Position numbers and translations under genes: made by a program
Assembly: GCF_002934445.1 (NCBI RefSeq)
Contig: NZ_PTJE01000001.1
Span: 434,001-498,000, forward strand
DNA from: Nonlabens xylanidelens
GTDB taxonomy: Bacteria; Bacteroidota; Bacteroidia; Flavobacteriales; Flavobacteriaceae
Length of the DNA stretch: 64,000 nucleotides
Direction: 5' to 3'
Notes under the pieces: generated by a model
Databases searched by the model: none
The model's input: only the letters and a program-made list of their open reading frames with translations
Told to the model about the DNA's origin: nothing
Part shown: one piece after another, positions 1-64,000 of the stretch
How positions within the stretch are numbered: position 1 is the stretch's first letter
How the letters are laid out: every line of letters begins with the position of its first letter

Positions 1-623
1 CTCAAATCATAACCATTGCTAGAAAAACGATTTGCAAAAAAGCCTATTCTCAGTTTATCAAAACGTTTTTTTACATCTAGATTAATGTCTTGTTGTGTAA
101 AACTGCCCAATCTATAAGAAACGTTTCCATTTAGTTTTTCAGTTTTAGGCTTTTCAGTAATAATATTGATGACTCCACCCAGCGCTTCACTACCATAAAG
201 ACTACTCGCCGGACCTTTAACCACTTCTATTTGTTTGATATTACCTACTGTAATTCTACTAAGGTCAAAATTACCTGCACTGCGTCCTACTAGTGGTACA
301 CCGTCTACTAGAATAAGAATATAGTCTGACGATATTCCTTGTATTTGTACACCTTCAAAACCACTCTCATCAGACACCGTTATGATACCTGTTTGCTCGT
401 TAAGAATTTCATCTAGTCGTATAGTTCCTGACTGTAAAATGTTCTTTTTAGAAATAAGAGTCACTGGTAATGGTAGTGAAGATAATTGTCTTTCTGTACG
501 TGTTGCTGTAAGGACTATTTCTTCTAGCTTTTCTGTTGCTGTAGAGTCGATTACAGTTTGTTGGGCTACCGCTTTCGCGAAAGCGATAAAACTCAATACA
601 CTTATAAACAAATATTTACACAT
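1..623 (-). CDS. TonB-dependent receptor, N-terminal part (runs off the left edge)
   Basis: I translated this by hand from the minus strand. It starts at ATG 621-623 and stays open to the window edge, giving 207 codons. Residues 1-20 form a signal peptide ending near AVAQQ. Next comes a TonB-box-like stretch (EEIVLTATRT) and a plug domain with the typical VDGVPL, VVKGPASSLYGSEALGG and INIIT signatures. The product would be an outer-membrane gated porin that imports a chelated nutrient with TonB energy; which ligand is not visible. It faces an operon for a membrane flavoreductase across about 110 bp, which suggests iron. Residues 14-18 of the signal peptide (AFAKA) are encoded by a copy of the window-wide palindrome. 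The beta-barrel lies outside the window. Confidence 0.93.
   Translation of the reverse strand, partial: MCKYLFISVLSFIAFAKAVAQQTVIDSTATEKLEEIVLTATRTERQLSSLPLPVTLISKKNILQSGTIRLDEILNEQTGIITVSDESGFEGVQIQGISSDYILILVDGVPLVGRSAGNFDLSRITVGNIKQIEVVKGPASSLYGSEALGGVINIITEKPKTEKLNGNVSYRLGSFTQQDINLDVKKRFDKLRIGFFANRFSSNGYDL
570..585. repeat. 16-bp palindrome copy 1 (exact, coding)
   Basis: Exact CGCTTTCGCGAAAGCG. It lies in the receptor signal peptide, where it encodes AFAKA as part of the hydrophobic core and cleavage region. Confidence 0.97.
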
Positions 624-633
624 ATCACTACTT

Positions 634-644
634 AGAATCATTCT
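634..644. promoter_or_regulatory. Candidate Fur-like operator in divergent promoter
   Basis: AGAATCATTCT is a perfect 5+1+5 inverted repeat set in TTAGAAT-C-ATTCTTAA. It lies just downstream of the receptor -7 box, where a bound repressor would block transcription. A half-similar TTTAGAAT occurs at about 676-683 near the opposite promoter. The form resembles Fur-type boxes, but the assignment is inference. Confidence 0.4.
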
Positions 645-654
645 TAATAAAGTG

Positions 655-662
655 CAAATATA
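655..662 (-). promoter_or_regulatory. -7 promoter box for the TonB receptor
   Basis: On the minus strand this reads TATATTTG, matching the Bacteroidetes -7 consensus TAnnTTTG. It predicts a start near 648-650 and a leader of about 26 nt before the ATG at 623. No clear -33 TTG is seen. Confidence 0.55.
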
Positions 663-696
663 TAGTTTATTATTATTTAGAATAAATAAATATAAG

Positions 697-704
697 TATT
701 TTTG
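697..704 (+). promoter_or_regulatory. -7 promoter box for the DUF6607-like/flavoreductase operon
   Basis: TATTTTTG matches TAnnTTTG and lies 29 nt before the ATG at 734. It is the only good -7 box ahead of the five-gene operon that ends at 6175. Confidence 0.5.
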
Positions 705-733
705 CAGAAGAATAATTTTCAAAAAAATCCAAA

Positions 734-1636
734 ATGAAAACTAGCTATCTTACCTTAATAACTTTTATTACCGTCTTGTTTGCGACTGCACAAGACAAGA
801 AACAACAAGACCAAACAGCCATTAAAGACATGTGTGGTTGCTATGAAGTAACTTTTAATTTTACAGAGACCTTTAATTATTCTAACGACTCTCTTTATAA
901 ACCGTCTGCAACTAAAGTGGATAAGGCACTAGAATGGGCGCAGTTAGTAACTGATGAAGAGGATAAAATTCAAATACAGCATTTATTACAAGTAGGTAAC
1001 CCTGCAGAGCCTATGATTATCAAACACTGGAGACAGGACTGGTTGTTTGAAAATCAAGATCTATACACGTTTGATGTAAATAACAAATGGGTTTATGAGC
1101 ATAAAGCAAAAAATGATGTTGCAGGACAGTGGACACAAAAGGTATATCAAGTAGATGACAGCCCGAGATATGAGGGAAGTTCTACGTGGGTGCATGTAGA
1201 TGGCAAGAGTTATTGGGAAAACACAACTCCAGCACCACTGGCAAGAAGAGAATACACCACACGTAGTGACTATAATGTTCTTTTAAGAGGTAACAGACAA
1301 GAAATTACAGATTATGGCTGGTTACACGATCAGGATAACCATAAAATAATCAAAGAAGAAGGAAAAGAAGATGTACTTCTAGCTAAAGAAAAAGGTTATA
1401 ACACTTATGTAAAAGTAGATGACAGCCGTTGTAAAGCTGCTGCAAACTGGTGGAAAGAAAACACAGCAAAGTGGGAACTGGTAAGAGCTAAATGGGATAA
1501 TGTCTATGCTCGCAATAAAGACCTAACTCTGGAAGAAAAAGTGGATAACAAAGTTCTTTACAAACATCTCTTTAATGACGAGGTAACTGAAAAGGAACAA
1601 ATAGACCCAATTATTGAATCATTTGTAAAAAAATAA
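734..1636 (+). CDS. Secreted protein, DUF6607-like, iron-locus associated
   Basis: This 300-residue protein has an N-terminal signal peptide ending near FATAQ. An MCGCYEV motif follows at about residue 32, then a Trp- and Tyr-rich soluble body (WRQDWLFEN, SYWENTTPAP, AANWWKENTAKWELV). The MCGCYEV start and overall length recall the DUF6607 family, which I remember next to TonB receptors and PepSY proteins; that match is from memory. It is the first gene of the operon and 6 bp from the ankyrin gene. The presumed location is periplasm or outer surface. The two Cys of MCGC could bind a metal or form a disulfide. The molecular function is unknown. Confidence 0.75.
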   Translation: MKTSYLTLITFITVLFATAQDKKQQDQTAIKDMCGCYEVTFNFTETFNYSNDSLYKPSATKVDKALEWAQLVTDEEDKIQIQHLLQVGNPAEPMIIKHWRQDWLFENQDLYTFDVNNKWVYEHKAKNDVAGQWTQKVYQVDDSPRYEGSSTWVHVDGKSYWENTTPAPLARREYTTRSDYNVLLRGNRQEITDYGWLHDQDNHKIIKEEGKEDVLLAKEKGYNTYVKVDDSRCKAAANWWKENTAKWELVRAKWDNVYARNKDLTLEEKVDNKVLYKHLFNDEVTEKEQIDPIIESFVKK

Positions 1637-1642
1637 ATCACC

Positions 1643-3133
1643 ATGAAAAATATTTTTATGAAACTAGCCTTCTTGCTGATAGGCTATAGCTCAATTGCTC
1701 AACAAAATACTTTCTATTCCGGTGATTTCTGGAAAACAAATCCTAGCCTCAATGAGGTGAAATCGCTAATAGAAAAAGGAAATGATCCAGTGTCGATGAA
1801 TCAGAACGGTTTTGACGCAACAGTATATGCGATTATACGTCATGCAAATAATGATGTTATAGAACACCTTCTTTCTATAGAAGGAAACATACCTAATAAG
1901 AAAACTCATGACAGCCGTAATTATTTACATTGGGCTGCCTATTCTGGTAATGTAACTATCGTAAAGCAATTATTAAAGCTAGGATCTTCTGTAACACAGC
2001 CAGACAGTCACGGAAACACACCTCTTATGTTTGCCGCAAATGCCGGCACTAAGGATCCTGCTATCTATGACGCTTTTAAAAATCATGGAGTAGACTTAGT
2101 AAATGAGAAAAATGAACAAGGAGCCACTATCTTACTAGCTATTGCACCACATTTAGAAAATGAGAAAGAACTGTCTAGTTTTTTATCATACGGTTTAAAA
2201 CTAGAAACAGTAGATAATGATGGTAATAATGTCTTTCATTATGCTGCAAAAAAAGGAACCCTTTCTTTTTTACAAGTGCTTATAGATAAAGGTGTAGACT
2301 TTAAAGCAACTAATAAGAATGGTGGTAATGCTATTCTTATGGCTAGTCGTGGTGCACGTAACTATCAAAATACTCAAGATGTGTATGCCTTTTTAGAAAA
2401 TCTAGGAATTAAGGTAAATGTAGTTGGTGATAACGGTCGCAATCCATTGCACAGTATCGCTTATAGAAACAAAGATCTAGATCTTTTTACTTATTTCTTA
2501 GACCACGGTGTAGATGTTAACCTAAAAGATGATAACGGAAATTCTCCTTTTATGAATGCTGCAGCAAGTAATAACTTAAAGGTTGTACAGTTTTTATCTG
2601 AAAAAGTAACCGATATAAACGCGCATAATAGCGCTGGTAACACGGCACTTTCTATGGCGGTAAGTAGAAATAAAGCAGCCGTTGTTGAGTTTTTATTAGC
2701 TCATAAAGCAAATGCACAGGTAACAGATAATAAAGGAAATAACCTGGCTTATTATTTAGTCCATTCTTATAATTCTAGAAACGTAGAAGACTTTAAAACA
2801 AAAATGAAATTATTGCAAAGTAAAAAAGTGTCTATGACTGCAACACAATCTGGCGGTAATACTTTATATCATATTGCTGCAGGTGAGAATGATTTAAAGT
2901 TAATACAGTTGCTTGAAGGTCTCAAAATAGACATTAATAAAAAGAATGAAGAAGGTCTAACTGCCTTACACATCGCAGCAATGAAAGCAAAAGATGATAA
3001 GGTCATTAAATACCTTATCGATAAAGGCGCAGACACAAAACTTACTACAGATTTTGAAGAATCTGTTTATGATCTAGCAATGGAAAATGAAATTCTTCAA
3101 AAGAATAACACCTCTTTAAACTTCCTTAAATAA
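1643..3133 (+). CDS. Secreted ankyrin-repeat protein
   Basis: This 496-residue protein has a signal peptide (residues 1-19, ending SSIAQ) and then ankyrin repeats to the end. The repeats carry the usual GNTPLMFAA, GNNVFHYAAKKG, GRNPLHSIA, GNSPFMNAA, GNTALSMAV and GLTALHIAA signatures, roughly ten to twelve of them. Ankyrins bind proteins, so it probably acts as a periplasmic scaffold for its operon partners. The stop overlaps the next start (TAATG at 3131-3135), which implies translational coupling to the DUF2271 gene. Similar periplasmic ankyrins accompany some redox proteins such as catalases. A direct role in iron reduction is inference from context only. Confidence 0.88.
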   Translation: MKNIFMKLAFLLIGYSSIAQQNTFYSGDFWKTNPSLNEVKSLIEKGNDPVSMNQNGFDATVYAIIRHANNDVIEHLLSIEGNIPNKKTHDSRNYLHWAAYSGNVTIVKQLLKLGSSVTQPDSHGNTPLMFAANAGTKDPAIYDAFKNHGVDLVNEKNEQGATILLAIAPHLENEKELSSFLSYGLKLETVDNDGNNVFHYAAKKGTLSFLQVLIDKGVDFKATNKNGGNAILMASRGARNYQNTQDVYAFLENLGIKVNVVGDNGRNPLHSIAYRNKDLDLFTYFLDHGVDVNLKDDNGNSPFMNAAASNNLKVVQFLSEKVTDINAHNSAGNTALSMAVSRNKAAVVEFLLAHKANAQVTDNKGNNLAYYLVHSYNSRNVEDFKTKMKLLQSKKVSMTATQSGGNTLYHIAAGENDLKLIQLLEGLKIDINKKNEEGLTALHIAAMKAKDDKVIKYLIDKGADTKLTTDFEESVYDLAMENEILQKNNTSLNFLK

Positions 3134-3621
3134 TGAAGACACTTTTCAAAGTATTACCAGTTTTTATATTAAGCTCTTTTTTATTAATCAGTTTTATATC
3201 ACCAGTAGAAAAAGCCAGCTATAAATGTATGATCCAGTTAAAGAATTATACTGGAGAAGGTGCTTATGTAGTTATCTCTCTTCTTAATCCAGCAGGAGAA
3301 TATGAAGAGACCATCTATGTACAAGGTAAAGATAGTGAGTGGTACAGCGAGCTAGGACAGTGGTGGAAATTCTATGGTAAACACCGTCCAGATATAGATG
3401 CTATATCTGGTGCCACTATAAGTGGTGGAGAGCGCACAATAAGTGTTATTAACTTGCCTAAGGATAAAATAGATAAAGGATACAGCATCCGTTTTGAAAC
3501 TGCAGTAGAAGATCAAGAATACTATGCTCAAGATCTTCAATTTGAACTTACTACAGCAAACTTAAAAGGTAAAAAAGAAGGAACCGGTTTTATACGTTAC
3601 ATACGACTATTGCCACAGTAA
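3133..3621 (+). CDS. DUF2271 periplasmic protein with flavinylation motif
   Basis: This 162-residue protein has a signal or anchor segment at residues 5-24. The body matches the DUF2271 pattern (Ig-like beta domain, QLKNYTGEGAYVVISLLNPAG). Residues 89-95 read DAISGAT. This fits the DxxSGAT motif in which ApbE attaches FMN to the Thr, known from NqrC and RnfG; here that would be Thr95. DUF2271 proteins have been proposed as flavinylated electron carriers working with PepSY membrane proteins, and a PepSY flavoreductase follows 10 bp downstream. I infer a periplasmic FMN shuttle that takes electrons from that reductase. No ApbE gene is in this window. Confidence 0.82.
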   Translation: MKTLFKVLPVFILSSFLLISFISPVEKASYKCMIQLKNYTGEGAYVVISLLNPAGEYEETIYVQGKDSEWYSELGQWWKFYGKHRPDIDAISGATISGGERTISVINLPKDKIDKGYSIRFETAVEDQEYYAQDLQFELTTANLKGKKEGTGFIRYIRLLPQ

Positions 3622-3631
3622 CCTATATTTT

Positions 3632-5809
3632 ATGACGCTTTCTTTATGGAGATATAGTCACTTACTCCTCGCATTATTTTCTTCTTTGTTTTTAATAGTC
3701 GCATCAGTTACTGGTGTGGTACTTGCCCTGGAACCTATTTCTAATGCTACGCAAAATTATCATGTTGTAGATCTAGAAGATGTTTCTCTAGCAAGAACTC
3801 TTACACAATTAAAAAAAAACAATGAAGAGGTATTATCTATAAAAGTAACTGCAGATTCCTATGTGATAGCGTCAGTTATTACACTAGATGGGACGAGTCA
3901 AGATGTTTATATACATCCAGAAACTGGAACATCATTAGGGTTAGTAATAGGGAGAGCGCCTATCTATAGATGGACCACTAATCTACATAGATCTTTGTTC
4001 TTAAAAAGTATAGGGCGCATTTTTGTAGGTATCGTCTCTTTACTTCTTTGCTTTATCGCCTTCACTGGTATTTTATTATTAATACAACGTCAGGGCGGTT
4101 TTCTTAAATTATATGGAAAGATTAAAGAACGTGATTTTAATCAGCGTTATCATATCATATTAGGTAGGTGGTTGTTATTCCCTATTCTAATAATAGCAGT
4201 AACAGGCGTCTACCTGTCTGCAGAGAAGTTTGATCTAACGCCTAGTTTCTCCATAGAACATAACTGGAGTAAAGAACCTTCTATAGAACTATCTAGTGGA
4301 GAGTTAATCGACATTCCGTTTTTTCAGGAATTAAAAATGTCGCAAATAGACCAACTTAGTTTCCCTTTTTCTGAGGACCAGTTGGATTATTTTGAGATTA
4401 CCTTACATGATCGCGATCTTTTAGTAGATCAATATTCTGGTGAGATCATAAGTGAAGTATCGCATCCTTTTGCACATGTTCTATCCTCGTGGAGTATGAC
4501 ATTGCACACAGGAAGCGGCAGCGTCATCTGGTCTGTAATTTTACTTATCTCTAGTGCTAGTATTTTATTCTTCATCTTCTCTGGTATTGCGATGTACCTA
4601 AAAAGACGCAAAAAAGCTGTAAAAACTATAGCTCTAGCAAATAAAGAAGATGCAGAAATAGTAATTCTTGTAGGATCAGAAGGTGGTAGTACGTTCGCTT
4701 TCGCGAAAGCGATATCAAATCAATTATCTCAACAAGGGAAAAAAGTTTACTTAAGCTCTCTGAACGAATACAGCATCTATGAGAAAGCTACCCAATTTAT
4801 CATATTCACAGCCACCTATGGCGATGGTGATGCACCTACTAATGCGAGGCATTTTCTACAAAAATTAACTGTTATAGAACAACCTAATCCTATACGATTT
4901 GCAGTCTTAGGATTTGGCTCTAGAGATTATGATCACTTTTGTAAATATGCCGTAGAGGTAGACACAGCTTTACAAGAACGAGCTGGTTTCACACCTATGT
5001 TACCACTAGATAAAATTAATAGTAACGATGCTCAAGAAATTGAAAAGTGGTTAGAAAAATATAAAAGACAGACTGGTATAACATTAAAAAACGCCGATTT
5101 TAAAGAACCTACATATTCTACATTCAAGGTATTAGAATGCTCCGTATTAAATCTAGACGACACCTTTTTATTGTGCATCCAGCCTCATAAAAAATTAAAA
5201 TATAAGTCTGGAGATATATTATACATTTTGCCACCAGATGAAACTAAGCCACGTGCTTATTCTATCGCTAGAATAGATAATTACATACTATTAAGTATTA
5301 AAAAGCACGATCGCGGTGTATGCTCTACTTATCTCAATGAATTAAAAATTGGTGATCAAATAGAGGCTTACATAAAACAGAATGAAAGATTCCATCTTCC
5401 TAAAAAAGAACGATCAGTTATTATGATTTCTAATGGTACTGGTATTGCACCATTCTTAGGAATGATTAATGAGAAGAAAAGTAAAAAAAGAGAACTACAT
5501 CTATATTGGGGTGGTCGTAGTACAGGTAGTTTTGATTTATACCAGCCTTATCTCAAACAGACATCTTTATCTAGTCTACGACTGGCCTATTCTAGAGAAA
5601 TGGATAAAAGGTATATACAACACAAAATATGGGATCAAAGGGTAGAAATAGCAATTCTACTATCTAACGGTAGTCCCATTATGATTTGTGGATCTCTTGC
5701 AATGATGAATGATGTGCTAGCAACAATAGAAAAAATAACCATAGAACAACTGGGTAAACCTTTAAGTGTTTTTGAACAAAGAGGACAAGTACTTACCGAC
5801 TGTTATTAA
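3632..5809 (+). CDS. PepSY membrane / flavodoxin / ferredoxin-NADP reductase fusion
   Basis: This 725-residue fusion has a PepSY-associated membrane part with helices near 10-33, 126-150, 178-198 and 298-323, and periplasmic loops between. His119, His174 and His292 lie at helix ends as possible heme ligands. A flavodoxin domain follows (about 343-470, GSEGGST loop, TATYGDGD), then a CysJ-like FAD domain (RAYSIARI, CSTYLNEL) and an NADPH domain (SNGTGIAPFLGM, WGGRS, QRGQVLTDCY). It probably carries electrons from NADPH through FAD and FMN across the inner membrane to a periplasmic acceptor, the DUF2271 neighbour being the best candidate, for ferric or cofactor reduction. Residues 356-360 of the flavodoxin first helix are encoded by a palindrome copy. 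Confidence 0.9.
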   Translation: MTLSLWRYSHLLLALFSSLFLIVASVTGVVLALEPISNATQNYHVVDLEDVSLARTLTQLKKNNEEVLSIKVTADSYVIASVITLDGTSQDVYIHPETGTSLGLVIGRAPIYRWTTNLHRSLFLKSIGRIFVGIVSLLLCFIAFTGILLLIQRQGGFLKLYGKIKERDFNQRYHIILGRWLLFPILIIAVTGVYLSAEKFDLTPSFSIEHNWSKEPSIELSSGELIDIPFFQELKMSQIDQLSFPFSEDQLDYFEITLHDRDLLVDQYSGEIISEVSHPFAHVLSSWSMTLHTGSGSVIWSVILLISSASILFFIFSGIAMYLKRRKKAVKTIALANKEDAEIVILVGSEGGSTFAFAKAISNQLSQQGKKVYLSSLNEYSIYEKATQFIIFTATYGDGDAPTNARHFLQKLTVIEQPNPIRFAVLGFGSRDYDHFCKYAVEVDTALQERAGFTPMLPLDKINSNDAQEIEKWLEKYKRQTGITLKNADFKEPTYSTFKVLECSVLNLDDTFLLCIQPHKKLKYKSGDILYILPPDETKPRAYSIARIDNYILLSIKKHDRGVCSTYLNELKIGDQIEAYIKQNERFHLPKKERSVIMISNGTGIAPFLGMINEKKSKKRELHLYWGGRSTGSFDLYQPYLKQTSLSSLRLAYSREMDKRYIQHKIWDQRVEIAILLSNGSPIMICGSLAMMNDVLATIEKITIEQLGKPLSVFEQRGQVLTDCY
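4696..4711. repeat. 16-bp palindrome copy 2 (exact, coding)
   Basis: Exact CGCTTTCGCGAAAGCG in the flavodoxin domain, encoding AFAKA (residues 356-360) on the helix just after the FMN phosphate loop. Confidence 0.97.
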
Positions 5810-5821
5810 AACGATAGACTT

Positions 5822-6175
5822 ATGTGTAATAAAGTAAAAACACTTGCCAAAAACAAACAAGGACAGCTGTCCTACTGCACTGGATGCAAAGTCTATAAAC
5901 TTATCTTTAATAATCTAAATTTTGAGTTGTATCCTAAACAGTTTAGAAATTTAAGAGCTTATGTAAACGAGATAGAGGTAGAATACTGGGAAATAAAGCA
6001 TGATCGCATGCCTATGAAACGTAAAATACCAATACCTTCTACTCAACAAAATCTTACTATGATGTTTGATAAACATGAAATCGTGCTGCTTAAATCACTT
6101 CTTAATGAAGAAACGGTTAAACCTATGGAGACACTCGCTATTACCGATATTGATTACACCTTGTTCTTAAATTAA
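5822..6175 (+). CDS. Small Cys-containing protein, DUF6686-like
   Basis: This 117-residue protein has no signal peptide. Cys18 and Cys21 (YCTGCKVY) lie near the N-terminus with Cys2, and a hydrophobic beta-rich stretch (YKLIFNNLNFEL) follows. It resembles a small conserved Bacteroidetes family (DUF6686, from memory). As the last gene of the putative iron-reduction operon, 12 bp after the reductase, it is probably cytoplasmic and may bind a metal or act as a local sensor. No catalytic motif is visible, so the function is unknown. Confidence 0.7.
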   Translation: MCNKVKTLAKNKQGQLSYCTGCKVYKLIFNNLNFELYPKQFRNLRAYVNEIEVEYWEIKHDRMPMKRKIPIPSTQQNLTMMFDKHEIVLLKSLLNEETVKPMETLAITDIDYTLFLN

Positions 6176-6261
6176 GAAGCAGTTTCTAAGTGGGATCGCA
6201 ATTATTACAACCACCTATTAAATATCTCTACAAAATAGCTATAACTAGTAACTTTAAGAAC

Positions 6262-6269
6262 TATATTTG
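6262..6269 (+). promoter_or_regulatory. -7 promoter box for the candidate small RNA
   Basis: TATATTTG, a perfect TAnnTTTG, in a gap with no plus-strand ORF downstream. It is followed about 130 bp later by a strong terminator. Confidence 0.5.
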
Positions 6270-6275
6270 CGCCCC

Positions 6276-6425
6276 AGCAATATTAAACTAGTTAAATTAA
6301 CTTTTACTTGCTGCATTTCTCTAACGATAAATAGAGAGAAAAGACATTTATAGAAAAGAGTCCTTTATATTGTTATGTTGGACTACTAGAAAAAGCTGAG
6401 GAGCTCCATCCTTGGCTTTTTTGTT
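6276..6425 (+). ncRNA. Candidate structured small RNA, about 150 nt
   Basis: The gap 6176-6445 holds no ORF but has a -7 box (6262-6269), structure and a terminator. Visible helices are CAGCAA (6275-6280) with TTGCTG (6308-6313), TTTCTCT (6316-6322) with AGAGAAA (6335-6341), and the terminator stem at 6390-6422. The size and arrangement would suit a 6S-like or other stable RNA. I cannot assign a family, and the 5' end is a guess. Confidence 0.4.
6390..6422 (+). terminator. Rho-independent terminator
   Basis: A 13-bp stem with two imperfect pairs, AAAAAGCTGAGGA against TCCTTGGCTTTTT, with loop GCTCCA and a plus-strand T run. The A run at the other end could also serve the minus-strand hydrolase gene. 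Confidence 0.7.
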
Positions 6426-6445
6426 TTATAGAATTATGTTAGAAA

Positions 6446-7276
6446 TCATCTCAAAAAGTTTATCATGCACTGCACTGCTTCTCTTAAATGAGCAGGCAAC
6501 AAACTAGATTCCCAAGGATGCGATGCTCCTAGAGTATGGTTAGCCTCTCTTATTAACTTTAATTGAGAGTTAGGACTGGCTTTATGGATAGCCAAAGCGT
6601 CTTTTACTAGAACGGTTTCATCATTCTCACCATGTAAAATAAGGTGCGGCTGCTTTATTTTTTCGGCTTGTTTGAGAATGGTTAATGCTTCTTCATTTTG
6701 GACAAAATCTTCATAAAACTGATAGAAAAGTGGCATTTCTTGCTTTGTACGGCCATTTTTGATGTACATCACTTCATTTTCTTTCCAGTCTTCTAGTGCT
6801 TTACCGCTAGGAAAACGCTCTGCATAATTAGCTACTGCAGCAAGTGTAATCAGTTTTGAAACCCTATTGTCTTTTGCGGTGACAATTGTGGTGATTCCTC
6901 CAGCTCTAGAGTGTCCTAATAAATTGATTTGAGTGCTATCTATAGGCAACTGAGAGTTCTCTATCCAGTCCAGTACTGTAACAGTATCACGTACTTCTTT
7001 ACTATAATTATTATTTCCGAAGGCATCGAGATCTGGAAAATCTATAGGTTGCTTTACCGTGCCGCCATTGTGTGAATAGTTGAATTTTATGAATAGAAAT
7101 CCCGCTTTGGCGAAAGCCGAACCCATCAAACTCCATGCACCCCAATCTTTATATCCTTTATATCCATGACAAAAAACTACGACAGGCAAAGGCGTACCAG
7201 ATTCTAAATATTCATAGTCTAACAGTATATCACGGTTGTTCTCTCCTTTTACTATGTTATTATTACTAGTTATCAT
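6446..7276 (-). CDS. Alpha/beta hydrolase (dienelactone hydrolase/esterase-like)
   Basis: This 276-residue cytoplasmic hydrolase has no signal peptide. It shows the oxyanion region VVVFCHGYKGYKDWG, the nucleophile elbow GHSRAGG (Ser of HSR), an acid in LHGENDE and a His in EANHTLGASHP. Its substrate is unknown. The ATG overlaps the TGA of the upstream nuclease gene (7273-7276, ATGA), so the two are translationally coupled. Residues 54-58 are AFAKA and coincide with a two-mismatch copy of the palindrome, which suggests an eroded copy. Confidence 0.88.
   Translation of the reverse strand: MITSNNNIVKGENNRDILLDYEYLESGTPLPVVVFCHGYKGYKDWGAWSLMGSAFAKAGFLFIKFNYSHNGGTVKQPIDFPDLDAFGNNNYSKEVRDTVTVLDWIENSQLPIDSTQINLLGHSRAGGITTIVTAKDNRVSKLITLAAVANYAERFPSGKALEDWKENEVMYIKNGRTKQEMPLFYQFYEDFVQNEEALTILKQAEKIKQPHLILHGENDETVLVKDALAIHKASPNSQLKLIREANHTLGASHPWESSLLPAHLREAVQCMINFLR
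7103..7118. repeat. Palindrome copy 3 (14 of 16, coding)
   Basis: CGCTTTGGCGAAAGCC differs at two bases from the consensus but still encodes AFAKA in the hydrolase. It is probably a decayed copy. Confidence 0.6.
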
Positions 7277-10002
7277 ACGGGCTTTTCTGTTAGAGGAATA
7301 TTTTTATTAAATAGTTCTTTGATCAACACAAAAAGTACTTGTTCAAAATCCTGAAGTACTGCGACATCGATCATTTTTTCTTTATAAGATCTACCGGCTT
7401 TAAAACCAAAAGGTATGTAGCCCTGATCAAAATTCTTAAAACTTATTATACCAGCACTTGCTTCTGTAAAAGGCTCATTATGGCTGTATAAGTATGTGTA
7501 CATGAGTACTTGAAATGCCTTAGCTTTTCCATAATCATCGATTATGATATCAAAGTTCTCTGGATCGATACCTACATTACCCTTAGCCGTTGCACCAGAT
7601 TTATAGTCTATAATACGCAACTTACCATCTAACTGATCGATACGGTCTACCATACCATGTATTTTCACCTTTCCTATTTCAGGAACATCAATTACAGCTT
7701 CTAGTTTGCGCTCTACACTTTTAATAATTAGTTCGCTACCGCTAGCAACTAGATCTAAATCGCTTTGCACCATCATTTTTATATAATGTAGTGATACTTC
7801 ATAAATGATTTTATTCTTTCCTAGCGGTGTAGAATCTGACTTATAACATTCTTGATAGGCTACATCTAACTCTGGTTTTATCTGTTTTTTAATTTTATCA
7901 AAATCTTCGTTGATTAAAATCTTATTTACATAGGGCTGATAGAGTTTATCCAGCGCCTCATGTATGATAGAACCCATGGTATTTGCTGCTATATTTTCTT
8001 CTACGTCTTCCATTTGAGAAATGCGCAAAATCTTACTCGCATAAAAATCTATAGGATTGCGCACATAACTCGTTAAGGCAGACGGGCTGAAACCGCTGCT
8101 CGCTATTTGTTGCAATCTTTCAAAATAAGATGGCTCTTTCTCGACCACCATTAATTCTTCTTTTACCGCACTATTTTTAAAAATATAATGCTGGTGAGAG
8201 ACTATATGTTTAGAATTAGGATCTGTTTCTAGTTGTGTTAAGAACCTACTTTTCTCACCACCGCCTAGTGTATCACCTTCTGTATTGTAAATAAATGCTG
8301 CATGATTTACTCTGTGCAATAATCTATAGAAGTGGTAAGCATAGACACTATCTTTCTCTGAATAGGTAGGCAGTGCAAACTGATACTTCATATCGTTAGA
8401 GATATAAGAGGCTGTAGATTTTCCAGCTGGTAAAATCCCCTCATTTACCGATAACATTATGGTATTTTTATAATCTAATGCTCTAGTCTCTAAAAGCCCC
8501 ATTATTTGCAAGCCACGTACAGGTTCTCCTATAAAATCCAGATTTTTAAAAGGAACAAGTTGCTTGTATAAATAAGCCACTGTTTTAAGATCCTTTATCT
8601 CTTCATTATTATCTACTATGGTAGACAAATTCTGTACTACCTCTGTAATACCTAATAACTGCTCTATTTCTAACCTTCTATTCTCCTCTTGCAACAACTT
8701 AGTTTTAAGCTCTAGAAGAACGTTTTCTATTAACTTGATAAGCTCACCTACGTTTTGAATAGGTGTCATGATTTTATTGAGAATAGTACCTTCTATCACC
8801 TCATCAAAACTAGATGGAGTCACATAGATTAAGTTATTCTCTTTAATATATTTCACTAATTTACGAGAGTCGCTGTCTATTAAAACAAATGCAAATGAAG
8901 ACTCTAGAATATTTACTACTCCTTTATAATAATAGCCATCTTCAGTAGCCTCGGTATGCATTTTAATAATATCATATACAAATGCAGATAGTGGTAACTG
9001 GTCTAGAGACAGTCCCATAGTCACATTAAAGTGTGCAATATTATCAGGTATAGCGTCTAGTAATGGCAAAAGCAATCTCTCGTCTGCGAGAATAATTGCA
9101 GTATCTTCTAGCTCTTCTTGAGGTATTTGCTCCATTAACTTTACCGCAACCTGGATCATACTTAAATTACCAGCTGCGCCATGAATATCTATTTTCTTAT
9201 TGGACTGGTATTCATTACCATATATTTTAAGTTCGTTCTTATCATAATACTTCCAGTCTTTTTTAAACTTGCGTATAAATTTACCAGATTCATGATAAGA
9301 CAATTCCATAAGGTATTGATCTATATCCCAGTAAATACACGCCTGATCTTCCTCAAGGAGTTTTTGTATAATATTAGACTCGGCAGTGTTGAGTGCGTTG
9401 AGCCCTAAGAAAATGGTCTTATTTTTAGTGGTAGAATTATTGGATAATTGTTCCGCTTTCGCGAAAGCTAACCTATAAGCCATCCCTTGATACACCGTTT
9501 CATTTTCTAGACATAATTGTTGGAAAGCATTATAGTACAAGTGGAGTTTTTTCCAAAACCTCAAATACTTAGACACCATCAAAGTTGGGTTTTGATTTAA
9601 AGCCCAGTGATCCATCTCTTTTACACTACCTAGGTAATTAAAAAACTGTTCTGGATCTACGAGATAACGATCCATTTCATTAAAATCTTTGAGTATAGTT
9701 GTTGCCCAACCTATGAATTCATCAAAGCTATCTACATTCCCTTCTGTTTCTACACTTTTATAAGCCTTATAAAAAAGTGGTAATAAATCTAGATCATTAA
9801 CTATTTCTACCTGACCTAATTGTTCAATATACTCTGTAACGCTATAGATTTTAGGTAAAAAAACAGGCTGTTCTATGCGTTGTGCAAGATACCTACTCAA
9901 AAAAATACCGACACGTCTAGACGGCACGACATAAGTTGCTGTTATGACATCTATATTGTTATTCTCTAAGTCTGCAAGGACTTTTTCTAAAAATGAATTC
10001 AT
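7273..10002 (-). CDS. AddB-like PD-(D/E)XK nuclease/helicase-fold protein
   Basis: This 909-residue protein starts with a degenerate helicase-like segment (TYVVPSRRVGIFLSRYLA) as in AddB/RecC-type subunits, with a UvrD-like middle (ENTIMLSVNEGILPAGK). The C-terminal third has the RecB-type nuclease motifs: ALTSYVRNPIDFY, a His in IIHEALDKLY, GMVDRIDQL and IIDYKSG (the D...xK core). It probably works in double-strand break processing with an AddA-type helicase, but none is adjacent. A conventional Walker A is not evident, as is common for this subunit in Bacteroidetes. AFAKA at residues 179-183 is encoded by a palindrome copy. The gene overlaps the hydrolase by 4 bp. Confidence 0.87.
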   Translation of the reverse strand: MNSFLEKVLADLENNNIDVITATYVVPSRRVGIFLSRYLAQRIEQPVFLPKIYSVTEYIEQLGQVEIVNDLDLLPLFYKAYKSVETEGNVDSFDEFIGWATTILKDFNEMDRYLVDPEQFFNYLGSVKEMDHWALNQNPTLMVSKYLRFWKKLHLYYNAFQQLCLENETVYQGMAYRLAFAKAEQLSNNSTTKNKTIFLGLNALNTAESNIIQKLLEEDQACIYWDIDQYLMELSYHESGKFIRKFKKDWKYYDKNELKIYGNEYQSNKKIDIHGAAGNLSMIQVAVKLMEQIPQEELEDTAIILADERLLLPLLDAIPDNIAHFNVTMGLSLDQLPLSAFVYDIIKMHTEATEDGYYYKGVVNILESSFAFVLIDSDSRKLVKYIKENNLIYVTPSSFDEVIEGTILNKIMTPIQNVGELIKLIENVLLELKTKLLQEENRRLEIEQLLGITEVVQNLSTIVDNNEEIKDLKTVAYLYKQLVPFKNLDFIGEPVRGLQIMGLLETRALDYKNTIMLSVNEGILPAGKSTASYISNDMKYQFALPTYSEKDSVYAYHFYRLLHRVNHAAFIYNTEGDTLGGGEKSRFLTQLETDPNSKHIVSHQHYIFKNSAVKEELMVVEKEPSYFERLQQIASSGFSPSALTSYVRNPIDFYASKILRISQMEDVEENIAANTMGSIIHEALDKLYQPYVNKILINEDFDKIKKQIKPELDVAYQECYKSDSTPLGKNKIIYEVSLHYIKMMVQSDLDLVASGSELIIKSVERKLEAVIDVPEIGKVKIHGMVDRIDQLDGKLRIIDYKSGATAKGNVGIDPENFDIIIDDYGKAKAFQVLMYTYLYSHNEPFTEASAGIISFKNFDQGYIPFGFKAGRSYKEKMIDVAVLQDFEQVLFVLIKELFNKNIPLTEKPV
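9454..9469. repeat. Palindrome copy 4 (15 of 16, coding)
   Basis: CGCTTTCGCGAAAGCT; only the last base departs from the consensus. It encodes AFAKA in the nuclease (residues 179-183). Confidence 0.93.
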
Positions 10003-10064
10003 CTGGTTAAGATAATTAATATGCTCATTTTAGAGAACAAATTTGCATAGCTTTTAGAAATAAA

Positions 10065-10096
10065 AAAAGTCCATTTGCAATTGCAAATGGACTTTT
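10065..10096 (-). terminator. Terminator of the porP/ompA operon
   Basis: A perfect 32-bp palindrome whose arm reads AAAAGTCCATTTGCAA. It lies 28 bp beyond the OmpA stop. On the minus strand the hairpin is followed by a run of seven T, so it terminates the outer-membrane gene pair. Confidence 0.88.
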
Positions 10097-10124
10097 AAAA
10101 GCATTGGCTGGTTAGTAATACTTT

Positions 10125-11993
10125 TTATCTTTTTGTGATCGTAAATTCAGATCTACGAGATAATTCATATTCGTCTGCCGTACATTTTTTAGATCCACAA
10201 TCCACAACTGGATTAGCTTCTCCACGACCTGCAGCAGTTAATCTAGAACCGTCAATTCCTTGAGACTCTACATACTTGATAATGCTATTTGCACGTCTTT
10301 CTGTAAGAGCAAGGTTATAAGAGTCAGAACCTCTAATATCTGCATATGTTTCTGCAAGAACTTCTAGAGTAGGGTATTTTTTCATAAGACCTACTAGTCT
10401 ATCTAACTCAAGTGCAGCATCTGGACGTATGTTAGATTTTGCAAGATCAAAGTATATCTTATTCAAGATAATTTTATCCTCAACAATTTCTGGTTCTGGA
10501 GCCATCATTACTTCTACCATAGCAGCTTCTTCTTCAGCAACTGTTAGAGTAGCTTCACCACTTTCATATTTATCTTTTGCACCACGTGCAGTAAGCTCTA
10601 GGTTACAGTCTGTAGTAAATACAGCAACACCGTTAGCATCTGTAGTCTGTCCTGGCATACTGTTTCCTGCAGCATCTTGTAAAGATACTATAGCACCTGG
10701 AATAGCTTTTCCTGTTTCTTTGTCTACTGCTTTAACTGTTACAGCAACTTCACAGATTTCGATTCTTTCTACACCGTAGATATCATCACCACCTTTACCA
10801 CCTGCGCGGTTAGAAGATACATAACCTTTACCTGTTTCATCAGAATAAGTAAATCCAAAATCGTCTAAAGAACTATTGATAGGCGCACCCATGTTAGTTA
10901 CTTTACCATCCATAAATTTAAATACATCTAGTCCACCTAGACCTAAGTGACCATTACTTGAGAAGTATAGAGTACCATCGTCTGCAACATGTGGGAAAGA
11001 ATCATCTCCAGATGTATTAACTGTAGGACCTAAATTTACTGGGTTAGAAATTTTTCCATTTTTAAGATCTGCTTTATAGATATCAGTTCCACCTAATCCA
11101 CCTGGTGCTTCACTAGCAAAGTAAATAGTTGAACCATCTTTAGTAATAGAAGGGTGACCTACACCATATTCTTGTGATTCTAAAGAAGTAGTTGCTACAT
11201 CTCTCCACTCACCGCCAGCTTTAATAGCACGGTAAATATTTAATTTACTCTCACCATCTGTAGCTTTTTCATAATCGCCTTTTAAGTAATCTACTCTAGT
11301 AAAGAACATGTATTTATCATCTGGTGTGATATCCATAGTACCTTCATGATACTTTGTATTTACGTCACCTTCTAAAAGCGCTGGTTTACCAACAACACCA
11401 GCGTCATCGATAGTAGCCTCATAGATATCTAAATAAGGTTCTTTGTTCCATCCATATTTACCTCTACTCTCATTACGAGCACTAGAGAAATATAATTTGT
11501 TACCTATTTGAAGTGCTGAGAAGTCACTTGCTTCTGTATTAAATTTATGAGCCTGAGTAGTAAATGCATCTTTCATCCCTTGTATATCTTGAATATAGTT
11601 AGGATTAGACTTGTATTCTTTTGCACGGTCATCACCAGGTGCAAGACTTGCAAACTGATTCATAATCGTGTTAGAAAGGTCGTATTTTTGAGATGCTTTT
11701 AAAGACTGTGCATATCTGTAAAGCGACTCTGCTTTAGGATCACGCTTTATAGCTCTTGCATAGTTCTTCTCTGCATTTTTAAAATCACTATTGAAATAGT
11801 AAGAATCTGCTAGTTTAGTATAAACATGCTGTGTTCTTACACCGTTGCTTAAAAGCTTTTCATAAGCTTTGGCAGCATCTACATAACGTAGTTGCTCGTA
11901 TAATTTATCTGCTTTTGCAGTTTTATCACTTTGGGCTTGCGCGCTCATCGCAAAACCAACGCATAAAATTAAGAGTATATATAGTTTTTTCAT
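10125..11993 (-). CDS. OmpA-family protein with TPR, beta-propeller and OmpA domains
   Basis: This 622-residue protein has a signal peptide (residues 1-20, ending SAQAQ). In order it shows TPR-like helices (about 25-130), PD40-type propeller repeats (YFSSARNESRG, DDKYMFFTRVDY, STIYFASEAPGGLGGTDIY, GTLYFSSNGHLGLGGLDVF), a carboxypeptidase-regulatory-like beta domain (AVDKETGKAIPGAIVSL) and a C-terminal OmpA peptidoglycan-binding domain (KIYFDLAKSNIRPDA, RGSDSYNLALTERRANSI). It lies 23 bp after the PorP/SprF gene. Such pairs usually anchor T9SS-exported surface proteins; PorE of the T9SS has this architecture. An outer-membrane-to-peptidoglycan anchor is the likely role. Confidence 0.9.
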   Translation of the reverse strand: MKKLYILLILCVGFAMSAQAQSDKTAKADKLYEQLRYVDAAKAYEKLLSNGVRTQHVYTKLADSYYFNSDFKNAEKNYARAIKRDPKAESLYRYAQSLKASQKYDLSNTIMNQFASLAPGDDRAKEYKSNPNYIQDIQGMKDAFTTQAHKFNTEASDFSALQIGNKLYFSSARNESRGKYGWNKEPYLDIYEATIDDAGVVGKPALLEGDVNTKYHEGTMDITPDDKYMFFTRVDYLKGDYEKATDGESKLNIYRAIKAGGEWRDVATTSLESQEYGVGHPSITKDGSTIYFASEAPGGLGGTDIYKADLKNGKISNPVNLGPTVNTSGDDSFPHVADDGTLYFSSNGHLGLGGLDVFKFMDGKVTNMGAPINSSLDDFGFTYSDETGKGYVSSNRAGGKGGDDIYGVERIEICEVAVTVKAVDKETGKAIPGAIVSLQDAAGNSMPGQTTDANGVAVFTTDCNLELTARGAKDKYESGEATLTVAEEEAAMVEVMMAPEPEIVEDKIILNKIYFDLAKSNIRPDAALELDRLVGLMKKYPTLEVLAETYADIRGSDSYNLALTERRANSIIKYVESQGIDGSRLTAAGRGEANPVVDCGSKKCTADEYELSRRSEFTITKR

Positions 11994-12016
11994 GGTTGTA
12001 TTCTTTGCTGTTTGAA

Positions 12017-12931
12017 TTAGAAGAAACGTGGAGACTGCATCACTTTACGAGGGAAAGCTAAACCGAAGGTTACAAACACCTCGTGAGAACTGTTAGATAC
12101 CACAGAGATATCTGACACTACACGGTCATAAGCATATCCTACTTTTACATTATCAGTAACATTCATTCCTATTAAACCACTAAATGAATCTTCCAGACGA
12201 TAAGAAACACCTACTTCAAATTTTTCATTGAATAACACGTTTGTGTTTAAATCAAAACTAACTGGAGAGTCAAATGCACCTTTTACTAATACGTGTGGCT
12301 TTAATTTAATATTGTCTGCAACATCAAATACATATCCACCTGTTACAAAGTAATGTTGTGTTTCACTTCCGAATTCTAAACCGTCCTCATCTAAGTGAGT
12401 ACTTTTTAACATGTTAGGAACAGAAAAACCAGCATACCAGTTAGATCCATATAAAAATGCACCTGCACCTAAATTAAGATAAGTCTCATTAAGTTCTTCG
12501 GCAAAAAGTGGATCACCTGGTACCGTAGTCTGTACGGTATTTAAATTCACATCAAAAAAGGTAAGTCCTGCTTTAAGACCTAAGGCTAGAGTAGTTTCTT
12601 TACCAACTTGAAGTCTGTATGAAAAGTCTCCATAGGCATTAGTCTCGTGAACCGGGCCTACATTATCAGAAATTACAGATAGACCTAAACCTGTGCGCTC
12701 ACCTATAGGTGAACTACCTGACACTGTAATAGTCTCTGGCGCTCCATTAACACCAGACCATTGCTGCCTGTATAATGCGGTTATATTTAGGCCATCTTGT
12801 GTACCAGCATAGGCTGGATTGATAACATTCTGATTGTACATGTACTGTGTGTACTGAGGATCTTGTTGTGCGTGCACTACGCTTGTAGCAGCGATAGAGA
12901 AAAAGAGCCCCATTGCAAGTAATTTTTTCAT
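12017..12931 (-). CDS. PorP/SprF-family T9SS outer-membrane protein
   Basis: This protein has about 304 residues. I take ATG at 12929-12931 because the longer frame needs a GTG six bases upstream and the signal peptide (MKKLLAMGLFF...VVHAQ) begins here. The family hallmark QQDPQYTQYMYNQNVINPAYAGT is followed by an even beta-barrel pattern and a C-terminal FVTFGLAF strand. SprF helps secrete the gliding adhesin SprB, and relatives serve individual cargo proteins. Here it is paired with an OmpA-family gene but has no adhesin gene upstream. The gap 12932-13183 holds a palindrome copy and a possible -7-like TATATTTA on the minus strand near 12973. Confidence 0.93.
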   Translation of the reverse strand: MKKLLAMGLFFSIAATSVVHAQQDPQYTQYMYNQNVINPAYAGTQDGLNITALYRQQWSGVNGAPETITVSGSSPIGERTGLGLSVISDNVGPVHETNAYGDFSYRLQVGKETTLALGLKAGLTFFDVNLNTVQTTVPGDPLFAEELNETYLNLGAGAFLYGSNWYAGFSVPNMLKSTHLDEDGLEFGSETQHYFVTGGYVFDVADNIKLKPHVLVKGAFDSPVSFDLNTNVLFNEKFEVGVSYRLEDSFSGLIGMNVTDNVKVGYAYDRVVSDISVVSNSSHEVFVTFGLAFPRKVMQSPRFF

Positions 12932-13026
12932 TCTCACAAAGTTAGTTTTAAGGTTGTGTTATAGTTTTGTCTGGCTAAATATAGTCTGAATTATTCCAAT
13001 TAAAGGACTTCTACTGTTCTTATTTT

Positions 13027-13042
13027 TGCTTTCGCGAAAGCG
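13027..13042. repeat. Palindrome copy 5 (15 of 16, intergenic)
   Basis: TGCTTTCGCGAAAGCG between the endonuclease/phosphatase-fold gene and porP/sprF. The first base departs from the consensus, and 14 bp remain perfectly palindromic. Confidence 0.93.
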
Positions 13043-13183
13043 AAACTACAATCTAACAATAAAATTCTGTTTAAAAGATACCAGTCATATATCTAGAATG
13101 GTGAATATATAAAAAATCTAAGCCTAGTTCTATTTAACAATTTCATAATAGATTAAGGGTTGCATTTCATAGTCAAATAACGT

Positions 13184-14173
13184 TTAATTACGTCTGAATA
13201 TCGCAAAAACAGGAAAATGGTCACTATATCCACCTTTATAATTGCGACCTACAAATGTTCTTGCAGGCTGTCCACGGTATTTTCCTTTCCACTGTCTTAA
13301 CATGATATCATCAAAAATATCTGCCTTATAAAAGTAAAGGGAATCTGGTACGTCGTTATGTAAACTATCACTAACCATAATCTGATCAAAAAGATTCCAC
13401 TTAAATTGATGATTTAAAGAACCGCGATGAAATTTCTTTAATGGCGCAGTGACGTTATCAAATCCGTTAGGTAATATCCCTTCTCTAATACTATTATTCT
13501 CAGGGTCATCATTAAAATCTCCCATAATAATGACATGATGAGACGCCTCTATTTTTAGATCGCTTTTAAGTCTTTTAGACTCCACATCCTTAGTTGTTAT
13601 GTGATGCATTAATTGTTTTGCTACTTCTACTCTTTTATGGTCGGTAGTTTCTGCACCGTCACGTCTGGACGGCCAGTGATTCACATAGATACGCACAGGT
13701 GTACCAGCTAGAACACCTTCTATATAAAGTATATCTCTAGTAGTATCTATGACACCTTGCTCATCTTCTAGATGAATATTTACTGGTTCTGAATGTGTGG
13801 GCTTAAAAACAGTAGTATCATACAATAAAGCTACATCGATACCTCGCTCATCTGGACTGTTATAGTGTATGTAATCGTAATTATGATTGGCCAGTTTGGG
13901 TTGCGAGACTAGATCGTTAAGCACCTTTTTATTCTCCACCTCTGCCAGTCCTACTATCGCAGGTAGTTTACCGGTTTGTTCATAACCTATTCTACTAATA
14001 GCATCACTTATTCTTACTAGTTTTTTTTGATACCTACTTTCTGTCCATTGCTTGCGACCAAATTCTGTGAATTCTTGATCCATAATAGAAGGATCGTTAA
14101 TTACATCAAATAGGTTTTCTACGTTATAAAAAGCAATCGTGTACTGTTCAAATGACTGTGATGGTATGGACAA
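13184..14173 (-). CDS. Endonuclease/exonuclease/phosphatase family protein
   Basis: This protein of about 329 residues carries the full active-site set of the fold: Asn in FYNVENLFD, Glu in VGLAEVEN, NHWPSRRDG, Asp and Asn in MGDFNDDP, and the closing SDHFPVFA. It may hydrolyse phosphodiesters or phosphomonoesters in a Mg-dependent way; the substrate is unknown. No signal peptide is visible. The start is a TTG at 14171-14173: no in-frame ATG lies upstream before a stop, and a -7 box (TACATTTG) lies 19 nt ahead. An internal Met at residue 31 would remove the FYNVEN motif, so TTG is preferred. Confidence 0.88.
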   Translation of the reverse strand: MSIPSQSFEQYTIAFYNVENLFDVINDPSIMDQEFTEFGRKQWTESRYQKKLVRISDAISRIGYEQTGKLPAIVGLAEVENKKVLNDLVSQPKLANHNYDYIHYNSPDERGIDVALLYDTTVFKPTHSEPVNIHLEDEQGVIDTTRDILYIEGVLAGTPVRIYVNHWPSRRDGAETTDHKRVEVAKQLMHHITTKDVESKRLKSDLKIEASHHVIIMGDFNDDPENNSIREGILPNGFDNVTAPLKKFHRGSLNHQFKWNLFDQIMVSDSLHNDVPDSLYFYKADIFDDIMLRQWKGKYRGQPARTFVGRNYKGGYSDHFPVFAIFRRN

Positions 14174-14192
14174 CTGAAGATATTTTAGTTTT

Positions 14193-14200
14193 CAAATGTA
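14193..14200 (-). promoter_or_regulatory. -7 promoter box supporting a TTG start
   Basis: The minus strand reads TACATTTG (TAnnTTTG). It predicts a start near 14187, giving a short leader before TTG 14173. The rest of the gap 14174-14398 shows only AT-rich sequence. Confidence 0.5.
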
Positions 14201-14398
14201 ATCTATCTAACAAGCTTTTAAAATGATTCATAAAGTAATTTAAAGGATACTATGTTCTTAAAAAAATAATACCGATAACTAAGTATATATTTTCAACACA
14301 ATGAAAACTACATATTTTACCTCATCAATTACTTGATCATTAAGCTAGTGTATTACTTTGAGAGTTAATTAAATTATTGAGTTTATTCTATTCTCTGG

Positions 14399-14998
14399 TT
14401 ACTTTACAGCAACTAAAATGCTTTGATTTAAATTTCTTAAAAAATCTATACATGTAGTAATTGCATCATTATTGCGCTCTAATTTGCTCATCATCATAGC
14501 ACCTTCTAGCGTGGCAATATAAACGTGGACCATTTGATCCACATCTGTATTTTCTTTAATGTGATTTCGTTTTTTTGCACTTTCCATTATCCTGCGCAAT
14601 GTAGATTTAAAAGTAACCAGCATGCCGAAGGATTGCTGCCTTAAAACTGGGTTTGCATCATCACTTTCTACTGCGCTATTAAGTAAAGGACAGCCACCAG
14701 CATATGGCGGATTCACTAGATAATTTTTAAAAAAAGTAAAAAACACCTCTATCTTAGACTCATAACTAGTCGCGTCTTTAATTTCTTTATTAAGAATATC
14801 AAACATTTGACGCCCTAAACTCCTCAACGCTTGCTGCTCAAGGTCTTCTTTGTTCTTAAAGTGTTTGTAAATAGCACCTTTAGTTAAACCAGTCGCTGTA
14901 GTGATATCACTTAAAGATGTGGCTTTATAACCTTGCACATTAAATAGGTTTGCGCTTTCTTTTAAAATCGTTGCTTTAGTATGCTTTGGATTTCTCAT
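14399..14998 (-). CDS. TetR/AcrR-family repressor
   Basis: This 199-residue regulator has the N-terminal TetR DNA-binding domain at residues 8-55 (ILKESANLFNVQGYKATSLSDI, then TGLTKGAIYKHFKNKEDL). The helical C-terminal ligand domain has a VNPPYAGGCPLLNSAVE segment typical of a flavobacterial TetR subgroup. It lies 54 bp after the di-heme peroxidase gene on the same strand. An inverted repeat 9 bp upstream of the ATG is its probable own operator. The ligand is unknown. The same operator was not seen ahead of the peroxidase gene, so peroxidase control is unproven. Confidence 0.92.
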   Translation of the reverse strand: MRNPKHTKATILKESANLFNVQGYKATSLSDITTATGLTKGAIYKHFKNKEDLEQQALRSLGRQMFDILNKEIKDATSYESKIEVFFTFFKNYLVNPPYAGGCPLLNSAVESDDANPVLRQQSFGMLVTFKSTLRRIMESAKKRNHIKENTDVDQMVHVYIATLEGAMMMSKLERNNDAITTCIDFLRNLNQSILVAVK

Positions 14999-15007
14999 GG
15001 CATAAAG

Positions 15008-15021
15008 ATACCGCTTGGTAT
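15008..15021. promoter_or_regulatory. Candidate TetR operator
   Basis: ATACC-GCTT-GGTAT is a perfect 5-bp inverted repeat with a 4-bp spacer, 9 bp ahead of the TetR gene and over its likely promoter. The form is close to other TetR-family sites. Autoregulation is inferred. Confidence 0.6.
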
Positions 15022-15052
15022 TTTAATATGCAACTAGCTTTTCTTAGGTTAT

Positions 15053-16399
15053 TTAATCACAGCCTAGATCTAATTTACTCTGGTCGTCTGCATTAGGAAA
15101 ACAATTTCCTGACTTAACAGACTCCGGCACATAACGCGATAACTCTGGATCATAAAGACTATTCTCTACAAAGAATACTAGGTCAGAAATCTCTTCTTCA
15201 GTTAAATTAAGCGTACCTTTTTCTACAGCTATGTTGTTAATCGCATTATTATCTTGAAGTGAAGCACCATTCTTATAACGGATTACTTCTTCTATAGTAC
15301 TAAATGTAGAGCCATGTCCATAGAATCCTGCATCTTTTAAATTATATAATGTTGGTGTTTTAAATTTATAATCATCGGCACTGTTACCAGTAAAACCGCC
15401 TCTTCCTTTCTTTACATCATCAAAACCAGCGTCATCTAACACAACAGCATCAATAGAATCATCAAAATGACCAAAACCGAATGCATGGAATTCCTGGTCT
15501 TTTAAAGCAGGACCAGTATGACAGTTCATACATTGCCCTTTATCTGCAAATACTATCGCACCTCTTTTCTCTTTATCAGTAAGTGCTGTATAATCACCTT
15601 TTAAATAAAACTGCCATCTAGAACGACTAGCTAGCAGGGTTCTATTAAATGCTGCAATAGCAAGCGCTGCATTTTGCGGTGTGTATCTATCTACCTCTGC
15701 AACATCTTCAAATGCCTTATTAAACAACCATCTATAACCATTATTATTAATGAACTCTTCGTCTATTTTAAGTCTGTGTGTTGTTTGCCCTATTAAACCT
15801 TGCATTTCTACCCCTTGAAAACCTAAGTTATTTTCTGGTATACCTGCAGCTGTCCATCTAGATTCTGTACCTACATTAGGTCCTGTTGCACCCAGCATAC
15901 CATTCCATAAAGCTGTTTCTTGATAAGCTACATTTAACAAAGTCGGTGGTCGCACCGGTTGTAAGTCTACAGAATCTAGCGGCATAGTTAGATCTATACG
16001 TCTACCTTCTCCTGCAAATCCAAAACCAATACCTGATTCTCCCACACCTTGTCTCACACCTGCATAAAAACTAGAAGCCACAGGATGACAGGACGCACAA
16101 GAATAAGTTCCTTCCATTTGCTCCATTTTAGGAACACCTCCAGCAGCTGTTTCATGAACTAAAAATTGCCCCAATGCAACCTTATACGTATTTAATGGAT
16201 TTAAAGGATCTTGAGGTATGGCGTTAAAATCATCACTTTCTGGTAAAATAAAAAATCCTTTTCCCTCACCATTTGCACGTTCTTCTAATAAATCATCTAA
16301 TCGTATATCTAATTCTGACCTAGCTATTTCATAATCGTCCGTATCATCACAAGATATAAGAAGTAGAAATATTATACTTAATAGATAAAAATTCTTCAT
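15053..16399 (-). CDS. Di-heme cytochrome c peroxidase family lipoprotein
   Basis: This 448-residue protein has a lipoprotein signal with the lipidation Cys at 17 (LLLISC). Two c-type heme motifs are visible, CASCH at 101-105 and CMNCH at 290-294, in the MauG/CcpA arrangement (LFNKAF, FKTPTLYNLKDAGFYGHGS). It probably reduces hydrogen peroxide in the periplasm with electrons from small cytochromes, or oxidises a protein side chain as MauG does. It is longer than classical peroxidases of about 340 residues because of inserts. The TetR gene follows 54 bp downstream. Confidence 0.9.
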   Translation of the reverse strand: MKNFYLLSIIFLLLISCDDTDDYEIARSELDIRLDDLLEERANGEGKGFFILPESDDFNAIPQDPLNPLNTYKVALGQFLVHETAAGGVPKMEQMEGTYSCASCHPVASSFYAGVRQGVGESGIGFGFAGEGRRIDLTMPLDSVDLQPVRPPTLLNVAYQETALWNGMLGATGPNVGTESRWTAAGIPENNLGFQGVEMQGLIGQTTHRLKIDEEFINNNGYRWLFNKAFEDVAEVDRYTPQNAALAIAAFNRTLLASRSRWQFYLKGDYTALTDKEKRGAIVFADKGQCMNCHTGPALKDQEFHAFGFGHFDDSIDAVVLDDAGFDDVKKGRGGFTGNSADDYKFKTPTLYNLKDAGFYGHGSTFSTIEEVIRYKNGASLQDNNAINNIAVEKGTLNLTEEEISDLVFFVENSLYDPELSRYVPESVKSGNCFPNADDQSKLDLGCD

Positions 16400-16481
16400 T
16401 GTAGGCTGGTTTTGACGGCTAATTTAACTAAAATTTCACAGTCGTGATATTTTTGTGATATTTAAGACTCGCTCCAGAGAC

Positions 16482-16489
16482 TACCTTTG
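16482..16489 (+). promoter_or_regulatory. -7 promoter box placing the hydrolase start
   Basis: TACCTTTG matches TAnnTTTG and ends only 4 nt before ATG 16494, so the mRNA is probably leaderless. It overlaps the longer frame that begins at 16455, which rules that start out. A second box, TATTTTTG, is at 16448-16455. Confidence 0.6.
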
Positions 16490-16493
16490 CCAC

Positions 16494-17249
16494 ATGGATA
16501 GATTACACTATGAATATATAAAGAACCAGAGACCTGTTTTACTTTTAATACATGGCTTTTTAGGCAGTATGGAACAATGGGATTATCTTGAAAATGGACT
16601 ATCTAAACATTATTCCCTTTTAAAAATCGATCTCCCAGGTCATGGTAATAGCCCAGAGTTCACATCTCCATACACTTTAGAATCGCTTACCTTATTAATA
16701 GACCACATACTGATAAAAGAAAAAATTGAAAAAGTAGCTATTCTAGGTCATAGTATGGGAGGATATTTGGGTTCCGCTTTCGCGAAAGCGAGACCTCAAA
16801 AAACATCTTCTCTTACCTTATTAAATAGTATAGCTGGAGAAGATTTAAAAGAGAGGAAGATAATGAGAGACCGATCTATTAATCTCATAGAAAAACACCA
16901 AGAAGCTTATGTAAACATGGCAATAGGCAATCTTTTCACTACTACAGAAAGAGAATTATATAGTGATCGCATAGAACTCATGAAAGAGCAAGCACATTCC
17001 ATTACTATTAAGAGTATTGTACATGCACTGGTATGTATGCGTGATAGAAAAGACCATCTTATCGATTTACAAAACGCTCTAGTAGCAGTGAATTACGTTT
17101 ACGGCACAAAAGACCAGATAATCACAACTGATCGCATAGAAAAAGAAGCTAACTACCTTAATTGTAAAGCATCAAAGATGGATTGTGGTCACATGTCATT
17201 GTTGACAAATGCTGAAGACATCCTTAAAAAAATGCATTTTATCGAATAA
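16494..17249 (+). CDS. Alpha/beta hydrolase (esterase/MenH-like)
   Basis: This protein has 251 residues from ATG 16494; an ATG at 16455 exists, but a -7 box lies inside that extension. It shows the oxyanion loop LIHGFLGS, nucleophile elbow GHSMGG (Ser87), DLPGHGNS, and a C-terminal catalytic His near 233 (DCGHMSLL). It is probably a cytoplasmic carboxylester hydrolase of unknown substrate. Residues 95-99 (AFAKA), in the helix after the elbow, come from a palindrome copy. Confidence 0.87.
   Translation: MDRLHYEYIKNQRPVLLLIHGFLGSMEQWDYLENGLSKHYSLLKIDLPGHGNSPEFTSPYTLESLTLLIDHILIKEKIEKVAILGHSMGGYLGSAFAKARPQKTSSLTLLNSIAGEDLKERKIMRDRSINLIEKHQEAYVNMAIGNLFTTTERELYSDRIELMKEQAHSITIKSIVHALVCMRDRKDHLIDLQNALVAVNYVYGTKDQIITTDRIEKEANYLNCKASKMDCGHMSLLTNAEDILKKMHFIE
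16775..16790. repeat. 16-bp palindrome copy 6 (exact, coding)
   Basis: Exact CGCTTTCGCGAAAGCG in the hydrolase gene, encoding AFAKA right after the catalytic-serine elbow. Confidence 0.97.
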
Positions 17250-17340
17250 TTATGCGTTTAGACAAATTTTATTAACAATTTGACTTATATTAGTTGGCTT
17301 AATTCTAACCAGAATACTATTACTCTAATTCTCCCTATCG

Positions 17341-17586
17341 ATGCGTAAAAAATATTCCCCAATTAAGGCCGCAAGATGCTCCATTACAAAGCACAACTAC
17401 CAAGTTTCTCATGTAGTTAATGAACGCGTACAAGAAATGTGTTGTTCAAAGTGCGGTAAACAAATCACTAATACTATTTATGGAGAAGTCGTGCCGCTTA
17501 ACGACTTACATTCACAAATAAATGAAGCGTTAAACGACATGGCTCGTAAAAGACAAAAAGCAGGGTTAGTCGTTTCTTATTCTTGA
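17341..17586 (+). CDS. Small zinc-ribbon-like protein
   Basis: This basic 81-residue protein has Cys13, then Cys34, Cys35 and Cys38 (MCCSKCGK), which suggests a zinc ribbon. The pattern ITKHNYQVSHVVNERVQEMCCSKCGKQITN recurs in short Flavobacteriaceae proteins as I recall them. The function is unknown; nucleic-acid binding is possible. Its 3' end overlaps the convergent thiL by 10 bp (17577-17586). Confidence 0.7.
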   Translation: MRKKYSPIKAARCSITKHNYQVSHVVNERVQEMCCSKCGKQITNTIYGEVVPLNDLHSQINEALNDMARKRQKAGLVVSYS

Positions 17587-18620
17587 AAACTATTCCATCC
17601 CATAGCTCTTATTGGGATTTGCTCACCACCACGCGTCACTAGATTACTGCCTAGAGATGCATCTACCACATGCCCGATTATAGACAGACTAGGATTTGCT
17701 TTAATTTTAGGAAAATCTTCCTGCTTTACAGTGAACAATAACTCATAGTCTTCACCACCGCTTAAAGCAATAGTTGTACTATCTAGATTAAACTCCTCAC
17801 AAGCAGTAATTACTGTAGGATCTAGAGGTATTTTATCCTCATAGATAGTAATTCCTACATCACTATGTTTACATAAATGTATAATTTCAGAACTTAAACC
17901 ATCAGACAGGTCTATCATACTAGTAGGTAGAACATCTAACTCTTCTAACAATTTAGGAATATCCTTTCTTGCCTCAGGTTTTAACTGGCGTTCTAATAAA
18001 TAGCTATACGCATCGATATCTGGCTGGTTTTGTGGATTTGCTTTAAAAACAGCTTTTTCTCTTTCAAGAATTTGAAGTCCCATATAAGCAGCACCTATAT
18101 CACCAGAAACCACTAATAAATCACCATCAGCAGCTCCTTTTCTACGCACTATCTTATCTGCATCTTGCTCACCTATAGCCGTTACCGATATAACAAGCCC
18201 ACTTCTAGAAGCTGTTGTGTCACCACCTATTAAATCTACATTATAAGTTTTACATGCCATTTCTATACCTTCATACAGTTCTTTTACAGCCTCTACAGGG
18301 AATCTGTTAGAAATAGCAATAGAAACAGTCACCTGAGTAGCAACTGCATTCATGGCATAAACATCAGATAAATTTACCATAATCGCTTTATACCCTAAAT
18401 GCTTTAAAGGAGCATAACTTAGGTCAAAATGAACACCTTCTACCAGCATGTCTGTAGTAACTACAGTAGATTTAGCATGATTTAATACAGCGGCATCATC
18501 ACCTATACCTGTAACCGTAGAAGAATGAGTGATCTCAAAATTCTTAGTTATAAAATCAATAAGGCCAAACTCGCCTAGGTTCTCTACAGGAGTACGTTGT
18601 GGATTTTTATCTTCTATCAT
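17577..18620 (-). CDS. thiL: Thiamine-monophosphate kinase
   Basis: This 347-residue protein has the ThiL hallmarks in order: GIGDDAAVL (about 41), TTDMLVEGVHFDL (about 56), GDTTAS, SGDIGAAYMGL, MIDLSDGLSSE and SGGEDYELLF. It phosphorylates thiamine phosphate to thiamine diphosphate with ATP in the cytoplasm. The start ATG lies 4 nt after a perfect -7 box, so the transcript looks leaderless. Other thiamine genes are not nearby. Confidence 0.95.
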   Translation of the reverse strand: MIEDKNPQRTPVENLGEFGLIDFITKNFEITHSSTVTGIGDDAAVLNHAKSTVVTTDMLVEGVHFDLSYAPLKHLGYKAIMVNLSDVYAMNAVATQVTVSIAISNRFPVEAVKELYEGIEMACKTYNVDLIGGDTTASRSGLVISVTAIGEQDADKIVRRKGAADGDLLVVSGDIGAAYMGLQILEREKAVFKANPQNQPDIDAYSYLLERQLKPEARKDIPKLLEELDVLPTSMIDLSDGLSSEIIHLCKHSDVGITIYEDKIPLDPTVITACEEFNLDSTTIALSGGEDYELLFTVKQEDFPKIKANPSLSIIGHVVDASLGSNLVTRGGEQIPIRAMGWNSFQE

Positions 18621-18624
18621 GTTG

Positions 18625-18632
18625 CAAAATTA
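18625..18632 (-). promoter_or_regulatory. -7 promoter box of thiL
   Basis: The minus strand reads TAATTTTG (TAnnTTTG). It is separated from the ATG at 18618-18620 by only 4 nt, implying a leaderless mRNA. Confidence 0.6.
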
Positions 18633-18756
18633 CGATATAGCCCACAATGACAGCATAAAAAGAACCTAATCTTTAAAATATAGCTAGCAATAAACAGATT
18701 GTATATCACTATATGAGAATATCATGACTCTCCAATGTTTACCGTTCTTAGTGTCG

Positions 18757-18764
18757 TATATTTG
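18757..18764 (+). promoter_or_regulatory. -7 promoter box of the suf operon
   Basis: TATATTTG lies 25 nt before the chosen sufA ATG at 18790. A longer frame starting at 18724 would begin upstream of this promoter, so it is rejected. Confidence 0.55.
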
Positions 18765-18789
18765 TATGCATTTTAAACAAGCAATTTAT

Positions 18790-19119
18790 ATGATAAGTGT
18801 ATCAGAAACTGCAAAGATTAAACTTACTCAATTAATGAGTGAAGAAGGTTTTACTATAGGTCAGGACTTTGTACGCGTAGGTGTTAAGAGTGGTGGATGT
18901 AGTGGACTTTCTTATGATTTAAATTTTGATAAGGCAACTACAGAAACCGATAAGGTTTTTGAAGCAAACGATGTAAAGATAGTCGTAGATAAGAAGAGTT
19001 TTCTTTACCTAGTAGGTACTACACTAGAATTTAGTGGCGGTCTTAATGGTAAAGGTTTTGTATTTAACAACCCAAATGCACAAAGAACTTGTGGTTGTGG
19101 AGAATCGTTTTCTCTATAA
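18790..19119 (+). CDS. sufA: A-type iron-sulfur carrier SufA/IscA
   Basis: This protein has 109 residues from ATG 18790. The three Fe-S ligands of A-type carriers are present: Cys37 in SGGCSGLSY and Cys101 and Cys103 in TCGCGESF. It accepts a nascent cluster from SufBCD and passes it to apoproteins. The start is chosen because the promoter box lies between it and the upstream frame. It is the first gene of the suf locus; sufB follows after a 50-bp gap that contains a palindrome copy. Confidence 0.94.
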   Translation: MISVSETAKIKLTQLMSEEGFTIGQDFVRVGVKSGGCSGLSYDLNFDKATTETDKVFEANDVKIVVDKKSFLYLVGTTLEFSGGLNGKGFVFNNPNAQRTCGCGESFSL

Positions 19120-19136
19120 AAAACAGTAGGTAGTGA

Positions 19137-19152
19137 CGCTTTCGCGAAAGCG
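19137..19152. repeat. 16-bp palindrome copy 7 (exact, sufA-sufB gap)
   Basis: Exact CGCTTTCGCGAAAGCG, 17 bp before the sufB ATG and inside the suf operon. No T run follows, so it is not a normal terminator. Confidence 0.97.
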
Positions 19153-19169
19153 GAATTAAAAGAAAATAT

Positions 19170-20618
19170 ATGTCAAAGTATACAGAAGAACAATTAGAAA
19201 AAGAGCTTCAGAATAAGGAATATGAGTACGGATTCTATACCGAAATGGAATCAGATACTATTCCTATAGGTTTAAGTGAAGATGTCATACGCATTATTTC
19301 TGCAAAGAAAAATGAACCACAATGGATGCTAGACTGGAGATTACAAGCCTATCGTGTATTTATCGAGATGGAAGAGCCAGAATGGGCAAACGTAAATTAT
19401 GATAAACCAGATTTACAAGCTATCTCTTATTACTCTGCTCCTAATTCTAAACCTAAATACGACAGCCTAGACGAAGTAGATCCAGAATTACTAGAGACAT
19501 TTAAAAAATTAGGGATATCTATCGACGAGCAAAAGAAACTTGCTGGTGTAGCGATGGATATTGTGATAGATTCAGTTTCTGTAGCGACTACATTTAAAGA
19601 AACTCTAGCCGAAAAAGGAATTATTTTCTGTCCTATTTCTGAAGCGATACAAGATCACCCAGAATTAGTTAAAAAACATCTCGGTACCGTAGTTCCTCAA
19701 AAAGACAACTATTATGCAGCTCTTAACAGCGCGGTATTTTCTGACGGTTCTTTTTGTTACATTCCTAAAGGTGTAAAATGTCCTATGGAACTTTCTACAT
19801 ACTTCCGTATTAACGAAGGTGGTACTGGACAGTTCGAGAGAACACTAGTTGTTGCAGACGAGGGCAGCTTTGTCTCTTACCTAGAAGGTTGTACGGCACC
19901 ATCACGTGATGAAAATCAACTGCACGCTGCTGTAGTAGAATTAATCGCTATGGATGATGCAGAGATTAAATATTCTACAGTGCAAAACTGGTACCCTGGT
20001 AATGCCGAAGGAAAAGGTGGTGTATTTAACTTTGTTACTAAACGTGGTATTTGCGAGAAAAACGCAAAAATATCTTGGACACAAGTAGAAACTGGTAGTG
20101 CTGTAACCTGGAAATACCCAAGTTGTATTCTTAAAGGTGACAACTCTGTAGGAGAGTTTTATTCTATCGCGGTAACTAATAATTACCAGCAGGCAGACAC
20201 CGGTACTAAGATGATTCACCTAGGTAAGAATACTAAAAGTACTATTATCTCTAAAGGAATAAGTGCTGGGAAATCTCAAAACTCATATCGTGGCCTTGTT
20301 AAGATAGGTCCTCGTGCGACTAATGCTCGTAACTTCTCGCAGTGCGATAGTTTATTAATGGGTAATGAGTGTGGTGCACATACATTTCCATACATAGAAA
20401 ATAGTAACAGTACTTCTAAGGTAGAACACGAGGCTACAACTAGTAAAATAGGTGAAGACCAGATTTTCTATTGCAACCAGCGTGGTATTGATACAGAAAA
20501 AGCAATTGCGCTTATCGTAAATGGTTTTTCTAAAGAAGTATTAAATAAGTTACCTATGGAATTTGCGGTTGAAGCGCAAAAACTACTAGAAATAAGTCTA
20601 GAAGGATCTGTAGGATAA
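19170..20618 (+). CDS. sufB: Fe-S cluster scaffold subunit SufB
   Basis: This 482-residue protein is the usual SufB length and has its conserved segments: [68 protein letters not shown] and the C-terminal FYCNQRGID. SufB forms the SufBC2D scaffold on which sulfur from SufS and SufE and iron are assembled into clusters. The beta-helix core and the ligand-bearing C-terminal region are intact. Confidence 0.97.
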
Positions 20619-20646
20619 AAACCGATAACCAATTAATTTATTAAAT

Positions 20647-21084
20647 ATGAAACGATTAATCGTTTTTAGTTTTTTAGCATTAAGTATTGCCTCTTGTAAA
20701 AATGAGAGCCAGTCTACTGAAGAAACTGTAGTAACAAAAGAAGTGACAGAAAACGCACTTCCAGAAGGAGAACAACTCTATAGAGGTGAATTTATTTACC
20801 TAAAAGACGCTGCTGTTCTTACTACAAGAAACGAGATCTATGCCGTAAAGATCAATGATAAAATGCACGAACTCAATGAGGTGGCAAAAGCATTGAAAAA
20901 AACGGAATTTGACATGGTAAATGTCGTTATACATGGAACAATACAACCTAATCCAGTAAAAGCTGAAATAGGTGAAGGATGGGATCAAATGGTGTCCATC
21001 ACAAAGATTATAGAAGTAACTCCAGCAACAAGTGCAAACGTGATTAAGACTGGAAAAACGTTAGATATTAAAGAAGTTAAATAA
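20647..21084 (+). CDS. Lipoprotein inside the suf operon, OB-fold-like
   Basis: This 145-residue protein has a lipoprotein signal with Cys17 (LSIASCKN). After a charged linker the body (YRGEFIYLKDAAVL...VVIHGTIQPNPVKAEIGEGWDQMVSITKIIEV) looks like the OB-fold C-terminal domain of NlpE-type stress lipoproteins; that is from pattern memory. It sits between sufB and sufC, 28 bp and 5 bp away, so it is co-transcribed with cytoplasmic Fe-S machinery. An envelope copper or redox stress link is only a guess. Confidence 0.75.
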   Translation: MKRLIVFSFLALSIASCKNESQSTEETVVTKEVTENALPEGEQLYRGEFIYLKDAAVLTTRNEIYAVKINDKMHELNEVAKALKKTEFDMVNVVIHGTIQPNPVKAEIGEGWDQMVSITKIIEVTPATSANVIKTGKTLDIKEVK

Positions 21085-21089
21085 CAGAT

Positions 21090-21842
21090 ATGTTAAAGAT
21101 TAAAGACCTTAAAGCAACTATAGAGGGAAAAGAAATCCTTAATGGAATCAACCTAGAGGTAAACCCAGGAGAAGTTCACGCAATAATGGGACCTAATGGT
21201 GCTGGTAAATCTACACTAGCAAATATTATCGCTGGTCGTGAAGAATACGAAGTTATTGGTGGAGAAATATCTCTAGAAGGTGAAGACATTGCAGATTTAG
21301 ATCCTGAAGAAAGAGCTCACAGAGGTGTTTTTCTTTCCTTTCAGTATCCAGTAGAGATTCCTGGTGTTTCTGTAACTAACTTTATGAAAACCGCTATCAA
21401 CGAGACTCGCAAGGCTCAAGGTAAAGATGACATGACTGCAAAGGACATGTTAAAGATGATACGTGAGAAGTCAGAGCTTTTAGAAATAGACCGTAAATTC
21501 CTTTCTCGTTCATTGAATGAAGGGTTTTCTGGTGGAGAGAAAAAGCGTAACGAGATTTTTCAAATGGCCATGCTAGAGCCTAAACTTGCTATTCTTGATG
21601 AGACTGATTCTGGACTAGACATCGACGCACTACGCATCGTTGCAAACGGTGTAAATAAGTTGAAAAACAAGGATAACGCAACTATAGTTATCACACACTA
21701 CCAGAGACTTCTAGACTATATCGTTCCTGATTTTGTACACGTACTATATAATGGACGTATTGTAAAATCTGGTGGTAAGGAACTAGCTTTAGAATTAGAG
21801 AAGCGTGGTTATGACTGGATCAAAGAAGAAGTAGAAGCATAA
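21090..21842 (+). CDS. sufC: Fe-S assembly ATPase SufC
   Basis: This 250-residue ABC ATPase has Walker A GPNGAGKST (about residue 35), signature SGGEKKR, Walker B LAILDETDSGLD and the switch His in VITHYQRLL. The DETDSGLD form is diagnostic for SufC. It powers the SufBC2D scaffold. It lies 5 bp after the lipoprotein gene; sufD follows after 73 bp with a palindrome copy. Confidence 0.97.
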   Translation: MLKIKDLKATIEGKEILNGINLEVNPGEVHAIMGPNGAGKSTLANIIAGREEYEVIGGEISLEGEDIADLDPEERAHRGVFLSFQYPVEIPGVSVTNFMKTAINETRKAQGKDDMTAKDMLKMIREKSELLEIDRKFLSRSLNEGFSGGEKKRNEIFQMAMLEPKLAILDETDSGLDIDALRIVANGVNKLKNKDNATIVITHYQRLLDYIVPDFVHVLYNGRIVKSGGKELALELEKRGYDWIKEEVEA

Positions 21843-21865
21843 ATTTAATAGGATTGTGATGATCT

Positions 21866-21881
21866 CGCTTTCGCGAAAGCG
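21866..21881. repeat. 16-bp palindrome copy 8 (exact, sufC-sufD gap)
   Basis: Exact CGCTTTCGCGAAAGCG. It is the second copy inside the suf operon, with no T run after it. Confidence 0.97.
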
Positions 21882-21915
21882 GAAACAACATCCAACTCTT
21901 TAAACAACAACAATT

Positions 21916-23229
21916 ATGAGTTTTAAAGACCATATTCTTTCTTCTTTTATCGCCTTAGAAAATGAGGTAGAAACTAATAACTACGTGCATAAACTACGTG
22001 GTGAGGCATTGAAAGATTTTGAAAATCTAGGAATTCCACAACGTAAAGAAGAAGCATACAAATACACTTCATTAAAATCTTTATTTAATAAAGACTATAG
22101 TCTGTTTCCTAAAAAGGAAACATCTATCGATTATGGAGATATTAAAAAATACCTTATCCATCAAATTGATGCTTACCGCATTATATTTATAGACGGTATT
22201 TATAGTTCGCATCTTTCTCAAACTACGCATGATAAATTTGACGTTTGTTTAATGTCTAGCGCATTAAATAATCCTAAATATGCATCTGTAATTGAGAATT
22301 ATTATAACAAACTAGCGACTAAGGATGGACTTACCTCTTTAAATGCAGCGTTTGCAAAAGAAGGTGCTTACATACACATAGGAAAAAACATAGCGGTAGA
22401 AAAGCCTATCGAGATCGTTTATTTCTCTACAGGTAACGAGGCAGAGATGATGACGCAACCTCGTAATCTAGTAGTAGTAGGAGAAAATTCTCAAGTACAA
22501 GTTATAGAGAGACATCAAAGTCTAAGCGATAATGCTGTACTTACTAACTGTGTTACAGAAATATATGCTGCAAAGCGTGCTCTTGTAGACTGGTACAAAA
22601 TCCAGAATGATAAATTGAGTGCATCTTTAATAGATCACACATTTGCAGAGCAAAAAGACAACTCTGAGGTGCGTATTCACACGTTCTCATTCGGTGGTAA
22701 AATAACTCGTAATAACTTGAGTTTTTATCAGCGTGGTGAGCACTGTAACTCTGTACTTAACGGTGTTACTATTATAGAAGGTAAACAACATGTAGATCAC
22801 TCTACACTAGTACACCACACAGCGCCTAATTGTGAGAGTTTCCAAGAGTACAAGCAAATCTTTGACGAGCGTGCTGTAGGAGTTTTTAATGGTAAAGTTC
22901 TTGTAGATAAGATTGCTCAAAAGATCAACGCTTATCAACAAAACAATAACATATTAGTAAGCGATACTTCTACTATTAATGCAAAACCTCAATTAGAGAT
23001 CTTTGCAGACGATGTAAGATGTTCTCATGGTTGTACTATAGGTCAACTAGATGACGAAGCATTGTTCTACATGCAAGCTCGTGGTATTCCTAAAAAGGAA
23101 GCTCGTGCGCTATTGATGTTTGCTTTTGCAAATAGTGTATTAGAAACAGTAAAAATACCAGAGATTAAATCTCGCATCACTAAACTTATTGCCACTAAAC
23201 TAGGCGTAGAGATCGGTTTTGATTTGTAA
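21916..23229 (+). CDS. sufD: Fe-S scaffold subunit SufD
   Basis: This 437-residue protein is a SufB paralogue typical of SufD: N-terminal helical part (FENLGIPQRKEEAYKYTSL), beta-helix, and the C-terminal CSHGCTIGQLDDEALFYMQARGI with its conserved His and Cys. It completes the SufBC2D complex. A perfect terminator follows 24 bp downstream, so sufABCD and the lipoprotein form one unit while sufS has its own promoter. Confidence 0.96.
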   Translation: MSFKDHILSSFIALENEVETNNYVHKLRGEALKDFENLGIPQRKEEAYKYTSLKSLFNKDYSLFPKKETSIDYGDIKKYLIHQIDAYRIIFIDGIYSSHLSQTTHDKFDVCLMSSALNNPKYASVIENYYNKLATKDGLTSLNAAFAKEGAYIHIGKNIAVEKPIEIVYFSTGNEAEMMTQPRNLVVVGENSQVQVIERHQSLSDNAVLTNCVTEIYAAKRALVDWYKIQNDKLSASLIDHTFAEQKDNSEVRIHTFSFGGKITRNNLSFYQRGEHCNSVLNGVTIIEGKQHVDHSTLVHHTAPNCESFQEYKQIFDERAVGVFNGKVLVDKIAQKINAYQQNNNILVSDTSTINAKPQLEIFADDVRCSHGCTIGQLDDEALFYMQARGIPKKEARALLMFAFANSVLETVKIPEIKSRITKLIATKLGVEIGFDL

Positions 23230-23252
23230 GAGAGACTAATTACTTATATATT

Positions 23253-23286
23253 AAAAAATGCCTCATCTTTTGATGAGGCATTTTTT
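23253..23286 (+). terminator. Terminator after sufD
   Basis: A perfect 15-bp stem, AAAAAATGCCTCATC with its complement, with loop TTTT and a six-T tail included in the second arm. Confidence 0.93.
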
Positions 23287-23356
23287 ATAGAGAGATTTTA
23301 CTCGAGTACAACAGAATATCTTCCTCCAATTTAACAATGCCTTCACGACTAGATCG

Positions 23357-23364
23357 TACCTTTG
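23357..23364 (+). promoter_or_regulatory. -7 promoter box of sufS
   Basis: TACCTTTG lies 5 nt before ATG 23370 and inside the longer frame that starts at 23337. It indicates a second suf promoter and a leaderless sufS mRNA. Confidence 0.62.
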
Positions 23365-23369
23365 CAGGT

Positions 23370-24584
23370 ATGCTAGACATCAAGAAAATAAGAGCTGACT
23401 TTCCTATCCTAAACCGCAAGGTAAATGGACATTCATTAATCTATTTTGATAATGCTGCGACTTCTCAAAAACCACAACAGGTTATTGATAAAATCGTTGA
23501 GTATTATACATTATATAATGCAAACATACACCGTGGTGTACACGCATTAAGTCAGGAAGCAACAGATTTATTTGAAGAAAGCCGCGAGAAAGTAAGAGCC
23601 TTTTTTAATATTGCTCATACTAAGCAAGTCATCTTTACTTCAGGTAACACACATTCTATAAATGCTGTAGCAAACGGCGCTCATGCCTTTGTAAAAAAAG
23701 GGGATGAAGTAATCCTTAGTGCTGTAGAACATCATTCTAATATCGTTCCATGGCAAATGTTATGTGAACGTGTAGGAGCAACTATAAAAGTTATACCTGT
23801 ACTAGATAATGGAGAGCTGGACATGGCAACTTATCATCAATTACTTAATTCTAAAACAGCTTTTGTAGTTGTAAATCACATTTCTAATGCGCTAGGAGTT
23901 ACTAATCCAGTTAAAGAAATTATAGATGCAGCACACGAGCATGGAGCAATGACACTTATTGACGGTGCACAATCTTGTGGACACATGAAGATAGATGTAC
24001 AAGCTCTCAATGCAGATTTCTATACCATGGCTGGTCACAAAATGTGTGGTCCTACAGGAATAGGGATCTTATACGGTAAAGAAGAAGCATTAAACGCATT
24101 GCCTCCTTATCAAGGCGGTGGTGAGATGATAGACCAGGTAAGTTTTGAAAAAACTACCTATGCTGGTTTACCACATAAATTTGAAGCAGGAACACCTAAC
24201 ATAGCTGGTGGTATTGCCTTAGGCGCAGCTATAGATTACTTAAATGAAATAGGCATGGATGACATCGCTGCCTATGAAAATGAGTTGCTTATTTATGGAA
24301 CAGAGCAAATTAAAACCATTCCAGGAGCAAAGATCTTTGGAGATGTGACTGACAAAGCTGCCGTAATAAGTTTTAACGTTGCTAGTCTACATCCTTATGA
24401 CATAGGTACCATAGTAGATAAACTAGGTGTTGCTGTAAGAACTGGACACCACTGTGCACAACCAGTTATGGAGCGTTATCAAATACCTGGAACCATAAGA
24501 GCTAGTTTTGCATTTTATAATACTAAAGAAGAAATAGATGTTATGGTACAAGCTTTGCAACGTGCTGTAAATATGTTATCTTAA
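23370..24584 (+). CDS. sufS: Cysteine desulfurase SufS
   Basis: This protein has 404 residues from ATG 23370. A frame start at 23337 would place a -7 box inside the gene, and the family normally begins about here (DIKKIRADFPIL). The PLP lysine is Lys224 (AGHKMCGPTGIG) and the catalytic Cys is Cys362 in the RTGHHCAQP loop of group II enzymes. It takes sulfur from cysteine and passes the persulfide to SufE, encoded 432 bp downstream. Confidence 0.96.
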   Translation: MLDIKKIRADFPILNRKVNGHSLIYFDNAATSQKPQQVIDKIVEYYTLYNANIHRGVHALSQEATDLFEESREKVRAFFNIAHTKQVIFTSGNTHSINAVANGAHAFVKKGDEVILSAVEHHSNIVPWQMLCERVGATIKVIPVLDNGELDMATYHQLLNSKTAFVVVNHISNALGVTNPVKEIIDAAHEHGAMTLIDGAQSCGHMKIDVQALNADFYTMAGHKMCGPTGIGILYGKEEALNALPPYQGGGEMIDQVSFEKTTYAGLPHKFEAGTPNIAGGIALGAAIDYLNEIGMDDIAAYENELLIYGTEQIKTIPGAKIFGDVTDKAAVISFNVASLHPYDIGTIVDKLGVAVRTGHHCAQPVMERYQIPGTIRASFAFYNTKEEIDVMVQALQRAVNMLS

Positions 24585-24611
24585 CTTTTAAGATAATTTA
24601 AAACAAATTAT

Positions 24612-25016
24612 ATGAAACTAACTACTGCAATACTCGTTTTAATGACCCTTATGGTTACCAGCTGTAAAGATATAGATGCTATTAATGGTGATTATGATAT
24701 CACAATGGTAGGTAGCAACGACTACTCTGCTCACGATATTACCATGACTATAGAAATGGGAAAAGAAAATAAGATTTCTGGTAAATCTGCTTGTAATGGA
24801 TACTTCGGTACTTTTAAAAACCCTGAAGATAATCAAGTAGAAATAGGAATGATGGCAGGCACAAAAATGTACTGTAAAGAAACTGCAGCCGTAGAAAAAG
24901 ATTATTTAAATCATCTATCTCTAGTAACTGCTGTAAATAAAACTAAGACTGGACTAGACTTACTTAACAAAGATGGTGAGGTAATCATAGTTGCAGTAAA
25001 AAAAGAAACTAAGTAA
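24612..25016 (+). CDS. META-domain (HslJ-like) lipoprotein
   Basis: This 134-residue protein has a lipoprotein signal with Cys18 (LMVTSCKD). The body has the META/HslJ pattern (GDYDITMVG, SGKSACNGYFGTF, GMMAGTKMYCKE). Such proteins are linked to stress or heat response but lack a defined activity. It lies between sufS and sufE, and its stop overlaps the sufE start (TAATG, 25014-25018). This is the second envelope lipoprotein in the suf locus. Confidence 0.85.
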   Translation: MKLTTAILVLMTLMVTSCKDIDAINGDYDITMVGSNDYSAHDITMTIEMGKENKISGKSACNGYFGTFKNPEDNQVEIGMMAGTKMYCKETAAVEKDYLNHLSLVTAVNKTKTGLDLLNKDGEVIIVAVKKETK

Positions 25017-25441
25017 TGGCAAGTATTCAAGAAATACAAGAAGAAATCGTAGAGGACTTTTCTATGTTTGACGACTGGATGCAGCGTTATGAATATATGA
25101 TCGATTTAGGAAAAAGTCTTCCATTAATAGATGAGAGTCTTAAGACTGAAGACCGTATCATTAAAGGCTGCCAGTCTAAAGTATGGGTAAATGCAGAGCT
25201 TGTAGATAGTAAAATCGCTTTTACTGCAGACAGTGATGCTATTATCACAAAAGGTATAATCGCCATTCTTATAAGAGCATGGTCGGGACAGAAACCTGCA
25301 GATATTATTACTGCAAACACAGATTTCATAGATGAGATAGGCCTTAAAGAACACCTTTCTCCTACACGTGCAAATGGTCTCGTGTCTATGATTAAACAAT
25401 TAAAAATGTATGCGGTTGCATATCAAACTCAAGTAAATTAA
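25016..25441 (+). CDS. sufE: Sulfur acceptor SufE
   Basis: This 141-residue protein has the conserved persulfide-accepting Cys52 in IIKGCQSKVWV and the C-terminal helix LSPTRANGLVSMI. It takes sulfane sulfur from SufS and hands it to SufB. It is translationally coupled to the META gene upstream and 1 bp from sufT. Confidence 0.96.
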   Translation: MASIQEIQEEIVEDFSMFDDWMQRYEYMIDLGKSLPLIDESLKTEDRIIKGCQSKVWVNAELVDSKIAFTADSDAIITKGIIAILIRAWSGQKPADIITANTDFIDEIGLKEHLSPTRANGLVSMIKQLKMYAVAYQTQVN

Positions 25442-25442
25442 G

Positions 25443-25763
25443 ATGGAAGAAGTAAACGGACAAGAACTAGGAGAGAAAGTAGTAAAAGTACTTAAAACTA
25501 TATATGATCCAGAAATACCTGTAGATATCTATGAACTAGGTTTGATCTATGATGTTATGGTAAGCAGCGATGCCGAAGTAAAAATACTCATGACTCTAAC
25601 ATCTCCTAACTGCCCAGTTGCCGAAACGCTACCAGTAGAAATAGAAGAAAAAGTAAAGTCACTTAAAGAGGTAACTGATGCTGAGGTAGAGATCACTTTT
25701 GACCCACCATGGAGCAAAGAATTGATGAGTGAAGAGGCAAAACTTGAACTAGGAATGCTTTAA
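25443..25763 (+). CDS. sufT: SUF-associated MIP18/DUF59 protein SufT
   Basis: This 106-residue protein has the DUF59 core DPEIPVDIYELGLIYDV and the TSPNCPVAETLPVEI motif with its conserved Cys. SufT-type proteins help deliver Fe-S clusters to target enzymes. Spacing of 1 bp to each neighbour shows tight operon membership. Confidence 0.92.
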   Translation: MEEVNGQELGEKVVKVLKTIYDPEIPVDIYELGLIYDVMVSSDAEVKILMTLTSPNCPVAETLPVEIEEKVKSLKEVTDAEVEITFDPPWSKELMSEEAKLELGML

Positions 25764-25764
25764 A

Positions 25765-26274
25765 ATGCAAGAAGAAATCATTAATCGCGTAGCAAACTCT
25801 AAGTTAAAGAACTTTGACTTAGAAGATTTCTACGCGCCAGGTTCTCGTACAGTTATTGATATATCTCAATGGCTATTAGAAGGAATGGTTTTGATAGAAT
25901 CCCGCTTTCGCGAAAGCTTAAACACAACAGACTTTACAGTTTATAATGAACATTACGTTGCTATAATATGTAGCACAGACGCTATTGTACCACAATGGGC
26001 ATGGATGTTAGTGCAAAGTCATTTACAAGGAATCGCAAATAAAGTAGTTTACGGTTCTCTAGAACAGTTAGAAACTGAAATTTACAGAGAGGTGATTCAA
26101 AACCTAGATGTAAGCGAGTTTAAAGACGCACCGGTTATAGTAAAAGGTTGCTCTAATAAACCTGTTCCTGTTGCTGCCTATGGTATGATTACTGAAAAGT
26201 TACAGACCGTTGCTCGTTCTATTATGTATGGTGAGGCCTGCTCTTCTGTACCAGTTTATAAACGTAAAAAATAA
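25765..26274 (+). CDS. DUF2480 family protein
   Basis: This 169-residue cytoplasmic protein matches the Bacteroidetes family DUF2480 (NFDLEDFY, GSRTVIDISQWLLEGM, VIVKGCSNKPVPVAAYG). The family routinely follows the suf genes, suggesting a role in Fe-S metabolism that is not defined. Residues 47-51 (RFRES) are encoded by a palindrome copy read in a different frame from the usual AFAKA, in the loop after a conserved helix. Confidence 0.88.
   Translation: MQEEIINRVANSKLKNFDLEDFYAPGSRTVIDISQWLLEGMVLIESRFRESLNTTDFTVYNEHYVAIICSTDAIVPQWAWMLVQSHLQGIANKVVYGSLEQLETEIYREVIQNLDVSEFKDAPVIVKGCSNKPVPVAAYGMITEKLQTVARSIMYGEACSSVPVYKRKK
25903..25918. repeat. Palindrome copy 9 (15 of 16, coding)
   Basis: CGCTTTCGCGAAAGCT inside the DUF2480 gene, read as RFRES, the only copy in this frame. 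Confidence 0.93.
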
Positions 26275-26316
26275 CTGCGATCGCCATTTTGTCACGCTAT
26301 AATAGACATTTGTTAA

Positions 26317-26331
26317 TGGCACATTCCTTGA
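26317..26331 (+). promoter_or_regulatory. Possible sigma-54 promoter before the TerB/DnaJ gene
   Basis: TGGCACATTCCTTGA matches the -24/-12 pattern TGGCAC-N5-TTGC with correct spacing except the last base (A for C). It would start near 26343, 44 nt before the ATG; a small hairpin (ACGAGA-GTAT-TCTCGT, 26348-26363) lies in the leader. The -12 C is normally invariant, so this is tentative. Confidence 0.35.
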
Positions 26332-26386
26332 AAAGAATATGCTAGAAACGAGAGTATTCTCGTAATTACAACCAGCACCCTACCAT

Positions 26387-27103
26387 ATGCAATTTTTAAG
26401 CTATATCGCTATATTTTTTGTTCTTAGATGGCTTTACAACACTTTTTTAAGTGATGGAAGGTCTCAACAAAGAAGAACAACTTACTCAGGTAATCCATAT
26501 CAAAGAAGCACTACAGTAAGTCCGCAAGATTTTGAATTGAACTTACTTTCTTTAACCTCACTAGTCATTAAGGCAGATGGTAAAGTGACACAAACTGAGC
26601 TAGATTATGTAAGACAGTACTTTGTGAGTTCTTATGGTAAAGAAAAGGCAAATGCCATTTTTAGAGTATTTAACGACGTTGTTAAAAAACGAGAAGTAAG
26701 TGCTGCTAGAATATGTAATTACCTCAACGCAAGAACTAGATACGAGTCTAGGTTGCAAATTCTTCATTTCTTATTCGGTATTGCAAAGGCCGATGGTCAT
26801 GTAAGTACAGACGAGATACGTGTTATACAACAAATAGCTGGTCATTTAAGACTTACAGAGCGTGATTTTATTTCTATAAAAGCCATGTTTGTTCAAGATC
26901 AAGATAACGCGTACAAGATTCTAGAAATAGATAAATCCGTACCAGATCATGAGGTAAAAAAAGCCTACAGGACTATGGCAAAAAAATACCATCCAGATAA
27001 ATTAATGGATATGGATGAGGCTTATCGCAAAGGCGCTGGAGAAAAATTTCGCAAGGTGCAAGATGCTTATGAAACCATACGTAAAGAGCGTGGCATGAGT
27101 TAA
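26387..27103 (+). CDS. TerB/DnaJ-domain membrane protein (DjlA-like)
   Basis: This 238-residue protein starts with a short membrane segment (residues 3-20) and a basic linker. A TerB/DjlA-like helical domain follows (about 50-165, LTSLVIKADGKVTQTELDYV and GIAKADGHVSTDEI as paired half-repeats). A C-terminal J domain has the HPD motif in KKYHPDKLMD. DjlA proteins recruit DnaK to the inner membrane, and the same role is likely here. The TAA stop is the first unit of a six-copy hexanucleotide repeat. Confidence 0.9.
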   Translation: MQFLSYIAIFFVLRWLYNTFLSDGRSQQRRTTYSGNPYQRSTTVSPQDFELNLLSLTSLVIKADGKVTQTELDYVRQYFVSSYGKEKANAIFRVFNDVVKKREVSAARICNYLNARTRYESRLQILHFLFGIAKADGHVSTDEIRVIQQIAGHLRLTERDFISIKAMFVQDQDNAYKILEIDKSVPDHEVKKAYRTMAKKYHPDKLMDMDEAYRKGAGEKFRKVQDAYETIRKERGMS

Positions 27104-27139
27104 GTTTAAGTTTAAGTTTAAGTTTAAGTTTAAGTTTAA
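27101..27139. repeat. Tandem hexanucleotide repeat (TAAGTT)x6
   Basis: Six perfect TAAGTT units from 27101 to 27136 plus TAA. The first TAA is the stop codon of the DnaJ-like gene, so every repeat unit supplies another in-frame stop. It ends about 59 bp before the truB promoter box. Confidence 0.97.
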
Positions 27140-27197
27140 AATTTACTTAAATCATAAATCAAATGCCTGGTCTAATCCTTTTTCATTACAAATTTCT

Positions 27198-27205
27198 TTC
27201 CTTTG
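27198..27205 (+). promoter_or_regulatory. -7-like box of truB
   Basis: TTCCTTTG differs from TAnnTTTG at one base and lies 6 nt before ATG 27212. It overlaps a TTG at 27203 that could otherwise be taken as the start. Confidence 0.42.
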
Positions 27206-27211
27206 CAACCT

Positions 27212-27919
27212 ATGCAAGATCTAGATAATCCATATTTAAAAGGCCAAGTATTATTAATCGATAAACCACTAGAATGGTCTTCTTTTCAGGTGGTCAACAA
27301 GTTGCGCTGGTTGATAAGAAAAGAATATAAGATTAAGAAAATAAAAGTAGGTCACGCAGGCACATTAGATCCGCTAGCTAGTGGGCTTCTTATTATATGT
27401 ACAGGTAAAGAAACTAAGAACATAAACACTTACCAGGCACAAGAAAAAGAATATACCGGTACGATAACACTAGGTAGTACCAGACCTAGTTATGATATGG
27501 AAACTGAGATAGATCAAACCTTTCCAATAGATCAACTTACTGACGAGTTAATTAAAGAAACTACCGCACAATTTACTGGAGAGATTCAGCAAAAACCGCC
27601 TATTTTTTCTGCTATTAAAAAGGATGGAAAACGTCTTTATGAACTAGCACGAGCTGGAGAAACCACAGAAATAGCCTCTAGAGCAGTTACCATTCACGAA
27701 TTTGAAATCACAAGAATTGAGTTGCCAGAAGTAGATTTTAGAATCTCTTGTAGTAAAGGAACTTACATTAGATCTATAGCACATGACTTTGGTGCTGCGT
27801 TAAATAATGGTGGTCACTTATCTGCTCTTAGAAGAACAGCCATAGGTAATTATCGAGTAGAAAACGCGATGTCTATAGAAGGTTTTGAAGAGCTGGTTAA
27901 AATAGATGCTGGAGACTAG
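27212..27919 (+). CDS. truB: tRNA pseudouridine-55 synthase
   Basis: This protein has 235 residues from ATG 27212. It contains the TruB signature GHAGTLDPLASGLLIICTGKETK with the catalytic Asp, KPPIFSAIKKDGKRLYELAR and the RCSKGTYIR-like SCSKGTYIRSIAHD. It converts U55 of tRNA to pseudouridine. Its stop overlaps the stop of the convergent lipoprotein gene at 27916-27919. Confidence 0.96.
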   Translation: MQDLDNPYLKGQVLLIDKPLEWSSFQVVNKLRWLIRKEYKIKKIKVGHAGTLDPLASGLLIICTGKETKNINTYQAQEKEYTGTITLGSTRPSYDMETEIDQTFPIDQLTDELIKETTAQFTGEIQQKPPIFSAIKKDGKRLYELARAGETTEIASRAVTIHEFEITRIELPEVDFRISCSKGTYIRSIAHDFGAALNNGGHLSALRRTAIGNYRVENAMSIEGFEELVKIDAGD

Positions 27920-28389
27920 AAATTAAATTTTACGGGAACACTTAAACTGTCCACCACTGGTACAGTAAAGTTAACCGCTCCTTTCCCAACTTTTATACTT
28001 CCTTGATACTTTACGTCTACCTTTTGACTTGCAAGTATTTGTAATGCTGCACCGAGAATTCCTTTTCCTTTTTCTCCATAAACTTCTTTAGGGTTAATAG
28101 AAGTGCGTATAGGAAATTCAAATTCTGAATTTGCTGGCATAACCACATCTTCATGCTGATTTACAACCGCTGTTTTCTTACCATTAATATAAACATCAAA
28201 GTCTGCCTCTTTAAGATTAAGACCGACGCTATTAGGATTAAAAAGCACACAAGTAGCAACTACATCTAACTGACTAGCCGTTGCTTTTTCTAACTGAGCA
28301 TCTTTAATCTCTACAAAGACGATGTCTTCATATGGATTACCACAAGAACTTAGAAATATAAATACTAGAAGAATAAAAAGCTTTTTCAT
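27916..28389 (-). CDS. LEA type 2-like lipoprotein
   Basis: This protein has 157 residues from ATG 28387-28389. The longer frame from 28407 overlaps the -7 box and adds six residues before a clear lipoprotein signal (FIFLSSCGN). The body (ATCVLFNPNSVGLNLKEADFDVYINGKKTAVV, FEFPIRTSINP, VKYQGSIKVG) matches the water-stress/LEA type 2 beta fold. It is an envelope protein of unknown role. Confidence 0.82.
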   Translation of the reverse strand: MKKLFILLVFIFLSSCGNPYEDIVFVEIKDAQLEKATASQLDVVATCVLFNPNSVGLNLKEADFDVYINGKKTAVVNQHEDVVMPANSEFEFPIRTSINPKEVYGEKGKGILGAALQILASQKVDVKYQGSIKVGKGAVNFTVPVVDSLSVPVKFNF

Positions 28390-28404
28390 GGAGCGATATT
28401 TGTG

Positions 28405-28412
28405 CAAAGATA
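28405..28412 (-). promoter_or_regulatory. -7 promoter box of the LEA2-like gene
   Basis: The minus strand reads TATCTTTG (TAnnTTTG), 15 nt before ATG 28389. It rules out the upstream start at 28407. Confidence 0.58.
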
Positions 28413-28500
28413 GAAAGATGTAAAGAGTTTGAAATTAATAATCAATCGAGATAGAACGAGCCGATCCCTGATAAATTTGGAACAAGCTAATAGTATAAAT

Positions 28501-29451
28501 TCAATTTCTGAGAGCCAAATTTTCTGGGAAGACATTTAAAAACAGCTGCTTTTCATTTGAAATAGCTTGCTTTGATTTAAAAAACACTTGTTTTCCATCT
28601 TTTTGAGCAACTATAAGAAAATCTGCACCTTGAAAAAAGGACTGTTGCACATCAACCTTAAATCCTGTTTCAGATATTTTTAATTGATGCGGATATAAAA
28701 TTAAATCCTTTTCAGAATTCAACCATTCTTTAGGTATAAGGTTTACTTCGTCGAACAAAGATGCCGTATAAACACTTAATGGTTTTTCATACACTTGTGC
28801 GGTAGTTCTATAATCGATAATGGCACCTTCTTGCATGATAACTGTTTTATCACAAAATGATAGTACATCATCGCGATCGTGAGTAGCAACGAGACAACTG
28901 ATATTATTAACCGTTAAGTAATCAAACAATTTCCTGCGTAGCGCGTTTTTTCTAAAATTATCAATATGTGAAAAAGGTTCATCTAATAATAATAGTTGAG
29001 GCTCTTGAGCAAGTGCTTTTGCTATCGCTACACGCTGTTTCTGCCCGCCAGAAAGAGTTTTTACCTTGCGATCCTTGAGGTCGCTCATATCTACTACATC
29101 GAGTAATTCTAGAATGCGACTTACTCGATCATCTTTTTGTAAAGAAAGGTGTTCTCCCACATTCTCAAATACACTAGTAAAAGGCATGAGGTCAAATTCT
29201 TGCGGCACGTACTTCATCATGGGGTGTCCTGGCACTAGATGATGGTCTGGACCAGTAAGTTCTTCATCATCCCACAATATTTGTCCCTTTTTTGCCTGTA
29301 ATAAACCATAGGTTATGTCTAGCAAAGTACTTTTTCCACAACCGCTCTCTCCTATCACGGCAACATGAGTACCTTGTATTATGTCTAGAGAAATGTTTTT
29401 TAGGGTTTCCGCTTTCGCGAAAGCGAAACTTATATCAATCAATTGCAGCAT
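28501..29451 (-). CDS. ABC transporter ATPase with TOBE-like C-terminus, no permease nearby
   Basis: This 316-residue protein has Walker A GESGCGKST (about 36), Q-loop VPQEFDLMPF, signature LSGGQKQR, Walker B LLLLDEP and switch His in ATHDRDD. Residues from about 235 on form a TOBE-like extension (LFDEVNLIP, ILYPHQLKI). The layout is that of PotA/FbpC-type importer ATPases, but no permease or binding protein lies alongside. Residues 10-14 at the start of the ATPase core are AFAKA from a palindrome copy. The substrate is unknown. Confidence 0.88.
   Translation of the reverse strand: MLQLIDISFAFAKAETLKNISLDIIQGTHVAVIGESGCGKSTLLDITYGLLQAKKGQILWDDEELTGPDHHLVPGHPMMKYVPQEFDLMPFTSVFENVGEHLSLQKDDRVSRILELLDVVDMSDLKDRKVKTLSGGQKQRVAIAKALAQEPQLLLLDEPFSHIDNFRKNALRRKLFDYLTVNNISCLVATHDRDDVLSFCDKTVIMQEGAIIDYRTTAQVYEKPLSVYTASLFDEVNLIPKEWLNSEKDLILYPHQLKISETGFKVDVQQSFFQGADFLIVAQKDGKQVFFKSKQAISNEKQLFLNVFPENLALRN
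29410..29425. repeat. 16-bp palindrome copy 10 (exact, coding)
   Basis: Exact CGCTTTCGCGAAAGCG encoding AFAKA at residues 10-14 of the ABC ATPase, where the A-loop region normally lies. Confidence 0.97.
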
Positions 29452-29493
29452 CTAACAAAGATAACTACCGATAATAGAGATCTTGCTAATATT

Positions 29494-30234
29494 TTATAAA
29501 AAAGCTGTAGCAAAAAGGTGCCAATCTTTACTCGTTTTTATATTTAGTTTTTTATTAATAGATTTTCTATGCGTGGCTACAGTAGATTCTGATATGAATA
29601 ATGTCCTTGCAATATTTTTATTAACTTCTCCTCTAGTAATTGCTTTAAAAACTTCTAACTCTCTTAAGGTTAATTGATCAAATTGATCAGTATGCTGTAT
29701 CCTGAAATGAAACTGCTCTTTTAATCTATCTAAATGTTTTATAGCATGTGCTAAATGCCTGTTATGGACCTCTAATAAAATTTCTGTTTTATCAATGGAA
29801 CGAGAAACTTGATAATTTACCTCGTTATTTTCATTTCCCGTAATACCATCATTCAAATAATTCATCGCTTTTTCTTGACTAACAAAATAACGAGGGTTCA
29901 TAACAGAACTTACTCGATTAAATGAGTCTATTAATGAAAGGTGTGCCCCTTGATCTAGGGGAACAGTTAAAGCTAGTTTACGTAAACCAGATTTATATTG
30001 CGGTTCAAAAATATTTTTCTCTATCCATTGATGAAGATGTGTAGGAATTGTGAATTTAAATTTTTCTTGCACCCAAAGAACACCTTGTGGTTTACATTTT
30101 TTAAAGTAATCTAAAAATATTTTTAATTCATTTACAAACTGATTCTCGTCTAGTAACTCTTCAGTCCATTCTTGTATTAAAATGTTATTAACGTAATCGA
30201 TTTTAAGGTTGTTAGAGGAATATATTTGAGACAT
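29494..30234 (-). CDS. LuxR-type transcriptional regulator
   Basis: This protein has about 246 residues from ATG 30232-30234. A longer frame from 30315 adds 27 residues without family character. A PAS-free N-terminal domain (WTEELLDENQFVNELKIFLDYF) resembles a STAS- or SpoIIAA-like sensor. The C-terminal LuxR helix-turn-helix is clear (LTLRELEVFKAITRG, NIARTLFISESTVATHRKSINKKL). No receiver domain is present. It lies next to a TPR-LytTR regulator on the same strand. Confidence 0.85.
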   Translation of the reverse strand: MSQIYSSNNLKIDYVNNILIQEWTEELLDENQFVNELKIFLDYFKKCKPQGVLWVQEKFKFTIPTHLHQWIEKNIFEPQYKSGLRKLALTVPLDQGAHLSLIDSFNRVSSVMNPRYFVSQEKAMNYLNDGITGNENNEVNYQVSRSIDKTEILLEVHNRHLAHAIKHLDRLKEQFHFRIQHTDQFDQLTLRELEVFKAITRGEVNKNIARTLFISESTVATHRKSINKKLNIKTSKDWHLFATAFL

Positions 30235-30438
30235 TATGGTTGGTTTTAAATTGATTTTAAACAATCTATTTTCACCAAAAATGAGACAATACACTCTCTC
30301 AAACCTCATAAACATTAGGCTATGTCATGAAACACACTATTTGTAACATGAGTAACCATCTCATTTTATTCATCTTCTTTAATTAATTATTTAAATGACA
30401 TTAAAAACATTTTCAATCTCAGGAAAGCGTTTACATAA

Positions 30439-32169
30439 TCATGTAAATAATGGATGATCTTCTTCTTTTAAACGCTGTTTAAAAGTACGAGAGAGAGGGA
30501 TTTTATTACCTGTCTCCATAATTACCAAGGCGCTATGAATAGTTTTTACTTTTTTAATATTAATCACATAAGATCTATGAACTTGTAAAAAACCACTAGT
30601 TTCTAACTGATTTATTCTTTCTTTTAACGCGCTACGTTCTGTAAGCGGTAATGACGTTCCTTCTATGAAATAATCTAGATAATGACCCTCACTTTTAACA
30701 TACTCTAACTGGTCTAATTTCACAATATGTTTTGAATTTAATAGTATATGATCTGGTGCATTTGGTTTTTTGTTGTCAATTATTTGTTCTTGTAATTTTT
30801 CAAAAGATACTAAGATTTCCTTATGCTTTTTTTCTAATTCTTTCTCTCTGATTTTACTGTTACGGTATCTTTTAAATAAGAATAAGAGTGCTATAATTAT
30901 CAAAATCCCAATGATTGACAACCAAATTATAGTGTTTTGTGAGCTCTCATTTTCTGTAAGAGCAATAAGTAAATCTTCTTCTTTCTCTTCTAGTTGATAA
31001 AAATCGGCCGAATTTTGAATTATGGCCAAATTTGTATTATTATCTATACTATCTTTAAATACAGTGTATTTATTTAACGTTTTGAAGGCTTTTTCATATT
31101 CTTTTTTCTCTTCATATAGAGTTGCTTTTTCTAATAGAAAAGGATAATTAATCTGATTTAACTCACCATTGTTGGTTATACTCATTATTGAGTCAATAAA
31201 TACCTCTGCAAGTTCAAAATCTTCTTTTTTACGTGCTATCTTTTGTTCTATCGATAGAAAAGAAATAGCAGTATTGGAATTTTTAATATTTGGTAAGTTA
31301 AGTGTTTTAGCTAGCTCCAAATGTTTTATTGCTTTATCTACTTCACCCATATCTACATTTATTCTAGCTAGTGAAAGGTAAGCCCCCATTTTTTGGAATG
31401 GATTAAGTTGATTCTCTTTTTGTAATAATTTAGAATAATAAAACTTACTGCTATCTATATTCTTAAGTAAATGATAATGACTAGCTAGATTATTAATAGC
31501 GTTAAGTTCAGATCTTACATTTTTATTCTTTACTGCTTGTTCTAGTGATTTTTTAAACCATGGCAGTGACAGTGCTGGCTGGTTCATGTGGTTGTAAGTA
31601 ATAGCAATTTGTGTGTACATATTTGCTAGAGGTCTAGAATCTACCTTCTCTTGAATATTTACTGCCTTTACAATGTTCTTCATCGCCTTCTCAAAGTCTC
31701 CGAGACCGTCCTGTGCTCTAGCTTTTAAGCTAAGTGCTGCTGCTAGCTGTCTTTCATCTTTCATTTTTAAAGCAATCTGCTCTAAAAGTGTAGCTTCTTT
31801 TAACGCAAGTTCAAATTTTCTAGTTGCAAGAAAACAAGAAGTTGTAAAATTAATAACACGTGTTTTTAATCTTAAACCTTTATTAGGTACTAGATTATTT
31901 GCCTTAGAAGAGTAATAAATGGCACTATCTACTTTATTAACTGTACGCATAGCGTGAGCATTAAATAAATAACCTTGCGCTTGTGCACTACTATCTTTAA
32001 TAGCTATCAACAGGTTTCCATAATGCTTTAAAGAATCTTGTTTACCGAAATTACCACGTGCTTTACGCACATAATTATTAATTAAATCTTGTTGAGAATA
32101 GCAAATTAAAGTGGAGAAAAAACAAAGTAAAAATAGTGTAACTCTTTTAGTATTATTAGAAATAAACAT
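30439..32169 (-). CDS. Membrane TPR protein with LytTR DNA-binding domain
   Basis: This 576-residue protein has a signal-like N-terminus (residues 8-25), about eight TPR-like helical pairs (SLSLKARAQDGLGDFEKAMKNI, LSLARINVDMGEVDKAIKHL), one membrane helix near 413-432, a coiled coil (about 440-465) and a cytoplasmic LytTR domain (about 475-572, LEYVKSEGHYLDYF, FLQVHRSYVIN, LSRTFKQRL). A periplasmic TPR sensor wired directly to a DNA-binding domain makes it a one-component membrane regulator. Its targets are unknown. Confidence 0.9.
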   Translation of the reverse strand: MFISNNTKRVTLFLLCFFSTLICYSQQDLINNYVRKARGNFGKQDSLKHYGNLLIAIKDSSAQAQGYLFNAHAMRTVNKVDSAIYYSSKANNLVPNKGLRLKTRVINFTTSCFLATRKFELALKEATLLEQIALKMKDERQLAAALSLKARAQDGLGDFEKAMKNIVKAVNIQEKVDSRPLANMYTQIAITYNHMNQPALSLPWFKKSLEQAVKNKNVRSELNAINNLASHYHLLKNIDSSKFYYSKLLQKENQLNPFQKMGAYLSLARINVDMGEVDKAIKHLELAKTLNLPNIKNSNTAISFLSIEQKIARKKEDFELAEVFIDSIMSITNNGELNQINYPFLLEKATLYEEKKEYEKAFKTLNKYTVFKDSIDNNTNLAIIQNSADFYQLEEKEEDLLIALTENESSQNTIIWLSIIGILIIIALLFLFKRYRNSKIREKELEKKHKEILVSFEKLQEQIIDNKKPNAPDHILLNSKHIVKLDQLEYVKSEGHYLDYFIEGTSLPLTERSALKERINQLETSGFLQVHRSYVINIKKVKTIHSALVIMETGNKIPLSRTFKQRLKEEDHPLFT

Positions 32170-32261
32170 TACTGTTAGGGGTTGATTAGTAAATAGGTGC
32201 TCAAATTAATAAAAGCTTATAAATCAAAATAGGCATCGACTGATTATTTTAAAGAAATAAA

Positions 32262-32287
32262 AACCCATGCCTTTTCAGACATGGGTT
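32262..32287 (-). terminator. Terminator of the choice-of-anchor I gene
   Basis: AACCCATG and CATGGGTT form an 8-bp stem with a 10-base loop. On the minus strand it is followed by a T-rich run, 22 bp beyond the stop at 32309. Confidence 0.78.
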
Positions 32288-32308
32288 ATATAAAATATTA
32301 CTTAATTA

Positions 32309-33847
32309 TTAATCAGTAACTACATTTTGATATATGTTTACTGTACCACTGTCTTCATTACTTACTATTAAAAGCGCTTTATCATTACCACTATCTTCAC
32401 GTGGTATCATTACAAGACTTTCTGGTGCTTCATCACCCATAGCTTGTAACCATGTTAAAAATACAGGATTACTAGGGTTAGTTACATCATATAGTAAAAC
32501 ACCATCAGTGCGTTCCATAGCTACTGCTAGTATAAAACGATTAGATAAAGGAGTGGTTTTTTCTATACTACTTTTAATCTCTAATATAGCAACAGCTTCT
32601 GGCTCTGCACCCTTATCATCACTTCTTTTGTCTTCATCATTAAATCTAGCTGGGTTAATAGCTAGTGTATTTTCTGCAATGCTATTACCGCTATCATAAA
32701 CTAGGTCACCGTTAGTATTCCAGAAACTGAAACTACGACCTCCATAACCATAAATCACATCATAATCACCGTCATTATCTACATCACCATTTGCAGTAGT
32801 AATTTTTAGGCGACCTACGTTTTCATCTTCTTGTAACATTACTGCATTAGGAAAAGCAGTTGGGTCTAGGGTGATATCTTTAAGACGTTCTTCTTCAGAA
32901 TAGCCGTCATAATCACGAGCGTCACCTTCATTTGCAGTAACGATTAATTCTAATCCATTAATATTTGCAATGTCCATGCCATCTGGATGGTAATAAGATA
33001 GTACCGGCCAGTTTTTTAATTCAGTAACATTATCTCTATCGCTAGCATCTAGGGAATTTAATGGCTGGCTATAATCTTTAGTTCCATATGCTTTAATAAA
33101 ATTAATCGTAGCCGTTTCTAGGTTAACACTCATAAGAGCATTGTTTTCCTGACAGGTTACAAAAGCTGTTGTACCATCTTGAGACACTACTATATATTCT
33201 GGTTCTAGATCTTGTGCTACACTTGCTCCTGGACCAAAAATTCTAACACCGTCTGCTTTTAAACTGGTCTCCTGACTGTTTAAAACTGAAAAATCTACTA
33301 GTTGCACGTTACCACTTACAACGTTAATAATCCCCACGGTGCCTTCTGGATCAATAGTATAATCGTCATTAGGTTCTCCCTCACAAGCAACCACTATTTT
33401 AGAATTATCTGGTGTAAAAGTAACCATGTCTGGCAACGCACCTACAGTATATGTATTTAGTAAATTTTGAGTTGCAATGTCATAAGTAGCTACGGTACCA
33501 TTAAGCTGCTTATTATCATTTTCTATAGCGACTGCTATAATACCATCTCCTACTGCTACACTATTAGGCGCACCAGATGTTAATAATATAGCTGGTTGTT
33601 CTAGAGGTATACTAGGATCTGTAAGGTCATAAACACTTACTTGATTAACATCTGCATTGATGACAAAAAGTTTTTTACTTACTTTATCATAAGCACTTAT
33701 TTCTGCACTTCCTTCACCTCCTACTTGTATGGTAGCTGCTCTTTGAAAATTAACTTCGGTAGACTGGCTGATTAACTCTACACTATCATCATCTTCTTTA
33801 CAACTTAAGAATGCTAGCGCACAAAACGCATAAATAACTTTTTTCAT
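32309..33847 (-). CDS. Choice-of-anchor I family lipoprotein
   Basis: This 512-residue protein has a lipoprotein signal (LAFLSCKED, Cys16) followed by a seven-blade-like propeller (VYDLTDPSIPL, GALPDMVTFTPDNSKIVVACEGEPNDDYTIDPEG, YHPDGMDIANINGLELIVTANEGDARDY, EPEAVAILEI, APESLVMIP). These motifs match the choice-of-anchor I family, sometimes annotated as alkaline-phosphatase-like. A surface or periplasmic role is likely, perhaps Ca-dependent given the DVDNDGDYD loop. Its catalytic activity is unknown. Confidence 0.85.
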   Translation of the reverse strand: MKKVIYAFCALAFLSCKEDDDSVELISQSTEVNFQRAATIQVGGEGSAEISAYDKVSKKLFVINADVNQVSVYDLTDPSIPLEQPAILLTSGAPNSVAVGDGIIAVAIENDNKQLNGTVATYDIATQNLLNTYTVGALPDMVTFTPDNSKIVVACEGEPNDDYTIDPEGTVGIINVVSGNVQLVDFSVLNSQETSLKADGVRIFGPGASVAQDLEPEYIVVSQDGTTAFVTCQENNALMSVNLETATINFIKAYGTKDYSQPLNSLDASDRDNVTELKNWPVLSYYHPDGMDIANINGLELIVTANEGDARDYDGYSEEERLKDITLDPTAFPNAVMLQEDENVGRLKITTANGDVDNDGDYDVIYGYGGRSFSFWNTNGDLVYDSGNSIAENTLAINPARFNDEDKRSDDKGAEPEAVAILEIKSSIEKTTPLSNRFILAVAMERTDGVLLYDVTNPSNPVFLTWLQAMGDEAPESLVMIPREDSGNDKALLIVSNEDSGTVNIYQNVVTD

Positions 33848-33970
33848 TTCTTGGTTTATTAGGTAACTACAAAGAACAACTACCTTTGTAATAAAGGAGT
33901 TAACGCAGTTTTATGAGATCATTTTTGTTAGGTTAATTAATTGTAACTAGAGTATGGATGGTTGTTATTC

Positions 33971-33986
33971 CGCTTTCGCGAAAGCG
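33971..33986. repeat. 16-bp palindrome copy 11 (exact, intergenic)
   Basis: Exact CGCTTTCGCGAAAGCG; the symmetry extends to 22 bp (33968-33989, arms TTC/GAA). It lies in the gap 33848-34063 between two minus-strand genes; the rest of that gap holds a terminator at its left side. Confidence 0.97.
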
Positions 33987-34012
33987 GAACACTTATAAAT
34001 ATTGAGGCAAAA

Positions 34013-34042
34013 GAAAACCCATATCTTATGACATGGATTTTC
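34013..34042 (-). terminator. Terminator of the prolyl oligopeptidase gene
   Basis: GAAAACCCAT and ATGGATTTTC pair with one mismatch around a 10-base loop, 21 bp beyond the stop at 34064. Confidence 0.7.
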
Positions 34043-34063
34043 TATATTCTATAATACGTACGA

Positions 34064-36226
34064 TTACATTTTTACTTGAGATTTTACCTCTGGTAAAGTT
34101 TCATATCCCATATTAAATAGACCGAAACCATAGATATCTGTCCATTCTTGAATCTGTTGCTCGGTAGATTTTCCTGCGCCATGCCCAGCGTCTGTTTCTA
34201 TTCTTATTAGAGTAGGTGCATCACCTGCCTGCTTAGACTGCAGCTCTGCCGCAAACTTAAAGGAATGTGCTGGTACTACACGATCATCATGGTCTCCTGT
34301 GGTAACCATAGTTGCCGGATAAGAAACGCCTTCTTTAATGTTATGAAGTGGAGAATATCCTTTAAGGTATTCAAACATTTCTGGATTATCCTCGGCAGTT
34401 CCATAATCGTATGCCCAACCAGCACCTGCTGTGAATTTATTATAACGCAACATGTCTAGAACTCCTACTGCAGGAAAAGCAACTCCTGCTAGGTCTGGAC
34501 GTTGTGTCATAGTAGCTCCTACTAACAAACCACCATTAGAACCACCTTGAATAGCAAGGTGTTTTGTGTCTGTATATTTATTTTCTTTGAGCCATTCTCC
34601 TGCGGCTATAAAATCGTCAAATACGTTTTGTTTTTGCATTTTAGTCCCTTGGTCGTGCCATTTTTTACCATACTCTCCACCACCACGTAGGTTTGCAACG
34701 GCATAAACGCCACCCATTTCCATCCATGCTGCTCTAGTAACTGAAAAACCAGGATTAAGAGAAACATTAAAGCCTCCATAACCATATAGAATCGTTGGAT
34801 TCTTACCATCTAATACCATCCCTTTTTTGTAAGATATGATCATAGGTATTTTTGTACCATCTTTAGATGCATAGAAAACTTGTTTACTCTCAAAGTTGTC
34901 GCTATTGAACTTAATTTCTGGCTTGCGATATAACTCTGACGTTCCTTTTTCTATGTTGTATAAATAAGTACTACCTGGAGTTGTATAGTTAGTAAAGCTA
35001 TAATATAAAGTTGCGTCTTTTTCTTTTGCTCCAAAACCACCTACGTTACCTATTCCTGGTAGTTTTACTTCTCTTACTAAAGTACCATCATAACGGTATT
35101 GTTTTACTTGAGAAACCGCATCTACCATATATTCTGTAAAAATATACCCACCAGCAGTAGATGGAGATAACACATGCTCTGTTTCTGGAATGACATCTTT
35201 CCAAGTGTCCTGTGTAGGATTTGAAAAGTCTGTCATTACTATTCTTTTATTAGGTGCGTTGTAGTCGGTAACTAACCAGAGTTTTGTCCCTTCATTATGA
35301 AGTAAGTACGTATTGGTATCAAAATTATCTACCACAGCAACTAGAGGAGCATTAGGTTTATTTAATTCTTGCATCCACATTTTACCACCGTTAGTAGAGG
35401 TGCTACCTGAGATGACTAAGAATTTTTGATCTTTTGTAACACCACCGCCTATATATCTGTATTTCTGGTCTGGTGTACCACCAAATATGACTTTGTCTTC
35501 ACTTTGTGGAGTTCCTAATTTATGATAGTATAACTTATGCTGGTCTGTCATAGCACTTAACTCACTACCATCTGGTTTATCATAACTAGAATAGAAGAAA
35601 CCGTCATTTCCTTTCCATGACATACCTGAGAATTTTACATCTATGATGGTATCTCCCACTTGCTTCATGGACTTTACATCCATAACGATTACCTTTCTCC
35701 AGTCACTACCACCTTCACTTATAGAATAGGCAAATAAAGAACCGTCTTTTGTAAAACTAGTACCACCTAAAGAAGTGGTTCCTTTTTCACTAAATGTATT
35801 GGGATCTAGAAATACTTCAGCAGTTTCTGGATCGCTATCTTTCATATATCTATAAATAACGTACTGATTTTGTAAACCATCGTTCTTATAGAAATAAGCA
35901 TAATCTCCTTCTATAAATGGAGCGCCAACTTTCTCATAGTTCCACAGCTCAGTAAGTCTTTCTTTAATCTCATCTCTATATTTAATTTGAGATAAGAAGC
36001 CTTGAGTAGTTTTATTTTGATCTTTTACCCAATTACCTGTTTCTTCACTACGGTCATCTTCTAACCATCTATAAGGATCTGCTACTTCTGTACCGTGATA
36101 TACGTCTACGGTATCCACTTTTTTAGTTTGCGGATAAGTCATTGCCATACTTTTTTGTTCTTTCTTTTCTTCTTCACAAGAGATTAATGTTGCTAGAGCT
36201 GCTACTCCATAAAGCCATTTTTTCAT
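34064..36226 (-). CDS. Prolyl oligopeptidase family lipoprotein (S9A)
   Basis: This 720-residue protein has a lipoprotein signal (LATLISCEEE, Cys17), the N-terminal POP cap start (YPQTKKVDTVDVYHGTEVADPYRWLEDD), a beta-propeller, and a C-terminal hydrolase domain. The nucleophile is Ser563 in GGSNGG, the acid lies in GDHDDRVVP and the His is His682 in AGHGAGKS. It cleaves short peptides after proline, here from a membrane anchor in the envelope. It lies 2 bp after the T9SS cargo gene, so the two are co-transcribed. Confidence 0.95.
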   Translation of the reverse strand: MKKWLYGVAALATLISCEEEKKEQKSMAMTYPQTKKVDTVDVYHGTEVADPYRWLEDDRSEETGNWVKDQNKTTQGFLSQIKYRDEIKERLTELWNYEKVGAPFIEGDYAYFYKNDGLQNQYVIYRYMKDSDPETAEVFLDPNTFSEKGTTSLGGTSFTKDGSLFAYSISEGGSDWRKVIVMDVKSMKQVGDTIIDVKFSGMSWKGNDGFFYSSYDKPDGSELSAMTDQHKLYYHKLGTPQSEDKVIFGGTPDQKYRYIGGGVTKDQKFLVISGSTSTNGGKMWMQELNKPNAPLVAVVDNFDTNTYLLHNEGTKLWLVTDYNAPNKRIVMTDFSNPTQDTWKDVIPETEHVLSPSTAGGYIFTEYMVDAVSQVKQYRYDGTLVREVKLPGIGNVGGFGAKEKDATLYYSFTNYTTPGSTYLYNIEKGTSELYRKPEIKFNSDNFESKQVFYASKDGTKIPMIISYKKGMVLDGKNPTILYGYGGFNVSLNPGFSVTRAAWMEMGGVYAVANLRGGGEYGKKWHDQGTKMQKQNVFDDFIAAGEWLKENKYTDTKHLAIQGGSNGGLLVGATMTQRPDLAGVAFPAVGVLDMLRYNKFTAGAGWAYDYGTAEDNPEMFEYLKGYSPLHNIKEGVSYPATMVTTGDHDDRVVPAHSFKFAAELQSKQAGDAPTLIRIETDAGHGAGKSTEQQIQEWTDIYGFGLFNMGYETLPEVKSQVKM

Positions 36227-36228
36227 AA

Positions 36229-37533
36229 CTATTGTTTTATAAATTTAGAAGTTCTTTTACCTAAATCTGTAGTGATTTGAGCTAAATAGATTCCTGACTT
36301 CAATTGATTAGTGTTTATGATAGCACTTGTAGAAGTGGTTATCAAGCGACCATGTAAATCATATATATCGGTACTCAATATATTTTGATCTGTGGTGATT
36401 TCTAACTGTTCTTGAATAGTATTATGAACTAAAATTACGTCAAATCTATCTTCTATAGAGTTTTCACTAAGTACATTTCCTGTATAGGTAAATACACCTT
36501 GACCAGTAGTTGCGTTACTAAAACTACCGCTATAACCTACTGTGGTATTAAAAAAGACATTATCTACATGTTGATCTGTATCGATATTAATCCATGTAAC
36601 ACCATCATCACGAGAGTAAGAACTACCTGCAAAACTCACTTCACCACCTGTACTCACCATACTGGTAGTATTAGGAATGTAGGTAATGGCACCACCATAA
36701 GGTGCGCCGGTACCTGATAAGACTATAGTCGTCCAGTTTGCTCCTGCATCTGTAGATCGGTATAAATTTCCTGAATTATCTTGAATAACACCTCTAGTTG
36801 CGGTTGCAAAAGAGATATCTCCAGAAATAGCTGTCCCGCCAAAATTGCTTAGTGGAGATTGATACACACTCCAACTCACACCTCTATCTGCAGAATGAAC
36901 GATACGTCCTGCGCTGGTGGTAAACCATATACTATTTCCTGAATAGGCAAATTGTGCTAAAAATCCTGTCTCATTACTCAACGGACTCGGTAAGCTTGAA
37001 GAAGGGATTCTGGTATAAGTGGCACCTCCATCATTAGAGCTGTAAATTTCCCAGTATCCATTTGCTGGGTCTCCTATTGCAAGACCATTATTTGCATCAA
37101 AATAATGAACTACATTAGGAAAACTCGTAGCCGAATTAAAAGCTGCGCCTGTCTGTTGTGTCCATGTCATACCTGCGTCTATAGTTTTCCAAATACCACC
37201 TTGTTGTCCTGCTTGCCTAGGATGAGCAGCTACAAAAGCTGTAGTGCCATCTACACCACTCACATCAGAAATACCTAAACCGGTATCTCCCAGGTCAAAG
37301 GAACCTGCACTCCAAGTATTACCAGAGTCATCTGTTTTAGAAAACTGTTGTACATTATTTATAGTATTCACACCATCATAAGCAATGGCCCATGCTACAT
37401 TTTCATCAACTACATGAAATCTATTTAAACCGGTTAGGTTATTCGCAAATCCAGAAGAGTTTTCTGTCCAGAATTGTGCATGAACTACAAAACAAAAGGA
37501 TACTAAAAAACCAGTGAGTATTTTTTTAAACAT
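36229..37533 (-). CDS. T9SS cargo protein with BNR/YCF48-like repeats
   Basis: This 434-residue protein has a signal peptide (ending FVVHAQF) and repeated propeller motifs with SADRGVSWSVY, STDAGANWTTI and SNDGGATYTRI (BNR/YCF48-like). The C-terminal T9SS type A sorting domain (about 360-434, TDIYDLHGRLI, LKSGIYLAQITT, FIKQ) directs it across the outer membrane. The ligand is unknown. A 15-bp inverted repeat spans its start codon. The prolyl oligopeptidase gene follows 2 bp downstream. Confidence 0.9.
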   Translation of the reverse strand: MFKKILTGFLVSFCFVVHAQFWTENSSGFANNLTGLNRFHVVDENVAWAIAYDGVNTINNVQQFSKTDDSGNTWSAGSFDLGDTGLGISDVSGVDGTTAFVAAHPRQAGQQGGIWKTIDAGMTWTQQTGAAFNSATSFPNVVHYFDANNGLAIGDPANGYWEIYSSNDGGATYTRIPSSSLPSPLSNETGFLAQFAYSGNSIWFTTSAGRIVHSADRGVSWSVYQSPLSNFGGTAISGDISFATATRGVIQDNSGNLYRSTDAGANWTTIVLSGTGAPYGGAITYIPNTTSMVSTGGEVSFAGSSYSRDDGVTWINIDTDQHVDNVFFNTTVGYSGSFSNATTGQGVFTYTGNVLSENSIEDRFDVILVHNTIQEQLEITTDQNILSTDIYDLHGRLITTSTSAIINTNQLKSGIYLAQITTDLGKRTSKFIKQ

Positions 37534-37579
37534 AACTTATAACGTTAGATACGTAAAGTTAGATAAAAATACTCACTGG
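37511..37579 (-). promoter_or_regulatory. Perfect 15-bp inverted repeat straddling a start codon
   Basis: The arms CCAGTGAGTATTTTT (37511-37525) and AAAAATACTCACTGG (37565-37579) pair perfectly around a 39-base loop containing the ATG at 37531-37533. On the minus strand six T follow the last arm, so asd readthrough RNA could form a terminator whose distal arm is the first codons of the next gene. A start inside the loop (near-box TAACTTTA, about 37552-37559) would avoid it. Confidence 0.6.
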
Positions 37580-37598
37580 CTTGTTAAAGGATGTCTTT

Positions 37599-38588
37599 TT
37601 AAACTAAATCATTCGCTATAAGGTATTCTGCGATTTGAACAGCGTTAGTAGCAGCACCTTTTCTAAGGTTATCTGACACGATCCACATATTAACGGTATT
37701 TTCTTGAGAATAATCTCTTCTTATACGGCCTACAAAGACGTCATCTTTTCCATGTGCCATTAAAGGCATAGGATATACATTAACATCTACATTATCTTGT
37801 ACTGTAATACCAGGTGTATCTGACAATAATTTTCTAACAGCAGACTCATCAAATTCATTTCTAAATTCTACATTCACACTCTCTGAATGTCCACCTACTA
37901 CAGGAATACGTACCGCAGTTGCAGTAACAGCGATGGTTCTATCGTCTAAGATTTTTTGAGTTTCATTAACCAGTTTCATCTCTTCTTTTGTGTATCCGTT
38001 TTCTTCAAATACGTCACAGTGAGGAATGGCATTTTTATGAATCTGGTAAGGATAAGCCATAGGACCTTTTTTACCTTGAAATTCATTTTCTAGTTGTTCC
38101 ACTGCTTTTACACCAGTACCTGTGATGGACTGATATGTAGAGATAACTAATCTTTTTATACCGTATTTCTTATGAAGTGGCGACATAGTAGCCACCATCT
38201 GGATAGTAGAACAATTAGGATTTGCTATAATTTTATCTTCCTTAGTAAGAGAAGCAGCATTTATTTCTGGAACGATAAGTTTCTTATCTGCATCCATTCT
38301 AAAAGCACTAGAATTATCTATAACGGTTGTTCCTACTGCAGCAAACTGTGGAGCAAATTCTAAACTCACAGAACCACCAGCAGAAAACAGAGCTATATCT
38401 GGTTTCATCTCAATAGCCTGTTTCATACTTACTACCTTATACTGTTTATTCTTAAAGGTAACCTCAGTACCAACAGATTTTTCTGAGGCAACTGGTATAA
38501 GAGTTGAAACATTTAGGTTGCGTTCTTCAAGGATACGCAGCATGACCTGGCCTACCATACCGGTAACACCTACTACAGCTATTTTCAT
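37599..38588 (-). CDS. asd: Aspartate-semialdehyde dehydrogenase
   Basis: This 329-residue protein has the NADP site GVTGMVGQ at residue 8. The catalytic Cys126 is in NPNCSTIQ and His234 is in GGHSESVNVEF. It reduces aspartyl phosphate to the semialdehyde on the route to lysine, diaminopimelate, threonine and methionine. It appears monocistronic: a long-loop hairpin follows its stop. Confidence 0.97.
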   Translation of the reverse strand: MKIAVVGVTGMVGQVMLRILEERNLNVSTLIPVASEKSVGTEVTFKNKQYKVVSMKQAIEMKPDIALFSAGGSVSLEFAPQFAAVGTTVIDNSSAFRMDADKKLIVPEINAASLTKEDKIIANPNCSTIQMVATMSPLHKKYGIKRLVISTYQSITGTGVKAVEQLENEFQGKKGPMAYPYQIHKNAIPHCDVFEENGYTKEEMKLVNETQKILDDRTIAVTATAVRIPVVGGHSESVNVEFRNEFDESAVRKLLSDTPGITVQDNVDVNVYPMPLMAHGKDDVFVGRIRRDYSQENTVNMWIVSDNLRKGAATNAVQIAEYLIANDLV

Positions 38589-38721
38589 TATTTTAAATTT
38601 AGGAAGTAAAAGTATATAGTCAGACCTTCTTAACCATACAATTATCCAATATTTTCAATTTTGCACAAATTGTTTAATAATTAACAAATGTGACTTACCA
38701 GCATACTTATTAAGCACAAAA

Positions 38722-38751
38722 AAACCGCCTTATCTTACAATAAGGCGGTTT
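38722..38751 (-). terminator. Terminator after mscL
   Basis: A perfect 12-bp stem, AAACCGCCTTAT with ATAAGGCGGTTT, loop of six, 25 bp beyond the mscL stop. The A run on the plus strand becomes the T tail on the minus strand. Confidence 0.88.
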
Positions 38752-38775
38752 AATAAGTAGGTTAAAACCTATATA

Positions 38776-39186
38776 TTATTTTTGCGTTTTGATAGCATCA
38801 CGTATCTCTGCAAGTAATTTTTCTTCAGCTGAAGGTCCTGCTGGTGCTGGAGCCTCTACTGGTTTCTTAGTTTTGTTATAAGCTTTTACAATCATGAAAA
38901 GTACAAAACCAACAATGATTAAAGAGATAATTGTATTTACCCAAGCACCATATAAAATAGCATTTTCTGGTTTAGTGATTACACCATCTGCACCTACCAT
39001 TGCTTCAGTTAGTACTACCTTCATATCTTTGAAGTCTACTCCACCAGCAAAATGTCCTATAATAGGCATCATGATAAGGTCTACAAATCCTTTTACTACT
39101 GCACCTATTGCTCCTGCAAGGATAACTGCTACTGCTAGGTCTATGACATTACCTGTCATGATAAAACTCTTAAATTCTTTAAGCAT
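38776..39186 (-). CDS. mscL: Large-conductance mechanosensitive channel
   Basis: This 136-residue protein has the MscL start MLKEFKSFIMTGNVIDLAVAVILAGAIG with the first membrane helix, then DLIMMPIIG, a periplasmic loop, and a second helix (INTIISLIIVGFVLFMIVKAY) with a charged C-terminal bundle. It opens under membrane tension to release solutes during osmotic downshock. Confidence 0.97.
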   Translation of the reverse strand: MLKEFKSFIMTGNVIDLAVAVILAGAIGAVVKGFVDLIMMPIIGHFAGGVDFKDMKVVLTEAMVGADGVITKPENAILYGAWVNTIISLIIVGFVLFMIVKAYNKTKKPVEAPAPAGPSAEEKLLAEIRDAIKTQK

Positions 39187-39216
39187 CTTTTTGATTATTT
39201 AGTTAAAATGATACTG

Positions 39217-39224
39217 CAAATTTA
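39217..39224 (-). promoter_or_regulatory. -7 promoter box of mscL
   Basis: The minus strand reads TAAATTTG (TAnnTTTG), about 30 nt ahead of the mscL ATG. Confidence 0.5.
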
Positions 39225-39308
39225 ATTTATTTAAACCTGTTAACAAAAACTTAAGAAAAAATGGTTGCACTCAGAAACAAAAATCAGACGTTATACATCT
39301 ATTACCGA

Positions 39309-40418
39309 TTAATTACTTAAATAAACACGTTTTACTCTTTTCTGGATTCCGGTAAGTAATTCATATGATATTGTACCAGCATCTTCAGCCATTTGTCTTG
39401 AAGTATGTACTTGTGGATCAAAAATGACAACCTCGTCACCTACGCTTGCTTCTATACCAGTAATATCTATCATTAACATGTCCATACATATAATACCTAA
39501 TGTAGGTGCTGCATGCCCATTAACTTGAACTTTTAATTTTCCATAACCATAAATACGGTTAATACCGTCACCATGACCTATAGCTACTACTGCATAAGTA
39601 GTACGATCCTTTGCCACAAACATGCGGTTATAACTCACCGTTTCTCCAGCTTCGATGGTTCTAATTTGTGAGATGTTAGAGATTAAAGTACCTATAGGTT
39701 TTAAATGCTTATCAAATTTTAAATCATTACCAAAACCATAAAGCCCTATCCCAGATCTTACCATACTAAAATGCGCACTCTTAAAATTGAGTATGCCACT
39801 GGTATTTGATTCATGTTTGAGAATTTCATAGCCTAGTACATCTTGCATTCTATCTGCTAGTTTTTCAAAGAGCAAGATTTGTTTATTAGTAAACGCCTCT
39901 TCATCTAAATCTTCACTCGCTGCAAGATGCGACTGTAGTCCTCTTACTTTTATTTCTGGAGAGGACTTTATTTTATCTAGCACTTTATCTAGATCTACCG
40001 CATCTATTCCTATACGATTTAATCCTGTGTTAAACTCTATATGTATGGGATAAGACTGTTGGTTTTTCGCTTTCGCGAAAGCGGTAAAAGCATCCAGCAT
40101 TTCTACACTATAAATAACTGGTTCTAGACAGCGATCTATACATATCTCTAAATTGTGCTGTTGTGCATGTAAAACTAAAATAGGTTTAACAATCTTATTA
40201 TTTCTTAACTCTACCGCTTCTTCTACATAAGCAGTGGCAAAATAATCTGTACCTAAATCTTGTAATTTTTGTGCTACTTCTACAATACCATGACCATAGG
40301 CGTTTGCCTTAACGACCGATATAAATTTTGTGCCGTGGTCTAATTTGCTGCGTAAATAATGGTAATTATGCTCTAAGGCATTAAGATTCACTTCTAGCCT
40401 CGTACCCTTTGGTTGCAT
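39309..40418 (-). CDS. alr: Alanine racemase
   Basis: This 369-residue protein has the PLP lysine Lys37 in VVKANAYGHG, the HIEFNTGLNRIG segment, GIGLYGFG and the catalytic Tyr region VSYNRMF, with ICMDMLMID near the end. It makes D-alanine for peptidoglycan. It is a stand-alone enzyme, not the MurF fusion seen in some Bacteroidetes. Residues 113-117 (AFAKA) are encoded by a palindrome copy. It lies 2 bp after tdk. Confidence 0.96.
   Translation of the reverse strand: MQPKGTRLEVNLNALEHNYHYLRSKLDHGTKFISVVKANAYGHGIVEVAQKLQDLGTDYFATAYVEEAVELRNNKIVKPILVLHAQQHNLEICIDRCLEPVIYSVEMLDAFTAFAKAKNQQSYPIHIEFNTGLNRIGIDAVDLDKVLDKIKSSPEIKVRGLQSHLAASEDLDEEAFTNKQILLFEKLADRMQDVLGYEILKHESNTSGILNFKSAHFSMVRSGIGLYGFGNDLKFDKHLKPIGTLISNISQIRTIEAGETVSYNRMFVAKDRTTYAVVAIGHGDGINRIYGYGKLKVQVNGHAAPTLGIICMDMLMIDITGIEASVGDEVVIFDPQVHTSRQMAEDAGTISYELLTGIQKRVKRVYLSN
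40068..40083. repeat. 16-bp palindrome copy 12 (exact, coding)
   Basis: Exact CGCTTTCGCGAAAGCG in alr, encoding AFAKA in a helix of the barrel domain. Confidence 0.97.
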
Positions 40419-40420
40419 TT

Positions 40421-41056
40421 TTATGATAAATTTTTATCGTTTACTTCTTCTACATCCACATCCATATCCTTCACCTTATTTGCTATCATCGCTTTATAAT
40501 ATGCTGCGCGACTTAATGGTTCATATTCCTGTTGTTCACCTAGCATGACCACATCTTCGTCTGCCGTTTTACGGTAAGAATATTGAGCGAGATTACCTGT
40601 TCTGGTGCATACTGCATGCACTTTGGTAACATACTCTGCTGTTGCCATAAGTGCCGGCATAGGACCGAATGGATTTCCTTTAAAATCCATATCTAGTCCA
40701 GCAACGATCACTCTTATACCACGATTAGCCAATGCATTGCACACCGCTACTATCTCGTCGTCAAAGAATTGAGCCTCATCTATTCCTACTACCTGGCAGT
40801 CATTTGCTAGTAAAGGAATATTTGCTGCTGCAGGAACTGGTGTACTTTGAATCTCATTAGAATCGTGAGATACCACCATCTCCTCATCATATCGCACATC
40901 TATAGCAGGTTTAAAAATTTCTACTTTTTGTTGCGCAAACTGTGCTCGTTTTAAACGTCTTATAAGTTCTTCTGTCTTACCAGAGAACATAGATCCACAA
41001 ATTACCTCGATCCAGCCGAATTGCTCTTCATGATTAACGGTATTTTCTAGAAACAT
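40421..41056 (-). CDS. tdk: Thymidine kinase
   Basis: This protein has about 211 residues from ATG 41054-41056. The longer frame begins at a TTG (41110) that is part of the -7 box, so it cannot be the start. Walker A is [10 protein letters not shown], followed by [20 protein letters not shown] and a lasso ([13 protein letters not shown]). It phosphorylates thymidine in nucleotide salvage. One Cys of the usual zinc site is visible (VCTRTG) and the later CxxC pair is absent, as in some Bacteroidetes enzymes. Confidence 0.94.
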
Positions 41057-41107
41057 TTTGTAATTTACAGGCGTTAAAAGTGGGATGCATTTCCCATTTT
41101 GAGAATT

Positions 41108-41115
41108 CAAAAATA
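41108..41115 (-). promoter_or_regulatory. -7 promoter box of tdk-alr
   Basis: The minus strand reads TATTTTTG (TAnnTTTG). It predicts a leader of about 45 nt before ATG 41056 and overlaps the alternative TTG start. Confidence 0.58.
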
Positions 41116-41143
41116 CAAATAAACCAGCGGCAATAATCCCAAT

Positions 41144-42043
41144 ATGAAAAAGAAAATAGCAGCAGATCTTACTAGCCTAGCACACCGTATTCTACAACTG
41201 AAGAAAAAGGACGATGTGAATGAGCTACAAGCCATTGCCAAAGAATTATATGAAAAGCTTACCGTTCTTGCCTTTACAGAAAAACATTTTGCCGATGTGC
41301 AGCCCACTGCTGGTGATGCAGAAATAGAACGCAGACTCTCAAATGCATTTACCGAGGCACAAGAAGACGTAGATTCTATTACTGGAGAGGTAGAGCAAGT
41401 AATGGAAGACACACAAGAAGAGGTAGAAGATGCTTTTGCAAACAATGATCTAAGTGAACTTTTCATGCCTAATGGTGAGGATACTAGAGAAGAAATAGAA
41501 TTACCAGGAATATCTACCATACAAAAAATGGTGGTAGAAATGCCTGATGAAGTTCCTGAAACTAGTGCTCAAATTGAAATTCCAGAAATTAAAACACCTG
41601 AACCAGAACCTATAAAAGTAGAAACACCAGAGGTAGAGAAGACAGAAGAAGCAAAACCTGTAGTAGATGAAAAAATAGTAATTCCAGATGTAAAGAAATA
41701 TACAAAGAACGATCTAGAAGAAATCACTGCAGATTTTCAAACTATGCCCGTTTTTGAGCGTAAAGTAAATGACACTAATGCAAGCGATAAACCTCTATCC
41801 CTTAATGACCGTTTAAATCGCGGTCTTAAAATAGGTATGAATGACCGTCTAGGTTTTATTAAGCACCTTTTTAACGGTAGCGACCAGGATTTTAATCGCG
41901 TGATATCGCAATTAAATACCATGACTACTTTTAACGATGCATACAGTTTTATAGACACTATGGTGAAACCAGATTACAATAATTGGGAAGGAAAAGATGC
42001 CTATGCAGACCGTTTTCTAGAATTAGTAGAAAGGAATTACTAG
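41144..42043 (+). CDS. Glu-rich conserved hypothetical protein
   Basis: This 299-residue soluble protein is divergent from tdk. Residues 1-85 are helical ([28 protein letters not shown]), 85-215 form a Glu- and Pro-rich low-complexity linker, and the C-terminal 90 residues form a compact domain ([46 protein letters not shown]). I recall this C-terminal module from other flavobacterial proteins without a function. It has no signal peptide and no catalytic motif. Confidence 0.82.
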
Positions 42044-42066
42044 CCCTTAAAAATATTTAAATTTAT

Positions 42067-42095
42067 AAAAGCAGGATTGAGGTCTTGCTTTTTTT
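42067..42095 (+). terminator. Terminator after the Glu-rich gene
   Basis: AAAAGCAGGA pairs with TCTTGCTTTT (one G-U) around TTGAGG, followed by more T. It lies 23 bp beyond the stop. Confidence 0.75.
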
Positions 42096-42101
42096 GGATT
42101 C

Positions 42102-42117
42102 CGTTTTCGCGAAAGCG
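42102..42117. repeat. Palindrome copy 13 (15 of 16, intergenic)
   Basis: CGTTTTCGCGAAAGCG, one base from the consensus, in the gap between the Glu-rich gene terminator and the ABC gene. Confidence 0.85.
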
Positions 42118-42186
42118 AGACAACCATTAAATATTATATCATAACTTACTTAAATTGAGTTACATATAATTAAACCAACCCTAATT

Positions 42187-43341
42187 ATGTCATTATACCT
42201 ACAAAGACTGGAAGAGGTGAAAAGCTTCTTTGATAATAAAGATACTGTTCTAGGCTATCGCAAGCTTATGGATTGCGCGATGGACACTCAAGATATGGAC
42301 GTCTATAAAAAAATGATTGCTCTTACCGACTGGAAAGAACAACATGTAAATAATGAGACCGGATTAATCTCTAGATCTATGGAGGTTTTGAGTCTGTTAC
42401 AAACTAAAAAGGTAGAACCTGCATCTACTCAAGGCCCTGTAATAACAGCTAGTGATATTACTAAAACTTATGGTAGAAGCGGTTTTCAACTAGGACCGGT
42501 TTCTATAGATATTAAAAAAGGACATATTTATGGACTGGTAGGAGAAAATGGTAATGGTAAAACTACCTTACTGCGCATTCTAGCTAGAGAGCTTAATAAT
42601 ACGAGTGGTTCCTTAAACTATGTATTTAAAGAAGATATTGCCTCTGACTATGACCTGCGTGCAAAATTAGTTTACATACCGCAACGCACAGCAACCTGGT
42701 ACGGTAGCCTTAAGGATAATCTCAAATTTGTTCTTTCTAATTACGGCGTTGCTCCAGAGGAAAATGAGACTCGTGTTCTCATGATGATTGCTAGACTAGG
42801 TCTATGGAATTATAAACAGCTTAAATGGAGTGAACTTTCTTCTGGTTACAAAATGCGATTTGAACTGGCTAGAACGTTACTACGCAAACCAGAGGTCATG
42901 CTATTAGATGAGCCACTGGCAAATCTAGATGTACTAGCCCAACAGGTAGTTCTAGAGGATTTAAAATCTATATGCAACTCGGTAGTAAATCCTATTGCTT
43001 TAATTTTAAGTTCACAGCAGTTGTATGAAGTAGAAAAAGTATCTGATAAAGTGATTTACCTTAAAAATGGTCAGTATACAGATAACAATGCTAGTTTTAA
43101 AGGTGAGACTCTCGATCAATTAATTATAGAAATAGATAGTACCAGCGATAGAGAAGCGATTAAAAAAGCCTTTGAAAATTTACCTATTGAGAAACTAGTT
43201 TATAATGGTGGTGTTTACCTAGCTTATTTTGCTGGTGACACACAATTTTATCGTGTACTCTATGCTCTAGGTGCTGCCCAAATAGAGGTTACTTACATAC
43301 GTAACATATCGAGTTCTACTAGAAGATTCTTTGTTTCCTAA
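42187..43341 (+). CDS. ABC ATPase with an N-terminal helical extension
   Basis: This 384-residue protein has about 90 N-terminal residues that precede the ATPase core and look helical (YLQRLEEVKSFFDNKDTVLGYRKLMDCAMD). The core has Walker A GENGNGKTT, Q-loop PQRTATWYGSL, signature LSSGYKMR (an unusual LSSGY for LSGGQ), Walker B VMLLDEPLANLD and a switch position with Ser-Gln instead of His (LSSQQLYEVE). The missing switch His suggests altered hydrolysis. A short C-terminal domain follows. The membrane partner is 12 bp downstream. Confidence 0.88.
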   Translation: MSLYLQRLEEVKSFFDNKDTVLGYRKLMDCAMDTQDMDVYKKMIALTDWKEQHVNNETGLISRSMEVLSLLQTKKVEPASTQGPVITASDITKTYGRSGFQLGPVSIDIKKGHIYGLVGENGNGKTTLLRILARELNNTSGSLNYVFKEDIASDYDLRAKLVYIPQRTATWYGSLKDNLKFVLSNYGVAPEENETRVLMMIARLGLWNYKQLKWSELSSGYKMRFELARTLLRKPEVMLLDEPLANLDVLAQQVVLEDLKSICNSVVNPIALILSSQQLYEVEKVSDKVIYLKNGQYTDNNASFKGETLDQLIIEIDSTSDREAIKKAFENLPIEKLVYNGGVYLAYFAGDTQFYRVLYALGAAQIEVTYIRNISSSTRRFFVS

Positions 43342-43353
43342 TCCAGCCAAATC

Positions 43354-45087
43354 ATGAAAAAATTTATAACTGCAAAAAACCAAGCGCTTTTAGAAAACCA
43401 TCCTACGCTATGGAATACTAAAATAGTATGGATGCTAGCCATTTCTCTTATTTTACACATCTTGTTTTATTTACTAGGTTGTGTGGCGCTTATGAATCCT
43501 GAGTCTTTACAGAGATATAGTGCGATAGAAAACTTCTTTAGTAATGGGGTTATTCTTATATCTGTAATGGTAAGCATATTACTGCTTGTGTTATGGCTCA
43601 TTTCATTATTTAGAAATAATGCTTTTAAGAATTTTTATCCTAATAGCAGGGTAAAGCTATTTAAACAGTTTACTAGCTATTTTATCATATTTCTAGCGGC
43701 AACTACCTTTTACTATTCTTATACACTAGGTATGCAAACCTATGTCACATTAACGTATAATGATGTGCGCATGGAAAAGGATATAGCACTTACTAACGCT
43801 GCTGCACCGTTCTTCACTCACGATCTCTCTCGTTATGAACTGGACCAATTAAGAAATCCTAATCCTTTTGATAAATTATACTGTGCTACCGCAGTCAGTA
43901 CGGTAGATGTAGACCAACCTTATTTTGAATTTAAAGATAATTATTATCAGTTCTATAGTCTTAGAAAACAGGTTTACCCTATAGACAAATCTGTTGATCC
44001 TTATGATGTTACTGGTAACATACTCAATGAAACTAAAGACAATAAACAAATCTTTTATTTTAAAGATGAAGTCATAGATGTGAATCGTTATGTAAAAACT
44101 AGCGCACCTAGTTATTACAATTACAATAAGTTATTTTATAACGGTGAAGAAGATGAGTATAGTTCTTATGACTATCAATATAGAGATGACTATAATCCAT
44201 TTACTAAGATTACAAAGAAGCAAAAAGACTTCATAGAAAACCACCAAGCTTTTATTACCCAACATGATAAGGAAGCCTATAATAAATTATTAGGTGATTT
44301 TATAGAACTAGCAAGTGATTACAGTATATCGCATAACCTAACGACAAAGTCTTGGCTAGACATAGCTTATACAGAAAGTCCTTATGAGGTTAAGAAAATA
44401 ATATATGATGGCTCATATCCTTATAAACATAGCGTTTCTTATCAAGAAGAAAACGACTTTGTTATATATGAAAATTCTTTAAGATCGCGCACCTATTACC
44501 TAGACAGTAATTCTTTAAAGCAAGCTCTTAAAAACATAGATGAGATAAAAACGACTAACATATTTGAAGGTACCATCCATATCTTTTTATGGATGGCATT
44601 TTTCTTTGCTTGTATTGTCTTTATTTTCAGAACGACCAGTTTAAAATCTTTACTGTTTTCTATAGTAGCCAGTGTATTACTCGTGATATTAATAGGTCTG
44701 ATAGCAGCATTTTTTGGGTTTGTAGTTGATTACAGCTCGATGATACAGTATTTTGTTATGTATTTTACCTTAATACTAGGTACGTTGATACTTACAGTAG
44801 CCTTTTTAGGACTTTCTAAAGTAAATAAATTGATAGGTTCTATCTTTATGAACATTACCATAGTAGGGTTTGTACCTTATATCTTTTTGATATTAATAAT
44901 TATAGATACACATCAAAATGACTGGTGTGACTATCATTATGAACAATATAATACTGTCGATCCATGCCTAACCATTATGGACTATTTAGATATCTACTGG
45001 AGCTATGCATTACTAGCAGCTGGAGTATTATTTATATTCTTATACTGTAAGAATATTTTAAAATGGCGCGCACAACCAGATGGGTAG
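43354..45087 (+). CDS. ABC permease-like membrane protein with large Tyr-rich exterior domain
   Basis: This 577-residue protein has membrane helices near 28-48, 66-88 and 107-130, then an extracytoplasmic domain of about 270 residues unusually rich in Tyr and Asp (NYYQFYSLRKQVYP, DEYSSYDYQYRDDYNPF). Five further helices lie from about 405 to 567. It is co-transcribed with the ABC ATPase (12-bp gap) and is its likely membrane subunit. I do not recognise a transporter family. Export of a lipid, peptide or envelope component is plausible. Confidence 0.8.
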   Translation: MKKFITAKNQALLENHPTLWNTKIVWMLAISLILHILFYLLGCVALMNPESLQRYSAIENFFSNGVILISVMVSILLLVLWLISLFRNNAFKNFYPNSRVKLFKQFTSYFIIFLAATTFYYSYTLGMQTYVTLTYNDVRMEKDIALTNAAAPFFTHDLSRYELDQLRNPNPFDKLYCATAVSTVDVDQPYFEFKDNYYQFYSLRKQVYPIDKSVDPYDVTGNILNETKDNKQIFYFKDEVIDVNRYVKTSAPSYYNYNKLFYNGEEDEYSSYDYQYRDDYNPFTKITKKQKDFIENHQAFITQHDKEAYNKLLGDFIELASDYSISHNLTTKSWLDIAYTESPYEVKKIIYDGSYPYKHSVSYQEENDFVIYENSLRSRTYYLDSNSLKQALKNIDEIKTTNIFEGTIHIFLWMAFFFACIVFIFRTTSLKSLLFSIVASVLLVILIGLIAAFFGFVVDYSSMIQYFVMYFTLILGTLILTVAFLGLSKVNKLIGSIFMNITIVGFVPYIFLILIIIDTHQNDWCDYHYEQYNTVDPCLTIMDYLDIYWSYALLAAGVLFIFLYCKNILKWRAQPDG

Positions 45088-45108
45088 AGAAAAGTAAGAT
45101 GATGGTTC

Positions 45109-45124
45109 CGCTTTCGCGAAAGCG
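45109..45124. repeat. 16-bp palindrome copy 14 (exact, intergenic)
   Basis: Exact CGCTTTCGCGAAAGCG; the symmetry extends to 24 bp (45105-45128, arms GTTC/GAAC). It lies between convergent genes. Confidence 0.97.
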
Positions 45125-45156
45125 GAACTATTATCAACTATACACTCAATTTACAC

Positions 45157-45723
45157 CTATGAGATAGAAGTTTCTTTATATAATTTATCGAGAATAACTT
45201 GTTCTTTTTTGATATGATATCTAATAAAAAACAGCATCGCTATCGCAATGGGAATACTGGATATCCATGTGTAATTGAACCAAAAATGAGATAAGTTTTC
45301 TTTAAACGTAGGTATAAGCATTATAAAACCTAGCCAATAAACAACAAGAATAATAGGAGTCAACACTTTGTGTAATATTAACCTAGACCTGTAGTATTTT
45401 TCAATTGCGCTCTTATAATTGTTATAAGAATTATCTAGTGCTATTTTTGCTAATTTTTGTGTAGAGAAAAGTTCAGCAATCACTCGATAAGCTATTGATC
45501 CTACCATTAAAAACAAACCTACATAAAAGCTCACAGGCGCTGTGTAACCCACCCAAATAAGGTATGCAACAAGAACAGCAACCGTAGCTATTAAAACCGC
45601 TATAGTGATTCTATTTTTGTTTTTTAAGCGATTGACGCGATTAGATATAGTTGGCAACAGAGCCTCATCTATAGGTTCTTTATTCTGTGACCAAGAGTTT
45701 TGTATTTCTTCAAATGTTTTCAT
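45157..45723 (-). CDS. Four-helix membrane protein, possible anti-sigma factor
   Basis: This 188-residue protein has a cytoplasmic N-terminus (residues 1-36, KTFEEIQNSWSQNKEPIDEALL) followed by four membrane helices near 40-60, 66-85, 119-139 and 150-168, with a basic C-terminus. Its start overlaps the ECF sigma gene by 14 bp, the usual position of an anti-sigma factor. It is not a FecR-type protein. The anti-sigma role is inferred from position. Confidence 0.75.
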   Translation of the reverse strand: MKTFEEIQNSWSQNKEPIDEALLPTISNRVNRLKNKNRITIAVLIATVAVLVAYLIWVGYTAPVSFYVGLFLMVGSIAYRVIAELFSTQKLAKIALDNSYNNYKSAIEKYYRSRLILHKVLTPIILVVYWLGFIMLIPTFKENLSHFWFNYTWISSIPIAIAMLFFIRYHIKKEQVILDKLYKETSIS

Positions 45724-46210
45724 TATTTACGCATTTAGTTAGTTGTGTCTTAATACGATTTAATCGTGTTCTAAGAGCATTATGTTCTATTCCTATAATT
45801 AGAGCGATTTCCTTCTGAGGGATTCCTTCTAACTCAAGTAAAATAATCGATTGATTTTCTTTGGTTAATTGATAAATACAAGAATAAAGGCTTTTAAACT
45901 GCTGTTCTTTATCTATTGATTCAGATACAGTAGTATCTTTATCTAATATTTCTATGGAGGTTTTAATATATTTCTGGTGAGTACGTAATTGTTGTAAACA
46001 AGTATTTACTGTTATGCGGTATAGCCATGTAGATCTTTGTGAACCACCTTTGAAACTATCCCAATGCTGCCATACTTTGATAAATACCTCTTGCAGCAAA
46101 TCTTTTGCTACATGCTCGTCACCCTGTACATAACCCATGCATAGCCGCAGCACTTTATTATACTGCTCTCGATACAGTTTTTCAAAATCTATTTTAGAAT
46201 ATTTATTCAT
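45710..46210 (-). CDS. ECF-type RNA polymerase sigma factor
   Basis: This 166-residue protein has region 2 (YNKVLRLCMGYVQGDEHVAKDLLQEVFIKVWQHWDSFKGGSQRSTWLYRITVN) and region 4 (LELEGIPQKEIALIIGIEHNALRTRLNRIKTQL), in normal ECF order. Its ATG overlaps the stop of the upstream hydrolase gene (TAATG at 46208-46212). The downstream four-helix protein is the likely regulator. Its target promoter is not visible. Confidence 0.94.
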   Translation of the reverse strand: MNKYSKIDFEKLYREQYNKVLRLCMGYVQGDEHVAKDLLQEVFIKVWQHWDSFKGGSQRSTWLYRITVNTCLQQLRTHQKYIKTSIEILDKDTTVSESIDKEQQFKSLYSCIYQLTKENQSIILLELEGIPQKEIALIIGIEHNALRTRLNRIKTQLTKCVNNENI

Positions 46211-47052
46211 TAGACTAATATAAGTTGGAGTTGCTTTTGAAACCAGATAGGAGCATCTAACATTATAAAGTGCATCGCATCCTTATTAACAATTAAATTA
46301 TAACTACTTAGATTCTTATATTGGTTTTTATAAGTTTGAGTTGCTCCTTCTACTCCATATAATTTACCTGCTCCAAGAATAGTGACTGGTACAGTGATCT
46401 TGTTTAATAGGGGTCTCACATCTAGTTTTAAATAATCTGTAAAACCATATACATAAGTTTTGCGATCACAATTAAGTATGCTCTGCTTAATTTCAAGTTG
46501 GTGTTGAGAAGAGGTGACCATTCCTTGTGCCATACCCATAGCCATTTGCTCAAAAGCAGCATCTTCCATAGACAGCATGTTTTGATTATAAGGATTATCA
46601 TAGGTCATGCTTTCTGGTGAGAAATTAGGAAACATTAATGCTCCAGTACAAGGTAAACCATCTACTATAATAATTTCTTTGATTTTTAAATCTGACTGCG
46701 AGGCGAGCCATGTTGCAATAGTACCACCCATACTATGACCTACTATTACTAGTTGATCATTATCAATGGAATGTACATAGGCTTTTAAATCTTCTAATAT
46801 GGTAGGCAACCATGGAAAGTCTATAGGCTCGACTTTTCCAAAACCAGCATAATCAATGATATGACATTGGTTTGTTTTAGAAAATTGAGTTACTGTTGCG
46901 TCCCATACAGATGCATTACTTGCAAATCCAGGAAGAAATAGTACTGGATTCCCACTACCAGTAACGATAGGACTCACACTCTCTAATTGTGCACTAACTT
47001 GTTGAACAAAAAATAAAACAGCGATTAATGATAGTTTAAATAAAAATTTCAT
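46210..47052 (-). CDS. Secreted alpha/beta hydrolase
   Basis: This 280-residue protein has a signal peptide (residues 1-21, ending QVSAQ). The oxyanion region is VLFLPGFASNASVWD, the nucleophile elbow GHSMGGTIA and the late His in KDAMHFIMLDAP. It is exported to the periplasm or beyond; the substrate is unknown. It is translationally coupled to the ECF sigma gene, so the enzyme and its regulator share one transcript. The transcript probably starts just upstream of 47052. Confidence 0.87.
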   Translation of the reverse strand: MKFLFKLSLIAVLFFVQQVSAQLESVSPIVTGSGNPVLFLPGFASNASVWDATVTQFSKTNQCHIIDYAGFGKVEPIDFPWLPTILEDLKAYVHSIDNDQLVIVGHSMGGTIATWLASQSDLKIKEIIIVDGLPCTGALMFPNFSPESMTYDNPYNQNMLSMEDAAFEQMAMGMAQGMVTSSQHQLEIKQSILNCDRKTYVYGFTDYLKLDVRPLLNKITVPVTILGAGKLYGVEGATQTYKNQYKNLSSYNLIVNKDAMHFIMLDAPIWFQKQLQLILV

Positions 47053-47149
47053 GATTGGTATTTTAATGATTTATCCTTTAGATACAAAATCACCAAAATG
47101 TTACATCAATATCTACATTATTTTACTATTTAAAATTCCAGCCATTAAA

Positions 47150-47182
47150 AAACCCTTTCAGAATAATATTCTGAAAGGGTTT
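47150..47182 (-). terminator. Terminator of the ATP synthase operon
   Basis: A perfect 16-bp stem, AAACCCTTTCAGAATA and its complement around a single A, 48 bp beyond the atpG stop. On the minus strand a run of six T follows. Confidence 0.92.
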
Positions 47183-47229
47183 ATTTATGTCACTCCGGTT
47201 ATGGAGATTCCTGCTTTAGTAGGAATTAA

Positions 47230-48105
47230 TTAGTTATTCAATGCTTCAGCACCACCTACGATCTCAAGGATCTCGTTAGTAATAGCTGCCTGACGTGCTT
47301 TGTTATACGTTAGTTTTAATTGATCTCTCAATTCTGTTGCATTATCAGTTGCTTTGTGCATAGCTGTCATACGTGCACCGTGCTCACTAGCCCAAGAATC
47401 ACGCACTCCTTTGTACAATTGCATCTTTAATGACTTAGGAATTAACTCTTCAATGATTTCTTCCTTAGAAGGCTCAAAAATATAGTCCAGTTCCTTTTGT
47501 TCTTGAATCGCTTCTTCATCCTTAGCTACTGGCTTAAGAGGTAAGAAATCTTCAGTTCTTACTATTTGAGTAGCAGCATTTTTAAAACTGTTATAAACGA
47601 TAACGATTTTATCAAACTCTCCAGTAACAAATAATTCCATCAACTCTTCAGCGATTACTGCAACATTATCATAAGATATGTCATCAAATAAATCACTTTT
47701 ATTAGATTGAACAGGAGATGCTTTACTTACAAAATCATTTGCTTTTTTTCCTATAGCCATATAAGAAACTGCAACACCTTTTAATTCTTCCTGATTTAAA
47801 CGAGTCAGTTCTTTAATGATGTTAGAGTTAAAAGCACCTGCAAGACCACGGTTAGAAGTAATAGCAACTACTAGTGCTTTATTTACCTCACGTTGTTCTG
47901 CAAATTTACTACCTGCATCGCCTTCCATAGTCGAACTAAGACTTTGAAGAATTTCAGTAAGCTTATCAGAATAAGGACGCATTGCAGTAATAGCATCTTG
48001 TGCTTTTTTAAGCTTTGCCGCACTCACCATCTTCATAGCAGATGTAATCTGCATGGTAGATGATACTGACGATATTCTGTTTCTTATTTCCTTAAGGTTT
48101 GCCAT
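47230..48105 (-). CDS. atpG: ATP synthase F1 gamma subunit
   Basis: This 291-residue protein has the gamma start ANLKEIRNRISSVSSTMQITSAMKMVSAAKLKKA and end ELRDQLKLTYNKARQAAITNEILEIVGGAEAL. It forms the rotating central shaft. It is the last gene of the operon, separated from atpA by 69 bp with a long hairpin. Confidence 0.97.
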   Translation of the reverse strand: MANLKEIRNRISSVSSTMQITSAMKMVSAAKLKKAQDAITAMRPYSDKLTEILQSLSSTMEGDAGSKFAEQREVNKALVVAITSNRGLAGAFNSNIIKELTRLNQEELKGVAVSYMAIGKKANDFVSKASPVQSNKSDLFDDISYDNVAVIAEELMELFVTGEFDKIVIVYNSFKNAATQIVRTEDFLPLKPVAKDEEAIQEQKELDYIFEPSKEEIIEELIPKSLKMQLYKGVRDSWASEHGARMTAMHKATDNATELRDQLKLTYNKARQAAITNEILEIVGGAEALNN

Positions 48106-48130
48106 AATTTGTTAGAAGTTAGATTTTAGG

Positions 48131-48164
48131 GTTAGAGATGAGAAACAAATTTCTCATCTCTAAC
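48131..48164. promoter_or_regulatory. Long hairpin between atpA and atpG
   Basis: GTTAGAGATGAGAAA (48131-48145) pairs perfectly with 48150-48164 around CAAA. A second pair, TTAGAAGTTA (48112-48121) with TAACTTCTAA (48161-48170), competes with the first. No T run follows, so it looks like an mRNA stability or processing element rather than a terminator. Confidence 0.7.
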
Positions 48165-48174
48165 TTCTAAGTTC

Positions 48175-49749
48175 TTAGTATCTACTAGAAAGATCTTTTG
48201 CTACTGCTGTAAGTGTATCAATCACCTCGTCAGTAAGCTTTCCAGCTTTAAGAGTATCTAGAGTACCTCTATGCTTTGCATTAAGAAGTTCTAGGTAGTC
48301 TCTTTCAAATTCTTTTACTTTCTCAATAGGCACATTTCTTAACAAGTTCTTAGAACCTGCATAGATAATTGCGATTTGATTTTCAACAGGGTAAGGATTG
48401 TTTTGACCTTGTTTAAGGATCTCTACGTTTCTCTTACCTTTTTCGATAATACTTAAAGTAGCTGCATCTAGATCAGAACCAAATTTTGCAAATGCTTCTA
48501 ATTCACGATAAGCTGCTTGATCTAGCTTTAAAGTACCAGATACTTTTTTCATCGATTTGATTTGTGCATTACCACCTACACGAGATACCGAGATACCTAC
48601 GTTAATTGCTGGACGTACACCAGAGTTAAACAAATCACCATCTAAGAAAATCTGTCCATCTGTAATAGAAATAACGTTAGTTGGGATATATGCAGATACA
48701 TCACCAGCTTGCGTTTCAATAATAGGAAGTGCCGTAAGAGATCCACCACCTTTTACGATAGGCTTTAAACTCTCCGGTAAATCATTCATACTTGCAGCAA
48801 TTTCATCATTATTGATAACCTTTGCAGCACGCTCTAATAATCTAGAGTGTAAGAAGAATACATCTCCAGGATACGCCTCACGTCCTGGTGGACGACGTAG
48901 TAAAAGAGATACCTCACGGTAAGCAACTGCTTGCTTTGATAAATCATCATAAATAATAAGTGCAGGACGACCAGTATCACGGAAATACTCACCTATCGCT
49001 GCTCCAGCAAACGGTGCATATACTTGCATCGGTGCAGGATCAGATGCATTTGCAGCAACTATAGTTGTATAAGCAAGTGCTCCAGCCTCTTCTAGTACTT
49101 TAGAAATAAGTGCCACGTTAGACGCTTTTTGTCCTATCGCAACATATATACAATATACTGGTTCCCCAGCATCATAAAATTCTTTTTGGTTGATAATCGT
49201 ATCGATACAAACGGTAGATTTACCAGTCTGACGGTCACCGATTACAAGCTCACGCTGTCCACGACCTACAGGAATCATTGCATCAATAGATTTGATACCA
49301 GTTTGCATAGGTTCTGTAACTGGCTCACGATATACTACTCCAGGTGCTTTACGCTCAAGAGGCATTTCATAAAGATCACCTTCTATAGGACCTTTACCAT
49401 CGATAGGCTCTCCTAGTGTATTAACTACACGACCTACGATTCCTTCACCTACTTTAAGGGAAGCAATACGCTCAGTACGTTTTACAGTATCACCTTCTTT
49501 GATACTTGTAGATTTACCTAGAAGTACAACACCTACGTTATCTTCTTCAAGGTTAAGAACGATTCCTTCTAGTCCACTTTCAAAAGAAACAAGTTCTCCA
49601 TATTGTGCGTTAGAAAGACCGTAAACACGTGCGATACCATCACCTACGGTAAGTACGGTTCCCACTTCATCAAGAGATGCAGTTGCATCAAAACCTGATA
49701 ATTGTTGCTTAAGTATTGCAGATACTTCTGCTGGATTTACTTCTGCCAT
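48175..49749 (-). CDS. atpA: ATP synthase F1 alpha subunit
   Basis: This 524-residue protein has the P-loop GDRQTGKST (about residue 171), the [14 protein letters not shown] signature and the arginine-finger region, all in order. The subunit occurs in three copies and forms the catalytic ring with beta, which is not encoded here. Confidence 0.98.
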
Positions 49750-49810
49750 GTTCTTATTTTTATACTTGTTTCAATGATCCTTTTACAGATCGTATTGTTT
49801 GTTATGATAT

Positions 49811-49826
49811 CGCTTTCGCGAAAGCG
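49811..49826. repeat. 16-bp palindrome copy 15 (exact, atpH-atpA gap)
   Basis: Exact CGCTTTCGCGAAAGCG in the 95-bp gap between atpH and atpA, inside the operon. It cannot be an efficient terminator. Confidence 0.97.
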
Positions 49827-49844
49827 GAAAACTTTTAAACCTTA

Positions 49845-50381
49845 CTAGTTAGTAGCAAATGTTCTTTTAAGTTCACCAAATTTATTCTGTACACTTGCGT
49901 TTATCTCTCTATCACCTACCCTAAGGACAAAACCTCCTAATATAGATGGATCGATAACTTTTTCAAGTGTTACTTCTTTTCCTGCAAGTTCCTTAGCCTT
50001 AGCTAGTACTTTATTCTCCAGATCTGCACTGATTTCTACAGCAGTAGTTACCGTTGCGATCTCACGTTTATTCATTTCTTCAAAACGTAATATATAACTT
50101 GTTGCTACATCTAGAAGAATATCAGCACGTTTGTTTCTTACTAAAAGGTCAAAAGTACTCATGGTTATCGCACCAGTATCTTTAAATACCTGACGTAAAC
50201 CATCTCGTTTTTGAACATCTTTTATGATAGGACTCACTAAAAAGTTACGTAATTCCTTGTTTTCAGAAACAGTCACAAGGATGCTTTTCATATCTTCATT
50301 AACAGCAGCAGCCTCATTCTTATCGACAGCTAGTGATAGAATGGCCTTTGAGTAACGTGATGCAGCTCTTGATAATTTCAT
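49845..50381 (-). CDS. atpH: ATP synthase F1 delta subunit
   Basis: This 178-residue protein has the delta pattern AASRYSKAILSLAVDKN at the start and DPSILGGFVLRVGDREINASVQNKFGEL at the end. It joins the F1 head to the peripheral stalk. It lies 5 bp after atpF. Confidence 0.96.
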   Translation of the reverse strand: MKLSRAASRYSKAILSLAVDKNEAAAVNEDMKSILVTVSENKELRNFLVSPIIKDVQKRDGLRQVFKDTGAITMSTFDLLVRNKRADILLDVATSYILRFEEMNKREIATVTTAVEISADLENKVLAKAKELAGKEVTLEKVIDPSILGGFVLRVGDREINASVQNKFGELKRTFATN

Positions 50382-50386
50382 AGTTT

Positions 50387-50881
50387 CTAAATATTTGCTT
50401 CAGCAAGCATTTTATCGATAAGTGCTAATTGTGCGTCTTTCTCAGAAAGCTCTTTACGAGTTACTTTCTCAGCAATATCTAGAGAAAGGTCAGCTACTTG
50501 AGATTTAATATCTGCAAGAGCAGCTTTTTTCTCAGATTCTATAGCTTCTTGAGCACTAGCAATAATCTTATCTGCTTTTTCTTGAGCCTGACCAGCAGCA
50601 TCTGCTATCATTTGCTCTTTAATCTCACGTGCATCTTTAAGCATCTCATCTCTTTGAGCACGAGCATCTTGAGCAGCAGCTTCATTAGAAGCTTCTAATC
50701 TTGCCATTTCTAGCTTTGCATTTTCAGCAGCTTTAAGAGCGCTTTCTATACCTTCTTCACGCTCACTTAAAGCACTAAGAATAGGTTTCCAGGCAAATTT
50801 ACCTAGCAATACAATAAGAATGATCAAAATGATCGCTTGCATAAAAAACAAGCCAGGTGAAAAATCTTCTAATAAATTCAT
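50387..50881 (-). CDS. atpF: ATP synthase F0 b subunit
   Basis: This 164-residue protein has one N-terminal membrane helix (residues 11-28, LFFMQAIILIILIVLLGKFAW) followed by a long Ala- and Glu-rich coiled coil that forms the peripheral stalk. It is a single b gene, with no b-prime partner. Confidence 0.96.
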   Translation of the reverse strand: MNLLEDFSPGLFFMQAIILIILIVLLGKFAWKPILSALSEREEGIESALKAAENAKLEMARLEASNEAAAQDARAQRDEMLKDAREIKEQMIADAAGQAQEKADKIIASAQEAIESEKKAALADIKSQVADLSLDIAEKVTRKELSEKDAQLALIDKMLAEANI

Positions 50882-50980
50882 TATTCTACTTTAAAATACT
50901 AATTTTTAATTTTTAAAAACACTACCTGTAACCAACCGTTACAGGTAAGTGTTCTTTTTGTAAAATGTTATCGTTAGATA

Positions 50981-51178
50981 TTAACTACCTAAGATAAGTG
51001 CTCCAAATGCAAGCCCTTCAAGAAGTGCTCCAATGATGATCATTGCTGTTTGGATTTTTCCTGCTGCTTCTGGTTGACGAGCAATAGCTTCCATTGCTTT
51101 TCCACCAATTTGACCAAGACCAAGACCTCCACCGATTACGATAAGACCTGCACCAACTAAATTAAGAGTTCCCTCCAT
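50981..51178 (-). CDS. atpE: ATP synthase F0 c subunit
   Basis: This 65-residue hairpin of two membrane helices has the loop ARQPEA and the ion-binding Glu54 (GALLEGLAFG). The flanking Gly and Leu, and the lack of the Gln...Glu-Ser-Thr sodium signature, point to proton coupling. Confidence 0.96.
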   Translation of the reverse strand: MEGTLNLVGAGLIVIGGGLGLGQIGGKAMEAIARQPEAAGKIQTAMIIIGALLEGLAFGALILGS

Positions 51179-51209
51179 GATTATTGAAATTAAAAATTAA
51201 ACAAAAAAA

Positions 51210-52400
51210 TTAAATAAAACGTTCTCTTACTTCATCTACATCATCTTCTTCTGTACCGGCATGCTCATGGTGATCATGCTCTGCAACTGCCATACCTATA
51301 AATAGTGATGACAACATGGTAAAGATAAACGCTTGTAGAAAAGCAACTAATACTTCTATTACTGATATAAATAAGGTAAGCACAACAGATAATCCTGTAG
51401 AACCTACTGCTCCAAACTGAGCTTTAAGTGTAATCATTAATGCGATAAGACTCATCACAACAAAGTGACCTGCAGTTATGTTTGCAAAAAGACGTATCAA
51501 TAGTGAAAATGGTTTTGTGAAAATTCCTAATAACTCTATAGGAATTAAAACTATCTTCATTAAAACTGGCACATCTGGCATCCAGAAAATGTGTTTCCAG
51601 TAATCTTTGTTTGCACTAAATTGTACAATAAAGAAGGTAAACAAAGCTAAACAAGAAGTAATAGCGATCTGACCTGTAATGTTAAAACCGAATGGTGTAA
51701 GACCTAAAAGGTTAGAAATCCAGATTAAGAAAAATACCGTTAATAAATAAGGCATGAATTTTTTGTACTTGTTCTCTCCTATGTTAGGACGAGCAATCTC
51801 ATCTCTTACATAAAGAACTAAAGGTTCTAAAACACGACCTACACCTGTAGGAATACTTTTAGTCTTGTACTGTCTCGCTAGAGAACGGAATAACAAGAAA
51901 ATAATTAAACCTACTGCTAGTAAACCAAAAACAGATTTAGTAATAGAAAAATCAAACACCTTGTGAGCATTTGAAGGATGGTGATCACCATCATAACTTA
52001 CCGCTGCAGCACCAGATTCTAATTCATAAATCTTACTGTGTAGTTTAAAGAATGTAGCGTCACCTTCTTTTACAAGAACCTGAGCATTATCATCATGATG
52101 AAATTTTGATGATAAGAAAAATTTAGGACCTGCACTAGACCATACCATAACTGGTAAAGGGAAACCTATGTGCTTGCGCTCATTTGCATCATTTGTGTAA
52201 GAAAATAAATGAAAATCGTGAGAGTCTTGTAAGTGATGTTCTATATAAGACTTGATCTCTTCTTTTGTATTCACTTTTCCACCATCGGCAACCACCTGTT
52301 CATGATGATCAACATCACCATGGTTATCCTGTGCTTGTGCTGTTGCAAAAGCTGTTAGGATTAAAGCAAAAAAAGCTGTTTTTAAGTACGCTGTAAACAT
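51210..52400 (-). CDS. atpB: ATP synthase F0 a subunit, signal-peptide form
   Basis: This protein has about 396 residues from ATG 52398-52400; a GTG nine bases upstream is less likely. It has an N-terminal signal peptide (ending TAQAQ) and an extra His- and Asp-rich periplasmic domain of about 150 residues, as in Bacteroidetes a subunits. Five to six helices follow, with the essential Arg in LIRLFANITAGH. It forms the proton half-channels. The His-rich tail (EHDHHEHAG) is a possible metal or pH sensor. Confidence 0.95.
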   Translation of the reverse strand: MFTAYLKTAFFALILTAFATAQAQDNHGDVDHHEQVVADGGKVNTKEEIKSYIEHHLQDSHDFHLFSYTNDANERKHIGFPLPVMVWSSAGPKFFLSSKFHHDDNAQVLVKEGDATFFKLHSKIYELESGAAAVSYDGDHHPSNAHKVFDFSITKSVFGLLAVGLIIFLLFRSLARQYKTKSIPTGVGRVLEPLVLYVRDEIARPNIGENKYKKFMPYLLTVFFLIWISNLLGLTPFGFNITGQIAITSCLALFTFFIVQFSANKDYWKHIFWMPDVPVLMKIVLIPIELLGIFTKPFSLLIRLFANITAGHFVVMSLIALMITLKAQFGAVGSTGLSVVLTLFISVIEVLVAFLQAFIFTMLSSLFIGMAVAEHDHHEHAGTEEDDVDEVRERFI

Positions 52401-52524
52401 GTAAATCACCTTAAAAAGTTAGGTCTTTTAATTCGGCTGCAAATGTATGACAAAAAAACGTGTAAAAACATAGCTTTTAAAAGTTAATTTTTTCACGATT
52501 TTTAAAGAGGTTTTTAACCGCCAA

Positions 52525-52890
52525 TTAATTCTTATTAAGCCACTTAATAACAATTGCCGCTTCCATAAATAAAAAGATAAAGTATGGTACTAGAAAGCCT
52601 AGTAACTCTACCTTAGATAATTTAGGATCATCACTCAATAATTCAGGGAATAAAAGAAACACTACACCGAACTTTACAAACACTAGAGCTAAGAATGAAA
52701 AGCCTAATTTATCAGGCACTAAACCAAAAACATATTTCAACGCACTCACTGTTATAAACGTCGCTGCACCTAAAAATGAATAAGTTTTAATTAAAGAAAT
52801 CGCAGGGTCTTCTACTATAAGGTAATGTGCACCATAAAAAACGGCTGTTAATAATAAGACTACAAGAAATGTTTTAAGATAAAAATTCAC
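52525..52890 (-). CDS. Membrane protein in the AtpI position (DUF6168-like)
   Basis: This 121-residue protein starts with GTG (52888-52890), because no in-frame ATG precedes the first helix. It has four membrane helices near 6-24, 33-52, 60-80 and 95-113. It sits just before atpB, where AtpI/AtpZ-type assembly factors are usually found; the sequence resembles DUF6168 (from memory). An F0 assembly role is inferred from position. Confidence 0.75.
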   Translation of the reverse strand: MNFYLKTFLVVLLLTAVFYGAHYLIVEDPAISLIKTYSFLGAATFITVSALKYVFGLVPDKLGFSFLALVFVKFGVVFLLFPELLSDDPKLSKVELLGFLVPYFIFLFMEAAIVIKWLNKN

Positions 52891-53055
52891 TGGATGATTT
52901 TAAGGTAAATAATAGTACGACTTTAATATGCGACAAAGAAAACCCTAAAACTGGTGATGACTACCATCTCTAGTGCAAATTTTAATTACCGACTATACGA
53001 TAGTAATTAACTACAGGTAGTAATCGTTATCACATAAATATTAAAAAATGAATGC

Positions 53056-53457
53056 CTAGGCTGTTTTCCCCCTTTTACCAGCGGTAATAGATTTTACTGG
53101 AGCATCCATTTTACAACTTGCATTAAAAGTAGCTCCAGGCTCTACGGCCAGTTTTTGAGTAGAGACATCTCCTTGAATATTTGCTGTGGACTTTAAACTA
53201 AGAAGACCGTTAACCACTAATGTTCCAGAAAACACACCTTCTACGTCTGCATTTGCGCACTCTAGAGTACCATCTATCTTACCATCCTTACCTATCACTA
53301 CTTTACCAGGCGTTTTAAGTGTACCGTTTATAACACCATCTATTCTAAAACCTCCATCACTTACTACATCGCCATTGATTGTTGTTCCATGACCTATTCT
53401 ATTTTGTGATTTACCTGCTTCCATAGAAGATTTCTTATTTTTTTTATCGTTAAACAT
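53056..53457 (-). CDS. Bactofilin
   Basis: This 133-residue protein has the bactofilin right-handed beta-helix repeats (GTTINGDVVSDGGFRIDGVINGTLKTPGKVVIGKDGKIDGTLECANADVEGVFSGTLVV) and a basic unstructured tail. Bactofilins polymerise without nucleotide into cytoskeletal filaments at the membrane. It lies 9 bp after the SprE/PorW-like gene. Confidence 0.95.
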   Translation of the reverse strand: MFNDKKNKKSSMEAGKSQNRIGHGTTINGDVVSDGGFRIDGVINGTLKTPGKVVIGKDGKIDGTLECANADVEGVFSGTLVVNGLLSLKSTANIQGDVSTQKLAVEPGATFNASCKMDAPVKSITAGKRGKTA

Positions 53458-53466
53458 ATGATTGCG

Positions 53467-56076
53467 TTAAAGCATTTCTTTTTGGTACTTATCTAGATTC
53501 TTATAGACCTGAATAATCTTATAATTTTCTGACGCTATAGCAAAGAATGATTTTGTTATGTTATAATTATTCTCTGGTTTTGCCATAAGGTCACCTAGAC
53601 CTCTTGCGCCTAGTTTTGAGTTTAAACCATGAACTACTACTAGTTTCTCGTCCTTATTATATACATCTACAGAGACTCTAAAGTTATAATTTTCGTTTTT
53701 AAACACCTCTAATAACTTATTCTTTAGATTCTCCATTGCTATGGCATCTGTAGTATTAAATCTATAAACTAGCTTAAAGTCTTTTAAATTATTTTCTGGC
53801 TGGAAAGCCTCTGCAATTTTAATAGTCTCAGCATCTGAGGCTAGTTTTTGAGCGCTTTTACCTACTTCTGTATTTGGAAAGTTTAAAGCCACGTAGTCCA
53901 GACCTTTTTTATACTCTTCAAAACCATACAGTCTACCAGCTGCAAATGCCTTTAATAATTCTAGACGCGGCACTATGTCATCACCACTAAAACGATTTGC
54001 ATAATTCTCTGCACTAGATATAACTACTTCATAATTCTCCTTTTCATACTCTTTGTAAAGTCTATTATAAACAGCTAGTGGACTAGCACTATCATCTAGT
54101 TTTGCCTCTGGATTCCTTAATATTTGAGCATATCGTGTATCTGGATAGTTAGATATGATTTTGTTTTTTAATTGTTCCGCTTTCGCGAAAGCGTTACTAC
54201 CTCCATCTTCTTTATAAATTAAATACAAGTTATAAAGTGCTGGCAACAATAATTTCTCTTCAGGATCGTGAGTTAATAAGGTGTCAAAACGATTAATAGC
54301 AAGATCATTGCGCTTAAACTTCTCCTTATATATCACTCCTAATTGATAGTAAGCAAAATTTCTAGATTGCGCGATGCTGTCTAGCATGATTTTACCTTCT
54401 GGCAAAGTGCTTGTGTAGAATTCTGTTTTAAATTCTGGTCTCACTTCTTCTACCTCTGTGATTTGCTCATCTATCACCTCGGTCTCTAGTTCTTCTTTTT
54501 TGTTTTTACGTCTCCAGTTATCTTTAAGATCACGTTTACCCCATTTTCTTCTAAAGTCTACCTTACCGCGGGCAACAGTTTGCTGGTTATAAAAATAAAA
54601 AGAACTACCAGTGTTTTTTAAAGTACCTATCGATGATCCAGGTGTAGAAAATGACGGACCTGTTTTACTACGTTTTGTTACACCTTTAATAGTCTGAAAT
54701 GCATTCTGATTTTGTGCTTCTTTTGCAGCTTCTACCTCAGCGGCTTGTGCTATGCGCTCTTCTTCTGCCTTAAGCTCGTCTATGTACTCTTGGTAATATA
54801 CCGCTTGCTCTTGCGGCGTCATTGCTAGCACTTTAAAAATACTATCGGCACTGCGACGTCTACCTTCATAGAAAATAACATCTTCTAGATTGTTTCTTTT
54901 TTTAGTAACTAGTCTGTGTTCTTTTGTACGTTCTACATAATTTGCAACAGCACTATCATAATATTTACCTGCGTTTACAAACTTAGCCTCGTCAAAACTG
55001 ATTTTACCCAAAGCAGAATGATTGTTACCTCTCAAATATCTGTCCTGACCGTTTCTTGCACGCAAGGATTTGTTATAATATTCCTTTGCACCTTCTATAC
55101 TGTCTTCATTCTCATAATAAATAGCTTTACGAGAGTAGATAGCGTCTAACCATGGTCTGTTTTCTCTATTCTCTTCTAGATCTGTTATGGTCTCTAGCAG
55201 TTCTACTTTAGAATCTTGAGAATCGTCAAAGTTTTTTATTTTTTCAATGTAGGCATTGATATAATAACGACGTGGGATCTTGCGATGCATGTCTATAATT
55301 TCATCATAATGTGCAAATGCACTATCGCGCTGCCCTTGTTTTGCAAAAAGTTGTGCTGTTATAAATTTATATCTAGCCTGTGTTTCTCTATTTTTAGTCT
55401 GTCGCTCTGCACGATTCATGTAAAGTAACGCACTATCTACTTGTTCTATGTTTAAAAAAGCTTGAGACAGAGTTGCGTTTGCAATAGCGAGATCTTCTTG
55501 TTCTATATCGCCTTTTTCTTCTTTAAGTAATTTACTTAAATTTTTAATTGCTATTTCATTATTATCCAGTCTCATATGAGTTCTCTCACGCCATACTTTG
55601 GCCTGGTTGATCTGGTCGCTCTCTGGCATAAATTGCAATATGTAATTAAATGCCTCTAACGCAGGTATAAAACGCTGGTCATAATATCTAGCCTTACCTA
55701 ATAGCATGTAAGCCTCGTCCACTTGTGGATTATATTCTGTTTCATTTATGAGCATGGAGTGCTTTTGCACTGCTTTTACTGCTTTTTCTTCGGCACGTTC
55801 AAAGTTAGGATCTGCTGGTTTTTCACCTGGCAAGAATACTTGATCTTTTAAAGTCATGCGTTCTACCGGGAGAATATCCCAGTAATTATCTTTATAAGTT
55901 TGTTCTAGTCCATCGAGACCAGCCTGTAAAGCAAGGTTACCGTTATAAAGAACATTATACTCTGTCCCGACAGCATGAAGATTACGACTTATAAAAGAAT
56001 TGTTTTTCCTACTACAGCCGGTAATAATAGCTATGAGTAGAAATGCGATACAAATATTGTAGAAAAACTGTTTCAA
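53467..56076 (-). CDS. sprE: T9SS TPR lipoprotein SprE/PorW-like
   Basis: This 869-residue protein starts with TTG (56074-56076), because a stop closes the frame upstream and the lipoprotein signal (LLIAIITGCSRK, Cys21) begins here. It is mostly TPR repeats with a central low-complexity segment. F. johnsoniae SprE and P. gingivalis PorW have this length and lipoprotein-TPR form as I recall; PorW links the PorLM motor to the outer-membrane part of the T9SS. Residues 629-633 (AFAKA) come from a palindrome copy. Bactofilin follows. Confidence 0.86.
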   Translation of the reverse strand: MKQFFYNICIAFLLIAIITGCSRKNNSFISRNLHAVGTEYNVLYNGNLALQAGLDGLEQTYKDNYWDILPVERMTLKDQVFLPGEKPADPNFERAEEKAVKAVQKHSMLINETEYNPQVDEAYMLLGKARYYDQRFIPALEAFNYILQFMPESDQINQAKVWRERTHMRLDNNEIAIKNLSKLLKEEKGDIEQEDLAIANATLSQAFLNIEQVDSALLYMNRAERQTKNRETQARYKFITAQLFAKQGQRDSAFAHYDEIIDMHRKIPRRYYINAYIEKIKNFDDSQDSKVELLETITDLEENRENRPWLDAIYSRKAIYYENEDSIEGAKEYYNKSLRARNGQDRYLRGNNHSALGKISFDEAKFVNAGKYYDSAVANYVERTKEHRLVTKKRNNLEDVIFYEGRRRSADSIFKVLAMTPQEQAVYYQEYIDELKAEEERIAQAAEVEAAKEAQNQNAFQTIKGVTKRSKTGPSFSTPGSSIGTLKNTGSSFYFYNQQTVARGKVDFRRKWGKRDLKDNWRRKNKKEELETEVIDEQITEVEEVRPEFKTEFYTSTLPEGKIMLDSIAQSRNFAYYQLGVIYKEKFKRNDLAINRFDTLLTHDPEEKLLLPALYNLYLIYKEDGGSNAFAKAEQLKNKIISNYPDTRYAQILRNPEAKLDDSASPLAVYNRLYKEYEKENYEVVISSAENYANRFSGDDIVPRLELLKAFAAGRLYGFEEYKKGLDYVALNFPNTEVGKSAQKLASDAETIKIAEAFQPENNLKDFKLVYRFNTTDAIAMENLKNKLLEVFKNENYNFRVSVDVYNKDEKLVVVHGLNSKLGARGLGDLMAKPENNYNITKSFFAIASENYKIIQVYKNLDKYQKEML
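54178..54193. repeat. 16-bp palindrome copy 16 (exact, coding)
   Basis: Exact CGCTTTCGCGAAAGCG encoding AFAKA in a TPR helix of the SprE/PorW-like lipoprotein. Confidence 0.97.
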
Positions 56077-56313
56077 AAAATAGGTTTTAAACTAACGTCC
56101 ATAACTCCAAATACCGCGTTGATATTGTGAAAGATGGTAAAAATAAGGATTTTTTACTTTCTGTGATGTTTAGATCTTGCAACTAATTAATTTTATAGAA
56201 AGGTGAATATAAAAACAGATCGTTAAACGTTTGATTTCAAAATGTCTTTGCCCTACTTTTAGACATCTATACTAGGTATCATTTTTGATAGCTTATTTAC
56301 TTTATCATTTTAT

Positions 56314-59300
56314 ATGAAATATTATCTTTTATTTATAACAGTCGTTTTATTTTCTTCCTTCTCAAAATCACAAACAGATAACAGCCTGTTATGGGAAATT
56401 AGTGGAAATGGTTTAGAAAAACCGTCATATTTATATGGTACCATGCATGTAAGTAGTAAAGTAGCTTTTAGACTAGACGATGTGTTTTTTACTTCTTTAA
56501 ATAAAGTAGATGCTATCGCACTAGAATCTGACCCAACACAATGGATGGGAGAATACTACAAAGAACAAATACTCTCAGTTCAAAACCCATCCATGTCCTA
56601 TAGATCTTCTTTTTACAAAAGTATCTTTAAACTAGAGCATCCAGATCCTCAAATGGTTAGATCTAGTATAAGGATGAATGATAGAGCATTAAACGGTTAT
56701 CTATATCGTAAAAGCAGCGAGTCAGATAACTTTGAAGAAGAGACTTATCTAGATATGTTCATATTTCAGGCTGGAAAAAAGGCTGGAAAACCCATAATAA
56801 GTCTAGAAGATTTTAAAGAATCTCAATACCTAACTTCAAAAGCCGCGACTAATCCTGGAAAAAAAGATATTGATAAATGGTTGCTAGAGCGTCTAGAAAA
56901 AGAAAATCGATATGACATACAAGAAAATGTATATCGAGATCGCAATATTTCTCTACTAGATTCTATAGGTGCGGCAACTAATACAGAGTATTATAGAAAG
57001 AACATGCTTTATGATCGCAATGAGAACATGGTACAGGTTATGGATTCTATCATGAGCTCAAAATCAATATTTGCAGGTGTAGGCGCCGCACATTTACCTG
57101 GTAAAAAAGGGATGATACAAATGCTGCAACGTAAAGGCTATACTGTAAAGGCATTAACCTCTAAACAAACTGAGTTAGCTAAAAGAGAGAAGAAAAATCT
57201 GGACGAGAGTTTTGTTGCTCCTACGCTTTCGCGAAAGCGTACCCCTGATCAATCCATTTCTTTAAATACATTTGACAATCTACGCGAATTTAGCATCAGT
57301 AATCAGTCATTTTATATGATGCCAGAGATGACTAATGGTGCATTCTTAACTATTTCTAGAATCAACACTCTCGATTACTTACACACCAATAAAAAAATTA
57401 TTGATTTAGAATTTTTAAACAATGTGCTTTTTGAAGATATACCAGGAGAAATTATTGAAAAGAAAGAGTTTACACTTCCTTACCCTGGCTTTTCTATTCT
57501 CAATAAAACTAAAAAAGGGGATTACCAGAAATACCATATTTATAAAACTCCATTAGAATTAGTGGTTGTAAAATTGGGTGGTAAACTGGATTATGTAAAA
57601 CGATATGAAAAATCCATATTTGATTCTATCACCTTATCACCTGTCAGTAAAAAGTTAAAAAAATTTATTGCCCCTTACAACAAGTATGAGGTTCTATTTC
57701 CTGAACATATAGTAGGTACCAATATCGATAACCCTGGTAAAACATTTTTACAAGGAACTGATGGAGACTCTTTTTATTTTCTACAAGAATCTCCAGTTTT
57801 TGATACCGATTATATCGAAGAGGATAAATTTGAAGCACAATTTATAATAGATGAATTTCTAGAAGATCTAGATTATAAGAAAGAGAGCGGCTCTATAGAA
57901 AAAACACCTTATTACAGTTATCGTGCGACAGCTGTCATGGACACTATTACCGACTCTAAAATCCAACTTAAAGCAATAGTAAAGGACGGTAGTTATTATT
58001 TATTAGGCTATACAGGAACTGATCAAAAAAATGCCGATGCTTTTTTCAATTCTCTATCTTTTAATAAAATAGACTATAAAGAATTTGAAACTGTACAAGA
58101 CACTGCTCTATTCTTTAACGTTAAAAGCCCTGTTATAGCTCCTACTGCAAGAAACAGATACTCTCGTGATGAGATTAAACCTTATGAAGCGAGTAAGAAA
58201 ACAACTTACTATACCACAGCTGCAAATGAGCAAATAGAGGTGAAAATGGAAAAGTTTCATGATTTACAAATGTTTCATAAACCTAATGATCTATGGAAAG
58301 AGGTAGATACCGAAGACTGGTCTACCATGAAGTTATATCGCAATAATATGCGTGCAAAAAACAAGAAAAAAACTCAAAAGGACAGTCTCTTTATCTATGA
58401 AAGAACTTTTAAAGACAGTCTAAGTGCTAAGCATATACTGGCAAAAAGTATGTATTATAAAGGACGCATTTATCATCTTAAAACGGTAATAGATAGCACG
58501 GCACAAACATCTCCATTTGTAAGCCAATTCTACGATAGTTTTACACCTAGCGACACCTTATTGGGTAAGGATGTTTTTAGCGATAAAACAGAAATATTCT
58601 TTAAAAATGTAGCTGCAAAAGACACCATAGTCTTTGAAGCAAGTGGAAAGATAAAATTTAAGGCAAAGGATATTCCAGAGATGATTAATTTAATCAATAC
58701 GGTAGATATAAATGATAAGAGTCTTAAAGACATTAAAGAATACACTCTAGGAGAATTAATGAAGTTAGAGGATTCAAGAGTACTTCCATACATCACAAAT
58801 TTATATGAAACTTCTTATAATGACCCTGATGTACAACTTATTATACTTAAAGAGTTATTAAGAAATAAGACCACTACAGATCATGATAAGGTACTGGAGT
58901 TACTAGAAAAAGATCTTCCTTTAAAACAGTCTGGCATCTCTAGTGCTTTAAATAGATATGGAGATTCTTTAAAATTATCTTCTAGATTATTTCCAGACTT
59001 ACTTACCTATGCATCTATAAGTGAATATAAAGAACCTGTTTATGAGCTGCTAGCACGAGTAAAGGATTCTAATTATGTAAAAAAGAAGGTCTATAAAAAA
59101 TACCGTAAACAAATAATTACAGATGGAAAAATAGAGATCAAAAGAACATTGAGTGCACGCAAATCTAGTTATAGTTATAACTCAAATGGCTTGCTTACTA
59201 GTTATGTGAAATTGATTTTTCCATTTAGAAAAGATAAAAACGCACAAGACTTTTTTACTAAATTATTAGATAGCGGTAAAAAAGAAGCCCTGGCAGAGTA

Positions 59301-59772
59301 TTTTACACTATTAAAACAGAATGAAGAATCTATACCACTGCGATTACAAGAACTTATAGAAGAAGATAATTCTCTTAAAGCGCAAGTAGTTATCACTGCT
59401 TCTAAGAGAGGTGTAATGCTCTCTCCACAAGTAACTCAAGAAGAACTAGCAAGGAGTATTGCACTTACTGCAAAATTGTTTGATAAGAATGAAGAACAAC
59501 TAAGTCTCATAGAAAAGAAAGTAATCACCACAGACAAAGATGATAAAGTAGCCTTATACCTCTTTGAATTTAAAAAGAAAGGAAGTTACCAGGAGCAAAC
59601 ATATATTAGGTACGTGGCTTTTAAACTAGGTCAAAAAAACACTCTAGTAACTAAAACTTATTCTAAGTCCTATAGTAATGGTAAACGTTATGAAACAGAT
59701 AAAGAAAAAGCAGATGCCATAAAAGAAATAGTAAAAGAACTAAAACACCAGGGCCGCTGGAGAGTACAATAA
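56314..59772 (+). CDS. Giant TraB/GumN-type putative protease with HEAT-like C-terminus
   Basis: This 1152-residue protein has a signal peptide (residues 1-19). Residues 22-290 are a TraB/GumN (Tiki-like) domain with the paired metal motifs GTMH (42-45) and GAAH (257-260) and Glu71 in ALESDP, so the active site looks intact. Typical family members end near 300. Here a linker holding a palindrome copy (LSRKR, residues 305-309) leads into about 840 more residues of beta-rich and then HEAT-like helical repeats (LPYITNLYETSYNDPDVQLIILKELLRN). The substrate is unknown. Inverted repeats lie upstream (TATCA-TTTT-TGATA, 56277-56290). Confidence 0.85.
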   Translation: MKYYLLFITVVLFSSFSKSQTDNSLLWEISGNGLEKPSYLYGTMHVSSKVAFRLDDVFFTSLNKVDAIALESDPTQWMGEYYKEQILSVQNPSMSYRSSFYKSIFKLEHPDPQMVRSSIRMNDRALNGYLYRKSSESDNFEEETYLDMFIFQAGKKAGKPIISLEDFKESQYLTSKAATNPGKKDIDKWLLERLEKENRYDIQENVYRDRNISLLDSIGAATNTEYYRKNMLYDRNENMVQVMDSIMSSKSIFAGVGAAHLPGKKGMIQMLQRKGYTVKALTSKQTELAKREKKNLDESFVAPTLSRKRTPDQSISLNTFDNLREFSISNQSFYMMPEMTNGAFLTISRINTLDYLHTNKKIIDLEFLNNVLFEDIPGEIIEKKEFTLPYPGFSILNKTKKGDYQKYHIYKTPLELVVVKLGGKLDYVKRYEKSIFDSITLSPVSKKLKKFIAPYNKYEVLFPEHIVGTNIDNPGKTFLQGTDGDSFYFLQESPVFDTDYIEEDKFEAQFIIDEFLEDLDYKKESGSIEKTPYYSYRATAVMDTITDSKIQLKAIVKDGSYYLLGYTGTDQKNADAFFNSLSFNKIDYKEFETVQDTALFFNVKSPVIAPTARNRYSRDEIKPYEASKKTTYYTTAANEQIEVKMEKFHDLQMFHKPNDLWKEVDTEDWSTMKLYRNNMRAKNKKKTQKDSLFIYERTFKDSLSAKHILAKSMYYKGRIYHLKTVIDSTAQTSPFVSQFYDSFTPSDTLLGKDVFSDKTEIFFKNVAAKDTIVFEASGKIKFKAKDIPEMINLINTVDINDKSLKDIKEYTLGELMKLEDSRVLPYITNLYETSYNDPDVQLIILKELLRNKTTTDHDKVLELLEKDLPLKQSGISSALNRYGDSLKLSSRLFPDLLTYASISEYKEPVYELLARVKDSNYVKKKVYKKYRKQIITDGKIEIKRTLSARKSSYSYNSNGLLTSYVKLIFPFRKDKNAQDFFTKLLDSGKKEALAEYFTLLKQNEESIPLRLQELIEEDNSLKAQVVITASKRGVMLSPQVTQEELARSIALTAKLFDKNEEQLSLIEKKVITTDKDDKVALYLFEFKKKGSYQEQTYIRYVAFKLGQKNTLVTKTYSKSYSNGKRYETDKEKADAIKEIVKELKHQGRWRVQ
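57224..57239. repeat. 16-bp palindrome copy 17 (exact, coding)
   Basis: Exact CGCTTTCGCGAAAGCG; the symmetry extends to 20 bp (57222-57241, arms TA/TA). It is read as LSRKR at the junction between the TraB domain and the long C-terminal extension. Confidence 0.97.
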
Positions 59773-59776
59773 GAAA

Positions 59777-60004
59777 TTACATCTTAAACGGCTTCTTAAA
59801 AAAGATAGACTTTAAACCGTACTCTCTACCGTTTTCGGTTTCTTCTATGTGTGGTTTAGGTGCTACAACCATGGCTACACCTAATGGTATAAATGTAGTT
59901 AACATACCAGGCTCCATTAACAACATGACTATATATCTAGAAATCAAGAATAATACAGTAAACGAAATACCATAAATAAGGAATGATTTGATTTTAGGGC
60001 TCAT
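59777..60004 (-). CDS. Small two-helix membrane protein, paralogue A
   Basis: This protein has 75 residues from ATG 60002-60004 (MSPKIKSFL). A start at 60022 would overlap the -7 box. Two membrane helices are followed by a conserved cytoplasmic end (PLGVAMVVAPKPHIEE, EYGLKSIFFKK). It is similar along its length to the upstream gene at 60029, so the pair is a tandem duplication. The function is unknown. Confidence 0.78.
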   Translation of the reverse strand: MSPKIKSFLIYGISFTVLFLISRYIVMLLMEPGMLTTFIPLGVAMVVAPKPHIEETENGREYGLKSIFFKKPFKM

Positions 60005-60019
60005 GATAATTATTTTCTT

Positions 60020-60027
60020 CAAAGATA
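60020..60027 (-). promoter_or_regulatory. -7 promoter box of paralogue A
   Basis: The minus strand reads TATCTTTG (TAnnTTTG), 15 nt before ATG 60004, and lies between the twin genes, giving the second one its own promoter. Confidence 0.52.
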
Positions 60028-60028
60028 C

Positions 60029-60259
60029 CTACATCTTCATTACCTTCTTACCAAAAAGGAATTTAAGCCCATACTCCTTGCCAGACTGTAATTGAGTAAC
60101 ATGAGGTCTGGGTGCAATTAACCAGGCTAATCCAAGAGGTAAAATTATCGACATCGCGTTAGGTTCTTCTATAAATTGCATCATTATAATTCTTAGTATC
60201 AGAAATGATGTAAGAAAAATAATCACGTGAATTCCTAACATTTTAAATCTTGGACTCAT
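60029..60259 (-). CDS. Small two-helix membrane protein, paralogue B
   Basis: This 76-residue protein begins MSPRFKMLG and has two membrane helices and the shared tail PLGLAWLIAPRPHVTQ, EYGLKFLFGKK. It differs from paralogue A at many positions, so the duplication is old. It lies 39 bp after the ABC ATPase gene on the same strand. The function is unknown. Confidence 0.78.
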   Translation of the reverse strand: MSPRFKMLGIHVIIFLTSFLILRIIMMQFIEEPNAMSIILPLGLAWLIAPRPHVTQLQSGKEYGLKFLFGKKVMKM

Positions 60260-60298
60260 ATTAAATTATTTAAATTAGTATTGAAATTCAACAAAGTT

Positions 60299-61039
60299 TT
60301 ACTCTTCCTCGCTTATCGCTGCAGTAGGAGCATAACTCTCAGAGATCCCTTTAAAATAACCTTCTAACTCTGCAAAAGTTCCTGATGTTTTTACTTTATC
60401 CATCATTACTTTTCCTTTTTCTAACAACACAACTCTTTGTGCTACCTCAGTAACATGTTGTAAATCGTGACTAGAGACTAAAACAGTAGTATTAGGATCG
60501 TCAGCAAGTCCTTTAATAATTTTCTTTAAACGTATTTGAGTAGAAGGGTCCAGATTTGCAAACGGCTCATCGAGTATAACCACTTCTGGATTACCTATTA
60601 AAGAAGCTATTATTCCTACTTTCTTTTGGTTTCCTTTAGAAAGATCACGCAAGTACTTTTTCTGTCCCACGGCTTCACCATTAAAAAAGTCAGAATAAGA
60701 AGCAATCAGTGCGTCGATATCTGCTTTATTCTGCCCTCTTAATTCACCTATAAAGTAAAAATATTCTTCAGGTGTTAGATAACCTATTAAGAAACTTTCG
60801 TCTACAAAAGCGCTCGTAAAAGGTTTCCAGTCCTCGCTCTCGCTTACTTTAATATCATTGCTCAAAATATAACCAGTCGTAGGCTGGATCAAATCGAGTA
60901 GCAAAGAAAATAAAGTTGTTTTTCCTGCACCATTATTTCCTACTAGACCTATCGCTTGGCCTTTTTCGATTTTTAGCTCTTCTATATTTAGAACAGAAAC
61001 GCCGTTATATACTTTTGAAAGGTTTGTTATTGAAATCAT
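60299..61039 (-). CDS. ABC transporter ATPase
   Basis: This 246-residue protein has Walker A GNNGAGKTT, signature LSKGNQKK (LSxGN form common in exporter ATPases), Walker B VVILDEPFANLDP and switch His in SSHDLQHV. It is paired with the DUF5687 permease gene 74 bp upstream, with a palindrome copy between them. It is probably an exporter; the substrate is unknown. Confidence 0.93.
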   Translation of the reverse strand: MISITNLSKVYNGVSVLNIEELKIEKGQAIGLVGNNGAGKTTLFSLLLDLIQPTTGYILSNDIKVSESEDWKPFTSAFVDESFLIGYLTPEEYFYFIGELRGQNKADIDALIASYSDFFNGEAVGQKKYLRDLSKGNQKKVGIIASLIGNPEVVILDEPFANLDPSTQIRLKKIIKGLADDPNTTVLVSSHDLQHVTEVAQRVVLLEKGKVMMDKVKTSGTFAELEGYFKGISESYAPTAAISEEE

Positions 61040-61071
61040 AATCTTGTTGTATTAAAAGTTGGTTATTATTC

Positions 61072-61087
61072 CGCTTTCGCGAAAGCG
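61072..61087. repeat. 16-bp palindrome copy 18 (exact, intergenic)
   Basis: Exact CGCTTTCGCGAAAGCG; the symmetry extends to 24 bp (61068-61091, arms ATTC/GAAT). It lies between the DUF5687 gene and its ATPase gene. Confidence 0.97.
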
Positions 61088-61113
61088 GAATCTAAACAGT
61101 CCTCACAGACCAG

Positions 61114-62592
61114 TTAATCCTTTTGAGCATAAGCAGCGATCGTGTCGTACTTCTCTGTTTTATAGATTTTTTCTATTAAAGTAAAGATCTTGTTTCTAAA
61201 CAATAGACCCAGAACCCCTGTTACTGCAATGGCTATAAAACCATAATTAGAACCTAGTGTCTCACCAAATAAGGCATAAATACCTACCGGTAAAAGCATT
61301 TTAGGAATAATCAATAAAAAGGTTTTTGCATTAAAGGCTTTAGAATCTCCAAAAGCTTTTTTAGAACTCATTAAATCTATAGGTGTTTTTACATAAGCAC
61401 CGCCTAAAAGTACTACAGAGCTATTAAAACCTATGTTATAAGCTGCACCTGCTAGAATAGCAAACCACCAGTCCCAACCAAAGTATAAATAGAAAGTAGC
61501 TAATACCGTACTTACTGCAGTTGCTATAACCATTAACCACCATTTACTCATTAAAAAATCGCGGTAAGGAATGTTTTGAGACATCATGAGTTTATAATAA
61601 CTACTATCCCAAGAAGGTACTAGACCACCAAAGCTGAATAAGAATCCACCTGTTGCAAATATTCCTGCAAATACTTTTCCGTAGTTACCAAACTGACCTG
61701 ACATAAAAAACAAACCATAGAAAACAATTAAGAAACCCATTATAAAAGTCATTTTGGCTCTTTTATTACGTTTTATTAATTTGATGTCATTTTTTAAATA
61801 AGTAGAAATAGAGCCAAAACGATTTAAGAAACTCAAATCTTCTGTTGTAGCTTCTTTAGCTTTAGACTTAAGTCCTGTATCTAAGTACAGTTGCTTTAAA
61901 AAATAACCGTAAGCAAAGTAAGCTAGAGATGCAGCAATTAACAATGGAATTACAAAACTCCATGGTTGATCATAAAAGAAACTGAAAACAGGTTCTGTGT
62001 GCTGTGTAATGTCATAAATCTCATATCGCTGTAGAATACCTAGTCCTACCAGAATAACTAGCATAGGATAAAAAACTTTATCCATATTATTCATGAAAAT
62101 ATTTAAGAAATTGATACTTAAAGTGATAAAAACGGCAGCAAGATGCCAGCTTATAACACCTACTGGATTATAACCTTGTACCAACAATACTATACTGAAT
62201 GGCACAAAAAAGAAAGCTGGTAGAAGGTTAAAAAATGATAGTAGAGTTTTACCTAATGCATACTTTACAATTTTACTTTTTGAAAATGGTAAATACAGTA
62301 ATGGTCTTATGTTTGCGACTGGCATCTTTTGTAACATATAACGGTAACCTAAATCTGCAGCAAACCAGTAGATAAGAAATCTATTTACTACTTGAAAAGG
62401 GTCTGTCCCTGTAATTGCACCATCTTCTATCCCGTCTTCGATTAAAAAGAAACTACCTGCCCCTACTGCTGCAAATTCTAGAATCAATAACAATGCAAAA
62501 AATCCAAGAAAGATTTTAAAGGCTAGATTCTTTTTAAAAGCTGCACTTCTAAAAAAGCTTTTCCACTCAAGGTTGATAAATTGTTTGATCAT
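61114..62592 (-). CDS. DUF5687 family ABC permease
   Basis: This 492-residue protein has about twelve membrane helices with the DUF5687 pattern (FINLEWKSFFRSAAFKKNLAFKI, YRYMLQKMPVANIRPLLYLPFSKSKIVKYALGKTLLSFFNLLPAFF, SYYKLMMSQNIPYRDFLMSKWWLM). It is the membrane half of an exporter with the downstream ATPase. The substrate is unknown. Confidence 0.9.
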   Translation of the reverse strand: MIKQFINLEWKSFFRSAAFKKNLAFKIFLGFFALLLILEFAAVGAGSFFLIEDGIEDGAITGTDPFQVVNRFLIYWFAADLGYRYMLQKMPVANIRPLLYLPFSKSKIVKYALGKTLLSFFNLLPAFFFVPFSIVLLVQGYNPVGVISWHLAAVFITLSINFLNIFMNNMDKVFYPMLVILVGLGILQRYEIYDITQHTEPVFSFFYDQPWSFVIPLLIAASLAYFAYGYFLKQLYLDTGLKSKAKEATTEDLSFLNRFGSISTYLKNDIKLIKRNKRAKMTFIMGFLIVFYGLFFMSGQFGNYGKVFAGIFATGGFLFSFGGLVPSWDSSYYKLMMSQNIPYRDFLMSKWWLMVIATAVSTVLATFYLYFGWDWWFAILAGAAYNIGFNSSVVLLGGAYVKTPIDLMSSKKAFGDSKAFNAKTFLLIIPKMLLPVGIYALFGETLGSNYGFIAIAVTGVLGLLFRNKIFTLIEKIYKTEKYDTIAAYAQKD

Positions 62593-62657
62593 TTTGGTGT
62601 GATTTTGATTTATAAGTAATCATTTTGTTAAAAATGTTACAGCTCGATTTCCTTTAT

Positions 62658-62665
62658 TACTTTTG
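62658..62665 (+). promoter_or_regulatory. -7 promoter box of the PaaE-type reductase gene
   Basis: TACTTTTG (TAnnTTTG), 18 nt before the ATG at 62684. Confidence 0.55.
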
Positions 62666-62683
62666 CAGCTTTAAATATACCAC

Positions 62684-63727
62684 ATGATTTTTCATCATCT
62701 TACTATAAAACAAGTTACCAAAGTTACTTCTCAGGCAGTAGAGATTATATTTGATATACCTCAAGCCCTCACAGCAGATTTTAACTACATCTCTGGTCAG
62801 TACTTAACGCTCAAAGCTACCATAAATGGAGAAGAAGTACGTCGTGCTTACTCTCTATCCAGCGCGCCGCATGAAAATGATTTAAAAGTGGTTATTAAAG
62901 CAGTAGAAAAAGGTGTTTTTTCTAACTATGCCATGACATTGCGTGCAGGTGACCAGCTAGAAGTTGCTACACCAGACGGTCTTTTTATTCATGAAAAAAG
63001 TGAAACCGCTCAAAATTATTTGATGATAGCAGCAGGTAGTGGTATTACTCCTATTACTTCTATTATCAAGGAAGTACTTACGAATGAGCCAGAAAGCAAA
63101 GTGGCCTTGATTTATGGAAATCAGTCGGTAGCACAAACTATTTACTACGAGCAATTCAATGATCTTAAGGATCAATATGGAGGTCGTTTTTTCCTTAAAT
63201 ATTGTTTCTCTCGTGAGGAGCGCGATGAGGCATTATTCGGACGTGTGAGTAAATCTAACCTCAACTTTTTCTTGAAACAAGAGGTTGCTGATCTCACTTT
63301 TGCAAAAGCATATCTATGTGGACCAGAAGAGATGATTTCTATGGCGACAGATAATCTGGTAGAAAAAGAGGTTCTTACAAAGGAGAACATCAAGTTCGAA
63401 CTTTTTGCTGCCAAAGAGAATAAAATAGAAATATCAGAAGACAGTCATTTAACTGAGCTTACGGTAATACTCGATGATGAGAAGCACACACTTACTGTAA
63501 AAAGAGACGAGATTTTACTAGATGCCATGCTTAAAAATGACATCGATGCACCGTACAGTTGTCAGGGCGGTATTTGCAGCTCTTGTATATGCCAGATAGA
63601 AGAAGGTAGTGCACAAATGGCAAAAAATGCGATCTTAACCGATAAGGAAGTTGCAGCTGGACTCTCACTAGCATGTCAAGCTTATGCAACTAGTGCAAAG
63701 GTTGTGGTGAATTTTGATGAGGTGTAA
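62684..63727 (+). CDS. PaaE-type ferredoxin/flavin oxidoreductase
   Basis: This 347-residue protein has an FAD domain (RRAYSLSSAP, about 47), an NAD domain (AGSGITPITSI, YLCGPEEMI) and a C-terminal 2Fe-2S ferredoxin domain with CQGGICSSCICQIEEG and LACQ providing four Cys. This is the layout of PaaE/PaaK and of ferredoxin-NADP reductases with a fused ferredoxin. It moves electrons from NAD(P)H to an oxygenase or other acceptor. No phenylacetate genes are nearby, so the partner is unknown. Confidence 0.92.
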   Translation: MIFHHLTIKQVTKVTSQAVEIIFDIPQALTADFNYISGQYLTLKATINGEEVRRAYSLSSAPHENDLKVVIKAVEKGVFSNYAMTLRAGDQLEVATPDGLFIHEKSETAQNYLMIAAGSGITPITSIIKEVLTNEPESKVALIYGNQSVAQTIYYEQFNDLKDQYGGRFFLKYCFSREERDEALFGRVSKSNLNFFLKQEVADLTFAKAYLCGPEEMISMATDNLVEKEVLTKENIKFELFAAKENKIEISEDSHLTELTVILDDEKHTLTVKRDEILLDAMLKNDIDAPYSCQGGICSSCICQIEEGSAQMAKNAILTDKEVAAGLSLACQAYATSAKVVVNFDEV

Positions 63728-63769
63728 TCATTTAACATAACTACCTGTTATTCAATATTTGGCATTAAA

Positions 63770-63796
63770 TGTCACTGCTTTGTCAAGAAAGTGACA
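63770..63796. promoter_or_regulatory. Candidate operator of the XRE regulator
   Basis: TGTCACT (63770-63776) and AGTGACA (63790-63796) form a perfect 7-bp inverted repeat 40 bp before the regulator ATG; GTGA-AAA-TCAC follows just after. Autoregulation is inferred. Confidence 0.4.
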
Positions 63797-63836
63797 GGTG
63801 AAAATCACTTTATTTTTTAGTAAATTCAATAGGTTT

Positions 63837-64000
63837 ATGAAAAATAAAAAACGAATGGAATTTATTGGTAATCGAATTAGTTCTTTGAGGATAGAAAAAG
63901 GAATAACTCAAGAAGAATTAGCAGAGCTTTCTAAAGTAAATCTAAGAACGATTCAACGTATAGAGAAAAACGAAACAACACCTAGAAATTCTACTTTAGA
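63837..64000 (+). CDS. XRE-family regulator, N-terminal part (runs off the right edge)
   Basis: The reading frame from ATG 63837 is open to the window edge (54 codons). It begins with a basic stretch and an XRE helix-turn-helix (GNRISSLRIEKGITQEELAEL, VNLRTIQRIEKNETTPR). The length and any effector domain are beyond the window. A second ATG at 63855 is an alternative start. Confidence 0.85.
   Translation, partial: MKNKKRMEFIGNRISSLRIEKGITQEELAELSKVNLRTIQRIEKNETTPRNSTL

Follow-up and report, generated by a model that had tools for sequence, protein, structure and literature searches.

Gene content and promoter of the locus

The window, a stretch of 64,000 nucleotides from Nonlabens xylanidelens (contig NZ_PTJE01000001.1, positions 434,001 to 498,000), begins with a TonB-dependent receptor gene and, divergent from it, a cluster of five genes running in the same direction with spacings of 6, -1, 10 and 12 nt. 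As judged from open reading frames and Pfam matches, these encode a DUF6607 protein, an ankyrin-repeat protein, a DUF2271 protein, a PepSY-flavodoxin-FNR fusion and a DUF6686 protein. The initial annotation had described a DUF2271 protein with the motif DAISGAT at residues 89-95, the fusion, the ankyrin and DUF6607 proteins of the same cluster and the divergent receptor, and all of them were found where it had placed them.

The DUF6607 protein (734..1636, + strand; PF20311, 5e-98) matches the haemophore RhuH (PDB 8XJC) with an E-value of 1e-88 and 48% identity over 290 positions, which rules out treating it as a member of a family of unknown function; no open-access paper was found under the name DUF6607. 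RhuH of Riemerella is reported to bind haem and to extract it, including from haemoglobin, and three homologues 50-64% identical to it are described as behaving in the same way (PMC11967795, 2025). His98 of the window protein aligns with RhuH His96, the haem-iron ligand, and this histidine as well as the five propionate contacts (Arg143, Tyr144, Arg170, Arg183 and Gln198 in RhuH) are kept in all 66 rows of the alignment (65 homologues and 8XJC). The N-terminus resembles a signal peptide by eye, and the gene is divergent from a TonB receptor gene, as in the RhuH family. By homology, we regard the protein as a RhuH-type haemophore homologue. In a tree, in which locus L180 is counted as reductase-linked, it falls into a sister subfamily associated with the reductase, with modest branch support.

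Only the N-terminal part of the receptor lies within the window (1..623, - strand), and its start is probably the ATG at 623 rather than the TTG at 722. The complete protein (L003:8543-10624, - strand), which extends beyond the window edge, carries the PF07715 plug and the PF00593 beta-barrel. The next gene past it encodes an HmuY-family lipoprotein (L003:7909-8523, - strand; PF14064, 1.4e-11, 45.2 bits against a cut-off of 27) and is followed by a gene for a Fur-family regulator (L003:7323-7775, - strand; PF01475). Judged by these assignments, the receptor-HmuY-Fur arrangement is that of a haem-type locus.

The promoter shared by the receptor and DUF6607 genes contains two copies of an operator-like palindrome, one on the receptor-start side (628..650; two mismatches to TTATTTAGANTNANTCTNAATAA), a putative Fur box, and one upstream of the DUF6607 gene (673..695; three mismatches to TTATTTAGANTNANTCTNAATAA). 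The palindrome also occurs upstream of feoB and is common to a receptor-PepSY pair and imelysin genes. It has 14 locations in the genome, of which the window and eight others were examined, the remaining five all having three mismatches; the starting pattern was picked by eye from reductase-linked promoters, so that the hold-out is not fully independent. By eye, it is unlike the 19-bp Fur box reported for Riemerella. A Riemerella locus that matches by the order of its annotations alone (B739_0173-0177: receptor, hypothetical protein, ankyrin, predicted periplasmic protein and 'nitric oxide synthase') is reported to be upregulated throughout in iron limitation (PMC5429918). Since the palindromes are shared with iron genes and these published data point the same way, the cluster is likely to be under iron control, with Fur as the putative regulator.

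The predicted electron-transfer proteins

The DUF2271 gene (3133..3621, + strand; PF10029, 2e-38) is present in one copy in the genome. The DAISGAT motif of its product (3397..3417, + strand), read from the sequence and examined by column conservation, fits the flavinylation pattern [S/T]GA[S/T]. This pattern is exact in 47 of 59 DUF2271 proteins, with GET in nine and GPT in two, variants which suggest that flavinylation may not be universal; position 95 is Thr or Ser in all 59. For one DUF2271 protein, its ApbE is reported to attach flavin to the threonine of the motif (PMC8238504). A genome search for ApbE, whose absence the initial annotation had proposed as a refutation, yielded a single protein (PF02424, 6e-73), encoded ~660 kb away and outside the cluster, with a lipoprotein-like N-terminus by eye. 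The window protein is thus a probable ApbE substrate and is predicted to carry covalent FMN on Thr95.

Another putative flavin protein is encoded beside members of the RhuH family: of the 29 RhuH loci that lack DUF2271, nine have a gene for an FMN_bind-like protein within two genes of RhuH. All ten proteins of this cluster contain GATIS, and the one member scanned with Pfam matched PF04205 at 22.6 bits against a cut-off of 22. From these features, the FMN_bind-like proteins would be a second type of flavin carrier, associated with the RhuH haemophore family.

Immediately downstream of DUF2271 lies the gene for the fusion protein of 725 amino acids (3632..5809, + strand; PF03929, 3e-36); PepSY-like flavinylated systems are recognised by a PF03929 or PF16357 protein encoded in a cluster associated with flavinylation, and here the PF03929 protein adjoins DUF2271. 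Its membrane half (3632..4633, + strand) contains four histidines, His10, His119, His174 and His292, that are invariant in 53 of 53 aligned sequences and sit near the ends of the membrane helices. Compared by VIA-align, this half resembles the siderophore reductase FoxB (PDB 7ABW), of PepSY_TM fold (Z 16.5, 309 residues, rmsd 8.8; next entry 6.2), a match that came from VIA-align only, Foldseek giving none in the PDB at E <= 0.001 and phmmer finding no relative there. The cytosolic half matches diflavin reductases, with a flavodoxin domain (4664..5029, + strand; PF00258, residues 345-466) and the NAD(P)-binding part of an FNR module (5423..5716, + strand; PF00175, residues 598-695), whose FAD part scored under the cut-off of PF00970. 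The model of the whole fusion has a low pTM (0.43), which limits its interpretation to single domains.

The ankyrin-repeat protein (1643..3133, + strand; Pfam) is free of cysteine and has a signal-peptide-like N-terminus by eye. In the DUF6686 protein (5822..6175, + strand; PF20391, 1e-43), Cys19 and Cys22 are conserved in 15 of 15 aligned sequences and Cys2 in 14.

Partners of DUF2271 in relatives

Neighbourhoods were surveyed in a family sample of 199 genomes, nearly one per genus, with 61 strong DUF2271 places; three DUF2271 matches under the curated cut-off (G400, G342 and G377) were left out of the count. DUF6607 and DUF2271 genes were taken as linked when on the same strand within 12 kb. 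Locus L152, a DUF2271-ApbE fusion, is without an anchor or core ORF in the neighbourhood counts, and L180, located at a contig end with the ankyrin gene after RhuH, was entered as unlinked. The two genes are linked at 36 of the 61 places, with a gap of 1.55-1.80 kb in 33 of these, so their grouping is not due to chance. Among named loci (the best 80 of at least 584, biased toward likeness to the window and partly on the same contigs as the family sample) the link is present in 71, and a RhuH-like gene is by far the commonest DUF2271 partner in both sets. Of the 36 linked loci, 32 have an HmuY-family gene within two genes of the receptor. In a class-wide sample, both genes occur in six genomes, including four from the family to which the window belongs, and are linked in just one, the window's genome; in G256, a genome of the same genus, neither was found when both were searched.

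Another partner is a XusB-like siderophore module, found at 12 of the 61 loci (11 without RhuH, one with), while a further 12 have neither. The partner of ~458 amino acids encoded at DUF6607-free loci is not an unknown protein: a profile search with 12 such proteins matched XusB in the PDB at 4e-6 over positions 264-449 of 458. XusB was not found by a single-sequence search, and Pfam DUF4374 matched one of the 12 (0.0016). Ankyrin genes, in turn, lie within six genes and 9 kb of DUF2271 at 55 of 61 loci, and within two genes at 54 of the 60 that have an anchor. Because of this presence we count ankyrin as a member of the reductase core; it is a near-constant part of it and no incidental passenger. 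As the ankyrin-DUF2271-PepSY core also occurs with the XusB-like module or with neither, haem is not its only client.

Proposed function and comparison with known systems

A RhuH-type homologue together with an HmuY-family lipoprotein past the receptor indicates that the ligand is most probably haem. We read the locus, with a probability of roughly 0.6, as an operon for haem acquisition under iron control that includes a transmembrane reductase leading from NAD(P)H to the periplasm. The earlier proposal, in which transmembrane electron transfer by flavins is linked to iron uptake through a TonB receptor, is supported by the ApbE in the genome and by the palindromes common to iron genes. Its description as a ferric-reduction and uptake module stands for the link between electron transfer and TonB iron uptake, but ferric reduction is too generic for a ligand that is most probably haem.

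When iron is scarce, haem would be captured by the RhuH-type haemophore and by the HmuY-family lipoprotein and passed to the TonB receptor for import into the periplasm. NAD(P)H in the cytosol would supply electrons, which would enter the FAD module and then the FMN module of the fusion, cross the inner membrane via two haems held by its four histidines, and reach the FMN joined covalently by ApbE to Thr95 of DUF2271. From there they would reduce ferric iron, either within the haem brought in or after its release from it, yielding ferrous iron for uptake by FeoB. The probable role of the ankyrin protein is to keep the periplasmic partners assembled. Several findings weigh against this reading: the loci with a XusB-like module or with neither partner, the single linked case among six genomes of the class-wide sample, the lack of both genes in G256, the GET and GPT variants, a palindrome unlike the Riemerella Fur box, the missing matches to CobN/HmuS and PF01126, and the negative Foldseek result for the membrane half.

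Whether the system is specialised can be stated more tentatively. It is possible that it represents a dedicated haem reductase of the flavobacterial envelope, in which a flavin/haem wire from NAD(P)H to the periplasm, a covalently flavinylated carrier and an ankyrin scaffold serve to reduce haemophore-delivered haem. If so, it would serve flavobacteria in which neither HmuS nor a classical haem oxygenase is found (one genome tested), and the FMN_bind-like proteins beside RhuH would meet the same need in an independent way. The main, though less likely, alternative is that a general ferric or ferric-siderophore reductase sits in a haem-locus operon, with haem and siderophore modules exchanged around it and with Fe(III), either released or chelated, as its substrate, but not haem itself. 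The XusB-like partners are in its favour, as are the description of FoxB and XusC as siderophore reductases, the iron reduction proposed for PepSY clusters (eLife 2021, PMC8238504) and the lower fitness in EDTA reported for Caulobacter with insertions in a PepSY/DUF2271 locus (PMC12004947). However, the predominance of RhuH among the partners, the position of the reductase genes downstream of the haemophore gene in one operon, and the FMN_bind-like proteins beside RhuH at loci without DUF2271 speak against it.

We consider it improbable that DUF2271 is unflavinylated, its motif a relic, and that it acts with the PepSY reductase simply by docking or by binding haem or iron. The GET and GPT variants (11 of 59 relatives) would fit this, and so would a distant sole ApbE that may have the FMN_bind protein of the nqr locus as a further substrate, but the window protein has the canonical motif, Thr/Ser95 is invariant, ApbE-dependent flavinylation is on record for one DUF2271 protein and FMN_bind-like proteins recur next to RhuH. 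Least probable of all is that the chain serves, in place of uptake, to repair haem or methionine in the periplasm or to shield them from redox damage, whether MsrPQ-like or by ankyrin/catalase-like haem handling. The membrane cores of PepSY and MsrQ are described as alike, an ankyrin gene of Leptospira is reported to share an operon with a periplasmic catalase, and ankyrin proteins of Pseudomonas are cited as required for catalase activity (PMC7567364). Against this, none of the seven window and six L003 proteins scanned with Pfam has a domain of catalase, MsrP or peroxidase, and both the partners and the shared palindromes point to iron uptake. The haem-acquisition operon with an inbuilt reductase thus remains our preferred reading; it is the likely meaning of DUF6607-linked reductase genes in many flavobacteria, including Tenacibaculum, and the locus is a compact candidate whose partners are identified. 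Dokdonia pacifica (L185) also carries it. Since one reductase core is common to haem and siderophore modules, substrate choice can be tested by comparing natural variants.

The PepSY-like flavinylated systems described by Meheust et al. (2021, eLife; PMC8238504) likewise combine PepSY_TM and an NAD-binding domain with a DUF2271 substrate, a TonB receptor and a link to iron; the paper discusses siderophore-bound and ferrous iron and proposes iron reduction by DUF2271/PepSY clusters. The present locus adds HmuY, a haemophore of the RhuH type and a protein with ankyrin repeats, ankyrin being a term absent from that paper's main text, and has no apbE in the cluster; unlike those systems, it showed no DUF4198 among the seven window proteins scanned with Pfam. 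FoxB and XusC share the PepSY_TM fold and four histidines with the fusion, and FoxB-type reductases hold two haems by two histidines each, whereas the window protein carries a fused flavodoxin-FNR module in the cytosol and has DUF2271 as its partner. The Hmu haem system (PMC12583661) likewise has an HmuY family, a TonB receptor and a need for electrons to haem iron, but is described with the NADH-dependent de-chelatase HmuS in place of the transmembrane reductase found here. A classical Hmu operon was set aside for want of an HmuS match in the genome, a result to be read with caution, as the CobN/HmuS search (PF02514) was also silent in a Bacteroides control genome; haem oxygenase PF01126 had no match in the genome either. 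In the RhuH-RhuR-RhuA locus of Riemerella anatipestifer, the DUF6607/RhuH gene is likewise divergent from the TonB receptor gene, which is followed by that of a haem-binding outer-membrane protein, and the shared promoter is reported to be iron-controlled; unlike in the window, no reductase genes are described in the accessible text (PMC11967795). In the open-access literature we found no title or abstract joining a DUF2271 reductase to a haemophore, though the eLife supplementary tables may list such loci. The type of reductase is already known, and its frequent pairing with a haemophore is new as far as the literature was searched.

Gene order and family-wide linkage

Five co-directional genes occupy window positions 734-6175, with intergenic gaps of 6, -1, 10 and 12 nt, and encode in order a DUF6607 protein (PF20311, 5e-98), an ankyrin protein, a DUF2271 protein (PF10029, 2e-38), a 725-aa fusion of PepSY_TM, flavodoxin and FNR domains, and a DUF6686 protein (5822-6175). 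A TonB receptor gene runs in the opposite direction; it is truncated by the window edge and complete on the extended genome sequence (L003), where the genes that follow encode a 204-aa lipoprotein-like member of the HmuY family (PF14064; 45.2 bits, cut-off 27) and a regulator of the Fur family. Cys2 of the DUF6686 protein is found in 14 of 15 sequences and a CxxC pair (Cys19, Cys22) in all 15, and this conservation suggests a possible metal or Fe-S site; in some loci another protein of ∼118 aa (cluster c12) comes next.

The only convincing PDB match of the DUF6607 protein is the "haemophore" 8XJC (phmmer, 1e-88), which is RhuH of Riemerella anatipestifer, and the two proteins share 48% identity. 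RhuH binds haem with a Kd of 3.44e-11 M and extracts it from haemoglobin; its AlphaFold3 model has His96, which was also mutated, as the iron ligand and five propionate contacts, and function was conserved in three homologues of 50-64% identity (PMC11967795). These six haem-contact residues are invariant in an alignment of 8XJC with 65 homologues, including that of the window. Judged from sequence, DUF6607 is a haemophore family. In a tree made with a quick method and of modest support, the window protein falls within a subfamily mostly of reductase-linked genes, and 8XJC clusters with RhuH genes lacking the reductase.

We surveyed 199 genomes from 198 genera, assigned to the Flavobacteriaceae from named relatives. 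Matches to DUF2271 occurred in 62 genomes, 59 of them scoring above the cut-off, matches to DUF6607 in 65 and matches to ApbE in 196, the three genomes without ApbE being 64-84% complete. Both DUF families co-occur in 44 genomes, with DUF2271 only in 15, DUF6607 only in 21 and neither in 119 (Fisher p 8e-16, kinship ignored), and a same-strand DUF6607 gene adjoins 36 of the 61 strong DUF2271 places, which lie in 59 genomes. The neighborhoods of these 61 also contain the ankyrin gene (55) and the fusion (57). In 32 of the 36 RhuH-linked loci a HmuY-cluster protein is encoded at most two genes away from the receptor; such proteins are single-domain or longer, and 35 of the 40 longer ones match PF14064. 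The 80 named relatives were the nearest among at least 584 and are therefore a biased sample: 79 have the ankyrin protein, 79 DUF2271, 71 RhuH and 66 RhuH together with HmuY. Some results speak against a general linkage. Among 247 genomes sampled class-wide, DUF6607 and DUF2271 were each found in 16 and both in six, four of them in the window's family, with linkage only in the window's own genome. Neither DUF family was found in another genome of the window's genus (G256).

The ligand modules around the reductase core of ankyrin protein, DUF2271 and fusion are exchangeable. Of the 61 DUF2271 loci, 11 lack RhuH and instead have a lipoprotein-like protein of ∼458 aa, mostly behind a receptor of ∼805 aa; a profile built from 12 proteins of this kind matched the PDB entry for XusB over its later part (4e-6). 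The Bacteroides system XusABC is reported to import xenosiderophores, XusC being a PepSY reductase (PMC13142918). As a further limit to generality, neither RhuH nor XusB-like genes were found nearby in 12 of the 61 loci, and one has HmuY without RhuH. In L115 (8353-12171), L228 and L243, insertion of a XusA/XusB-like siderophore module separates DUF2271 from the fusion. A gene for ∼807 aa lies between RhuH and the ankyrin gene in L117 (3786-6206; here a second TonB receptor), L203, L213, L217, L225 and L246. A cluster of 13 membrane proteins of ∼149 aa is confined to RhuH-only loci (L157, L159, L160, L163, L166, L167, L169 and others); they adjoin HmuY in the loci inspected, and one that was scanned matched DoxX at 24.1 bits against 23.6.

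Flavin carriers

The motif DAISGAT, placed by the initial annotation at residues 89-95 of the DUF2271 protein, lies exactly there and in canonical form, and the ApbE for which it proposed a search is present: the genome (3.28 Mb, 21 contigs) holds one ApbE match and one DUF2271 match. Flavinylation of DUF2271 by ApbE at the motif threonine has been demonstrated in another species (PMC8238504). By eye, the N-terminus of this ApbE is lipoprotein-like, so that it would act outside the cytosol. Among 59 DUF2271 proteins, residue 95 is Thr in 58 and Ser in one, the residue before it is A in 48, E in nine and P in two, and 47 carry an exact [S/T]GA[S/T]. The threonine is kept in the variants with GET for GAT (L113, L118, L121, L122, L126-L130) and GPT (L154, L155), which constitute a natural test of ApbE specificity. 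In one genome (G356) DUF2271 is apparently fused to ApbE in a single open frame (L152, on G356:C12), and a RhuH locus of the same genome (L174) lacks the reductase.

Of 29 RhuH loci that lack DUF2271, nine encode an FMN_bind-like protein no more than two genes away from RhuH. All ten members of the cluster contain GATIS, and one that was scanned matches PF04205 at 22.6 bits against 22. Such proteins adjoin RhuH-type genes in L158, L159, L161, L163 and L165-L169, and some of their reading frames, as called, overlap the RhuH stop. A flavin carrier is thus tied to the haemophore in two ways, through DUF2271 and through FMN_bind-like proteins, and no other observation argues more strongly for a role of flavin chemistry in haem uptake.

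The predicted membrane reductase and the proposed electron path

Residues 1-334 of the fusion, the membrane half, were modeled from a 53-sequence alignment with good confidence (pLDDT 91, pTM 0.86). Foldseek alone gave no significant match for this model; when the Foldseek candidates were compared by VIA-align, the top entry was FoxB (7ABW), a siderophore reductase, with Z 16.5 across 309 residues, the runner-up reaching Z 6.2. His10, His119, His174 and His292 are invariant (53/53); the model helices put His10 and His174 close to one side of the membrane and His119 and His292 close to the other, pairs that we infer to be those expected for two haems. The cytosolic half matches the flavoproteins nitric oxide synthase, P450 reductase and sulfite reductase, with PF00258 and PF00175 above their cut-offs and the FAD domain PF00970 below, and the C-terminal DCY is invariant in 18 of 18 aligned sequences.

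Electrons could pass from NAD(P)H via FAD, FMN and the two haems to covalent FMN on DUF2271, and from there to ferric haem or its iron; iron in haem would need a further removal step. No match to CobN/HmuS (PF02514) was found in the genome, with the caveat that the Bacteroides control genome gave none either; the haem oxygenase family PF01126, the one haem-degrading family searched besides, had no match. The ankyrin protein lacks cysteines and conserves His89 (54/55) and His410 (53/55); we consider a scaffold role more likely than a redox one, and periplasmic ankyrin proteins that aid haem enzymes are known (PMC7567364).

Probable iron regulation and comparison with known systems

A palindrome model, its starting pattern chosen by eye from reductase-linked promoters, was trained on 21 RhuH-only promoters and scored against shuffles on 30 reductase-linked ones. 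All 30, the window's among them, exceeded the 95th percentile, and 29 have a second copy; the two copies of the window lie at 628-650 and 673-695. Genome-wide the pattern matches 17 times per strand and its reversed control 6 and 4 times; a palindrome may count on both strands. Eight of 13 other locations were examined: beside feoB; beside an imelysin gene (L283:2380-3537, two copies); upstream of a CarbopepD_reg TonB receptor gene followed by a second PepSY_TM protein of 376 aa (two copies, L284:79-3690); at a DUF4856-imelysin operon (three copies, L285:1147-3621); adjoining nqrA (L287), hemA (L286) and a succinate dehydrogenase cytochrome b gene (L288); and near a receptor-like reading frame. 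In L108 and L154 the reductase core, too, has imelysin genes nearby. We read the palindrome as a putative Fur box, even though its sequence departs from that of the 19-bp box given for Riemerella (PMC7976709).

Riemerella genes B739_0173 to B739_0177, which match the window locus by annotation and gene order, are annotated as receptor, hypothetical protein, ankyrin, predicted periplasmic protein and "nitric oxide synthase," and are upregulated under iron limitation (log2 3.31, 3.64, 2.41, 3.06 and 1.05), at cell densities that the authors note as differing (PMC5429918); the B739_0173 promoter is bound by Fur (PMC7976709). PepSY/DUF2271 systems, their proposed iron role, RhuH and HmuY are already published. 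What we did not find in the literature searched, as far as its available text goes, and regard as new is the joining of a PepSY/DUF2271 reductase with RhuH/HmuY haem genes and an ankyrin gene in one conserved operon.
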